Shown here in pieces: positions 1 to 41,976 of a stretch of 41,976 bases of DNA (the first letter of the stretch is position 1; each line of letters begins with the position of its first letter). The stretch is taken from IMG/VR virus record IMGVR_UViG_3300020421_000048, positions 1 through 41,976 of that record; one strand, 5' to 3'. The translations under genes were made by a program, and so were the position numbers. The notes under the pieces are model-generated. The model was not told the origin of the DNA, searched no databases, and saw only the letters and a list, made by a program, of their open reading frames with translations. This stretch comes from a virus.

Positions 1-187
1 CGTCAGCATCAAGTACAAATTCATAACCCTTTTCAATAAAGTTCATTAAATCATCTGCGGCATGTTTTTCATTTACACTAAAACTTAATGTAACAATATC
101 TTTATCATCGCCCATTTTTGATTTGAAACTATCAATTTCAAAAATATGATCTACACAATCTTTTAGGTCGCCAATACGTAAGCCCAT
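1..187 (-). CDS. Conserved T4-like phage protein, C-terminus beyond window edge
   Basis: The first 62 codons are visible, starting at ATG 187-185 and running off the left edge. The visible part is a compact acidic protein beginning MGLRIGDLKDCVDHIFEID, followed by SFKSKMGDDKDIVTLSFSV and an EKGYEFVLDAD segment. I recognise this as a small protein conserved in marine T4-like phages, but I cannot name a function. Its ATG overlaps the stop of the upstream gene (TAATG), which suggests translational coupling. The pair is probably expressed together from the late-type promoter near 743-751. Whether it is a virion component cannot be told from sequence alone. Confidence 0.75.
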   Translation of the reverse strand, partial: MGLRIGDLKDCVDHIFEIDSFKSKMGDDKDIVTLSFSVNEKHAADDLMNFIEKGYEFVLDAD

Positions 188-717
188 TATTCTGCTTCCT
201 CTGGTGCTGGTGCGCCTGTTGCGGCTACATCTGCAGGTTGCATTTCTGCTTGTGCTTGAGCACCTGCATCTACTGCTGGTTCTGTATTAAAGTTTTGCAT
301 TTCTTGTTGTCCACTATACATGTCAACAATTAATTTCTTTGGCATTTGAATTTTTACTACCCAGATTTCTTTACGATCTAGTTTACCTTTTTTGGTACCT
401 GGACGAATATCGTCTGGTTTACGAATTTTGCGTGGAACTGTAATAGAGTCTTTTTTGTAAAAAACTTTACAATCATAATCAAGAAGCCTTTTGCCTCCCA
501 TAGGATCAGGCATAATTTCACGTGGCCACATAAACGAACAAGTAACCCAATGTCTTTCAATATCAGGTCCTGCTAATAATTCGCCATCTTCCCAGTTACT
601 ATAAACGTATATGTCTAATTCGTCTAATACACGTTCAAAATCCTTAAGAACTGCAAAGGCTGTATTACTTTCGTATATACCTTCAACGTTCTTAACTAAG
701 TCGTAAATATCTTCCAT
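187..717 (-). CDS. Conserved T4-like phage protein, 176 aa
   Basis: This is a soluble acidic protein with no membrane segment or catalytic motif that I recognise. It has a well-ordered core (residues 1-135, including WVTCSFMWPRE and a PGTKKGKLD segment). The tail after about residue 140 is low-complexity, rich in A, Q, P and E, and looks disordered. The core resembles a protein conserved among marine T4-like phages; its function is unknown to me. The start is supported by a purine-rich GAGAGAG stretch upstream of ATG 717. It is the first gene after a divergent intergenic region shared with phoH, and a GATAAATA late-type box lies 26-34 nt upstream. It is coupled by TAATG to the next gene. Confidence 0.75.
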   Translation of the reverse strand: MEDIYDLVKNVEGIYESNTAFAVLKDFERVLDELDIYVYSNWEDGELLAGPDIERHWVTCSFMWPREIMPDPMGGKRLLDYDCKVFYKKDSITVPRKIRKPDDIRPGTKKGKLDRKEIWVVKIQMPKKLIVDMYSGQQEMQNFNTEPAVDAGAQAQAEMQPADVAATGAPAPEEAE

Positions 718-742
718 CTATAACTCTCTCATTCTTATACTG

Positions 743-751
743 TTATTTATC
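743..751 (-). promoter_or_regulatory. Late-type promoter box GATAAATAA
   Basis: On the minus strand this reads GATAAATAA, one base from the T4 late promoter consensus TATAAATA. It sits 26 nt upstream of the ATG at 717, leaving room for a leader with a GAGAGAG ribosome site. The same GATAAATA form occurs before other structural genes at 6879, 27949 and 35204, which supports a shared late signal. Confidence 0.55.
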
Positions 752-763
752 GTATTAAAAGAG

Positions 764-792
764 TTAAGTTATCTTATTGAGATTGCTATACA
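764..792 (+). promoter_or_regulatory. Possible promoter for phoH
   Basis: TTAAGT (764-769), a 17-nt spacer and TATACA (787-792) precede phoH, leaving a leader of about 65 nt. An alternative is TTGAGA (777-782) with an 18-nt spacer and TACTTT (801-806). phoH is isolated on the plus strand, so it needs its own promoter here, but neither match is strong. Confidence 0.35.
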
Positions 793-864
793 TAGGTAAA
801 TACTTTTGTAGGGCAAGTGCGTTCTACCGCAAACACCCTACTCCATATCCAATAGGAGGACTTA

Positions 865-1587
865 ATGGGAGCAAAAAGAAAAGCCGCAAGGCAAAAAACT
901 TTCACCCACAGCAACGTGGTTGAACTTAATTCTTTTACAAAGAAAAAACAATCCGTAACAATACTACCCCGCAATAGAAACCAAGAACAATACGTGCTTA
1001 AACTGTTAGAGCCATCGAAAGACATAGTCTTTGGCATTGGCCCGGCAGGAACAGGTAAAACCTTGTTGGCCGTACAGGTAGCGGTTAAGTTATTTAAAGA
1101 AGGTAAAGTTGACAAGATAATTGTTACCAGACCAGCAGTGTCTGTTGATGAAGATCTTGGTCATTTACCAGGTACGCTAGAACAAAAAATGGCACCCTGG
1201 ACTAGACCTATTTTTGATGTGTTACGTGAATATTTTAATGCTCGCGAAATAGAAGGCATGATAGAAGAAGGTATTATTGAAATAGCACCTTTGGCTTATA
1301 TGCGTGGCAGAACCTTTAAACATAGTTTTATACTTGCAGACGAAATGCAAAACGCAACACCAAACCAGATGAAGATGTTATTAACACGTTTAGGAGAAGG
1401 CTCAATGATGGCAGTTACAGGCGACCTACATCAGGCTGATCGTATACGTGATAACGGATTAATTAATTTTACACAATTACTACGAAACAGCGATACGTCA
1501 CACCTGGACATAGTCCAATTTGCAAAGGGAGATATAGAAAGACACGACGCGGTTAAAGAAGTTCTCGAGGTATATGGGGACGGATAG
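865..1587 (+). CDS. phoH: PhoH-like P-loop ATPase
   Basis: This 240-aa protein has a Walker A motif (GPAGTGKTLLA, about residues 58-68) and a DEMQNATPNQM Walker B/DEAD-like region around residues 138-148, followed by the TGDLHQAD segment. This is the standard PhoH ATPase core. PhoH-like genes are very common in marine phages and are often counted as host-derived auxiliary genes. The role is uncertain; RNA metabolism or phosphate stress have been proposed for the family. The start is fixed by a strong AGGAGG site 5 nt before ATG 865. It is the only plus-strand gene in the first 27 kb and converges on thyX, with a shared hairpin between them. Confidence 0.95.
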   Translation: MGAKRKAARQKTFTHSNVVELNSFTKKKQSVTILPRNRNQEQYVLKLLEPSKDIVFGIGPAGTGKTLLAVQVAVKLFKEGKVDKIIVTRPAVSVDEDLGHLPGTLEQKMAPWTRPIFDVLREYFNAREIEGMIEEGIIEIAPLAYMRGRTFKHSFILADEMQNATPNQMKMLLTRLGEGSMMAVTGDLHQADRIRDNGLINFTQLLRNSDTSHLDIVQFAKGDIERHDAVKEVLEVYGDG

Positions 1588-1598
1588 AATAACTTACG

Positions 1599-1619
1599 AA
1601 GGGGGCTTTATGCCCCTTT
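1599..1619. terminator. Bidirectional terminator hairpin between phoH and thyX
   Basis: The arms AAGGGGGC and GCCCCTTT flank a TTTAT loop, with a short T-run on the plus side. The stop of thyX (1608-1610) lies within this hairpin. It sits between convergent genes and can serve both strands, although the U-tract is short. Confidence 0.6.
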
Positions 1620-2294
1620 CAAACCTTCAACTAATGGAAATATTTCAGCAATAACTTTAGCACATGCTACGGCAACATCCATATGTTCTTTTTGTGTGCC
1701 ATTAGCACTACGTAATTCAATGTAATGCACCCAACTACGTATGGTGCCATTCATGTACAATCTTGTTTTTGTTAAACCTTCTGGTAATACTTTACGTGCA
1801 ACTTCTTTAGCGATTCCATTGTTAATAGCCCAGTCATATGCTCGACCTGCTGTATAAATTACATCTTGTTGCTTTTCTTCCCAGCCAACAATAAGTTCAG
1901 CCATACCTTCTTCGGCCATATCAACTTCAATCGAGTTCTGTCTATTTTTAGTATCTTGTAAACGTGCTTCACTAGTAACAAATACTTCGTCCATTTCATT
2001 TGGATTTGCATATCGCTGTGAAAACTCTTGAAATGCAAAACTACGATGTCGTACAATTTGATGTGCAATATCTCGAGTTGTTTCAATTTCAATTACTGCA
2101 TTAACCATTTCAAGCGGAGACCAATGTTGATGTTTGATCAAATACTTAATTAAACGTTCACTTGTTTCTGTATTGATTTGTGCGGCAGGATTTGATACCT
2201 TTGCACAAAATGCAATTAATTCTTGTAGGTCTGTTAAACCTTCTGCTTCAAAATCTTTTGTTGCTTTACTATAACTTACTAGTCTAGCGGCCAT
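1608..2294 (-). CDS. thyX: FAD-dependent thymidylate synthase ThyX
   Basis: ThyX makes dTMP from dUMP using methylene-tetrahydrofolate, FAD and NADPH, supplying thymidine for phage DNA. The signature RHRx7S is present at residues 82-92 (RHRSFAFQEFS, then QRY), and the length of 228 aa is typical. The conserved C-terminal region is also present (KEVARKVLPEGLTKTRLYMNGTIRSW). The start at ATG 2294 overlaps the end of the upstream 59-aa gene by 16 nt. Flavin-dependent ThyX is common in marine T4-like phages in place of ThyA. It belongs to the minus-strand nucleotide and replication operon that includes ferredoxin and the clamp loader. Confidence 0.95.
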   Translation of the reverse strand: MAARLVSYSKATKDFEAEGLTDLQELIAFCAKVSNPAAQINTETSERLIKYLIKHQHWSPLEMVNAVIEIETTRDIAHQIVRHRSFAFQEFSQRYANPNEMDEVFVTSEARLQDTKNRQNSIEVDMAEEGMAELIVGWEEKQQDVIYTAGRAYDWAINNGIAKEVARKVLPEGLTKTRLYMNGTIRSWVHYIELRSANGTQKEHMDVAVACAKVIAEIFPLVEGLKGA

Positions 2295-2458
2295 GGTGCT
2301 TTTCCTTCTAGTTCTTCAATACGTCTATTAATAAAACCTATTGTTGTGTGTATATGCCCTGTGTCGTGTTCACGAATCAAGGTTTTGTAATATTCTACTT
2401 CTTCTTTTAATACCTCTAAGCGTACTAAATCATTTATTAACTTTTTATTTTTAGTCAC
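2279..2458 (-). CDS. Small coiled-coil protein, 59 aa, GTG start
   Basis: Reading the frame further upstream would overlap the ferredoxin C-terminus extensively. I prefer the GTG at 2458, which overlaps the ferredoxin stop by 8 nt, the spacing used elsewhere in this operon. The product is a charged helical protein ([20 protein letters not shown]) followed by [20 protein letters not shown] and ending WPLD. It has no catalytic motif. GTG at 2461 is an equally possible start. Function is unknown. Confidence 0.65.
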
Positions 2459-2810
2459 CACGTCCTGGTTTCTCCGAAAACATTGTTTCATATTTGTTTG
2501 GTACATTATTGTTTTTTTCTGCTTCTTCTGGTGTAGGTTTGTCATCATGTATGGCTGTTACTACAGGCCAAAGTCCATCAGAGTACTTCGTATTAATGTT
2601 CATCCATTTTTCTAATTCTGTTCCGGCTAGTGTATGATCAGCAACTATAGCATCTGCAGGACATTCTGGCTCACAAACACCGCAATCTATACATTCGTCT
2701 GGATTAATAACTAAAAAATTTTCTCCTTCATAAAAACAGTCTACAGGACAAACTTCAACACAGTCCATGTGTTTACAACCAATGCAGTTGTCAGTTACTA
2801 GATACGTCAT
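2451..2810 (-). CDS. FdxA-type 7Fe ferredoxin
   Basis: This is a 119-aa electron-transfer protein. Nine cysteines (C9, C12, C17, C21, C25, C40, C43, C46, C50) follow the spacing of bacterial 7Fe ferredoxins of the FdxA/Azotobacter FdI type, which bind one 3Fe-4S and one 4Fe-4S cluster. The region after residue 60 is the acidic C-terminal extension seen in this family. Possible redox partners in the window are the Rieske-type oxygenase near 40 kb and host enzymes; that is inference. The IscA-like gene at 27566 could help build the clusters. ATG 2810 has a GAGGG site close upstream. It lies 8 nt from the clamp-loader gene. Confidence 0.92.
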
Positions 2811-2818
2811 CCCTCTAT

Positions 2819-3733
2819 TTATAGTCTCGCAAGTCTAATGAGCGTTGCCGCCAAGTTAATCTCCGGGTCACTTACAAGCGTATGATCAACTAATCCTTGT
2901 TTAATAGTTAATACTGCTGTATCTTGTTTCTCTTCGTCTCCAAATAATTCAATGTTATCATATAGCCAACGATATATTTCTTCCATTTCCTCTGGTCGAA
3001 CTGCACCACATAAAAGTTTACGTGCTTGTTGAATTTTGCCTGCCTTAAATAATTCAACCATTTCAAGTTTCCAGTCTGCTTCTCCTGTGTCGCCTTCATT
3101 AGGCTTTAGCAAACTGTTGTCTTGTACATTCATTTGTACTGTGTTAATACATTTACGTAAGTCTGGATACGTTGCTTTTACATACGTGTCAAGTGTATCC
3201 AAGTCTGGCGTTACACCTTCTGTAATAAGAATCTCTGCTACGCGAGCAGTAAACTCTGTTTGATCTATTTTAGCAATGTGAAAGCCTTGACAACGACTGT
3301 GCAAAGCAGGGATAATACGGTTGGGGTAATTACAAGTAAGAATAAACCTTGCAGTGGTGTGATACTCTTCCATAACTCCACGTAGTGCCGCTTGAGCGTT
3401 CGGACTAAGATAATCGGCCTCATCAAGTAATACAACTTTAAAATCTCCAAAAGGTATCATTTGTACAAAGTTAACGATCTTATCTCTAACATCATCAACA
3501 CTATTTGTTCTACTTGCGTTAATTTCAAGTATATCTAAATCATTTATTTCAAGTTCGTTAAACAATAGTTTTGCAAGTGTAGTTTTACCAATACCTGCAT
3601 TACCGCTAAACAATAAATGTGGAATAGTTTTTTCTTTAATCCAATTCTTTACTTGTGAACGTTGTGCTTCGTCACGAAAGACATAGCCATCAACAGTTTT
3701 TGGACGATATTTTTCTACCCAAAGATCTCTCAT
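2819..3733 (-). CDS. Clamp loader large subunit (T4 gp44-like AAA+ ATPase)
   Basis: This 304-aa AAA+ ATPase loads the sliding clamp on primer-template DNA. It shows the gp44/RFC-small N-terminus ([14 protein letters not shown]), Walker A GNAGIGKT (residues 44-51), Walker B VVLLDEAD (100-107) and the SRC arginine-finger motif (146-148). I place the start at ATG 3733 because [12 protein letters not shown] is the family N-terminus and a GGAG site lies 10 nt upstream. An in-frame extension further upstream would run through the small gene at 3730-3894. The ATG overlaps that gene's TGA (ATGA). Expression is probably early, from the promoter at 3916-3944. Confidence 0.95.
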
Positions 3734-3894
3734 TTCTTTTTGTTCTCCATACCCATTCCTACTAAAATTAAAAAGATGTACAGTATAGGCCATGCCCATC
3801 CTGTTAAGTAGTTTGTAATATGAAGAATCATAAGTGCTATTCCAGCCGCACCTGCTGTACCAATACCAGTGTTTTTTTGTTCAGGTAATTTCAT
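3730..3894 (-). CDS. Small membrane protein, 54 aa
   Basis: This short gene begins at ATG 3894 with a good site (TAGGAGTAGAAC before ATG) and ends in TGA overlapping the clamp-loader ATG. The product starts MKLPEQKNTGIGTAGAAGIA, has a hydrophobic segment IALMILHITNYL and a second one WPILYIFLILVGMG, and ends in a basic ENKKK tail. It is therefore a probable two-span inner-membrane protein. It is the first gene after a strong early promoter. Function is unknown; small early membrane proteins in T4-like phages often affect host physiology, which is only a general parallel. Confidence 0.75.
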   Translation of the reverse strand: MKLPEQKNTGIGTAGAAGIALMILHITNYLTGWAWPILYIFLILVGMGMENKKK

Positions 3895-3915
3895 GTTCTA
3901 CTCCTAATATACTTT

Positions 3916-3944
3916 ATTATATAGGATACTAACAAGAAAGTCAA
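3916..3944 (-). promoter_or_regulatory. Strong sigma70-type early promoter
   Basis: On the minus strand, TTGACT (3944-3939), a 17-nt spacer and TATAAT (3921-3916). It overlaps the last codons of the upstream 52-aa gene and directs the small membrane protein, clamp loader, ferredoxin and thyX group. The -10 hexamer and the spacing match consensus and the -35 differs at one base. Confidence 0.8.
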
Positions 3945-4099
3945 GACTTTTTTGCAATATTTTGAAGTATTTCTGAGAGTATCTCTTTTATTTCTTTGAT
4001 TTCTTTTTGGATGTCAAAAGATTGTTCTTTTTGTGGCTTTGGCATATTGACTGTAGCAATCTTTATATTAGTGTCTTTTTCTACTTTACTGAGTTTCAT
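3941..4099 (-). CDS. Small charged helical protein, 52 aa
   Basis: ATG 4099 overlaps the TGA of the preceding gene as ATGA, and the frame stays open for 52 codons to TGA 3943-3941. The protein has a Lys-rich N-terminus and a clear amphipathic helix with heptad spacing (FDIQKEIKEIKEILSEILQN), suggesting a coiled coil. No enzymatic motif is seen. The C-terminal coding sequence also contains the -35 box of the next early promoter. Function is unknown. Confidence 0.65.
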   Translation of the reverse strand: MKLSKVEKDTNIKIATVNMPKPQKEQSFDIQKEIKEIKEILSEILQNIAKKS

Positions 4100-4272
4100 A
4101 TTTTTGCTCTATACCTTTCGTATGCTTTCCATAATTCCCAAACTACAAATAAAATAGTAGCAGTTGTAAATCCGCCACCTAATAATGTAAGAAGTACTAA
4201 GACTTGCATTACTTTAGCAAATACTGCTATGACCAGAAGATCATACCATTCAAAGTTTTCAAAGATCTCCAT
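4096..4272 (-). CDS. Small two-span membrane protein, 58 aa
   Basis: I choose ATG 4272 (MEIFENFEWYDLLVIAVFAK), because starting further upstream would overlap MazG more deeply. The overlap with the mazG end is 14 nt. Two hydrophobic stretches are visible (DLLVIAVFAKVMQVLVLLTL and ATILFVVWELW) with a GGG turn between them, and the C-terminus is basic (YERYRAKI). It is probably an inner-membrane protein made early. No family was recognised. Confidence 0.65.
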   Translation of the reverse strand: MEIFENFEWYDLLVIAVFAKVMQVLVLLTLLGGGFTTATILFVVWELWKAYERYRAKI

Positions 4273-4669
4273 CTTTTCTATTCTCTGAATAGTAAACATC
4301 AAATTCGCCACCCGGGTAACGTGATTTAAGTTTGTTTACATTTTCTGCCACTACGTCATTTGGGTCAAGCCCAAGAGCACGACAACTATTAATCCAATAC
4401 CACATAATATCGCCAAGTTCTCGTTTAGCATGAAATATAGTTTCATCGTTAAGTGGTTTGCCTTGGAATATGCATTTTTTAACAATCTCATTAAATTCTC
4501 CAGTTTCCGATGACAGGCCGATTCCGCCTGTTAGAAGTAGTGCCATGTTTACACTACTTTCATTTTCTAGTGCCTCTAGTTGGTTATTAAGTGCCTTTGT
4601 TTCGTTACTTTGTGCAGATGTTACTGTTGCTACAAAGTTTTCATATTTTTTTAGATCTACGTTTTCCAA
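4259..4669 (-). CDS. mazG: MazG-like nucleotide pyrophosphohydrolase, TTG start
   Basis: MazG-type enzymes hydrolyse nucleoside triphosphates to monophosphates. The paired metal-binding motifs are ExxE (residues 55-58, ETGE) and ExxD (84-87, ELGD), as expected in an all-alpha NTP pyrophosphatase of 136 aa. The only start that keeps the domain whole is TTG 4669. The frame is closed upstream by the TAG of the GroES-like gene, 4 codons away and in the same frame. MazG is common in marine T4-like phages and is thought to adjust nucleotide pools or ppGpp. The C-terminus overlaps the next small gene. Confidence 0.85.
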   Translation of the reverse strand: MENVDLKKYENFVATVTSAQSNETKALNNQLEALENESSVNMALLLTGGIGLSSETGEFNEIVKKCIFQGKPLNDETIFHAKRELGDIMWYWINSCRALGLDPNDVVAENVNKLKSRYPGGEFDVYYSENRKDGDL

Positions 4670-4681
4670 TTTTGCTTCTTT

Positions 4682-5092
4682 CTAGTTAGGGTTAACAAAC
4701 CCGCTTGGGTCAACTGCGTCAGGAGAATAGTCACCTATACTACTTCCACTCATTAGTACGTCATCTGGTTTCTCATCTGCATATGCTAATATACTTTCAG
4801 ATTCAACCATACGTAATACTATTTCATCTTCACCGTCATTAGTCATTGTTACTCCACGTGTCCAACGACCGTGTTCTATAAGTACCCATTGACCAATTTC
4901 ATAAGGATCATCATTTCTTGGTCCTTTTGAATGTACTTTACCCCAACGTGGATAGATGCCTCTTACATTGCCATCATCACTTGTTAAGATAATTCCGCCT
5001 TTGGTAGTTTGTTCACCAAACTCCATATCACTTACTAACACTCGGTTACCGACTGCTGTTAAACTTCCTTCAAACTTTGCTAACGTATCCAC
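4682..5092 (-). CDS. GroES-like co-chaperonin (gp31-type), GTG start
   Basis: The N-terminal two-thirds carry a GroES-type beta-barrel pattern: GNRVLVSDMEFGEQTTKGGI, then a mobile-loop-like TSDDGNVRG, WGKVHSKGP and DPYEIGQWVLIEHGRWTRG. T4-like phages use such proteins (gp31) with host GroEL to fold capsid protein. After about residue 110 an extension of unknown role ends in NPN. The start is GTG 5092 within TAGTG, overlapping the upstream stop, with an AGAGGTGA site just before it. Length is 136 aa. The TAG stop is followed in the same frame by MazG. Confidence 0.8.
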   Translation of the reverse strand: MDTLAKFEGSLTAVGNRVLVSDMEFGEQTTKGGIILTSDDGNVRGIYPRWGKVHSKGPRNDDPYEIGQWVLIEHGRWTRGVTMTNDGEDEIVLRMVESESILAYADEKPDDVLMSGSSIGDYSPDAVDPSGFVNPN

Positions 5093-5481
5093 TAGTCACC
5101 TCTTTTTACAAAATTGCCGTCTTCATCTTCAACCCAATCATCTTCAGCGTCTGCCGCTTCAACTGCTTTTGCTTTTTTAGCATTTTCTGCTGACTTCTTT
5201 TGGGCCTTTGTTTGAACAGGTTCTGCTACTTCTTCAACAGGCTGTTCTACTTGTGCTACTTCGTCTGGAGCCGCTTGCGGATGTTCTTCGTAATAATCAC
5301 GAATTACCTCATCACGATTTTTAATGATTTTGCCACCAGGACCAAGTTCGTCGCCACGTGCATTTACACGAGCGTTACCTACTGCTGGAGTCAATTCATT
5401 TCGCTGACGCAACGTATCCATATCGATTTTCTTACCTTGGAAAGTTTGGTAAGTTTTCTTTTGTTGTTGTCTTACAGGCAT
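5092..5481 (-). CDS. Conserved marine T4-like protein, 129 aa, acidic/disordered tail
   Basis: The conserved N-terminal half includes the segment NELTPAVGNARVNARGDELG followed by GGKIIKNRDEVIRDYYEEHP. The C-terminal half is low-complexity (A, E, K, Q, V) and ends DDWVEDEDGNFVKRGD. I recognise the N-terminal half from marine T4-like phages, but no function is established to my knowledge. ATG 5481 has a perfect AAGGAGG site. It is coupled to the GroES-like gene by TAGTG. Confidence 0.7.
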   Translation of the reverse strand: MPVRQQQKKTYQTFQGKKIDMDTLRQRNELTPAVGNARVNARGDELGPGGKIIKNRDEVIRDYYEEHPQAAPDEVAQVEQPVEEVAEPVQTKAQKKSAENAKKAKAVEAADAEDDWVEDEDGNFVKRGD

Positions 5482-5509
5482 AATATACCTCCTTTTATTA
5501 TATTAGTAC

Positions 5510-6040
5510 TTATCTCAGGAACTCTCTCCAATCCAGGTCAAACTGGATTGAATCTACCCTATGTACTCCTATTAAGTATAGCACATAACTTGCTACACTA
5601 CTTCCTCTACCTACACCCCATACAATGTTGTTTTCACGCATAAAGTCTACTAGATAAATCATATAACGTAATAAGTCGTGCATATCACGTTTTTTAAAAG
5701 CATCTAATTCTTCCCATATACGATCTTGTATATGTTGTGGACAAGGTGTTTCTGCTTTGCCCAGCACATATTCATATACATTAATGTCTTTGTATTGATC
5801 AGGCATAAACCATTCACTTTGACATACACCGTCAAAAGTCTTTTGATCTACATCTAGTGGAATATATTTTTGCAACGGATCCATACCTTGTTCTTCCATT
5901 GCTATGTTAAACTTATCTATATCTTCGTCTGCATCACAGAGAACCACATGACACTTGTCAGCATGACCTGTATAGATCATATCAATAAGATCTTTATTAG
6001 AGAATCGTGGAATACCTAGTTCGTCTGTTTTCATAATCAT
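5510..6040 (-). CDS. Stand-alone DNA polymerase III alpha (DnaE)-like fragment, 176 aa
   Basis: The second half matches the region of bacterial DnaE just before the palm: an EELDAFKKR-MHDLLRYMIYLVDFMRENNI segment, then GVGRGSS (142-148) and the LIGVHRVDSIQFDLDWREFL ending. This corresponds to the family's VGPGRGSAAGSLVAYLLGIT-ID...FERFL. The catalytic aspartates of family C polymerases lie beyond this point and are absent, so the protein cannot polymerise alone. T4-like phages replicate with gp43, so this is a retained module, not the replicase. ATG 6040 or ATG 6034 could be the start; no clear ribosome site is visible. Confidence 0.75.
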   Translation of the reverse strand: MIMKTDELGIPRFSNKDLIDMIYTGHADKCHVVLCDADEDIDKFNIAMEEQGMDPLQKYIPLDVDQKTFDGVCQSEWFMPDQYKDINVYEYVLGKAETPCPQHIQDRIWEELDAFKKRDMHDLLRYMIYLVDFMRENNIVWGVGRGSSVASYVLYLIGVHRVDSIQFDLDWREFLR

Positions 6041-6049
6041 ACAAGTATT

Positions 6050-6295
6050 TTAACTGATATTAATCAGATTGTCAAGTGAATTATCGCCATCTTGGCTTTT
6101 TATTTTTGGTTTGGCTCTACGGCCTTCCATCTCTGCTTTATACATGTCAAGAATGGCTGTAATTTGTTCTTTGACTTGTGGATTTTGTGTCATCCAGAAT
6201 TTTTTATTTAGAGTAAGAATTTTTTCTTCTAATTCGTTATCAGATAAGTCGTCAAAACTTTGGACTAGTGGATTAAAGGACGGTATCGAACTCAC
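6050..6295 (-). CDS. Conserved T4-like phage protein, 81 aa, GTG start
   Basis: The start is GTG 6295, with a GGAGAG site 9 nt upstream (GGAGAGTACAAAGGTG). An earlier start would lie well inside the preceding structural gene. The mature sequence has FNPLVQSFDDLSDNELEEKI and later NPQVKEQITAILDMYKAEME, a helical charged protein ending NSLDNLINIS. I recognise the general pattern from marine T4-like phages but not a defined function. It overlaps the fibre gene by 23 nt. Confidence 0.7.
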   Translation of the reverse strand: MSSIPSFNPLVQSFDDLSDNELEEKILTLNKKFWMTQNPQVKEQITAILDMYKAEMEGRRAKPKIKSQDGDNSLDNLINIS

Positions 6296-6860
6296 CTTTG
6301 TACTCTCCGTAAACTGTTTGCCCGCCGTCGATTGTCCAGAATCTATAGATATATGGATGTATACTGTCGTCAATAGTTGCTGGATGTGCAAAGCCTGTTG
6401 CTACCTTGATTGAACCACTATTTGCTGTAGAAAATGTTACAGTGTCTGCTTGCCCACGTCCGCGTAGTTCTAACCATACTTCGGCATACTTACCACTTGC
6501 TGGCCAATCTGCAAGTTCTAATGTAATACCTGTACTATTAATTGTATAAGAATGATATGTTGCTATTTCAAAACTTACTGGTCTAACACCTGCACTACTT
6601 AATACACCACCGCTGTAAAACTTGCTTGTACCTCTAAGAAATGTTACATTCTTAATAGTGTTTCCTTGCATGTCAGTTTCAGCATCATTATTCTTTACTG
6701 AGTTTGTATCTAATGCTGTTAAGTCAGCATGGGTGTTTGTTAGTTCTGCTTTGATTTTAGTGAAATTATCTCTAAAACCTTGCGAGTCATTATCTTGTCC
6801 TGCAACAGGATAATCTGCATTAATTGTTCCAATATTAGAACTGCTTGTTGTAATGGCCAT
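6273..6860 (-). CDS. Virion structural/fibre protein, 195 aa
   Basis: The N-terminus (INADYPVAGQDNDSQGFRDN followed by FTKIKAEL) is a variant of the anchor motif shared by the fibre genes downstream and upstream: a short beta segment, a G/N/D-rich turn, then an amphipathic FRDNFxKI helix. The rest is beta-rich with no enzymatic motif. It is probably a short fibre or tail-associated protein. ATG 6860 is preceded by TAGGAGAATAAG, and a GATAAATA box at 6879-6886 fits late expression. Confidence 0.75.
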   Translation of the reverse strand: MAITTSSSNIGTINADYPVAGQDNDSQGFRDNFTKIKAELTNTHADLTALDTNSVKNNDAETDMQGNTIKNVTFLRGTSKFYSGGVLSSAGVRPVSFEIATYHSYTINSTGITLELADWPASGKYAEVWLELRGRGQADTVTFSTANSGSIKVATGFAHPATIDDSIHPYIYRFWTIDGGQTVYGEYKGEFDTVL

Positions 6861-6878
6861 ATCTTATTCTCCTACACA

Positions 6879-6886
6879 TATTTATC
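6879..6886 (-). promoter_or_regulatory. Late-type promoter box GATAAATA
   Basis: GATAAATA on the minus strand, 19 nt upstream of ATG 6860 and just after the stop of the large Ig-repeat fibre gene. The sequence is identical to the boxes at 27949 and 35204. Confidence 0.55.
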
Positions 6887-6890
6887 AGTG

Positions 6891-9362
6891 TTACGCATTA
6901 TAATTATATTTTCCGAACACAATATATTGATCGTTTGAGTTACCTACAACACTATCTACTATATATCTGTCAATTTCTATGTCTAAATCTTTGAAATCGT
7001 ATGTTCTATTTCTTAAATTAATCATTATTTCGTCACTTGTACCTGGCTTACAGTAACATAAAGGTATTGCTAGTATAAAGCCTGTTTCTTGTTCTCCAGC
7101 AATCTGCGGTGTACGCATCCATAATGGTAAAAAGTCATATTCTGTTTTACCTAATGTTTTTATGCTATCTTGCATATTTGTTATATTGCTTATATATTTT
7201 TTACCTTGCCCACCACTTGCAAGAACAGCATCACTATCTGCTTTTACAGTATTATGTTCACCGAATACAAATGGATCAGTATCTGTATTTTCTGTTGCTG
7301 TTAGTGTTTCATTTGTTGCAATAGTATTAACAGTATCACCTAAGTCTAACTGTGTATCATCAGTCATAAATTTATATTGTTCTGTATTTCTATTTACATT
7401 TGATCCGTCTAGTAGTGTTGGTGCACCGCTAGGATGATTATTTTTTTGTGCTAAATCTGCTTTAAGTTGTAATGCTCCTCGTTGTACAAATGACTTTCTA
7501 GTTTCGCCTAGTTTTGCTTTTGAAGGATCAATAAGTTCTACATACACAACTTCGTATACTACTTCTTGTGTACCTGGTGTTTTTGCTACTGCACTTTTAA
7601 GAGCACCAAGATTAAATCTGCGTTTTCTATGCCATTTTTGACTTGCTATAGAAAAGTCGTTTATAGTTTTTGTTTCAATACCTGCATATGCTAAAATTTT
7701 AATATCACGTTGTATTCCAAAATTTGGATCATTTGGTCTATATATACTTGTTGGCGGAAAGTTTGCAGGATCACTTATAAATGCTTGATACGCTGATCGT
7801 TTAGATTCTTTTAAAAATGGTTTCATATACAAGTTACTATATTGTGTATCGTCATCATCAATTACTTCAATAATAAACTCTTTTGTGACTGCACTAAATC
7901 CAAATCTATCTTGTGCTTCAACAACAAATTTATAGATTCTATCAATACTTGTAGTATCATTATCAAATGTCATATCATCATTATCAAAGAATGTAAGACC
8001 TGTAATTACTGTAGGCGTTGTTTGACCAAATTGTCTAACTGTGCCTGTTATTTCTCCATTGTATTCGAGTGTAAGTCCTGGAGGCAAACGTCCACTGACT
8101 AGTTTATAGAATAAAGGTGCATCAGGTACAGTAGTAGTACCTTGAACTTTAAATACACTTATTTGATTTGCAGGTATAGTTCCTAATTTTGTTTTACTAG
8201 TCCATGCAATACTACTATCCACATCACCTAATAATTGTACTGTGAATGTTTTATCTTTGAATGTAGCAACAGTAAGTTTATTATCTTGTCTAAGTAATAG
8301 TTCTGCTCTTACTGTAAATTTGTACTGTGTTGTAATCGCTGGTTGGTATGCAACTCTTCCTGCTATTTCTCCAGTGTTTGCATCAATTGTCATTCCGACT
8401 GGAACTTTACTAGTTGTACCATCATCATTAGTTGGCATTAATCTGTAATTTATTGCACCTTCTTGATTTTCGTTTTTAAGTACTTCTAAGAATAATGTAA
8501 TATAGTTGTTTGCTCTACGGAATCCAAAGTCGCCTGGAGTAATCCAAATGGGTGTTCTAATATAAGTGTTATCAGCAGTAAACACTCCTGTTGCAACTTG
8601 TACAACAATGTTGTCCGCACGTAGGAAGTCTTCCCCTACAACAAATATAGTAAAATTTCTTTTTACAACTGCAAGTCCGTCACTTACACTAACTTTAAAA
8701 TCATAATGTCTGTTTAATTTTTTTGGTGGATTGTATACATAATTGTTTATAAGTTGTCCTTGATAAAATAAACTACTTTTGTTTGAAAAGTCATGTAAGT
8801 ACATATCGTAGTTTGTTGTATCATATTGTCCTAGTTTTGATCTTTTATCTAATGCAAGTAAAGGTTCAACAACACCAGATAGTTTACCAGTGTTACTCAT
8901 GCTTATTCCTGGTGGTAATTCACCGTCACCTTTATCAATCCAAAACTCTAAACTTTTGCCTTCCGGCAAATCAACATCTGTTGCTACTAATTGAAAATCG
9001 ATTATCTCGTTATCTAAAATAAAAAATCTATTGTTAATAGGAGAATTACCTACCGACAATCTTCCTTCTTTAGTTTTCCATAAAGGATCATCAGGTCCTT
9101 TAACTACAATTTTAAATGTTCTATCGTCAATTACATCATTGACTGTTGCACGTAATACAAAAGTAAATGTACTTTCACGCTCAACTTGTTTTGGAGTGCC
9201 AATAATATTATTTTGAAATATTCTAAGACCAGGAGGTAAAGAACCTGCTATAATAGATATAGTTGGACTTATACCTGAAGTAAGAGGTAATCCTACAGAA
9301 ATAGTTTCTTCTTCATTAGTCGTAACTAAAGTTGTTCCAGATGCCTGTGTCCAATTAGACAT
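6891..9362 (-). CDS. Large fibre protein with putative-Ig (CADG/He_PIG-like) repeats, 823 aa
   Basis: I place the start at ATG 9362 (MSNWTQASG), 1 nt after the stop of the preceding gene; a GTG in frame at 9386 would overlap that gene. Repeated Ig-like units are marked by the pattern PPGL/PPGI-x-(I/L)-x-GxIxG: SLPPGLRI...NNIIGTP near the N-terminus, ELPPGISMSNTGKLSG, VPVGMTIDANTGEIAG and RLPPGLTLEYNGEITG. This is the He_PIG/CADG-type domain of adhesins. The C-terminal third has no recognised domain and ends KYNYNA. It probably forms part of a host-recognition fibre. Confidence 0.8.
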   Translation of the reverse strand: MSNWTQASGTTLVTTNEEETISVGLPLTSGISPTISIIAGSLPPGLRIFQNNIIGTPKQVERESTFTFVLRATVNDVIDDRTFKIVVKGPDDPLWKTKEGRLSVGNSPINNRFFILDNEIIDFQLVATDVDLPEGKSLEFWIDKGDGELPPGISMSNTGKLSGVVEPLLALDKRSKLGQYDTTNYDMYLHDFSNKSSLFYQGQLINNYVYNPPKKLNRHYDFKVSVSDGLAVVKRNFTIFVVGEDFLRADNIVVQVATGVFTADNTYIRTPIWITPGDFGFRRANNYITLFLEVLKNENQEGAINYRLMPTNDDGTTSKVPVGMTIDANTGEIAGRVAYQPAITTQYKFTVRAELLLRQDNKLTVATFKDKTFTVQLLGDVDSSIAWTSKTKLGTIPANQISVFKVQGTTTVPDAPLFYKLVSGRLPPGLTLEYNGEITGTVRQFGQTTPTVITGLTFFDNDDMTFDNDTTSIDRIYKFVVEAQDRFGFSAVTKEFIIEVIDDDDTQYSNLYMKPFLKESKRSAYQAFISDPANFPPTSIYRPNDPNFGIQRDIKILAYAGIETKTINDFSIASQKWHRKRRFNLGALKSAVAKTPGTQEVVYEVVYVELIDPSKAKLGETRKSFVQRGALQLKADLAQKNNHPSGAPTLLDGSNVNRNTEQYKFMTDDTQLDLGDTVNTIATNETLTATENTDTDPFVFGEHNTVKADSDAVLASGGQGKKYISNITNMQDSIKTLGKTEYDFLPLWMRTPQIAGEQETGFILAIPLCYCKPGTSDEIMINLRNRTYDFKDLDIEIDRYIVDSVVGNSNDQYIVFGKYNYNA

Positions 9363-9363
9363 A

Positions 9364-9918
9364 TTATAATATAGTCCCCATATCACTACCGTATGTAACC
9401 GGTGCAGTTATTGTGCCGTAATCAAGATCAAAATTTAATTGTAAAAATTGTGCATGGCTTTGAATGTTTGGAACAATATCGCCAAATTCAAGTTGTGTAC
9501 TAAACACTTCACTACCTTGACTTGATGTGTCAGTAATTACTAAATTGTTACCAGACATACTAGTTGTAATACCTGCGCCACCTATAATACGTAATGTTTC
9601 ACCATCGTCTACATTCAGACTACCACCGTCAGTAACTACTAACATGCCCTGTAGATCTGTGCTAATTTGTATATCGTTTCCTGCAACTGCGGTAACAGAC
9701 ATTCCTGTACCTGCTGTAAAGTTTTTAAATTGTAATTGATCGCCCACTTTGCCTGCAAATACAGCAACGCCAGTTCCTATACCAGCGGCTGTTGTTGCTT
9801 CTGGAGAACGTAAATCTAGTTCATCAAAGTTTTCGTTAACTTTGCGAAATGCTTCTCTTAGATCATCACCTGTTCCGTCGTTAGCAATATTACCTATGTT
9901 AATGTTTTGTATTGTCAT
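9364..9918 (-). CDS. Fibre protein with shared N-terminal anchor, 184 aa
   Basis: The N-terminus reads INIGNIANDGTGDDLREAFR then KVNENFDEL, the anchor motif also found in the 677-aa and 2,471-aa fibres. After it comes a beta-rich, G/T/S-rich shaft-like region (GDQLQFKNFTAGTGMSVTAV and similar). No catalytic motif is present. The gene probably encodes a small trimeric fibre or attachment protein. It is followed at once by the Ig-repeat fibre (TAATATG junction). Confidence 0.8.
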   Translation of the reverse strand: MTIQNINIGNIANDGTGDDLREAFRKVNENFDELDLRSPEATTAAGIGTGVAVFAGKVGDQLQFKNFTAGTGMSVTAVAGNDIQISTDLQGMLVVTDGGSLNVDDGETLRIIGGAGITTSMSGNNLVITDTSSQGSEVFSTQLEFGDIVPNIQSHAQFLQLNFDLDYGTITAPVTYGSDMGTIL

Positions 9919-9936
9919 AATAGTTTCCTTATATTG

Positions 9937-9944
9937 TATTTATT
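9937..9944 (-). promoter_or_regulatory. Possible late-type box AATAAATA
   Basis: AATAAATA on the minus strand lies in the 27-nt gap between the glycine-rich protein and the 184-aa fibre gene, 18 nt before the ATG. It is a weaker match than the GATAAATA boxes. Confidence 0.35.
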
Positions 9945-9945
9945 A

Positions 9946-10944
9946 CTATCCACCGTATGCAAAACGGACTGCACCGCCGCCACCATTTTCTCCGGAACCT
10001 GCTAAAAACCAACGGTATCTATATTGAGAACCGTAAGAGTATATAGTTTGATCTCTAATCATACCACCAGCACCACCGCCACCACCGAAGCCAAACGCTG
10101 ATCCTGTTGCTGTTCCTCCATCTCCGCCGTCTCCTGCACCACTATAATTGTAATTACTTGTACCTAATGCTGGAGCATCTGATCCAGTACTACCGACGTT
10201 GGTACCGCCATATAAACGCATGCCTCCTCCGTTGCCTCCATGCTGTGCTTTATAATAATTATATCCGCCTGTGCTTCTGTGAAACTGACCTATACCTTGG
10301 CCGCCTTTACCGCCATAGCCGCCTCCACCACCGCCACCACTTGCTTTGGTAGAAGTAGGAGCACTTGCATTTGCACGAAGTACTGATCCTGTTCCAACAT
10401 AACTTACACTATTATCAATAAACACTGTGTCTATACTACTACTGCCGCCGCCACCGTTATTGTATCCACTTGCTCCACCGCCACAAAGTGCAGTGCCTAA
10501 ATCGGTTCCACTTCTAGCCCATGTAATTTGAGTGTTTCCTCCGCTAGTAGAATTAGTAACAGATCCTGCTTGTGGATAATAATTACTTGAACCGTTTACT
10601 GTTTCAAACGGAGAATTTGTACTACAATACCCTGCTAGTCCTGCTCCGCCAACTTGTACTGTAAATACATCACCGGCCTGTACAGTTAAATCAGTTATTC
10701 CGTAATATGCTCCGCCTCCACCGCCTCTTCCTGAGCCTGATGAATATTGTCCACACATTCCTCCGCCACCGCCACCTACCATGAATATACTCAAAGTAGT
10801 AACGTTTGCTGGAACAACAAATGATCCGTTAGACGTAAGTATTTGTTCTCCAGCCGCAGGTGTCTGACTTGTATCATTTATTGTAACACTAGCACTTACA
10901 CTAGGTATATCATCTAAAGTTAATGTAAAAGTTTCGTTGGCCAC
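9946..10944 (-). CDS. Half Calx-beta plus glycine-rich adhesin, 332 aa; in-frame continuation of the subtilase gene
   Basis: The protein begins in the middle of a Calx-beta domain (NETFTLTLDDIPSVSASVTI then NDTS) and continues into a long glycine-rich domain (VGGGGGG near residue 55, repeated GGGG loops, ending GGGGAVRFAYGG). This order duplicates residues about 790-900 of the upstream 2,100-aa protein. It starts at GTG 10944, 15 nt after the TAG of that gene and in the same frame. A GAGGG sequence overlapping the TAG could act as ribosome site for reinitiation. Alternatively it is made by TAG readthrough. Glycine-rich domains in T4-like phages (gp38-type adhesins) bind host receptors, so this may be the receptor-binding tip. 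Confidence 0.75.
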   Translation of the reverse strand: MANETFTLTLDDIPSVSASVTINDTSQTPAAGEQILTSNGSFVVPANVTTLSIFMVGGGGGGMCGQYSSGSGRGGGGGAYYGITDLTVQAGDVFTVQVGGAGLAGYCSTNSPFETVNGSSNYYPQAGSVTNSTSGGNTQITWARSGTDLGTALCGGGASGYNNGGGGSSSIDTVFIDNSVSYVGTGSVLRANASAPTSTKASGGGGGGGYGGKGGQGIGQFHRSTGGYNYYKAQHGGNGGGMRLYGGTNVGSTGSDAPALGTSNYNYSGAGDGGDGGTATGSAFGFGGGGGAGGMIRDQTIYSYGSQYRYRWFLAGSGENGGGGAVRFAYGG

Positions 10945-10959
10945 TGTTGTTAATTCCCT

Positions 10960-13900
10960 CTAATCTGTTAAATTATCTGCTGTTACATTAAATGTAACTG
11001 ATGCACTATTATTAAGCACTGTAAAAATACCTGTCAAAGATGCACTATCAATGTCTGCACTTGAAACTCCTGTAATTGTATATGGAATGTTTGTACCATT
11101 GGCTACATTTGTTGTATCTAATGTAATTGAAAAACTTTGTCCTTCATTAATTGAAGATGCACTAGCAGTCAATGTATAGGTTGGAGTTTGTATTTCTGGC
11201 TCTGCATTAACACCAACATCAAGTACCATTTTATATTCAACAAAATTTTCTGTGTTTGAACTTGTTGTACCGTTTACTAATCCACTTGCTGTTGCTGTGC
11301 TATCATCAACTACCATTGCTGTATCGTGTGTTTGTAATGGTGAGTCAGCGTCTACACTTATTGTTCCATGAACTTCGTATGACCAATCTTCTACAGTTAA
11401 TGTATTTGTAGTAGTATCAGAATTATTAATTGGAACACAAGCAATTAATCCACCTACTCTACCTAAACTTGTCTTATTACTTGAAACACCATATCCACTT
11501 ACCCAAAGTCTGTTGTTTGGATTTAACGTATTATCTAAACTACATTTGTGAATGCCTACATTTAAACTAGCACTAGCACTTGTATGTAAATTTCTAAATT
11601 TAGATATACCTAAACCGTCACTAAATGATAGCACTATGCCGCGTTTGTTTGAATTAGTGTTATCTTTATTTTGTTCACCAACAGCAAAAATTAGATTGTT
11701 TACAGTATCAAAATCAACATCTCGTAATTTTGGTTTAGTTTCTCTGTAATCTGTTTCAATAGTTGCTTCGCCTATGTCATTTAATACCCAGTCAGTAGCA
11801 ATAATACCAGTTGTTGGATTAAGTTTTAATATATGCGATTGTTCATATCCTGATTGTGGACTTGCAACATATCCTAAACCTATTATTGGATTATTGTTTT
11901 GGTCAAGTGTTACTCCAGCAGGTTCAAATCCTGTACCTGTAGCACTTGGAACATACCATCCTCTATTCCATTGTAATGTGAATGTACTAGAATACTTCCA
12001 TAGTCTTACTGCTGTTTCAGTACCATCTGATTTAATTTCAGTTCCGTATACATATACATTTCCTGAAGAGTCTACTGCAACATCTTGTGCTTCACTTTTC
12101 TTCGCAGTTGGACTTGCTTTTCTTACAAGTAATACATCTCCGTTTGTTATGTCAACTTTTAAAATCCATACTCCGCTATCTAAATTTTGTAAATAATTTG
12201 CACCTACTGCAACAATATTTCCATCACTAGTAAAAGCCATTGCCTTAATTGCAAGAGCATTTCCGTCTGTGTCTGAATAACTGCGTTGCCACAATACTGT
12301 GCCTGCTGGATCTAATTTTGTAATATATGCATCACTTGGATAGTCTGCACTTGGAGTATTTGTTTCCCAGTTCCAAGAACCGCTATAACCAACATACACA
12401 TTTTCTCCACTGTCTATAATAGCACTTGATGCTATGTAGTTTGAACTTAGTGAACGTCTCCAAATTGGAGATCCTCTATCGGTGTATTTTATTAATGCAC
12501 AGGTTTTGTTAACACCGCTATCAATTTGTTCAATAACAACTGAATCGCCACTTCCTGCATGTGCTACATATTGAAAAGTTGTATTTGCAGTACGTGCCGA
12601 AGTTTCACCGTAATGTGTTGTTGCCCAATGTTTGTCAGCAATATAAATTTCACCATGCATATCATTGTGAACACTACATTGATAATATTTACGTCCACCA
12701 ACTGTAGGTGTGTAACTTATAATACTGTTTACTGTTCCTTGATTTGTTACAGCGTTTGTTTGGTTAAGTGTTCCATTACCTTGTACATCTTTAATATAAA
12801 AAGGATGTCCTGAAGCATTAATAGTCCAGTTAATAGTATCACCTCTATCGTAAACTACTCCTGGATTGGCTCCACTAATTGTTCCATTTCTATCACTTCC
12901 TGTATTCCATACATAGCCACTTGCTCCACTATTAACTACTGAACCACTGTATGCTTCTTGTGTGCCGTCACTACTATCATTAATTGTAACTGCTTTAGTT
13001 TGTGCATTGTCAGACATAAATGGAAGATAGTGATCGTCATCAACTTGTGTAGTTGCTGTAAGGTCTTCAATTAGTTTAAGGTTAAACGTTTCTGCTCCAT
13101 CAAATGTATCGTCTGCTGTAACACTAAACAATTTACTATTTGCAACTTGTGTAAATGATCCTCTAATATTTCCATAGGTTGTTACTAGTCCAGACATATC
13201 AATATCACTTGCACTAACACCTGTAATTTCATATGGTATTACAAGTTGTGGATCTGTTGTACTAAGGTTATTAGTTACTGTGACTGTAAATGTACTGCCT
13301 TCGTTTGCTGAGGTTTTATTACTTGTAAGTGCATATGTTGGCGGTTCAAATTTATCTCTACTTCCAGGATACATAATCCATATTCCACCATCTTGTCCGG
13401 ATTCTGCTCTTGTAGTATTACCAGACGTTGCAAGTCCCATTACAAGCACACCACCAGCGCCTCCGCCACATTCGTGACTTACTACTGCTGGAGTAACTGT
13501 GTCAGCACTATTACCTTTTTGCCCTGCTACTCCTGTAGTAACAGTTCCTGCTCCGCTTATTGTTAGTGTTGGTACTGTAGTTGAAGCATGTCCGCCTCTT
13601 AGTGCAGTCATCTCTCTAGTCAAAGTTGTACCGCCTCCTTGAGCGCCATAGGTAATGCCAGTGCCACTTTGCCAATCTTGCACATAACCATGTCCGCCAC
13701 CTGTGCCTGCTGTTTGTTGTGGAAGTACAGCACTATTACCTTCTTGGAATAAGTTTATTTTTGCTAGTTGTGTTGTATTTAAATCTGTTGCATCTGTAGC
13801 AACTCCGCCTCTAAATTCTAAAATAGATATAAGTTCTGCCGCATTATATCCAGTGTTTCTAGTATAAGTTATACCACCATATGATGTAGTTGATTCTATA

Positions 13901-16900
13901 GCAACTCCTGCACCTGTGCCAGCAAAACTATATTGAGCATTGTTAGCACCAATACCACCACCAACAGTTAATGATGTAACAGAATCAAAATCTTTTGCAA
14001 GATTTTTGTAAACCATTTTAGGTGTACCATCTACACCGTTTCTTAAAATCATATAATATGCATCATAGTTTGCCCAACCGTTTGAAGCATTTAATACTGA
14101 ATCAATTTGATTTCTCAAATAATAAGCAAACTCTGTTCCAAATGTTAAATTAACTACTTCTAAGGTTAATCGTATTTCTGTTGTATAAAGTGATTCCATT
14201 AATCTTACAGTACCACTTGTTGCACTAGTCCAATTATACGGAGACGTTGATTTATTAGGTCCACTCAACACTTGATTGTTTGGATAACCAGATCCGCCAA
14301 CTGCACCAGCACCAGCACCGCCACCGCCTCCACCTACAACTGCTTCTCCGTTATTGTGCCTATATGAATCTCCACCTTTACCGCCTGCTCTACTAATAGT
14401 CCATGCACCTGATGTCGTTCCTCCAGCACCGCCAACTTTACGTTCATATGTTGTGTTACTTAAGGTATTCATTGCTACAGCCGAACTTGCTTTTCCGCCG
14501 CCTGCTGTATAATTTAGTCCACCATATGTTACTACAGTGTCTTGTCCGTTGTTATTACCAGCACCACCTTCACCTACTGTATAAGTTATAGTTTGTCCTG
14601 GCGTTACTGCTAGATTGTTAATAATGCCAAGTGCTCCAGCACCACCACCGCCTGTGATTTGACCTGCACCTAATGCCGCTGTTGTTCCTGAACCAGCACC
14701 ACCGCCAACAGCCATAATACTTACACTTGATACGTTAGCAGGAATAACAAATGATCCTGAGCCTGTTGTTGAAATAACTTGATCACCTGCAACTAGTGTT
14801 GTACTTGTATCGTTAAAAGTAACTGTTGCAGTAACACCAGCAACTGATGTTAATGACATTACAAATGTTTCTGCACCTTCTGTAGTAAAATCTTCTGCAA
14901 CTACAAAACTTGCTCTTGTTGTAGTTCCTGTAACAAAATTTCCAGTTAATGTTCCTGTGCTTAAATCTGTTGAACTAATTCCTGTAATTGTATATGGTAA
15001 TGTAACTCCAGGAATACCATTTTCAACAACTAAATCAATATAAAAAGCAGACCCTTCGTTAACTGAACCTGATGATGCAACTAAGTTATACGTTATTGGA
15101 GAATTACTTGTATCATTAATTTGAACAGTAATAGTTTGACCTGTACCTGTTGCTGTGAAAACAAAATCTTCATTGCCTTCTAATAATCCATCTGCTGTAA
15201 CTACATATGTTCTTTCCATGTCGCTACCTACAGTCAGTGTTCCAGTAAGTGGCTCATCGGAAATATCTGCACTTGAAACTCCTGTAATTGTATACGGAAT
15301 TGATGTACCTGATAAAACGTTTGTTGCAGTAAGTGTAATTACAAATGTTTCACCTTCTCCTACACTATCTCTTGAACTTGTAATTGAGTATACTGGATCT
15401 GGTTTACTTGTATCGTTAATTGTGACACTTACACTTTTACCTGCCACTTCATTAAGTGTTAACAAAAATGTTTCGTTGCCGTCATCAAATGTATTGTCTT
15501 CTGTCACGTTAACTGTTAAGACTTGTGAAGTTCCAATAATAAAATTACCAGTTAAACTTGCATCATTTATATCTGATGACGCTACGCCTGTAATAGTATA
15601 TGGAACAATAGTTCCATTTACAAGACCTGTAGTAGTCAATGTAACTGTAAAACTTCCGCCTTCGTCTACACTTGATGCACTTGCTGTTATTGCATAAGTT
15701 GCTTCTATTGCTCCTTGTGATGCTACAATAGTTTCGTCACCAGCAATAGTTAAAACATCTGCACTATTATATGGTTGATGTGCGTATGCATTTGTACCAC
15801 CCATTAAACTTCTATAATTTGTATAATCAGATCCAGTGTTACCATTTACATCAAGTTGTTCTTTGGCATTTGTTGTTACCCATGCTTTTTGTTGTGCAGG
15901 AGTTGAATTAGGTTGTATCTCTCCGTAGGTTGCAATGAGTCCTGCAATCTGAGGTGATGCCATCGATGTTCCACTTATGTTTGCTATTCTAAATGCTGTT
16001 GTGCCATATTGTGCATCTACAAATCTATTTGTTGTACTTGTTGAACTGAAAATATTCGTTCCTGGTGCATAAACATCAACTCCAGGACCTTTTTCAGAAC
16101 TTTGTGCTATTTGCTCATCACCACTTGCATCTAGTGCTTGATCAATATTACCTACCATAATTGCATTTGTTGAATAAGGAGATGAACCTCTGTGATAATA
16201 TTTTGTTTGTCCGAAACTGTTTGTGTAATAGTTGTTGTAATCTGGATCGCTTGCTGTAGCAATTTTATGATAATTGTTTCCAGCCGCAATACATACTGTT
16301 ACGCCTGCTTCAATTAGTTCTTCTATATCTGCATCTACTGATGCTACTCTTGTAGGATGTCTATAACCAGTCCCATCAAACGCACCTGTCATTCCATAGG
16401 CAGTAAGTTTAGCATTACCAGTCCAAGATGTTCCTCTATACGATCCGCCTGTCACAGCAAGATATCTACTAAAGTATCCCCAACTCATATTAATTACAGT
16501 TGGACGTTTAACTCCTGTCAATACATCTGGAGTCTTTGCTTTGTGCCATTCTTTAACAACATCAAAGATATCACTAATAGGCATACCATTGTTTGGATCG
16601 GTTGAACCTTGCAGTCCTGCAATTTTGATTGAATAAATTTTTGAATTCTTTGCCCATCCGTATGTTTTTCCTGCGGCAATACCTGCAACATGTGTACCAT
16701 GTCCATCATAGTCTGTATAAAATCCAGGTGGTAATGTTCCACTTACTACTGACTGTGCTTGATACCAATCAATTTCTTGTACTCTACTATTACCAAATGA
16801 ATCTTGAAACTCTGGATGATCTGCTTGTATTCCTGAATCTTGTACAATAAAATCAACACCTGTACCTGTAAGCGTATGTGTATATCCGCCAACAACTACT

Positions 16901-17262
16901 CCACTTGAATTATAAGGATTAGATAACGCACTCATTCTACGTAATCCCCAGTTTACATTATCACCAGCGGTTGCAGTAGATTTATTAAAATTACCTGTTT
17001 GTGTTGCAAATCTTTCAATACCAATATCGTCACGTAAGTCTGGTCTTAGTTCAACTGCTTCAACCCGTTCATCATTTTCTAATTCAACTGCTTCTTCGTC
17101 AGTAAGTAAATAATGTGTGTTACGTGTTGATCCTGGTCTTTCATTAGCAACTGTAACTGCCTTGGTCGGCACATATGGTAGCATGTTATCAGCAATCATA
17201 TCTTGCCTAAATGCATTTGGATCTATACCTTTTTTAAGTGTTACAATATATTCTTTTTCCAT
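10960..17262 (-). CDS. Giant modular virion-type subtilase: S8 peptidase, Calx-beta, Gly-rich, cupredoxin-like and propeller domains
   Basis: Residues 1-80 look like an I9-type propeptide. Residues 130-450 form an S8 subtilisin domain with the full triad: D142 (QDSGI), H188 (DGHGTHVAG), S433 (GTSMASP), and oxyanion N329 (AAGNN). Three Calx-beta repeats follow (about 522-618, 624-719, 723-820), then a glycine-rich domain (about 826-1260) and another Calx-beta (about 1307-1430). A cupredoxin-like domain (about 1445-1550) has HPFYIKD and YYQCSVHNDMHG, giving H, C, H, M as in type 1 copper sites. A propeller-like region (about 1555-1955) has repeated SxDGNIVAVG-type strands. The last Calx-beta is cut by TAG. 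There is no signal peptide. I infer a tail fibre that can cleave host surface protein or process itself. Confidence 0.88.
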   Translation of the reverse strand: MEKEYIVTLKKGIDPNAFRQDMIADNMLPYVPTKAVTVANERPGSTRNTHYLLTDEEAVELENDERVEAVELRPDLRDDIGIERFATQTGNFNKSTATAGDNVNWGLRRMSALSNPYNSSGVVVGGYTHTLTGTGVDFIVQDSGIQADHPEFQDSFGNSRVQEIDWYQAQSVVSGTLPPGFYTDYDGHGTHVAGIAAGKTYGWAKNSKIYSIKIAGLQGSTDPNNGMPISDIFDVVKEWHKAKTPDVLTGVKRPTVINMSWGYFSRYLAVTGGSYRGTSWTGNAKLTAYGMTGAFDGTGYRHPTRVASVDADIEELIEAGVTVCIAAGNNYHKIATASDPDYNNYYTNSFGQTKYYHRGSSPYSTNAIMVGNIDQALDASGDEQIAQSSEKGPGVDVYAPGTNIFSSTSTTNRFVDAQYGTTAFRIANISGTSMASPQIAGLIATYGEIQPNSTPAQQKAWVTTNAKEQLDVNGNTGSDYTNYRSLMGGTNAYAHQPYNSADVLTIAGDETIVASQGAIEATYAITASASSVDEGGSFTVTLTTTGLVNGTIVPYTITGVASSDINDASLTGNFIIGTSQVLTVNVTEDNTFDDGNETFLLTLNEVAGKSVSVTINDTSKPDPVYSITSSRDSVGEGETFVITLTATNVLSGTSIPYTITGVSSADISDEPLTGTLTVGSDMERTYVVTADGLLEGNEDFVFTATGTGQTITVQINDTSNSPITYNLVASSGSVNEGSAFYIDLVVENGIPGVTLPYTITGISSTDLSTGTLTGNFVTGTTTRASFVVAEDFTTEGAETFVMSLTSVAGVTATVTFNDTSTTLVAGDQVISTTGSGSFVIPANVSSVSIMAVGGGAGSGTTAALGAGQITGGGGAGALGIINNLAVTPGQTITYTVGEGGAGNNNGQDTVVTYGGLNYTAGGGKASSAVAMNTLSNTTYERKVGGAGGTTSGAWTISRAGGKGGDSYRHNNGEAVVGGGGGGAGAGAVGGSGYPNNQVLSGPNKSTSPYNWTSATSGTVRLMESLYTTEIRLTLEVVNLTFGTEFAYYLRNQIDSVLNASNGWANYDAYYMILRNGVDGTPKMVYKNLAKDFDSVTSLTVGGGIGANNAQYSFAGTGAGVAIESTTSYGGITYTRNTGYNAAELISILEFRGGVATDATDLNTTQLAKINLFQEGNSAVLPQQTAGTGGGHGYVQDWQSGTGITYGAQGGGTTLTREMTALRGGHASTTVPTLTISGAGTVTTGVAGQKGNSADTVTPAVVSHECGGGAGGVLVMGLATSGNTTRAESGQDGGIWIMYPGSRDKFEPPTYALTSNKTSANEGSTFTVTVTNNLSTTDPQLVIPYEITGVSASDIDMSGLVTTYGNIRGSFTQVANSKLFSVTADDTFDGAETFNLKLIEDLTATTQVDDDHYLPFMSDNAQTKAVTINDSSDGTQEAYSGSVVNSGASGYVWNTGSDRNGTISGANPGVVYDRGDTINWTINASGHPFYIKDVQGNGTLNQTNAVTNQGTVNSIISYTPTVGGRKYYQCSVHNDMHGEIYIADKHWATTHYGETSARTANTTFQYVAHAGSGDSVVIEQIDSGVNKTCALIKYTDRGSPIWRRSLSSNYIASSAIIDSGENVYVGYSGSWNWETNTPSADYPSDAYITKLDPAGTVLWQRSYSDTDGNALAIKAMAFTSDGNIVAVGANYLQNLDSGVWILKVDITNGDVLLVRKASPTAKKSEAQDVAVDSSGNVYVYGTEIKSDGTETAVRLWKYSSTFTLQWNRGWYVPSATGTGFEPAGVTLDQNNNPIIGLGYVASPQSGYEQSHILKLNPTTGIIATDWVLNDIGEATIETDYRETKPKLRDVDFDTVNNLIFAVGEQNKDNTNSNKRGIVLSFSDGLGISKFRNLHTSASASLNVGIHKCSLDNTLNPNNRLWVSGYGVSSNKTSLGRVGGLIACVPINNSDTTTNTLTVEDWSYEVHGTISVDADSPLQTHDTAMVVDDSTATASGLVNGTTSSNTENFVEYKMVLDVGVNAEPEIQTPTYTLTASASSINEGQSFSITLDTTNVANGTNIPYTITGVSSADIDSASLTGIFTVLNNSASVTFNVTADNLTD

Positions 17263-17271
17263 TTTTTATCC

Positions 17272-18102
17272 TTATGGTGCTGAACTCTTATATGGGTGAC
17301 TCACTGGTAAATTGCTCTCTAAACCCCACTTGTGTGCAATATAACCTTCTGCTTTTATAACATCTGTGATGTCAGTTCCACCTGTACCTGGAGCACCTGC
17401 TACGTGAAAATATTCTGCCATAGCACCATCCAATTTTACATTTGATCTGTTACGCATCATACGAACATCACTTACATTGGTATTCATCGAATTGTTGTAA
17501 TTGTCTACACTTGTTCTAGTAGTGCCGTTCAATCTGCCAAAGATCTGGTTACCTGTTTTATTGAACACAATGCTGACAACCGTCCAATCGTTAACACCAA
17601 TGCCTACTGTGAAGTCGTTTTTGGCAACACCACTGACAATACTGTTGCTACCGTCATAGTCTATCTCGCCATCCCAGTTGTTGTCATTCCTACTGCTTGA
17701 AATAGCATAAGTTTTTGATCCGTCAGCACTCCAGAAACTGTCTTTGGTGCTATCCGTTGAGTGCCATTGGAACACACCTATGGCCCAGTGATTACCACTG
17801 CTGGCCCACGATCCTGAATTTGTCACTAGACTTTGGCTACCGTCGAAGTTCCAAACATTTAAACTGTTGAGGGTACCACTAACTCGTGTTGGAGTACCGT
17901 CGACGGTGACAGTGAAGTTTCCTGACTTGTCTGTGACAGAACTGAGGCTACTTCCACTTAATGAATAACTTGAAGTATCTGAAGCATCCAACCAAAGTGC
18001 GGCAGTGATATCGTTTGCGGGAGACCAAGGTGGCGCACTACCAAAAGCACTTGCTCTTCTTCCTGCTGTAAAACTACCTGTTACTGTAGATATCAAAGGC
18101 AT
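17272..18102 (-). CDS. LamG/ConA-like lectin-domain protein, 276 aa
   Basis: A jelly-roll lectin-type domain is indicated by ITAALWLDASDTSSYSLSGS near residues 32-51, then VTDKSGN, an internal NVWNFDGSQSLV strand, and the closing AEGYIAHKWGLESNLPVSHP with YKSSAP. This LASD...DKSGN...AHKWGL pattern is common in LamG-like proteins of marine phages and bacteria. A role in glycan binding at the tail is inferred. A strong GGAGGAG site precedes ATG 18102. The coding sequence is visibly richer in G and C (many GTC, ACC, CCG, GAC) than the fibre genes on both sides, which suggests recent acquisition. Confidence 0.75.
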   Translation of the reverse strand: MPLISTVTGSFTAGRRASAFGSAPPWSPANDITAALWLDASDTSSYSLSGSSLSSVTDKSGNFTVTVDGTPTRVSGTLNSLNVWNFDGSQSLVTNSGSWASSGNHWAIGVFQWHSTDSTKDSFWSADGSKTYAISSSRNDNNWDGEIDYDGSNSIVSGVAKNDFTVGIGVNDWTVVSIVFNKTGNQIFGRLNGTTRTSVDNYNNSMNTNVSDVRMMRNRSNVKLDGAMAEYFHVAGAPGTGGTDITDVIKAEGYIAHKWGLESNLPVSHPYKSSAP

Positions 18103-18105
18103 CTA

Positions 18106-20139
18106 TTATACTCCTCCAAATGCTACCATTTGTCCTAGCACAACATATGTTCCGCCATCGTTTAATATTGTGAATGAAAAACTGTCTACTCCGTTCGCTG
18201 TTCCTGTTGGCGCACTGTTACCTTGCCATACTATTGTTTGTGCCGCACCACCAATTTGCACTGCGGTAACTTCATATTGTGTGTTACCTTGATCAATTAT
18301 TATTGTTACATTAGTTCCGTATTCTGCTGTTAAATCTAAATTAGTAAAGTTTGCTGTAATATCACCTGCTGGTGCTGTAAGATAATGAACATGTCCAGTA
18401 GAACAATCTAATGCTGTAACTCCTGTTGCACCGTTGGTTGTTGTAAATTTTTCTGCTGATCCTTCATCAAACTTTACTTGTCCAGACATAACAATATCAC
18501 CAGTACCATTTGGAGCAATATTGATTGGACCATTACTTGTTGAAACAATACTGTTACCACCTACATCTAAATCACCACCTAGTGTTATATTTCCACCACT
18601 TGTCAAAGCATCTGTAATTCCATAACCTGCAAGTGTTGTTGGCGTGCCTGACAATGAACCAAATGCACCATCAAATGCATCCGTAATTCCATAACCTGCT
18701 ATTGTGGTTGGTGTTGAAGTAATTGTAGAAAAAGCCTGTGTATGTGAAGCCGGGGCAAATGTTGATGGTGTTCCTGATAACGAACCATAGTTGCCATCAA
18801 ATGCATCAGTAATTCCGTAACCTGCTATCGTAGTTGGTTTGCCTGTAAGCGAACTAAATGCACTATCAAATGTACTAATAGTGTCTGTACCTCCTATGGT
18901 ACTATTTGCTGGCAAAGTTACTGTTGCTCCTGTTGCTGTTATTGTTGCACCACCTAAAGTAATACTACTGCCCGACAAATATAAATCTTTAAATTTTAAT
19001 GCATTACTTCCTAAATCATATGCTTCATTTGTGTCTGGAACTAAACTTGCTGTAACAGTTCCTGCAACACTTGTCAAGTAAGAACTTAAATCTGGTGGAG
19101 TAAATGTAAATGCACCTGTTGAATCATTATATGATAGTGCGGCTGAGCCAGCACTTGCTGTTGTTACACTTAATCCTGTAAGAGCAACTGCGTCTGTAAT
19201 TCCATAACCTGCTAGTGTTGTTGGTGTTATTCCCAAGTCATCAAAATCACCTCCAAAGTATGCTGGTGCCGTCCAAGCATAACCTGTTGCTGATCTTGTT
19301 AGTACATCACTTAAATTTCCGCCTGCTAATAAATCACCTATACTTGCTGGAATAGCGTTTGCGTTATCTGTAAGTTGTGATACGTCTGTCTTAATTAAAC
19401 TAGTTGTATCTGTTAAGTCAGATAAATCTGCTGGTATAACTCCGCCTGTGTCTGTAAGTTCTCCTACATCTGTAAGTGTCATTTTTCTAAATGCACCATT
19501 TACATATGCTTCTAAATGTCCTAGCGTTGTGTTTACAACCATAAAACCTTCTGTTGTAAATCCTGCTCGTCCTGCTGATGTGTAACTTGGTGGAATAAGT
19601 TTTCCAAATGCGTTTACGTTTAATGTTCCGTTGATATTTACAAATGAACTGTTGTGGCCCATTTCAACGTTGCCGCTTTGTGTGTCATAACCAATGTGTA
19701 TATCTTGCCCTTGTGTGCGTAATGCAATATCTGAATTAGAATAAAGTACAACTCCGTTTGAACTAACTTGCACATAATCTTCTGCCGCACTTTCCTGTAG
19801 TGTAACAAGACCTTGTGCTTGTAATGTAATGTTTGCATTTACACCTGTGTTTGTAGTTGTAATATCAATATTTTGATCAACAACGTCCCAAGTTGTACTT
19901 GCAAGTGGTCCTGTAATTTTACCATTGTTGCCGTCAACAAGCAATGTACTGTCTGTTGCATGTACACTACCAATAGTATCAACAATAAGTGTGCCGCCTC
20001 CTGTTTGTGCTGACTTAACTTGTTTTAAATCAAGATATAATTCGTCAAAGTTATCATTTACTTTATCAAATGCTGTACGTAATGGATCACCATCACCTTT
20101 GTTAGCACTTGTACCTAGGTTAACTATTTGTTTTGCCAT
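18106..20139 (-). CDS. Tail fibre with AGYGITDA repeats, 677 aa
   Basis: The N-terminal anchor is VNLGTSANKGDGDPLRTAFD followed by KVNDNFDELY. The middle holds four AGYGITDA repeats, a motif known from phage tail fibres (T4 gp34-type and others), interleaved with FDGxxGSLSGTP spacers. The C-terminal part (FTNLDLTAEYGTNVTIIIDQ, then TVIWQGNSAPTG) resembles the beta-rich ends of marine phage fibre proteins. It is probably a shaft plus tip of a long fibre. ATG 20139 overlaps the stop of the 2,471-aa gene (TAATG). Confidence 0.85.
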   Translation of the reverse strand: MAKQIVNLGTSANKGDGDPLRTAFDKVNDNFDELYLDLKQVKSAQTGGGTLIVDTIGSVHATDSTLLVDGNNGKITGPLASTTWDVVDQNIDITTTNTGVNANITLQAQGLVTLQESAAEDYVQVSSNGVVLYSNSDIALRTQGQDIHIGYDTQSGNVEMGHNSSFVNINGTLNVNAFGKLIPPSYTSAGRAGFTTEGFMVVNTTLGHLEAYVNGAFRKMTLTDVGELTDTGGVIPADLSDLTDTTSLIKTDVSQLTDNANAIPASIGDLLAGGNLSDVLTRSATGYAWTAPAYFGGDFDDLGITPTTLAGYGITDAVALTGLSVTTASAGSAALSYNDSTGAFTFTPPDLSSYLTSVAGTVTASLVPDTNEAYDLGSNALKFKDLYLSGSSITLGGATITATGATVTLPANSTIGGTDTISTFDSAFSSLTGKPTTIAGYGITDAFDGNYGSLSGTPSTFAPASHTQAFSTITSTPTTIAGYGITDAFDGAFGSLSGTPTTLAGYGITDALTSGGNITLGGDLDVGGNSIVSTSNGPINIAPNGTGDIVMSGQVKFDEGSAEKFTTTNGATGVTALDCSTGHVHYLTAPAGDITANFTNLDLTAEYGTNVTIIIDQGNTQYEVTAVQIGGAAQTIVWQGNSAPTGTANGVDSFSFTILNDGGTYVVLGQMVAFGGV
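18608..19224. repeat. Four 35-nt direct repeats encoding AGYGITDA
   Basis: Near-identical 35-nt units at 18608-18642, 18677-18711, 18803-18837 and 19190-19224, each encoding the PTT(I/L)AGYGITDA stretch. Spacing is irregular (69, 126 and 387 nt between starts), so this is a coding repeat and not a CRISPR array. High DNA identity implies recent duplication or gene conversion and a possible recombination hot spot. Confidence 0.8.
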
Positions 20140-23100
20140 TACACTTTCCCTACTACGATTTCAATTGTACCTTTGTCTGTACTGTCTTTGGCTTGCAATG
20201 CTTTACCAATTACTGTACCAACAGTTGGATTGTTGTCAACTATTGCGTACCCTGCAATAGCACTTGACACTAAAATATCTCCCGGCTGTACTTTACCAAT
20301 TACTTTACATGGTACTCTACCAGTTAATGCAACTGGAGTAACAAACTCACCTTGTAGTTCACTGTTCATTAAGTATGCTGGTTTGTTACTTACAACACCA
20401 ATTACTTTTGAATCGCCTTTAGTTGCTGTTGTTGTAATTTCTTTTGCACCACCTAGTACAATAACTGTACCTGGTTCGTGTTCTGTGTCTGCTGAATAGT
20501 TTTCTGCTAAGTCTGCGTATCTTGCTTTTGTTGCTGTGCCGTCAAATACTGTTGCATATACTGTATTATATTTTAATGCCGCTGAACCAATGTTATAAGT
20601 ATTATTAACATCTGGTACAACACCAGTTGAACTAAACTTAAATGGTACTGTTGAACTTCCAGAAACAATAGCAACTTCTCCTGATGCTGTTTTACCTGTA
20701 CCAGTACCTATCGCAATACCTGTGCCTGCATCGTTTGTTGCTTCAAGGAAGTTTGTTTTAATCCATGCTGAACTTAAACGACCTTTGTTTGCAAATGTTG
20801 AGTTTGATTGAAGTGTGCTTTGAGTATTTGCACCTGAGCCATCAACATCAATACTTGCCGCATACTCTGCTGTAATAGCACTTGTACCTGTTGCTTCAAA
20901 TATTTGTGCGCCACCAGGTGTAAGCATTTCAATTGTTGTTGCCGCACCTGACTTAGGTTGTAAAATTACGTTAGTATCTGCCGCACCAATGATTAAACCA
21001 GTTGTTCTAATCATACCATCGGACTTGGTCATTACAATACTATCATTGCCACCAGTTGTGGTAATTGTTTGTGCTGTTGGACTTGCTGTTGCACCACTAA
21101 CATTTGTGAGTGCAGTATTATTTGGAATTTCTTCTAAGTCTGCTAAGTCAACACTACCTGTTTTTAATGTTACCCAACCATCTGTTACTGTAAAGTCACT
21201 ATCATCAAATGCCGCTAGTCCTAAGTCTGCTTGTGCAATACCTGTAGCGTTTGCTCTCGTAGTAGCCGCTTGCATAGCAAGTTTGCTTTGTGCAATTTCT
21301 GCCGCTGGATTAACATCAGCATTCATAATACTGTTGTCTTTAATATTATATGTAACTCTATATTCCGAAGGGAATCTTGTACCTACCCATTCAATTTGAC
21401 TGCTAGTATCATATGTAGCGTTTGCAGTTTCATGGTGTGGTCCACTTACTATTGTACCTATTGCATCTGTTGCTATGCCTGTGTTTCCAGAAACAGTAAA
21501 TGCTAAAATTGCTCCGTTTCCAGCAACTGATGTAATTGTAATTAATGCATCATTAGCCGGACTTACTCCTGTGCCTAAACTATCTCCTGGTATTGTAAAT
21601 GTTTCACCATTTGCATATCCAGTACCTGCATTAAATGTATAAGCAGTGTATGTAGTTCCTTTACCTATATTAAATCCAGCGTCAACACCTGATGCTCCTG
21701 AGTATACTACTCCTACTGGATTTTTATAAGATAGTACTGTAGATGCATCTGCTTGTGTAAATGTTCCTGCTACTTCTCTATAAACAACTCTTTGCACTGC
21801 ACCAAGAACACCATCTGTTCTTGATTCGATATCTTCAATTTCACCAATGTTTGAGCCTTGTATAATTTTTCCGCCTGTTACTAAAGGACCATCTTGGATA
21901 GTAGCACTGTCAAAGAATACAATTCTTTTGCCTGTTCTGTGCATTAATTGATCTCTGTAGTAGTCTGCATCTGATTCAGTACTACCAGCATTTTTCTCAA
22001 GACTAATATCTCGCATACCATCTAAGGTATTATACTGTTCTACAACATTATCAACATATGCTTTGTTTACTGCATCTGAATCTTGTGCTGGTGCTTCAAC
22101 GTTAATAATTCTGTTACTTGACATATTCAAGTTACCTGACATTCCGATTGAGCCATCTCTTGCAACTGCGCCGCCACCAATTACATTGTTAACTGGTAGA
22201 CCGTTATGATCCCAACCTAAACGTCTATTAACATATCCACGTACTGCATTTTGTGTTGGAACAATGTCTGAACCATTTTGTGTCATTCCATCGTCAGTAC
22301 TAAATTCACTAACAACAACACCACGTTTAAATCCAATACCGTCCAAGTTACTTAAAGCAATACTTCCTGCAAATGTAACTGTACCAGTACCTTGGTCAAC
22401 TGTAAAGAATCTACCTACTCGGAAGAAACCATCTTGGTCTGTTGAAACATAAAATACTCTACCTTTGGAACGCTCTTGTACTTCGTATGATTGATTTGGT
22501 TGTCTTGGAGCACCTAATAGTACATTTGGATAGTTACTAGTGTTGTATGATCCTGTACCAATGTCTAAGAAGTCATGTCCTGTTGCTCTTGTAAGTGAAA
22601 TATTAATTGTAATATCACCCGGTGCACCTTTTGGTAGACCTATTCTAATTGTATTTGCTTGTCCACCACTTAGTACAACTGGAGCGTGTAATCCTGTTGC
22701 ATTGTTTGTTAAGTTATGATCAAGTTTACCACTTGGGTTTGTAGCATCAGTTATATCTTCAATTTTAATTACAGCATACCCAACAAAGTCTAAGTAATCA
22801 ACAACTTTGTGTGTCTTACCTTCCCATGAAAAGATCATGTCACCTCTACGTAATCTTGCAATGTCTGAAACTTCTGTAAGTTCTGAAATAGCAATACCTA
22901 CGTCACCTTTAGTTGCACCTAATGTTGTACCTCCAAAGCCTGCTGTTGGTGTATCACTTGTATGATTAGTATCTACAATAACTCTAACGTAATCGTAAGT
23001 AGCATCAAAGCCCATTAAGATTTCATCTGCTGGTAAATTTTCACCTGTAGTTTCTGTAGTTGTAAATTCTGTTGTTCTGTATGTAAATCCTGCACGTTCA

Positions 23101-26100
23101 TCAAATTCAAACGCTGTACTAGGACGAATAGTAAGTCTTTGTGTATCTAATACGTTGTCAACTACAACAACTTGGTTATGTCTGTATGATACAAAATGAT
23201 TTTGTTGAAGTCCTTCAATTAATCCGTCGTTACTAAATCCTGCTGTTGCAGTACTAAAGTTTAGTTTATAAACTTGTCCATCATAAATTGGAGTGTCTAA
23301 TAAAATATTAACTGTACCTGATGCTGTAACAGTAAGAATTTTACCATCACCATCTACTGTTGCAACTGTAATAGTACAATCGTTTGTACTTGTAACACCA
23401 TCTAATTTTGTACCGTCTACAACAAATGTATTACCAACTGTGTAACCTGTACCTTGAGCAATTACATGAGCAACATAAGTTCCGCCACTTTTTCTTGTTT
23501 TCTGAACATCAAACTTAGCACCTGTACCTGATCCTACTGCTGTATATGCAACATCAATGTGTCCATCTACTCTAAAATCTTTTACTTTTGCAACACTTGC
23601 TACTTCGTATCTTCCGTAGTTTCCGTTTGTGTGCAAAATATTAATTTCACCTCTGTTTTGCGGTATTGATTCAAAGTCATATACATGTACACTTAATTGA
23701 CCCGCTGAAAGTAAAAGTCCTGCCGCACTTACATCTGTCGGAACGCCAAGGTTTACACTATCAACACTTGTAACTACACCTGTTGTATCAAATGTACCTG
23801 TTACAGTTTTTAAATATAAAATTTTACCTGCTGTTTCAAAAACAACTTCACCTGATGCTCCTGAACCTGCTTGAGTAACTCTATGTCCTACCGCACTTGG
23901 TCCTGAACTACCTTCTTGTAGTTTTGCTATACCTAGAACATCTGAAAATGTTAGAATGACTGCGGCTTCTGCAGTCTTAGCAACCTTAGCCATATTGTCA
24001 CGTAATGTAACTGCGTCTGGAACTTCGTTTGGATCACTTCCATTAGCAACTAATCCGTATTCACCATATGCGTTAGAACCGTTAAGTGATCTAATTTCAC
24101 CACCGTTGTTTGCATAATACGCTGTCCAACAGTAGTAAGTAAATTGTGATACCATTTCTGATAGAGCACCGTTGGTTACAATAAGTCCATAACCTAAGTC
24201 ATTAACTTGTGTAAAGTCGTTACCAAGCATACTTCTGTTACCAGCAGTTTGAACAGTAATTTCAACTGGGTTAATTGAACTTGCATTATCTAAAACAATA
24301 CTTCCTGAAACTGTACCAGTCCAACCAGCCTTAGCGTTTGAACTTGGATCAAGTATAAGTGTTGCTGTACCTAATGTAGGATCCCAATCTCTTACTGCGT
24401 TAACTTGGAAACGTCTACCTTCCATATAAAATGGAGCAGGTACTTGTGGTTTTTTAACAAACAATCCTTGTCCTGCTTGTGAACGCACATCAATTTTATA
24501 AGCAGTTTGTTTATTAATAACTTCCATAGGTACGTTACCAACGAAAGCATCAACAAACATTCCGCCTCTAAATGCTTGTCTGTTTAGTGATCTTGAAAAA
24601 CTCGAACCTGTTTGACAGTATGGTGACTTAGTAAGAACTTGACCATCTGGATCAAGTACCATCATAAATCCACCGTGTCCTGTAACAGAACAGTTTCTTA
24701 CAATAGTTCCATCGTTACACAAAAACACATCAAGTTCATTATTGTTTCTAGGTGTGTTAATACTTGCGTTAAATGCAAATGCTACACAATCAACAAGTGC
24801 ATCTAAGTTTGTGTATGCTGTTGCTTCAGCAGTTAATGTTGTGTCAATAATTTGTGGTTCAATTGCTTGTGTTGGTGTAACTGTATTATTTTGTAAAATA
24901 GTATTTGCAAGTGTACTAATGTAACGTATTGCCGCTTCTGTTTCTGTTTCTTGTCCAGCAACTGCACCTTGATAATACATACCTTGGTTTGTTAATGAAT
25001 TCTCACGTCCACCATAAACTAAGTCTGCCGCTAGTCCTTTAACAATTAGTCTTGTATCTCTTCTACATTTTGTTGCATTGTAAACATGCGAAGGAAATGT
25101 TGTGTTAACAAAACTTATAACTTCTTCAACTATAAATGGTATGTTATTTTTTAAAATCTTTGCGGCTTGTGAAAATTTACCTGGATTTGAAATACCAAAG
25201 TTACTTACGTTTGTATCCTTAGTTGGATCAGTTAAGTAGTGTTTACCAAACCAACCAATTGGGTTACCTGTTAATGGGTTTACATAGCGTGAACCATTTG
25301 TTGGTATGTTTGTATCAGGAACACCTGTTATACTATTTGAATCACCTCTTAGTCCGTCAAATTCTTCGTCACGGTAGAAATATACGTTTGCCCATGGAGA
25401 TTGTGAAGGACCTAATTTAGGTTTAATAATTACTCGTCTAAACTCATCACCTTTTAGTGATACGTTTGCAGGTAATCTAATTGGAAAATGTTCTTCGTAC
25501 GTACCAGACTCAACTCTAATACTAATTTGATTGAATTTAATTGTGTTTGCATATTCAAGTTGTTCACCAACAATAAATTCTACAGGTTCAAGTAACTGTA
25601 ATTCTAAAATGTCTGTATTACTTGGATTACTAGGATTTAAATTTTCACTTAGGTATTCAACAACTCTACCCAATGCACCTGATTCTTTACCACGTACAAC
25701 TTTACCTGGCAAAATATCTGTGTTATCTGGATCACCTTGATCAACAAAACTATTATCGTTACCGTTGCCCATTGTAATTTTGTATGTGCTACCATCAACA
25801 ATAGCAGGCGCATCAAACACATTTCCATCATTAATAATACTAACAATGATATCAAATTTAGCATCTACAGAATTTCTTGCTGTAGCATCTGTTGCAAATC
25901 CTGAATTAATAAATTGCGTATAAACTGATTGAAATGTTGTGCCTGGACTAATATTTTGAAGGACAACATTTACAAGTGCTTTTACAAATGCAATACCAGC
26001 AAGTGTTTCTGTTTTTTGTGTTGTAATTGCCGCTGTTGCACTTGCGTTAGCATAATATCTAATACCTGCTCGTCTTGATAAAAAGTTAGCGTTGTTACCA

Positions 26101-27554
26101 GTAAGAACATCAAGCACTACTGCATCAATCATTAACCCAATGTCACGCATACAAATATCTTGATCGTATACAAAATCAGGAAATGTTTGATTTATATATG
26201 CAACAGTTTCAGCCTGTATAAATCTTTTATTTTCATTTAATAATGATCTTACGTTTCCACGACCTGATGGAATAGTTTTAACATCAGCACTGCCAACACT
26301 AGTTGGAGTAGAAAAAGGTCTTCCTCCTGTTGAGTGTGTAATTGTTTGTGCATAGTTACCTAATTCAAATTTAGAAGCAATTTGTAACTCTTCTGCTCTA
26401 CGTGCCGCCGCTCCTAAACTTGCAAATGCAAAAGATGCACTTCTACCTGCTTTGCCCGGATTGGTAGTTGCAAATCTATCATCACCGTTTGGCGAAACAA
26501 ATAAGTTAGATGAACTTATACCTTCTTGTTGATCAACATATAATTTTGTTGCAACTTGTTTTGCTTCTGGATCTGCTGAAGTTACACCTGCTAATCCTCC
26601 TGGATGATCGCTTGCAAACAAAGGACCAGTCATTGTATCGCCTGCTCTGCGAACAGTACTCTTACGTGGTAATGCTTCGTTTGCTAGATAAAATCCTGCT
26701 AGTGTGGTATCTAAACCTTGATCTGTAATTTTATGTACACCCGCTACAACTGTACCAGTAATATTAATATCGTTTGCTTTGTTAATTGCATCTGCAGAAC
26801 TATTATGTAGACTAATTGTATTGTCGTCAATAACACTAACGTAATAGATTTGGTCTTTTACAAGACCTGTTAATGCCGCGCCTGTTGATGTATATTTGTA
26901 ACTTTGGCCATTGCTTGCTCTGTCTAACCCATGATTTAAAACTTGTAAATCTTGTGTCGATACAAGTCCTGTAATATCTAAAGTATATTCTGATGCATCT
27001 GCTGGTTCATCTCTTAGTCCGCCCATCTTACCAGGGTTCATTGCTTTTGCGTAACGCTGGTCAGTATATTCTTTATCTGGTACTAGGTCATGTATTGAAT
27101 AATTACCGCCATACTTACTAGTAAATGCCGCGGCACTTGCTGTTGATATATCTAAGTTACCAATTGCATATCCATCAGCATTAAGATGGCCGCCTAGTTG
27201 TGGACTAGTGTCACCTTTTACATTTGTTCTACCTGCTTGTATTAAAAGTTTGCCTGCTTGTGTAACATTAAACACAATAGTATCATCTGCTGGATCACCT
27301 GTAATTGCTCCGTTAGATACAAGTTCTAATGCTTCAACACCTGTTTCGTTTGTATTAACAGCAAGTACTCTGCTTGCTAATCCAGTGTAGTCATCGGGCG
27401 TGTCACTTAAACTTCTAAAGTTAATTTGTCCACCGATACCAAATACTGCGTATAGTTCCTGAAAGTTTTCATTCGATTTACGAAACGATTCGCGTAAACT
27501 ATCACCGGTACCGTCGTTACCTTCTACACCAATATCAATAATATTTCTTGCCAT
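20139..27554 (-). CDS. Giant tail fibre/structural protein, 2,471 aa
   Basis: The N-terminal anchor reads IDIGVEGNDGTGDSLRESFR followed by KSNENFQELY. Two helical modules around residues 440-540 and 800-890 are paralogous (INQTFPDFVYDQDICMRD and VNTTFPSHVYNATKCRRDTR, each followed by an alpha-helical LAN-type segment ending LQN). Between and after them are beta-helix-like strands, including RNCSVTGHGGFMMVLDPDG. The C-terminus (YADLAENYSADTEHEPGTVI to VVGKV) is the conserved ending of large cyanophage and pelagiphage fibres and may be a trimerisation or assembly domain. The start has a GGAG site. It probably follows the IscA-like gene on a late transcript. Confidence 0.88.
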   Translation of the reverse strand: MARNIIDIGVEGNDGTGDSLRESFRKSNENFQELYAVFGIGGQINFRSLSDTPDDYTGLASRVLAVNTNETGVEALELVSNGAITGDPADDTIVFNVTQAGKLLIQAGRTNVKGDTSPQLGGHLNADGYAIGNLDISTASAAAFTSKYGGNYSIHDLVPDKEYTDQRYAKAMNPGKMGGLRDEPADASEYTLDITGLVSTQDLQVLNHGLDRASNGQSYKYTSTGAALTGLVKDQIYYVSVIDDNTISLHNSSADAINKANDINITGTVVAGVHKITDQGLDTTLAGFYLANEALPRKSTVRRAGDTMTGPLFASDHPGGLAGVTSADPEAKQVATKLYVDQQEGISSSNLFVSPNGDDRFATTNPGKAGRSASFAFASLGAAARRAEELQIASKFELGNYAQTITHSTGGRPFSTPTSVGSADVKTIPSGRGNVRSLLNENKRFIQAETVAYINQTFPDFVYDQDICMRDIGLMIDAVVLDVLTGNNANFLSRRAGIRYYANASATAAITTQKTETLAGIAFVKALVNVVLQNISPGTTFQSVYTQFINSGFATDATARNSVDAKFDIIVSIINDGNVFDAPAIVDGSTYKITMGNGNDNSFVDQGDPDNTDILPGKVVRGKESGALGRVVEYLSENLNPSNPSNTDILELQLLEPVEFIVGEQLEYANTIKFNQISIRVESGTYEEHFPIRLPANVSLKGDEFRRVIIKPKLGPSQSPWANVYFYRDEEFDGLRGDSNSITGVPDTNIPTNGSRYVNPLTGNPIGWFGKHYLTDPTKDTNVSNFGISNPGKFSQAAKILKNNIPFIVEEVISFVNTTFPSHVYNATKCRRDTRLIVKGLAADLVYGGRENSLTNQGMYYQGAVAGQETETEAAIRYISTLANTILQNNTVTPTQAIEPQIIDTTLTAEATAYTNLDALVDCVAFAFNASINTPRNNNELDVFLCNDGTIVRNCSVTGHGGFMMVLDPDGQVLTKSPYCQTGSSFSRSLNRQAFRGGMFVDAFVGNVPMEVINKQTAYKIDVRSQAGQGLFVKKPQVPAPFYMEGRRFQVNAVRDWDPTLGTATLILDPSSNAKAGWTGTVSGSIVLDNASSINPVEITVQTAGNRSMLGNDFTQVNDLGYGLIVTNGALSEMVSQFTYYCWTAYYANNGGEIRSLNGSNAYGEYGLVANGSDPNEVPDAVTLRDNMAKVAKTAEAAVILTFSDVLGIAKLQEGSSGPSAVGHRVTQAGSGASGEVVFETAGKILYLKTVTGTFDTTGVVTSVDSVNLGVPTDVSAAGLLLSAGQLSVHVYDFESIPQNRGEINILHTNGNYGRYEVASVAKVKDFRVDGHIDVAYTAVGSGTGAKFDVQKTRKSGGTYVAHVIAQGTGYTVGNTFVVDGTKLDGVTSTNDCTITVATVDGDGKILTVTASGTVNILLDTPIYDGQVYKLNFSTATAGFSNDGLIEGLQQNHFVSYRHNQVVVVDNVLDTQRLTIRPSTAFEFDERAGFTYRTTEFTTTETTGENLPADEILMGFDATYDYVRVIVDTNHTSDTPTAGFGGTTLGATKGDVGIAISELTEVSDIARLRRGDMIFSWEGKTHKVVDYLDFVGYAVIKIEDITDATNPSGKLDHNLTNNATGLHAPVVLSGGQANTIRIGLPKGAPGDITINISLTRATGHDFLDIGTGSYNTSNYPNVLLGAPRQPNQSYEVQERSKGRVFYVSTDQDGFFRVGRFFTVDQGTGTVTFAGSIALSNLDGIGFKRGVVVSEFSTDDGMTQNGSDIVPTQNAVRGYVNRRLGWDHNGLPVNNVIGGGAVARDGSIGMSGNLNMSSNRIINVEAPAQDSDAVNKAYVDNVVEQYNTLDGMRDISLEKNAGSTESDADYYRDQLMHRTGKRIVFFDSATIQDGPLVTGGKIIQGSNIGEIEDIESRTDGVLGAVQRVVYREVAGTFTQADASTVLSYKNPVGVVYSGASGVDAGFNIGKGTTYTAYTFNAGTGYANGETFTIPGDSLGTGVSPANDALITITSVAGNGAILAFTVSGNTGIATDAIGTIVSGPHHETANATYDTSSQIEWVGTRFPSEYRVTYNIKDNSIMNADVNPAAEIAQSKLAMQAATTRANATGIAQADLGLAAFDDSDFTVTDGWVTLKTGSVDLADLEEIPNNTALTNVSGATASPTAQTITTTGGNDSIVMTKSDGMIRTTGLIIGAADTNVILQPKSGAATTIEMLTPGGAQIFEATGTSAITAEYAASIDVDGSGANTQSTLQSNSTFANKGRLSSAWIKTNFLEATNDAGTGIAIGTGTGKTASGEVAIVSGSSTVPFKFSSTGVVPDVNNTYNIGSAALKYNTVYATVFDGTATKARYADLAENYSADTEHEPGTVIVLGGAKEITTTATKGDSKVIGVVSNKPAYLMNSELQGEFVTPVALTGRVPCKVIGKVQPGDILVSSAIAGYAIVDNNPTVGTVIGKALQAKDSTDKGTIEIVVGKV

Positions 27555-27565
27555 ATTTTACTCCA

Positions 27566-27928
27566 TTAAGCAGGTATTGCTAATTTGTCCATATCAAAAT
27601 TTACACTAACGCCACATCCACAACTGCTTTTTGCGTTAGGATTTATAAGTTCAAACATAGATCCCATAATATCTTTTTTATAATCAATTACTGTACCAAA
27701 CAAAAACATTAAACTTGCTCCGCCTATTACAAATGTGCAACCTGTATCTGTTTTAAATACTTCATCATCATCTAGTAATTCGTCTGGTGTTGTGTATGTT
27801 CCCCATTCGTATTCAAACCCTGCACAACCACCGCCTTTCATGTTTAGCGTAACTGCATAAACTTCATTTTCATTGCAAATAGTGTCAATTTGCTGTTTTG
27901 CGGCATCTGTAAGTGTACAAATAGTCAT
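27566..27928 (-). CDS. HesB/IscA-type iron-sulfur cluster assembly protein
   Basis: This 120-aa A-type carrier has the three invariant cysteines in family positions: C35 (GGGCAGFEY) and C103/C105 (SSCGCGVSVNF). Such proteins receive and pass on Fe-S clusters or iron. HesB-like genes are characteristic of marine T4-like phages. Possible clients in the window are the 7Fe ferredoxin and host enzymes; that is inference. AAGGAG precedes ATG 27928 and a GATAAATA box is 21 nt upstream, so it appears to be expressed late with the giant fibre gene 11 nt downstream. Confidence 0.92.
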   Translation of the reverse strand: MTICTLTDAAKQQIDTICNENEVYAVTLNMKGGGCAGFEYEWGTYTTPDELLDDDEVFKTDTGCTFVIGGASLMFLFGTVIDYKKDIMGSMFELINPNAKSSCGCGVSVNFDMDKLAIPA

Positions 27929-27948
27929 TGGAACTCCTTTATTAATGT

Positions 27949-27956
27949 TATTTATC
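27949..27956 (-). promoter_or_regulatory. Late-type promoter box GATAAATA
   Basis: GATAAATA on the minus strand, 21 nt before ATG 27928. It lies in the 61-nt divergent gap shared with the plus-strand zinc-ribbon gene and probably heads the whole fibre cluster. Confidence 0.6.
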
Positions 27957-27989
27957 TTAGCGTTTTGTAATCCGAATGTAAATATAGTT

Positions 27990-28280
27990 ATGTTCTTACA
28001 AGAATTTAAAAAGAAAAGTCGGCATACAAGGAAGTCTAAAAACGGTACTGAACATCAGTATGTTAAGACAAAAACCTTTGCTAGATTACGCTGTGATAGT
28101 TGTAATACGGAGTTTGTACGTCCACGCGGAAGTATGGACCCTAAACGCCTAAATAACAACTATTTTCATGTATGTGGTGATTGTGATGCAAAGAGATTTG
28201 CACAGAAAGCAGGAGTAGACCAGAAGCAGAAATGGAATAACCTCTCTGCTTCTAGTAATATTCCTATTGGTAAGTTATAA
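27990..28280 (+). CDS. Small zinc-ribbon protein, 96 aa
   Basis: I choose ATG 27990 (MFLQEFKKKSRHTRKSKNG), because an earlier in-frame start would run into the opposite iscA gene. Two CxxC pairs (CDSCNTEF and, after about 25 residues, HVCGDCDAKRF) form a probable zinc ribbon, flanked by basic residues and a conserved DPKRLNNNYFH segment. The ending SSNIPIGKL is shared with proteins I recognise from cyanophages. It may bind nucleic acid; the function is unknown. It is convergent with the next gene with no gap (stops at 28280 and 28281) and no visible terminator. No clear ribosome site is seen. Confidence 0.75.
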   Translation: MFLQEFKKKSRHTRKSKNGTEHQYVKTKTFARLRCDSCNTEFVRPRGSMDPKRLNNNYFHVCGDCDAKRFAQKAGVDQKQKWNNLSASSNIPIGKL

Positions 28281-28445
28281 CTATTCTGCTTTCCAGATAG
28301 TCCATGCACCATATGCTACTGCTAAACCAGCGGCAATCTTTGCTAGTGGTGCAAGAAATAGTACCATAAGTCCTAATAGTACTAAAGCGGCGCCATCCCA
28401 TGATGTACGCTCTTTCATTCTTGAGTTAATCCATGATTTAATCAT
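28281..28445 (-). CDS. Small membrane protein, 54 aa
   Basis: The start at ATG 28445 (MIKSWINSRMKERTSWDGAA) is chosen because AAAGGAG lies 8 nt upstream. An upstream start would overlap the previous gene. The protein has a soluble basic N-terminus and one long or two short hydrophobic segments (ALVLLGLMVLFLAPLAKIAA and LAVAYGAWTIW). Similar short proteins occur in marine T4-like phages; no function is known to me. Confidence 0.75.
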   Translation of the reverse strand: MIKSWINSRMKERTSWDGAALVLLGLMVLFLAPLAKIAAGLAVAYGAWTIWKAE

Positions 28446-28459
28446 TGTTTTCTCCTTTA

Positions 28460-28714
28460 TCAACGTAATGCTTGTTTAGCCTTTAAAGCGGCTCTTTTCT
28501 TTTCAGTTTCAATTGCTTGTCTTACTTTCCGTCCCCAAGGTAGTTTTATTTTATCTACTATTTCTTTGCCTTTTTTACTAATGTATTCTACACTAATAAA
28601 TTGGTCTTTAAAGTCACCTTGTACAGATTTAACTGCTCTATGTAGACTCAATTGTTCTGTATCTTTTTCATCACCCTTTTCATTCCAGAAATGGAACTTT
28701 CTCATTTTTGGCAT
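28460..28714 (-). CDS. Small basic protein, 84 aa
   Basis: GGAGG 5 nt before ATG 28714 supports this start, which overlaps the end of the UV endonuclease gene by 35 nt. The protein has many Lys/Arg residues, a KFHFWNEKGDEKDTEQLSLH segment and a C-terminal helix (RQAIETEKKRAALKAKQALR). It has no recognised domain. Its basic composition would allow nucleic acid binding, but nothing proves it. An AATAAATA element at 28732-28739 upstream could be a weak late promoter. Confidence 0.65.
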   Translation of the reverse strand: MPKMRKFHFWNEKGDEKDTEQLSLHRAVKSVQGDFKDQFISVEYISKKGKEIVDKIKLPWGRKVRQAIETEKKRAALKAKQALR

Positions 28715-29753
28715 AAGCCTCCGTTGTTATATATTTATTGTATTGATCTAACAGTTCTATGCTTGCTAAATTTTTCATCTTACTCTCACACATAATATCT
28801 GCATATTGTAAGAACGAAAGAGCATACGCATTTACTTTCTCATTAGGATAGTAATCACTATGGGCTCGTAGTTTTGCTTTCTTGTAGCCTGCTTCGAGTA
28901 GTGCTGGCATATCAGGCATAGTATCGTGTGTAAAGTCTGCAGGTAAATGTTCGTCTCTACTGTAGGAGTAATGTATAACTGGACGTACACCACGCCATGA
29001 ATCTATTACGCGAGAAAATCTATCGTCGGTGGGACGTATATACTCACCTTCACGGCACCAGTGATGGTGTATGTCGAGAACCAATGCGCAGGTGTCGACA
29101 AGTTCGAGACTGTGTTCGAGACCCCATTTGTTCTCGTCGTTTTCGATCGTAATTGTGTTTCTCGCCTCCGGAGATAGTCTTGTGTCAACTGCGTGTTTAA
29201 TACCGGCTGGACCTTGACGACCGGAGATGTGGACGTTGCATTTAAAGTCTTGGAACGATTGGCCATAGCCCATCCATCTGATGCAATCAACATGATATTC
29301 AAACTCCTCTATAGATCTTTCGACAATGTCTGGATTGTCGCTTGCAAGTACAGTAAATTGGCCTGGGTGCATCGAAAGTCGGACATTGAGGGCTCTTGCC
29401 GTGTCGCCGACTTTTGCGAACTCTCTTTCGCAGTAAATTCTAACGTCTGGCTTGCGCCAAAAATAAGACCAAGTAGGCTCGGTATACACAGGAAGTACAT
29501 CACTACCCAGTCTGACCATTCTAAGTTCGTTTGGAAGACTTCCAACATATCTAATCAATCTCATGTATGACGCTATGTTATGGACCATGATGTCCCATAA
29601 GCGTTGCTCTGCTACCTCAACAGTTTGTCTATTGAGCCATTGTACTGTTGTACTACGGGTATTTAGTGGCCGTTGTACTTCTTCTAATAATTTTTTCTTT
29701 TGTGTTTGGTCTGGATGCATGTACTTGCAAGCGAAACCTATACGTTTAGTCAT
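28680..29753 (-). CDS. uvsE: UV damage endonuclease UvdE/UvsE
   Basis: UvdE nicks DNA 5' of UV photoproducts, independent of light and of UvrABC. The TIM-barrel motifs are present: SMHPGQF (127-133), HISGRQG (175-181), TIENDE (202-207) and LDIHHHW (226-232). These supply the metal-binding His, Glu and Asp residues. Length (357 aa) is close to the family norm. This would protect phage DNA in sunlit water. The central part (about 29000-29560) is clearly richer in G and C (TCGAG, GTCG and CCGG words) than neighbouring genes, suggesting more recent transfer. ATG 29753 overlaps the DHODH-like gene by 8 nt. Confidence 0.93.
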   Translation of the reverse strand: MTKRIGFACKYMHPDQTQKKKLLEEVQRPLNTRSTTVQWLNRQTVEVAEQRLWDIMVHNIASYMRLIRYVGSLPNELRMVRLGSDVLPVYTEPTWSYFWRKPDVRIYCEREFAKVGDTARALNVRLSMHPGQFTVLASDNPDIVERSIEEFEYHVDCIRWMGYGQSFQDFKCNVHISGRQGPAGIKHAVDTRLSPEARNTITIENDENKWGLEHSLELVDTCALVLDIHHHWCREGEYIRPTDDRFSRVIDSWRGVRPVIHYSYSRDEHLPADFTHDTMPDMPALLEAGYKKAKLRAHSDYYPNEKVNAYALSFLQYADIMCESKMKNLASIELLDQYNKYITTEAYAKNEKVPFLE

Positions 29754-30456
29754 TAATAATACCTTTAATTTTCCACGGAGTAAAACCTACACTACCTAGA
29801 CTTATATGATCTGCTCCTGCGTCTAAATAATTTTTTGCATCTTGTTTAGAATACACACCGCCTCCTGCAATAACTGTAACATGTGAATGTTTGTTTTTTA
29901 TATAATCAATTAATTTCATAGTGTATGGTATAATAATTTTACCTGATAGTCCGCCTTTGTTAGTTGGTAAAGTATTACTAGCATGTATACAATTATACCC
30001 GAGATTTACTAATTTGTCAACCATATTATTATCCGCAATAGGAGGAATCTTTACAATAGTAAATTTACCACGCATATGATTTGGAAATGCATCAAATTTA
30101 GGCCAATTCATTGTATCATTACATGCATCTATGTTTGGACAACTTATATTAAGTTCTATATTCCTTTCAGGACCAATAGCCATTAATATCTTTTCCCAGT
30201 CGCTAGGTTCTAATGCCGCAACACTTAAAACTTCATCATATGATGTTTTGAACATTCCGTCAAACAATCCAGGATTGCGTAAACCTAATTGATTACGCCA
30301 AGACCAACCTGCTTCTGTTTTTACATACCTTAATGTTTTTAGTATTTGTTTTAAGCGTCCTGGCCTTGGATGAACTGTAAATGTTCCAGTTACACTAATT
30401 GCATTTTTAAATTTTAGATAGTTTCCGAATGGTGCGGATATAAAATATTTTGTCAT
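29746..30456 (-). CDS. Short dihydroorotate dehydrogenase-like flavoprotein, 236 aa
   Basis: The family core is visible: LGLRNPG (57-63), ELNISCPN (101-108), K136 in the TIVKIPP strand, NTLPTNKGGLSG (161-172), IAGGGVYS (196-203) and GADHISLGS (214-222). These match the FMN- and substrate-binding strands of DHODH TIM barrels. The protein is about 70-100 residues shorter than bacterial DHODHs, so parts of the N-terminus and substrate lid are missing. It may act on dihydroorotate, dihydrouridine or another substrate. It begins the unit of oxygenase, glycosyltransferase and pterin-type genes that lies upstream. ATG 30456 overlaps the previous stop as ATGA. Confidence 0.8.
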   Translation of the reverse strand: MTKYFISAPFGNYLKFKNAISVTGTFTVHPRPGRLKQILKTLRYVKTEAGWSWRNQLGLRNPGLFDGMFKTSYDEVLSVAALEPSDWEKILMAIGPERNIELNISCPNIDACNDTMNWPKFDAFPNHMRGKFTIVKIPPIADNNMVDKLVNLGYNCIHASNTLPTNKGGLSGKIIIPYTMKLIDYIKNKHSHVTVIAGGGVYSKQDAKNYLDAGADHISLGSVGFTPWKIKGIIND

Positions 30457-31043
30457 TTTATATAGTTCGTGTTAAAACTAATTGTTACTCTATTGTCAGT
30501 AGTATTATCATCTGTATAATGTTCTAACCAACTAGGAAAAAGAACAAGCGTTCCTTGCTCACAAGGTGTTTCCATCATAGCCGCATTATAAAATGTTTCT
30601 TGTGCAGTATATTCAAACATCTTATATACTTGCAATGGACTTTTAAATACTAAAGGTGTACTACCTTTATCTGCTATTGGATAAAAAGCACCACTTAGCA
30701 CACTAACTTCGTGTCTGTGAGCCTTTACTGCACCACCTTTGCCTACTCTATTCATCCAACTGTTACCAATAGTTAATTTAGGCAGACCATATTCTAAACA
30801 ATAATCTTGTACACAGTCTTGTAAAGTTTGTTTAAACTCTACTAATCCTAATTTATCTAACCATCTGTTTCCTGTACTTTCGTCATATGTACTTTCTGCA
30901 TCTTTCATTATAGCATGCCAACTTGTTTTTGTTTTGTTTACAACATCAAGCATTCTACTATAGTGTGGATGTTTACTTAGATCAAATCTCATAATTGTTG
31001 TAGGAAAAATTTGTTCAATACTATGAGGATAATGTTCACGCAT
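30453..31043 (-). CDS. 2OG-Fe(II) oxygenase-like protein A, 196 aa
   Basis: I place the start at ATG 31043 (MREHYPHSIEQIFPTTIMRF), which overlaps the preceding gene by 8 nt, the operon's usual arrangement. It resembles the TIGR02466-type putative 2OG oxygenases: a His motif (AHRHEVSVLSGAFYP, H109 and H111), a G(T)LVLFPSWLEH segment with H175, and R185 followed by TISFN, which would bind 2-oxoglutarate. The substrate is unknown; nucleotides, lipids or peptides are possible. It is a paralogue of the gene just upstream. Confidence 0.8.
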   Translation of the reverse strand: MREHYPHSIEQIFPTTIMRFDLSKHPHYSRMLDVVNKTKTSWHAIMKDAESTYDESTGNRWLDKLGLVEFKQTLQDCVQDYCLEYGLPKLTIGNSWMNRVGKGGAVKAHRHEVSVLSGAFYPIADKGSTPLVFKSPLQVYKMFEYTAQETFYNAAMMETPCEQGTLVLFPSWLEHYTDDNTTDNRVTISFNTNYIK

Positions 31044-31659
31044 TGTCTTGTCTCTGATATATAGGATATGCTGTATTAAAACTAATTGTTGTTCTGTTAT
31101 CACAGTCAATAGTAGGAACAAAATGTTCCATCCAACTCGGATACAGTAATAAATCTCCAGTTTCAACTTCTTCTAAATGTGCATATGTTGTGCTAGGGTT
31201 TGTAGCATTTTGCCTTTCCATCATTCTATAAGGAATAGTAGGATTAGCAAATGCAAGTCCATGACTGCCTTCTGGTGCGTTTACATAAAGTGTCCCGCTC
31301 CATACACTATTTTCATGTCTATGCCTTTGTATTCTACTACCTTTGTGCATAATAGTATACCAACTGTCGTCTATAATAACATTTTCAATACTATTAACAA
31401 AACAAAAGTTTGTAGTACATGATAAAAGTAAAGACTTTAAATCAGGAAATTGATCTAATACAAAACTACGTTTATCCCAATCTTCAATAAAACTAGTTTG
31501 TCCAGGTCCTTCTAGTATAGACTTTTCTGTTTGTTCTGCATCAAGAAGCAAATTCATAACATTATCCCAATGGTCATAATGATCAAATAATTTAAACTTC
31601 ATAATGTTAGTAGGAAATAATCCTGTAACTTTTGCTCCTGTAAATATTCCGCCTGCCAT
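31036..31659 (-). CDS. 2OG-Fe(II) oxygenase-like protein B, 207 aa
   Basis: ATG 31659 (MAGGIFTGAKVTGLFPTNIM) overlaps the stop of the glycosyltransferase gene (TAATG). It shows the same order of motifs as protein A: RHRHENSVWSGTLYV (H113, H115), LLYPSWMEHFVP (H179), then R189 with TISFNTAYP. The N-terminal LFPTNIMKF matches the IFPTTIMRF of protein A, so the pair arose by tandem duplication and has since diverged considerably. Different substrates, or a heterodimer, are possible. Confidence 0.8.
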   Translation of the reverse strand: MAGGIFTGAKVTGLFPTNIMKFKLFDHYDHWDNVMNLLLDAEQTEKSILEGPGQTSFIEDWDKRSFVLDQFPDLKSLLLSCTTNFCFVNSIENVIIDDSWYTIMHKGSRIQRHRHENSVWSGTLYVNAPEGSHGLAFANPTIPYRMMERQNATNPSTTYAHLEEVETGDLLLYPSWMEHFVPTIDCDNRTTISFNTAYPIYQRQDNA

Positions 31660-32609
31660 TAGTACCAATTCTCCTTACACCACGGGTCTACACAATTATG
31701 CGGATTAGGTTCACCGTGGAATACTGCTATACTTGTATCTGGCGCAATCTCAGGTACTCCTGGTGTAGCAAAATTTCTTACTCCGTCTAATCGTGTCATT
31801 GTTGGTTTGTTTCTCATTTCCCATTTGTAACTTTGTAACCATTCATCTGGCCAAAATACATAATTGTCCTTAACTTGATCATATAACCAATCTTGGTCTC
31901 CGTGAAACTTTCTACTATTTACAACTGGATTACGCATAAAGTTATGATATACATAATCATGTTGTCCTATTTCTAATCTAAAACAACTGCTGTTAAATTT
32001 ATTCCATGCCGGATTGTTTTTTCTATTGAAGTCTCTTATTACACAAAATTTACCTGGCTGGTATGTAAACAACTTATCAATGTTTCTAAATATAATTACA
32101 TCTAAGTCTATAAACAATACTGTTCCTTGTATTACAAGATCAGGATTGAAGAACATAGGCTTGTACCACCAACCTTGTAAACCTACGTGTTGCGGTAAAG
32201 GCTCTACTCGAATGTCTTTATCTAAGTCTGTTGGATTTTCTGTAAAGCAAACAAATTCAAAAGGTAGTGTCATATTTCTTTTACACATGTTAAACAATGT
32301 GTTTACATAAAGTCCATCATATTTGTTACCATGTTTCAAACAAGCAATATACCTTTTCGCTTGTGGTTCAAAACCTTTGCTCCATCTGTCAGGGTCACCT
32401 AAATCAGTCTTATCTGCAATAGGTGGAATAACTTTAGGTTCCGGCTGTATTAGAGGAGGCTTTGGTGTAGGTGGCGGAGACTTTTTAGGCTCTCGCACTG
32501 TTGTTGTCTTAGGGAAAGGCATCTTAACTTTTTTGCCTGTAGCCTTTTCTGCGAGTTTACGTGCTTTACGTTGCTCTTTAGACTCTCCTGGATAATACTT
32601 TTTAACCAA
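31659..32609 (-). CDS. Glycosyltransferase-like protein with Pro/Lys-rich N-terminus, TTG start
   Basis: Residues 84-250 resemble a GT-A/GT8-like nucleotide-sugar transferase: a KRYIACLKHGNKYDGLYVNT start, FVCFTENP, WWYKPMFF and a DxD motif (FIDLDVIIFRN, D168 and D170) that would hold the metal and sugar nucleotide. The first 80 residues are basic then proline-rich and probably disordered. The best start is TTG 32609, 2 nt after the queD-like stop, with GAGG 8 nt upstream. ATG 32522 would also keep the domain. It may glycosylate virion proteins or modified bases. Confidence 0.75.
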   Translation of the reverse strand: MVKKYYPGESKEQRKARKLAEKATGKKVKMPFPKTTTVREPKKSPPPTPKPPLIQPEPKVIPPIADKTDLGDPDRWSKGFEPQAKRYIACLKHGNKYDGLYVNTLFNMCKRNMTLPFEFVCFTENPTDLDKDIRVEPLPQHVGLQGWWYKPMFFNPDLVIQGTVLFIDLDVIIFRNIDKLFTYQPGKFCVIRDFNRKNNPAWNKFNSSCFRLEIGQHDYVYHNFMRNPVVNSRKFHGDQDWLYDQVKDNYVFWPDEWLQSYKWEMRNKPTMTRLDGVRNFATPGVPEIAPDTSIAVFHGEPNPHNCVDPWCKENWY

Positions 32610-32611
32610 TG

Positions 32612-33058
32612 TTATGCCTCATAGATTGCACTGTTTGCGCCGTGCTCAGAACATTCTACTTTTACAACATAACAACGATTATTTGTTTTCTCACGAATCA
32701 TATCGTTTGCAAAGTTAAATGCATGTTCTGCAAATTTCTCTGCACCTACGCCATCAAACTCTCTAACTTCGCATAAGTCTTTGTCTTGTAAATCATAAAA
32801 GTCTTGCTTGTGTGGATCGTTAACGTCTACACATGTTTTGTGATCGAAACTATCTTCAAGCCAAGCCTTCAAAGGTTTTAGTCCTCCGAAGTCAACTGCC
32901 CAGTTTTTATTATCTAAATCAATACATCCAAATGTAAATTTAAATGCTAGGCTGTAACCATGTAGTAAATGACAATGCGAATGATCCGCATTGGGTTGAC
33001 GGAACACCGCTGATAGTCCGATGTTGTGTCCGTATGTTTTAGTGCTATAATAAGCCAT
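32612..33058 (-). CDS. QueD/6-pyruvoyltetrahydropterin synthase-like protein with altered zinc site
   Basis: The T-fold family pattern is present: HSHCHLLHGY (C29 in the place of the catalytic cysteine), AVDFGGLK (54-61), FDHKTC and the terminal E-H-G-A segment (SEHGANSAIYEA). The canonical CxxxHGH reads C29-HLLHGY, so the last zinc histidine is Tyr35, and the FSAAH histidine before it is also missing. Nearby H26, H28 and H30 might compensate. Marine T4-like phages often carry such QueD-like genes, linked to queuosine or deazaguanine synthesis. Here no QueC or QueE is seen. A GGAG site precedes ATG 33058. Confidence 0.8.
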   Translation of the reverse strand: MAYYSTKTYGHNIGLSAVFRQPNADHSHCHLLHGYSLAFKFTFGCIDLDNKNWAVDFGGLKPLKAWLEDSFDHKTCVDVNDPHKQDFYDLQDKDLCEVREFDGVGAEKFAEHAFNFANDMIREKTNNRCYVVKVECSEHGANSAIYEA

Positions 33059-33128
33059 ATTTTCTCCTATATAATAGCGGCAGAATTAGGAGGGTTGACG
33101 CTAAGTCCTCTTGTTTATACTTATTATA

Positions 33129-33695
33129 CTATATATTATTGATGCTGTCAACTGAAACATTTGGTAATTCCCACTCTTTTGGCAACTTCCAATCTGTTTG
33201 ATATATGGTGAAATGCTTTTCCGGATATATTTTCATCAGTACACCTATCTGATGTATCCAGTATCTTGGGTCAATAAAATGATGATCACTTTTATTATAG
33301 TTTTGTGTATCTTTGTATATATTATTCATATACTGATCTTTACTATGCAAATCAAAACCTATCATTTTTATTTTATTGCTTAGGTTACATGCAAGTAAAA
33401 CTGCATACGGGCCACTACCCCATTGAAATGGTTCGTCAGGTCTTTGATCTCCTTTATAAGGAAGTTCCGGCACAGTCATAACTCCGTATGCTTTGAATTC
33501 ATCTATCCAATTATTGCGTGTGTATATGTTTGATTTATATTTTGCTGTAATTGCTTCACGCACCATCTTGCGATCTACACATATCAAATGCTCAACAAGA
33601 TAATCACGTAATATTGCATTACATCCAATCTTTGTATCGTTTATTGCATCAATATCAATGTGTTTACGGCTTTCACCGTTTCCAATTACTAACAT
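33129..33695 (-). CDS. Rossmann-like DUF115-type protein, 188 aa
   Basis: The segments GNGESRK, KIGCNAILRDYLVEHLICVD and GSGPYAVLLACNLSNKIKMI then GFDLHS form an alternating alpha/beta pattern of the type seen in DUF115/MptE-like proteins and some glycosyl- or sialyltransferases. In archaea, MptE-like enzymes transfer diphosphate to pterins, which is of interest next to the QueD-like gene. The match is by pattern only. It starts at ATG 33695, 4 nt after the preceding stop. A 70-nt gap separates it from the QueD-like gene. Confidence 0.55.
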   Translation of the reverse strand: MLVIGNGESRKHIDIDAINDTKIGCNAILRDYLVEHLICVDRKMVREAITAKYKSNIYTRNNWIDEFKAYGVMTVPELPYKGDQRPDEPFQWGSGPYAVLLACNLSNKIKMIGFDLHSKDQYMNNIYKDTQNYNKSDHHFIDPRYWIHQIGVLMKIYPEKHFTIYQTDWKLPKEWELPNVSVDSINNI

Positions 33696-33699
33696 AAAT

Positions 33700-34029
33700 T
33701 TATTTAGTAGGCTTTATGTCTTGGACTTCTTTACTAACTTTTTTAAACTCTTCTCTGACTTCGTGTAAATTTTTACTTGCCCTATGTAGTGTATGTACTA
33801 AGTGCCTTATAGTATAAATTGTCCAGAACCACCAAGTTACTGCTGTTACAGCAAAAACTCCGAGTGCCGTCCAGAATGCCTGTTTATAATTAATCACGCC
33901 TAAGCATATTAGCACTAGAGAAACTCCTAGAAATACTAATGGAACGATTCGTGCGAACCAATCCCAGCGTTCGACTTGCCTTTCAACTTTTTGTATGTTT
34001 GCCTGTTTTAATTGTTCTTTTGTCATCAT
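33700..34029 (-). CDS. Two-span membrane protein, 109 aa
   Basis: Two hydrophobic segments, IVPLVFLGVSLVLICLGVI (about 28-46) and FWTALGVFAVTAVTWWFWTI (about 52-71), separate a basic helical N-terminus from a long charged C-terminal helix (HLVHTLHRASKNLHEVREEF then KKVSKEV) likely to be coiled-coil and cytoplasmic. AAAGGAC precedes tandem ATG codons (34029 and 34026). No homologue was recognised. Hairpin-like sequence at 34040-34055 lies just upstream. Confidence 0.7.
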   Translation of the reverse strand: MMTKEQLKQANIQKVERQVERWDWFARIVPLVFLGVSLVLICLGVINYKQAFWTALGVFAVTAVTWWFWTIYTIRHLVHTLHRASKNLHEVREEFKKVSKEVQDIKPTK

Positions 34030-34039
34030 GTCCTTTCAT

Positions 34040-34055
34040 GTGTAAATTTTTACAC
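34040..34055. other. 16-nt palindrome, possible operator
   Basis: GTGTAAATTTTTACAC is an inverted repeat with 7-nt arms and a 2-nt centre, 11 nt before the membrane-protein start. It has no T-tract in either direction, so it is unlikely to be an intrinsic terminator. It could be a protein-binding site or an mRNA hairpin near the ribosome site. Confidence 0.35.
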
Positions 34056-34094
34056 TCTATTTAATATCTTTTAACTTTGAATTAAATTGGACTA

Positions 34095-35198
34095 TTATGA
34101 ACTAATTTGTCCGAAGGCTTTCCATAAGCCTGGAGTACCATCTCTTGTACACACCCAACCTACATAGCCTGTTGGAGTAGGACTTGTATTCCATACAATG
34201 TCTCCTACTGCGTAAACGCCTGCAGTTGGTGCCGCGGCACCATTCTCCATTTTGCGTCCATCAAACTTGATTGGACCTGAAGCACTCAAACTAACATCAG
34301 AATCGATGTTTGCTACGCCAACTCCTAATTTGCCATGTATATGTACTCTAGCATTATCACTACCTTGTGAGCCAACTATAATACTACCATTTGCTTTCAC
34401 AGTTATTCTTGTTGTATCATCTGTTACTACTTGTAAATCATCGTTTGTCCAAGTACCAATTCTAATACCGCTATCATGTTCGCTATCAATAATAAATTCT
34501 GCATCTAAGTTTGCAATTGAAAGTGTAGCATTTGGTGTTTGAGTTCCTATTCCTAGTCTATTGCTTTCTGCTTCCCAGAAAAAATAACCATCAAAGTCTA
34601 CATTTCCGTTTACAGAAAGATTATCTAAGACGCCTACATTTGTAAGACTACTATTAATAATAGTAGAACCTAAGTCTGTTTCTGTAATTACAGGAACAGT
34701 ACCAATGCTAAGATGTTTTGTACGAGCAATATCTATGTTTTCTGATGAAAACATTCTGTGTGGATTTTCGTGGTAAACAAACTGTCTAGATACTTCAGGA
34801 GTTCTCCACACTAATCCTTTACCAGCAACACTATCACCTTCAAATTCTAAACTAGTTGAACGTTCGTTTCGTATATCTGCTGTAAGTTCATTTACATGTA
34901 AACTTTTTGCAGTAATGCTACCTGCTACATTTAAGTCGCCTGTTGTAGAAATATTACCTTGAAGTGTATCAACATCAATAGTATCTACTGTAATACCATC
35001 ATCATCAACCATTAGTATCATACGTGATGCTTGGTCGCTTATTCCACTACTAGTGAAATTAGTAATTAATCCACCATTAATTTTATTACCACTTAAACTG
35101 CGGTCATTTATAACAGGTGCTGGCGCCTCACGGTCTGCAAGGTTTTGTATTGCTGTACCTAATCCATCTAGGCTGTTTTGAAGATCTTCTGTGCTCAT
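34095..35198 (-). CDS. Tail fibre/structural protein, 367 aa
   Basis: I choose ATG 35198 (MSTEDLQNSLDGLGTAIQNL); an in-frame TTG at 35213 is less likely. The middle is beta-rich with repeated ITTxGDLNVAGSIT-type strands typical of fibre shafts and chaperone-like ends. The C-terminus (GVYAVGDIVWNTSPTPTGYV then GWVCTRDGTPG-WK-FG) is the ending of many T4-like marine fibre proteins. No enzyme motif is seen. A GATAAATA box ends 5 nt before the ATG, leaving no room for a normal ribosome site. Confidence 0.78.
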   Translation of the reverse strand: MSTEDLQNSLDGLGTAIQNLADREAPAPVINDRSLSGNKINGGLITNFTSSGISDQASRMILMVDDDGITVDTIDVDTLQGNISTTGDLNVAGSITAKSLHVNELTADIRNERSTSLEFEGDSVAGKGLVWRTPEVSRQFVYHENPHRMFSSENIDIARTKHLSIGTVPVITETDLGSTIINSSLTNVGVLDNLSVNGNVDFDGYFFWEAESNRLGIGTQTPNATLSIANLDAEFIIDSEHDSGIRIGTWTNDDLQVVTDDTTRITVKANGSIIVGSQGSDNARVHIHGKLGVGVANIDSDVSLSASGPIKFDGRKMENGAAAPTAGVYAVGDIVWNTSPTPTGYVGWVCTRDGTPGLWKAFGQISS

Positions 35199-35203
35199 AC
35201 AAG

Positions 35204-35211
35204 TATTTATC
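35204..35211 (-). promoter_or_regulatory. Late-type box GATAAATA, very close to start
   Basis: GATAAATA on the minus strand, followed by CTTGT and ATG 35198. If it is a promoter, transcription would start inside the gene or make a leaderless message. The box overlaps the TGA of the upstream gene. Confidence 0.4.
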
Positions 35212-36502
35212 AAACAACTTTGAGAAGCACAGTTTCAGGATTACAGCGACCGTTTAATTTAGTATCTGTAGTCTTGATATCATCTAAGAATGTACGCAAT
35301 TTTACCTTACCCGAATCTTTGAACTCTTTGATTTGATCTAACGGTTTACGTAGGGTTTTCTGCATACTTAATTCTTCATTATATCCTATAATTGTAGTGC
35401 CTTTAACACTAAGACCACTTCCTTCTCGCATCATTCCTTTTGGATCAATGTTCTTTGCAATGTATTTTCCTAATTTACGTGTTTTTGTATTGAATACCCA
35501 AAGTTCATTTGCACCAACTATGTCAGTTGGATTAATACTTGCAAGTTTAAACTTGTCATGAGTCACACAATACTTTAATTTAGATACTATTTTATCTGCA
35601 CTATAAACTTTAGGTTTACGTGGTTTACGTGTTGCTTTTGCACTATCAATTACAAAATCTAATGCTATCATAAGTTCATCAATAGCAGTGGTAAAGTTTT
35701 TTATATCTGCTTTTTTAAGATGTGCATATCCTTCTTTAAGTTGAGCCCACTGATCTTGTTCATGTTCGCTCATCTTCTTTAGTTGTCCTGCTGTAGGGAA
35801 ACGATCAAGTTCTTTGAAGTCATCTAGTTCATGTTCGTAAAAAGTTTTAAGTTTTCTAGCATGTGCTTGTGTTACATTCATTTCACGAAAATGTGTTTTG
35901 AAGTCAAAGCCTTTAGGATCAAAGTTTTCTTTGTCACTTATAAAGCCATCGAGCCATTCTTCAAGTTTTTCGCTTTGCTTATATGCTTGATCTCTAATAC
36001 GTTCTTGGATAGTAGGAACGTATACGTCTTTCTTTTCTTCTGCTATTTCTGCTTTTTCTTCTACAATTACTTTGCCTGCGACTATACAATCTTCAATACG
36101 TTTTCTAAGGAATATATCTGCTGGTTGCGTTGTGCCCATTGTTCCAGGTAAACTTTGCCAGTATTCATCTTCTTTAGGATTGTAAAGCGGCATTCCGCAA
36201 AGCAACATCTTTGCAGTAATTGCGGCTGTAACACTTAATGTAAAGCCAGGTGCGGCCTTTGCTTGTTTAATTTGTTCTTTAGTATAACCATTTTGTCCCA
36301 TCCAAGTCCAAGTGTATTGGTATAAGTCTGCTGGTTTAAAATTTTGGTAATAAAATTCTCTAGTTGCTGATGCAAAACGGTGGTATTTTTGACCATCCCA
36401 TTCTTCCCAACCTTGCCAACTGGGATCAGCAAGTTTGCCGCCTCGCTTAATGCGTGGAGCCGCTCGGACCGTCTTCTTTTTAGTTCTTTTCGGTAAAGCC
36501 AT
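35210..36502 (-). CDS. Conserved phage protein of unknown function, 430 aa
   Basis: The N-terminus is strongly basic (PKRTKKKTVRAAPRIKRGGK), followed by a soluble helical protein with WQGWEEWDGQKYHRFASATR, EFYYQNF and KQAKAAPGFTLSVTAAITAK. A coiled-coil-like middle (about 150-260) and a C-terminal domain with YNEELSMQKTLRKPLDQIKE follow. No catalytic motif is recognised, and the basic start suggests nucleic acid contact. ATG 36502 is preceded by GGAG and by an excellent early promoter (36529-36557), so the gene is probably expressed early. An alternative ATG at 36507 leads into a shorter frame. Confidence 0.7.
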   Translation of the reverse strand: MALPKRTKKKTVRAAPRIKRGGKLADPSWQGWEEWDGQKYHRFASATREFYYQNFKPADLYQYTWTWMGQNGYTKEQIKQAKAAPGFTLSVTAAITAKMLLCGMPLYNPKEDEYWQSLPGTMGTTQPADIFLRKRIEDCIVAGKVIVEEKAEIAEEKKDVYVPTIQERIRDQAYKQSEKLEEWLDGFISDKENFDPKGFDFKTHFREMNVTQAHARKLKTFYEHELDDFKELDRFPTAGQLKKMSEHEQDQWAQLKEGYAHLKKADIKNFTTAIDELMIALDFVIDSAKATRKPRKPKVYSADKIVSKLKYCVTHDKFKLASINPTDIVGANELWVFNTKTRKLGKYIAKNIDPKGMMREGSGLSVKGTTIIGYNEELSMQKTLRKPLDQIKEFKDSGKVKLRTFLDDIKTTDTKLNGRCNPETVLLKVV

Positions 36503-36528
36503 CTCATAAATCTCCTACTGTTTTACTT

Positions 36529-36557
36529 AATATATAGCAAAGGTTGTAATTTGTCAA
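36529..36557 (-). promoter_or_regulatory. Strong early promoter TTGACA-17-TATATT
   Basis: On the minus strand, TTGACA (36557-36552) and TATATT (36534-36529) are separated by 17 nt. The 430-aa gene starts 27 nt downstream of the -10 box. The -35 is perfect. Confidence 0.8.
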
Positions 36558-36567
36558 GTATAAATGA

Positions 36568-37227
36568 TTAATTATACTTCTTTTTTTTGTGGAATAAGTC
36601 TTTGTAACGTAATTCTTCAGTCATTGCAGGAGTGTGAGTTTCAGTAAACTCCATTGACATTTGCCAGTCTTCTCTTTTAAAAGGAATAACTTGCATCAAA
36701 GGATCGCCTGCTTTCATAATATGGTCTTTAACAATCCACCCTGGAAATTCTACAGGTAAGTCAAACGTATCTGTATCAACGATACCTGATAATAATCTTA
36801 GGTTAGGATTAAATTCATATATAGGTTGTATAAACAAACAACTATAACCGGGCGGTGTTCTTACCAACCAAGGATTCTTAAGTTTTATCCAATGTTGTTT
36901 ATCTGGATTTTTTACAGGACACATTTCAAATCTATGTGCTTCGGGTGCATATGTATTGTTTTTGACTTTAAGTTTATTTTCAACAAAATTGCCTGCACCT
37001 TTATGTTGAATTACATCAATGTCAGTTGGATTTTGTATAATGTATCCACCAGTCAACATATCTGTTGCTGGCATACATTTTTTAATAGTTGGTAAAGTAG
37101 AGCCTAATGGATAAACAAACTTCTCTGCAGGTAAGTCTTTAAACCATTTAGGCAATGACTTCTTGGCTGGAAGAACAGGATAGTTATCTATAACATCCTG
37201 ATCCATTGATATGAACTTTATGTTCAT
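36568..37227 (-). CDS. Conserved phage protein, 219 aa, cupin-like appearance
   Basis: The N-terminal part reads NYPVLPAKKSLPKWFKDLPA, then PTIKKCMPATDMLTGGYIIQ. A later segment has PPGYSCLFIQPIYE and a PVEFPGWIVKD strand, which together suggest a beta-barrel. Proteins of this pattern occur in cyanophages and pelagiphages (I think of the DUF6065-like group), but no activity is known to me. ATG 37227 overlaps the ligase stop as ATGA, so it is translated with ligase. Confidence 0.65.
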   Translation of the reverse strand: MNIKFISMDQDVIDNYPVLPAKKSLPKWFKDLPAEKFVYPLGSTLPTIKKCMPATDMLTGGYIIQNPTDIDVIQHKGAGNFVENKLKVKNNTYAPEAHRFEMCPVKNPDKQHWIKLKNPWLVRTPPGYSCLFIQPIYEFNPNLRLLSGIVDTDTFDLPVEFPGWIVKDHIMKAGDPLMQVIPFKREDWQMSMEFTETHTPAMTEELRYKDLFHKKKKYN

Positions 37228-38555
37228 ATCTTTTCGCCAGCATCAAATCCGCGAAATGTTTTGAATCTTGGAAAACGCAAACTGTATGTATCACTGTCTT
37301 GTGATTTAGTTCTTGCGTCTGCTCTTATTTCAATTAACTGACCAACGAGATCAGCACGTTTAGTCCAGAACTCATCACGTTGAGAGTCAGTGAAACCGCT
37401 CCCACAGTTAAGGCGATAATTGTATCCATCGTCTTCTCCTTCTACTATTACGGCACCTAATCTTCCTTCGTTACGTCCAGTGCCTTCCTCGACGTCAACG
37501 ACTTTCAATGTAATTTCAATAAAAGGTTTTGCTTTAAGCCAAGCATGTGTACGTTTACATTCATATGGTGCATCAATGTCTTTGATCATTACACCTTCGT
37601 AACCACCGTCTACAGCCGCTTTATTCAGCCCTACAAAGCGTTCTTGTCCTTCAGTAGTACTTAGGTCTACCTCTTCCCAATCTAACGCTTGTACGTGCTT
37701 TAAAATGCTTGCATGTTGCTCTACCCAAGCCTTTGTAGCCGCACTTCTAAATGACTGTGGCTTATCCCAACCACCTTTTTTAAAGTCATCTAATGGGCAA
37801 ATATCAAACAAGTGCAATACTGCATCTGTTGATTGCTTGCCGTCTTTACGATGCACTTGCTTCATAAGATCCTGGAAGTTAGCACTCATTACTTCTCCAT
37901 CTAACACAAGGTCATATGGTGCTTGGTTGTCTTTTAGTACTTCTTCTATCTCCGCAATAATATGTCCGAAGTTGTGAAACTGTTTACCGTTACGTGAAAA
38001 CATTTCTACTTTTTTGCCACGTATAATTGTTAATACCCTTACTCCGTCTAATTTAATTTCAATTTGCTTTTTGCCTACCATCTTCTTTTCATGGTTAGCA
38101 CTATCATGTGCAAGACTACAAGTAAACACAGGTATACTATACTTGCCATCAAACTTTTTAGAAACTTTGTTTACAGTCTTTTCACTACAACCACAACGTA
38201 AATCTTTAATTAAGATACGTCTATAAAAACCATTCCATTGCTCTGCGGTAGCAGTATTCATAACAAGTTCAATTGCATCACGTGCCGCATGTCCTGTAAG
38301 TTCTCTTGCAATTAATTTATCTGCAAGTTCTTTAAATACTGGCCAAGCACACCCTTGTGCTGACAATACTTCATTCTCTGCTTTCTCTGGGACTTGTTTT
38401 ACACCATATGTTATTAATGGGTCGAGTGCCATTCGCACTCCTTCAAAAAATTCGTCTAGCCCTTCTTCCATAGCACCGTACAGGATTTCTTCTTTGTCTA
38501 ATCGACTGTTGTGTGCTTCTAATTGCTTAATTACTTCTTGTGGTTGTGTTCTCAT
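37224..38555 (-). CDS. ATP-dependent DNA ligase (T4 gp30-like)
   Basis: This enzyme seals nicks at Okazaki joints and repair sites using ATP. The adenylation motif EIKLDGVR has its lysine at residue 168. Further motifs are VLDGEVM (about 217-223), YEGVMIKDIDAPYE and AWLKAKPF (motifs IV and V), and a C-terminal OB-fold with GSGFTDSQRDEFW. Length is 443 aa, close to T4 ligase. The N-terminal 130 residues are the helical DNA-binding domain. An AGAGG site precedes ATG 38555 and an early promoter lies at 38585-38612, so ligase is independent of the tRNA array. Confidence 0.93.
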   Translation of the reverse strand: MRTQPQEVIKQLEAHNSRLDKEEILYGAMEEGLDEFFEGVRMALDPLITYGVKQVPEKAENEVLSAQGCAWPVFKELADKLIARELTGHAARDAIELVMNTATAEQWNGFYRRILIKDLRCGCSEKTVNKVSKKFDGKYSIPVFTCSLAHDSANHEKKMVGKKQIEIKLDGVRVLTIIRGKKVEMFSRNGKQFHNFGHIIAEIEEVLKDNQAPYDLVLDGEVMSANFQDLMKQVHRKDGKQSTDAVLHLFDICPLDDFKKGGWDKPQSFRSAATKAWVEQHASILKHVQALDWEEVDLSTTEGQERFVGLNKAAVDGGYEGVMIKDIDAPYECKRTHAWLKAKPFIEITLKVVDVEEGTGRNEGRLGAVIVEGEDDGYNYRLNCGSGFTDSQRDEFWTKRADLVGQLIEIRADARTKSQDSDTYSLRFPRFKTFRGFDAGEKI

Positions 38556-38584
38556 GTTTGCCTCTGTTGCCTAATTATATATAC

Positions 38585-38612
38585 ATTATAACATCAATAT
38601 TATAGATGTCAA
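38585..38612 (-). promoter_or_regulatory. Early promoter TTGACA-16-TATAAT for ligase
   Basis: On the minus strand, TTGACA (38612-38607) and TATAAT (38590-38585) are consensus hexamers separated by 16 nt. They lie between tRNA-Arg and the ligase start. Confidence 0.8.
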
Positions 38613-38619
38613 TCTATTT

Positions 38620-38696
38620 TGGCGGACCCGAAGAGATTCGAACTCCTGACCTCCGGTTCCGCAAACCGGCGTTCTATCCTGCTGAACTACGGGTCC
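38620..38696 (-). tRNA. tRNA-Arg(GCG), CCA encoded
   Basis: Acceptor arms GGACCCG and CGGGTCC, anticodon stem CCGGT/ACCGG with loop TTGCGGA, T-arm with TTCGAAT, discriminator G and encoded CCA. Anticodon GCG reads CGC and CGU directly; most bacteria use ACG (inosine) for these codons, so this is a less common choice. Confidence 0.92.
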
Positions 38697-38700
38697 GTGT

Positions 38701-38789
38701 ATAATAAGGGCCGACACTTGGTACGCAACTGTTCGGTGTCTGGTTTAATGCAACGTTGCCTAGGACTAACCATTCACAACCCTTATTAT
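38701..38789 (-). ncRNA. Candidate structured RNA, about 89-93 nt, between tRNA-Cys and tRNA-Arg
   Basis: A perfect 10-bp stem, ATAATAAGGG (38789-38780) with CCCTTATTAT (38710-38701), closes a 69-nt interior. Inside lie a GCAACGTTGC palindrome, GACAC...GTGTC arms and a possible long-range GCAAC/GTTGC pairing. A consensus promoter (38796-38824) places the start at about 38789, the first base of the closing stem. The 3' end would be made by RNase P processing of tRNA-Arg, 4 nt away. No ORF of note is present. Function is unknown. Confidence 0.6.
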
Positions 38790-38795
38790 CTTTAC

Positions 38796-38824
38796 AGTAT
38801 ATAATAGTTTATGAACTTTGTCAA
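38796..38824 (-). promoter_or_regulatory. Promoter TTGACA-17-TATACT for the ncRNA/tRNA-Arg unit
   Basis: On the minus strand, TTGACA (38824-38819), 17 nt, then TATACT (38801-38796). It begins 7 nt after tRNA-Cys. The region from the -10 box onward (TATACTGTAAAGA, then AATAA) is nearly identical to that of the promoter at 39295-39323. Confidence 0.75.
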
Positions 38825-38830
38825 GTGTTT

Positions 38831-38904
38831 TGGACACCTAGGCCGGATTCGAACCGGCATACACGGAGTTGCAGTCCGTTGCATAGCCATTCTGCCACTA
38901 GGTG
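38831..38904 (-). tRNA. tRNA-Cys(GCA), CCA encoded
   Basis: Acceptor CACCTAG with CTAGGTG, anticodon stem ACGGA/TCCGT, loop CTGCAAC giving GCA, T-arm GCCGG TTCGAAT CCGGC, discriminator U as expected for Cys. CCA is encoded. It is 1 nt from tRNA-Pro. Confidence 0.95.
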
Positions 38905-38905
38905 T

Positions 38906-38983
38906 TGGTCGGGGATGCAAGATTCGAACTTGCGATCTTCTGCTCCCAAAGCAGACGGATTAACCAGACTTTCCTAATCCCCG
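38906..38983 (-). tRNA. tRNA-Pro(TGG), CCA encoded
   Basis: Acceptor CGGGGAT with ATCCCCG, anticodon stem TCTGC/GCAGA, loop TTTGGGA giving TGG, T-arm GCAAG TTCGAAT CTTGC, discriminator A and encoded CCA. The D-arm is somewhat irregular (GGA paired with TCC). It would read CCA and wobble codons. Confidence 0.93.
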
Positions 38984-38985
38984 TT

Positions 38986-39060
38986 TGGTGCGCCCGGAGA
39001 GATTCGAACTCCCGACTGATCCGTTATGAGCGGACGGTTCTACCACTGAACTACAAGCGC
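38986..39060 (-). tRNA. tRNA with anticodon CAT (elongator Met or lysidine-type Ile2), CCA encoded
   Basis: Acceptor GCGCTTG with CGGGCGC (two G-U pairs), anticodon loop CTCATAA, T-loop TTCGAAT, discriminator A. The CAT anticodon fits elongator Met or Ile2 (decoding AUA after lysidine modification); the sequence alone does not decide. Initiator features are absent. Confidence 0.88.
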
Positions 39061-39064
39061 AATT

Positions 39065-39138
39065 TGGCATAGGTGAAGGGAATCGAACCCCTATCTTCAG
39101 TTTTGGAGACTGACGTGTTACCATTACACCACACCCAT
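39065..39138 (-). tRNA. tRNA-Trp(CCA), CCA encoded
   Basis: Acceptor ATGGGTG with CACCTAT, anticodon stem TCAGT/ACTGA, loop CTCCAAA giving CCA, T-loop TTCGATT, discriminator G as expected for Trp. It begins directly after the T-run of the terminator at 39139-39175, so it may depend on readthrough. Confidence 0.93.
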
Positions 39139-39175
39139 AAAAAAAGCCCCTAATAAAATTAATTACTAGGGGCTT
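39139..39175 (-). terminator. Intrinsic terminator before the tRNA array
   Basis: On the minus strand, AAGCCCCTA (39175-39167) and TAGGGGCTT (39152-39144) form a 9-bp hairpin whose 14-nt interior may pair partly, followed by a run of T (39145-39139). It terminates the short unit that starts at the promoter 39295-39323. Confidence 0.88.
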
Positions 39176-39193
39176 GTCTAAAATAACTTTTGG

Positions 39194-39268
39194 TTATAAA
39201 GTCATGTCAAAACATACCCCGGGACCTGGAGGCCAACATATTATACATATTGTATTAGTCTTGATCAT
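39194..39268 (-). CDS. Candidate micro-ORF, 24 codons
   Basis: A 24-codon frame (ATG 39268 to TAA 39194) lies between a strong promoter (39295-39323) and a strong terminator (39139-39175), with AAAGGA 9 nt before the ATG. The predicted peptide starts MIKTNTICIICW, contains a PPGPG turn and the cysteine pair CWPPGPGVC, and ends FDMTL. It might be a leader/stalling peptide, a disulfide-cyclised peptide, or the unit may instead be an untranslated RNA. No known family was recognised; coding status is unproven. Confidence 0.45.
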   Translation of the reverse strand: MIKTNTICIICWPPGPGVCFDMTL

Positions 39269-39294
39269 GTTTAAAATTCCTTTATTGTCTTTAC

Positions 39295-39323
39295 AGTATA
39301 CTACATTTATTTAGCAGTGTCAA
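39295..39323 (-). promoter_or_regulatory. Promoter TTGACA-17-TATACT for the micro-ORF unit
   Basis: On the minus strand, TTGACA (39323-39318), 17 nt, TATACT (39300-39295), followed by GTAAAGA and AATAA. It lies just downstream of the lyase-like gene stop and starts a transcript of about 150 nt ending at the terminator. Confidence 0.8.
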
Positions 39324-39327
39324 CCTT

Positions 39328-40023
39328 TTATTTAATTCTTTTGAGTGAAACATTTTTATATGTTTGTGTAATATCACAATTACTGTTCATACGATATACA
39401 CCAAACTTAATAAATAATTTTGTAAAGCCTTTGGCATCTACTTTCTCACTACCAAGAAATTTACCATCTATCCAATAGTCAGTTTTTATATAATCTTCTT
39501 CAACCCACTCTGTCTGCATACGAACATGAAATGGTTGTACAGGAACTTCAGTATCTCCTGGGCCTACGTGCCAAGATGAATATCCGTTACTAAATGGACC
39601 GTATGCTCCTCTAAATTTGTTAGCATAATTTACTGCAAGAAAACTAGGTGGACCATCTGGCTTAGTAGCAGTATTGTGTCCGCCATGAACTTGTACTATT
39701 GTACTTCTTAAAGCAGGTTTACAAGCACGGTCAATATTTACAGTTGCACTCCATTCCCATTTACCAAATTCATTTTGGTTTGCTTTCCAAGAGGGTTTGG
39801 ACCAAACTTCTTGTCGTTCTGCAAAATCCCACTTTCCTGAAAAATGCTTTTTACTGTCATCTTCACATCCGCCTATTTCACCTTTACGTACTGTAAAAGT
39901 ATAATTTGGTTTGAAAAACTCTTTAGACCAATTACTACTACCACAACTAGATACCCATTGTTGTGCTTGTACTGAAGTTGCAGTCAATGTTGCAAATGCT
40001 AATCCAAGTAATATTTTCTTCAT
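39328..40023 (-). CDS. Secreted polysaccharide-lyase-like protein (PF14099-type), 231 aa
   Basis: A clear Sec signal peptide (MKKILLGLAFATLTATSVQA, residues 1-20) is followed by a jelly-roll protein. The order of FSGKWDFAERQEVW, a central IVQVHGG strand, a WIDGKFLGSEKV region and the LFIKFGVYR ending matches the heparin-lyase-I-like/polysaccharide lyase family (PF14099). The expected substrate is an acidic polysaccharide. Because it has a signal peptide and no fibre anchor, it is probably exported by the infected cell to the periplasm or surface, not carried on the tail. TTGACT-17-TATAAT and AAAAGGAA precede ATG 40023. Catalytic residues cannot be confirmed here. Confidence 0.7.
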   Translation of the reverse strand: MKKILLGLAFATLTATSVQAQQWVSSCGSSNWSKEFFKPNYTFTVRKGEIGGCEDDSKKHFSGKWDFAERQEVWSKPSWKANQNEFGKWEWSATVNIDRACKPALRSTIVQVHGGHNTATKPDGPPSFLAVNYANKFRGAYGPFSNGYSSWHVGPGDTEVPVQPFHVRMQTEWVEEDYIKTDYWIDGKFLGSEKVDAKGFTKLFIKFGVYRMNSNCDITQTYKNVSLKRIK

Positions 40024-40051
40024 AATAGTTCCTTTTCCAGTTTATCATACT

Positions 40052-40080
40052 ATTATAAAGGATTTTTTACGATAAGTCAA
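40052..40080 (-). promoter_or_regulatory. Early promoter TTGACT-17-TATAAT
   Basis: On the minus strand, TTGACT (40080-40075), 17 nt, TATAAT (40057-40052), before the secreted lyase-like gene. It lies just after the Rieske-type gene stop. Confidence 0.8.
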
Positions 40081-40084
40081 TAGG

Positions 40085-41146
40085 CTATTTTACCAAATAC
40101 GGATCAACATCTAAATACTTTCCCCATTCACTGTAGTAATGACGCATACCAACTTCATCGTGTATGGTTCCGTTTTCGTGTCTACCGTGCAATATGTTAC
40201 GTGCTTCTGTGCCTTCTCGCATTGTTGTACCTTGTCCGGCTACGCCTATCAGGTCTTCATGTAGGTTGCGTCCAAACGGTCCCCATATACTATTGTGATG
40301 ATTGATGCGTGTGCGTCTTTCTTCTAGTGTGTCTTTGCGTAGTCCATAGCCTCTAAATTCTATAAGCACTTTGTTACACCCTAATGGAGTAACACTATCT
40401 GAACGATAAGCACTACCACGTAGGTTGAAGTTGAAGCCTGGAAACAAGTCTACCATATACCATTGGTTGGGAGGTAGATTAGGAAAGGACAGTTCGCCTC
40501 TATCTTCAAAGCCTTCATACTCTTCGTAGTTTACAGTGAATGAACTTACATTTACATGTCCGTTGTCAAAAGGTATGTTCTTTCGTGCAAAATATTCATC
40601 ATTGAATCCGCTTACACGATTGAAGTAGTGCATGAAGTCATGATAGAATTCGCTGTTGGTATCATGCCACAGTTTGTAGTTTGTATCTATAACTGCTTTG
40701 TGGTAATGAAACACTTCCATTTCCTCTGTGTCAATAGCATCTTCAATACAATCAAATGCACCTGCGGTCCATTCTTCTACACTTTGCGTTGGATTAGGAT
40801 CAAGTGTTACCCATACCATACCTCCGTGCTTTACTTCACAATGTAACTTTGTGCCTTCATACGGACAACTTAATGTTCCGCTAGGTTGATTAATATTAGG
40901 ATTGCTATTTAAAAATGCCCTAACACCTGTACCTGTATTATATGCAATTACATTTATACCTGCTATTTGTGTTGTTCTAAAGTTACCAAGTTCATACATT
41001 TCACTTATATGACACATAGGAACCCATACCTTCTTAAAGATCTGTTCTTGTTCTTGTGCAAATATTTCTGGGCTGTTGTAGGCTGTGCTACTAATTGATT
41101 CTACGTTTGGTTGTGCTAACCAATTCTTATGATTACGTGGTGGCAT
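40085..41146 (-). CDS. Rieske-type oxygenase alpha-subunit homologue lacking cluster ligands, 353 aa
   Basis: ATG 41146 (MPPRNHKNWLAQPN) is preceded by AAGGAG. The N-terminal half follows the Rieske domain of ring-hydroxylating oxygenases (KKVWVPMCHISEMYELGNFR, then GVRAFLNSNPN and SCPYEGTKLHCE). The canonical ligands CxH and CxxH read N82-P-N84 and C94-PY-E97, so three of four [2Fe-2S] ligands are replaced. The catalytic domain retains NYKLWHDTNSEFYHDFMHYF with H169 and H173, and a later D298 (HEDLIGVAGQ), so mononuclear iron could still bind. Without the cluster, electrons must come another way, or the role is not oxygenation. The gene has its own putative promoter. Confidence 0.8.
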   Translation of the reverse strand: MPPRNHKNWLAQPNVESISSTAYNSPEIFAQEQEQIFKKVWVPMCHISEMYELGNFRTTQIAGINVIAYNTGTGVRAFLNSNPNINQPSGTLSCPYEGTKLHCEVKHGGMVWVTLDPNPTQSVEEWTAGAFDCIEDAIDTEEMEVFHYHKAVIDTNYKLWHDTNSEFYHDFMHYFNRVSGFNDEYFARKNIPFDNGHVNVSSFTVNYEEYEGFEDRGELSFPNLPPNQWYMVDLFPGFNFNLRGSAYRSDSVTPLGCNKVLIEFRGYGLRKDTLEERRTRINHHNSIWGPFGRNLHEDLIGVAGQGTTMREGTEARNILHGRHENGTIHDEVGMRHYYSEWGKYLDVDPYLVK

Positions 41147-41173
41147 AGTTTCTCCTTGCATGTTATTTAATAT

Positions 41174-41202
41174 ATAATAACACACAAAGAGGGCTATGTC
41201 TA
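41174..41202 (-). promoter_or_regulatory. Probable promoter TAGACA-17-TATTAT
   Basis: On the minus strand, TAGACA (41202-41197), 17 nt, TATTAT (41179-41174), 28 nt before ATG 41146. It lies between the unusual tRNA and the oxygenase gene. Confidence 0.55.
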
Positions 41203-41220
41203 ATAGACTGTACCTATTAG
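41200..41220. other. 7-bp hairpin after the unusual tRNA
   Basis: CTAATAG and CTATTAG arms with a 7-nt loop, 9 nt after the tRNA 3' end. No T-run follows, so it is a weak terminator at best or a 3'-processing feature. It overlaps the -35 region of the next promoter. Confidence 0.35.
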
Positions 41221-41228
41221 GTTATAGT

Positions 41229-41329
41229 TGGCTCTGGGGGAAGGACTCGAACCTCCACGATAAATAATTTGCAGTATATCTATCACTCAATAAACAGTTG
41301 AGCGTGTCTACCAATTTCACCACCCCAGA
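41229..41329 (-). tRNA. Chimeric class II tRNA with anticodon GTT (Asn), CCA encoded
   Basis: The cloverleaf is complete: acceptor TCTGGGG with CCCCAGA, discriminator G, CCA, T-arm GGAGG TTCGAGT CCTTC, anticodon stem CTCAA/TTGAG with loop CTGTTTA. U1-A72, G73 and anticodon GTT are all features of bacterial tRNA-Asn, and the loop differs from the usual CTGTTAA only by T at position 37. The D-arm (GTGAAATTGGTAGACAC) is tRNA-Leu-like, and the variable arm is 29 nt with an 8-bp stem (GATAGATA with TATTTATC), as in class II Leu/Ser tRNAs. It lies 8 nt downstream of the AsnRS/AspRS-like gene. Identity is therefore uncertain; Asn is favoured. Confidence 0.82.
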
Positions 41330-41337
41330 TTATATTC

Positions 41338-41976
41338 TTATATCTTGCCGATTTTTTCTAGTGCAGGAATCATACGTGTAACACCTATGCCTCCACCAAC
41401 TCTTTGAAAGAAATCAAATTCTAAAAACTTTTCTAGTTCCGCTTCAACTCTATCTTTGCCGAATAGTTCGAACAGTAGTTTTGAGTAAGCACCGTCTGTA
41501 ATACTATGAAATGTATCTCTCATCATGTCAACATCACATGAACGTTCTGCTGATCCAATAGTTTCCATCCCACCTAGTATAACGTCCATCTTCTTTGCTG
41601 TATTTCCGTCATCATTTCTAGCCATATTCCAAAAAGGACTAGTCATTTCAGGGAAGTTAGTAATAAGTGTTTGTCCAAACTCTTTTTCCATTGCTAGTTC
41701 GTGTTTTGCATCCATTTCAACATCTACAGGCAAGTCAAAATGTGCTTGCCAATCACTATATGTCTTTTCTGTAATTTTACCAAAGCCCAAGTATTCACAT
41801 AGTTCATACTCCATTGCTTTGAGATCATCTACACTACCTGGCATTTCGAATTCGAACATTGGAAATATTATATCGTGTCTACCTGGTATTGCGTTTGGTT
41901 CTTGTCTGTAGGAAGTGGAGACACAAAAAAACCCCTTACTATCGGGGCTACTTAAAAGTTCGTGTTCCAGCCACAT
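41338..41976 (-). CDS. AsnRS/AspRS-like class II synthetase (or AsnA-type paralogue), N-terminus beyond window
   Basis: The 212 visible residues carry class II core motifs: motif 2 (SYRQEP, R24, then GRHDIIFPMFEFE), the amino-acid pocket-like MDVILGGMETIGSAERSCD, and motif 3 (RVGGGIGVTR, R201). Their order matches AsnRS and AspRS (FRxE...EFE; GSxRe; GxGxGxxR). Motif 1 and any anticodon-binding domain would lie upstream, outside the window, so the ATG at the edge is not reliable as a start. Known relatives without an anticodon domain act as asparagine synthetases in archaea. The Asn-type tRNA 8 nt downstream makes a synthetase/tRNA pair possible. A terminator-like hairpin lies within the coding sequence at 41925-41949. 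Confidence 0.8.
   Translation of the reverse strand: MWLEHELLSSPDSKGFFCVSTSYRQEPNAIPGRHDIIFPMFEFEMPGSVDDLKAMEYELCEYLGFGKITEKTYSDWQAHFDLPVDVEMDAKHELAMEKEFGQTLITNFPEMTSPFWNMARNDDGNTAKKMDVILGGMETIGSAERSCDVDMMRDTFHSITDGAYSKLLFELFGKDRVEAELEKFLEFDFFQRVGGGIGVTRMIPALEKIGKI

Follow-up and report, generated by a model that had tools for sequence, protein, structure and literature searches.

An AsnRS-like enzyme and a class II tRNA gene with a GUU anticodon, which lie side by side at one end of a marine viral DNA stretch of 41,976 nucleotides (IMG/VR record IMGVR_UViG_3300020421_000048, the whole of which is referred to below as the window), appear to belong to pyrimidine synthesis and not to protein synthesis. 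The pyrimidine link of the pair is strongly supported; on balance we favour the view that the enzyme forms dihydroorotate, and it is suggested, more tentatively, that the phage tRNA is its amino-acid donor.

The tRNA and enzyme genes of the window

The tRNA gene was located on the minus strand at positions 41232-41329 (41229-41329 including the encoded CCA, read directly at 41229-41231), as supported by Rfam, a covariance model, folding and covariation. The Rfam tRNA model matched 41232-41329(-) with 45.8 bits against a gathering threshold of 29, and our own covariance model returned 100 bits, the window sequence being among those used to build that model. Direct reading gives the acceptor UCUGGGG/CCCCAGA with U1-A72 and discriminator G73, a D-arm of the Leu type, a variable region of 29 nt with an 8-bp stem, and the anticodon loop CUGUUUA (anticodon GUU) with U37, while the MFE fold is a class II cloverleaf. 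The complete class II tRNA of the preliminary description, with its GUU anticodon, U1-A72, G73, Leu-type D-arm and 29-nt variable arm, is confirmed by these results; its description of tRNA and enzyme stands, whereas U37 and the dihydroorotate dehydrogenase of the same window were missing from it. ARAGORN made no call for this gene and gives many related tRNAs the wrong type (Glu, Asp, Gly or Stop), so that the tRNA family is probably often mis-annotated.

Elsewhere in the window, five ordinary tRNAs (Trp, Met, Pro, Cys and Arg), all class I, are clustered at 38620-39138(-). The class II tRNA is followed at 40085-41185(-) by a gene for a Rieske-type ring-hydroxylating alpha subunit (PF00848, weak match), the start of which is likewise found behind the tRNA in L001, L037 and other contigs.

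The enzyme gene, at 41338-41976(-), lies 8 nt upstream of the tRNA and has its 5' end past the window edge, such that the window holds the C-terminal 212 residues of an AsnRS-like, core-only class II enzyme, as identified by a Pfam match (PF00152, 37.9 bits), by a full-length relative in L001 (98% identity) and by an AF2 model (pLDDT 93.7) whose top PDB matches are AsnRS and AspRS. Full-length relatives are ~276 aa long, start with MTQLI and consist of the catalytic core alone, without the N-terminal OB anticodon-binding domain. The class II fold is common to the enzyme and AsnRS (PDB 1x54, TMq 0.79) and the catalytic motifs align. A set of 69 phage and cellular proteins has 54 invariant positions in common, including E68, R88, E90, E202, R209 and R265; in a profile alignment with AsnRS, E68 corresponds to the Glu of SGQLxxE and R88 and E90 to the RxE of motif 2, while E202 and R209 fall on GExIGGSQR and R265 on motif 3. 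E68 and R209 are presumably the residues that grip the asparagine side chain. In contrast to AsnRS, which has the OB anticodon domain and the usual Glu of motif 3, the enzyme lacks this domain, carries Thr264 at the position of that Glu, has a conserved RLSILAACEDP loop and pyrimidine gene neighbours, and scores far under the AsnRS cut-off (TIGR00457, 33 bits versus 342.6).

All NCBIfam matches of the enzyme are far below their cut-offs, and the family corresponds to PHROG 29758, annotated as 'unknown function'. An asparagine synthetase paralogue with no tRNA dependence had been raised in the preliminary description as a competing identity. One related to AS-AR, the AsnRS paralogue of archaea, and without connection to the linked tRNA would be of similar size, and the enzyme weakly matches PRK06462 (asparagine synthetase A, the AS-AR model; 19 bits versus a cut-off of 389). 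AsnRS models score higher (33 bits), however, the neighbouring genes are those for PyrF, OPRT and PyrD while CarB, PyrB and PyrC are missing (see below), and the tRNA would be left unexplained, all of which renders this identity highly improbable. A defence-system reading of the pair was rejected, PADLOC having given no match for it, and no plasmid relatives of the enzyme were found. Cellular homologues are present at roughly 50-60% identity; in a quick tree, the enzymes from pyrimidine operons are scattered over the family and the tRNA-linked ones occur in at least two separate places.

Linkage and anticodon loop of the tRNA family

Using a tRNA finder, a class II GUU tRNA was detected no more than 300 nt downstream of the enzyme in 70/77 and 64/73 enzyme-seeded contigs, and a covariance model together with sequence reading recovered five and nine more, bringing the counts to 75/77 and 73/73, with a gap between the two genes of mostly 4-12 nt. 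A stronger test of linkage is provided by seeding with the tRNA: a tRNA-only pattern returned 77 new contigs, of which 71 carry the enzyme directly upstream and four slightly further away, while the remaining two stop within 80 nt of the match, so that the enzyme is present in 75/75 testable contigs. The pair is found in well over a hundred contigs, and a further seven loci (L168-L172, L174 and L175), with enzymes ~50% identical, have the tRNA ~10-1050 nt away. The earlier suggestion that tRNA and class II enzyme form a functional pair is upheld by these three counts; the pair recurs in viral contigs, and in none of the testable tRNA-seeded contigs was the tRNA found unlinked from the enzyme.

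The pair is also present in the isolates P-SSM7 and P-SSM2, 8-10 nt apart, where it is annotated as 'tRNA ligase' (cyanophage T4-GC 194, of the same family as the enzyme and with the same linked tRNA) and tRNA-Asn, contrary to the initial supposition that no such pair was known in marine T4-like phages. The passages located in the P-SSM2/P-SSM7 paper contain no discussion of the enzyme-tRNA pair or of a pyrimidine link, and the published table gives P-SSM2 one tRNA. In the P-SSM2 record AY939844.2 (L083 8633-8718 against 6622-6707) the tRNA-Asn is placed inside a coding sequence ~2 kb off, the true tRNA being located 10 nt past the enzyme gene, where Rfam matches.

The tRNA is absent near the enzyme in a few phages, namely L039 and L050 (both short contigs) and L166, and no linked tRNA was found near the enzyme gene of the huge phages L084 and L085; the best matches examined in LR756501 are tRNA-Leu, and those examined in LR756508 are ordinary tRNAs. 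A structured stretch of ~85 nt upstream of the enzyme (L084 ~3600-3690, L166 ~3850-3940) has a tRNA-like look and was rejected as a tRNA, giving no cloverleaf fold; it is conserved in these two phages, both without a linked tRNA, and is possibly a regulatory RNA. tmRNA genes adjoin the enzyme in viral contigs L033 (3426-3727), L065, L066, L069 and L080, that of L033 being a permuted alphaproteobacterial tmRNA according to Rfam. Among cellular genomes, one linked tRNA was found, in the Methylophilaceae bin L131; besides this, a pattern search for the class II GUU tRNA elsewhere in these genomes gave weak matches only, and the best covariance-model matches examined are tRNA-Leu.

The linked tRNA family is real, far beyond chance: 98.5% of helix cells are paired in 30 representatives versus 71.9% in shuffles, with compensatory double changes in 22 of the 24 helix pairs. 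All 85 unique tRNAs of the finder set have anticodon GUU and G73, and 83 have U1-A72. Canonical bacterial tRNA-Asn shares these three marks, yet it is class I with a short variable loop, whereas the linked tRNA is class II with a longer variable region (13-38 nt). Exceptions to the shared marks are the linked tRNA of L174 (5314-5461), which has anticodon GUC and reaches 148 nt because its variable arm is greatly extended by an insert, and those of L168, L169, L171 and L175, whose A1-U72 would not suit GatCAB. G73 speaks against recognition by LeuRS. Together, GUU, G73 and U1-A72 form a set that would be read by AsnRS, or by a non-discriminating AspRS plus GatCAB, U1-A72 being a determinant for amidation (PMC9976931). 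The T-stem is bulged by one additional base on its 5' strand in the linked tRNAs of L044, L058 and L062-L064.

The anticodon loop, by contrast, departs from that of a canonical elongator tRNA, which has U33 and a purine at position 37. Of the 85 unique linked tRNAs, 74 have U at position 37, 10 have A and one has C (i.e., a pyrimidine in 75), as against a purine in 29/29 other unique phage tRNAs at the same loci (Fisher p ~6e-19, the sequences not being independent), and several related tRNAs carry C33 (loop CCGUUUA). Pyrimidine 37 and C33 are very rare in elongator tRNAs. These features bear on the initial proposal of an orthogonal charging pair, in which the enzyme acts as an AsnRS and the tRNA decodes AAC/AAU codons, a proposal consistent with the AsnRS-type catalytic pocket, the invariance of GUU and G73 in the finder set, the tight linkage and the well-formed tRNA. 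It is weakened by the preponderance of U37, by C33 in some tRNAs and one GUC anticodon, by an enzyme that has no anticodon-binding domain, by close homologues in cellular pyrimidine operons without the tRNA, by the position of the tRNA between enzyme and PyrF-PyrD in L470 (see below), and by the presence of AsnRS already in 8/25 enzyme-bearing cellular genomes; a decoding role for the pair is thus considered unlikely. The same 8/25 genomes, in which AsnRS is full, led us to reject substitution for a missing AsnRS as the general reason for the enzyme, and codon compensation is judged an unlikely purpose of the linked tRNA.

Pyrimidine genes around the enzyme in cells and viruses

In cells, the enzyme is found among genes for pyrimidine synthesis. 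For example, the Midichloriaceae bins L118, L119 and L126 have, in order, enzyme, PyrF, OPRT-like PRTase, PyrD and PRPP synthetase, and Rhodospirillaceae L095 has enzyme, PyrF, PRTase and PyrD; the complete genome of Pasteurella atlantica possesses enzyme, PyrF and PRTase, with PyrD nearby on the opposite strand, while in L145 and L146 a PyrE-PyrF fusion precedes PyrD. The PyrF proteins of L117 and of the viral L470 exceed the TIGR01740 cut-off.

The enzyme would occupy the same pathway slot as the CarAB/PyrB/PyrC route, before PyrD, OPRT and PyrF; CarB, PyrB and PyrC are unrelated to it and mostly absent where it is present. Among 28 enzyme-bearing genomes, many of which are incomplete MAGs, matches over cut-off were obtained for CarB in 2, PyrB in 3, PyrC (TIGR00857) in 1 and DHODH in 19, as opposed to CarB, PyrB and DHODH in 14/14 and PyrC by the same model in 11/14 control genomes; matches below cut-off may be kin, i.e., ornithine carbamoyltransferase, biotin carboxylase and dihydropyrimidinase. 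The missing-gene pattern agrees in the complete P. atlantica chromosome and in single contigs of 0.8-1.5 Mb (L102, L106), and G007, G017 and G018 carry the enzyme alongside PyrB or PyrC. Loss of CarAB/PyrB/PyrC could also signal uracil auxotrophy.

Pyrimidine genes also accompany the pair in viruses with the tRNA. The window encodes a dihydroorotate dehydrogenase (PyrD) at 29746-30456(-) (PF01180, 58.7 bits; 43% identical to PyrD of L094), on the same strand as the pair and ~11 kb downstream, which belongs to the divergent subfamily that goes with the enzyme in pyrimidine operons of cells and viruses; the layout of pair and PyrD is the same in L448. In L470, one strand carries ThyX (654-1355), the enzyme (1393-2229), the tRNA (2399-2481), PyrF (2508-3116) and PyrD (3086-3769). 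The gene order in L087 is PyrD, enzyme and tRNA, in L094 the enzyme and tRNA are followed by PyrD 0.9 kb on, and L330, a 198-kb phage, has the pair, an OPRT-like PRTase and PyrD within ~10 kb.

A P-SSM7-type OPRT (TIGR00336, over cut-off) was found in only 15 of 50,697 phage records, and the named isolates with a close OPRT match, P-SSM2, P-SSM5 and P-SSM7, are the same ones that have the enzyme. Among viral loci of at least 15 kb, the enzyme is present in 12/32 seeded with OPRT-like genes (p = 3e-6) and in 3/18 seeded with DHODH (p = 0.017), versus 0/49 clamp-loader-seeded controls, with related sequences treated as independent in these p values. In large phage contigs with the pair, PyrD is present in 1/38, PyrF in 0/38 and PRTases, several of which are not OPRT, in 23/38, while OPRT is the sole pathway gene of P-SSM2 and P-SSM7; the pair-bearing phages being mostly without PyrD and PyrF, the host would need to finish the pathway. 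No pyrimidine genes were found on the 35-108 kb contigs from the wider L168-L175 group.

The PyrD gene of the window stands in a row at 28680-33058(-) that comprises UvdE, PyrD, two 2OG-Fe(II) oxygenases, a protein resembling glycosyltransferases and a QueD-like 6-pyruvoyl-tetrahydropterin synthase. Genes resembling those for QueE and GTP cyclohydrolase are present in the related phage L330, and deazaguanine DNA modification may be involved.

A proposed route to dihydroorotate

The module as a whole can be read, plausibly and still tentatively, as an AsnRS-like enzyme that yields dihydroorotate, with the tRNA as a dedicated, probably non-decoding asparagine carrier. The substrates are probably asparagine plus bicarbonate, asparagine being suggested by the AsnRS-type pocket and by the fact that it already contains the whole dihydroorotate ring apart from the C2 carbonyl. 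In a first step, this pocket would bind asparagine and the enzyme would spend ATP to form dihydroorotate, with N1, C6, C5, C4 and N3 of the ring supplied by asparagine and the C2 carbonyl by bicarbonate: carboxylation of the amine would give a carbamate which, once adenylated, would cyclise through the side-chain amide, at the expense of one ATP, and the enzyme would thereby replace CarAB, PyrB and PyrC. Such carbamate and adenylate chemistry has a parallel in the opening half of t6A synthesis, in which TsaC/Sua5 (threonylcarbamoyl-AMP synthase) converts an amino acid, bicarbonate and ATP to a carbamoyl-adenylate, the product of which modifies A37 of tRNA; TsaC/Sua5 is a chemical precedent whose fold is unrelated to that of the enzyme, for which ring closure is proposed. 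In a second step, for which the gene content is shown, PyrD, OPRT and PyrF of phage or host would take dihydroorotate to UMP.

In a third step, the phage tRNA would carry asparagine for the enzyme. The host would charge it by way of GUU, G73 and, mostly, U1-A72, using AsnRS or ND-AspRS plus GatCAB; its use by the ribosome would be prevented by U37 or C33, and its class II structure would allow the phage enzyme to distinguish it from host tRNA-Asn and to remove its asparagine. Such a carrier role would account for the retention of the marks for host charging, the loss of those for the ribosome, and a tRNA that never occurs apart from the enzyme, and the GUC tRNA of L174 fits charging by AspRS. 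Cells with the enzyme would draw on free asparagine or their own tRNA-Asn, and as cellular enzymes, if active, would work without such a tRNA, a requirement for it is no more than possible. The complete proposal, i.e., a tRNA-dependent, one-step formation of dihydroorotate from tRNA-carried asparagine that bypasses three enzymes, with some cells using the enzyme alone, is possible and is put forward with some doubt.

Alternatively, the enzyme may make dihydroorotate or a precursor from free asparagine or aspartate without the tRNA, which would have another job, such as aiding asparagine supply, sensing charging or regulating the enzyme. This is in agreement with cellular operons that carry the enzyme without any class II GUU tRNA and with the few phages that have none near the enzyme (L039, L050 and L166); the tRNA, however, is always found with the enzyme in testable contigs and lies inside the pyrimidine operon of L470, so that its job should tie to that of the enzyme, and we regard the tRNA-free alternative as somewhat unlikely. 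It is also conceivable that charging of the tRNA, with asparagine or some other amino acid, is done by the enzyme itself, the aminoacyl-tRNA being an activated biosynthetic intermediate, as would be compatible with the core-only class II fold, the retained ATP-binding arginines and a tRNA that is likely non-decoding. This leaves the invariant GUU without explanation, as the enzyme has no domain with which to read an anticodon, and the tRNA is absent from cells; self-charging is therefore considered very unlikely.

The proposed asparagine carrier has a counterpart in Staphylococcus aureus, where a non-proteinogenic tRNA-Gly feeds peptidoglycan synthesis and evades EF-Tu by T-arm changes (PMC9976931). 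The likeness lies in a tRNA apparently reserved for delivering an amino acid to biosynthesis, whereas the phage tRNA is odd in its anticodon loop (U37, C33) and class II body and stands beside pyrimidine genes. Neither a role for this enzyme family in pyrimidine synthesis nor the pair is described in the full texts covered, which include few subscription papers or bioRxiv preprints.

De novo pyrimidine synthesis is taught with a single route to dihydroorotate. If the present proposal is true, the enzyme family would represent a second route, sited exactly where three enzymes are missing, and a widespread one, as its members range from symbionts and candidate-phylum bacteria to a Pasteurella and many marine phages. 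Furthermore, if the phage tRNA feeds the enzyme, this would place a tRNA in the service of nucleotide synthesis, for which the literature covered offers no example. This reading would give a concrete function to PHROG 29758 and to the tRNA gene of long-studied cyanophages.
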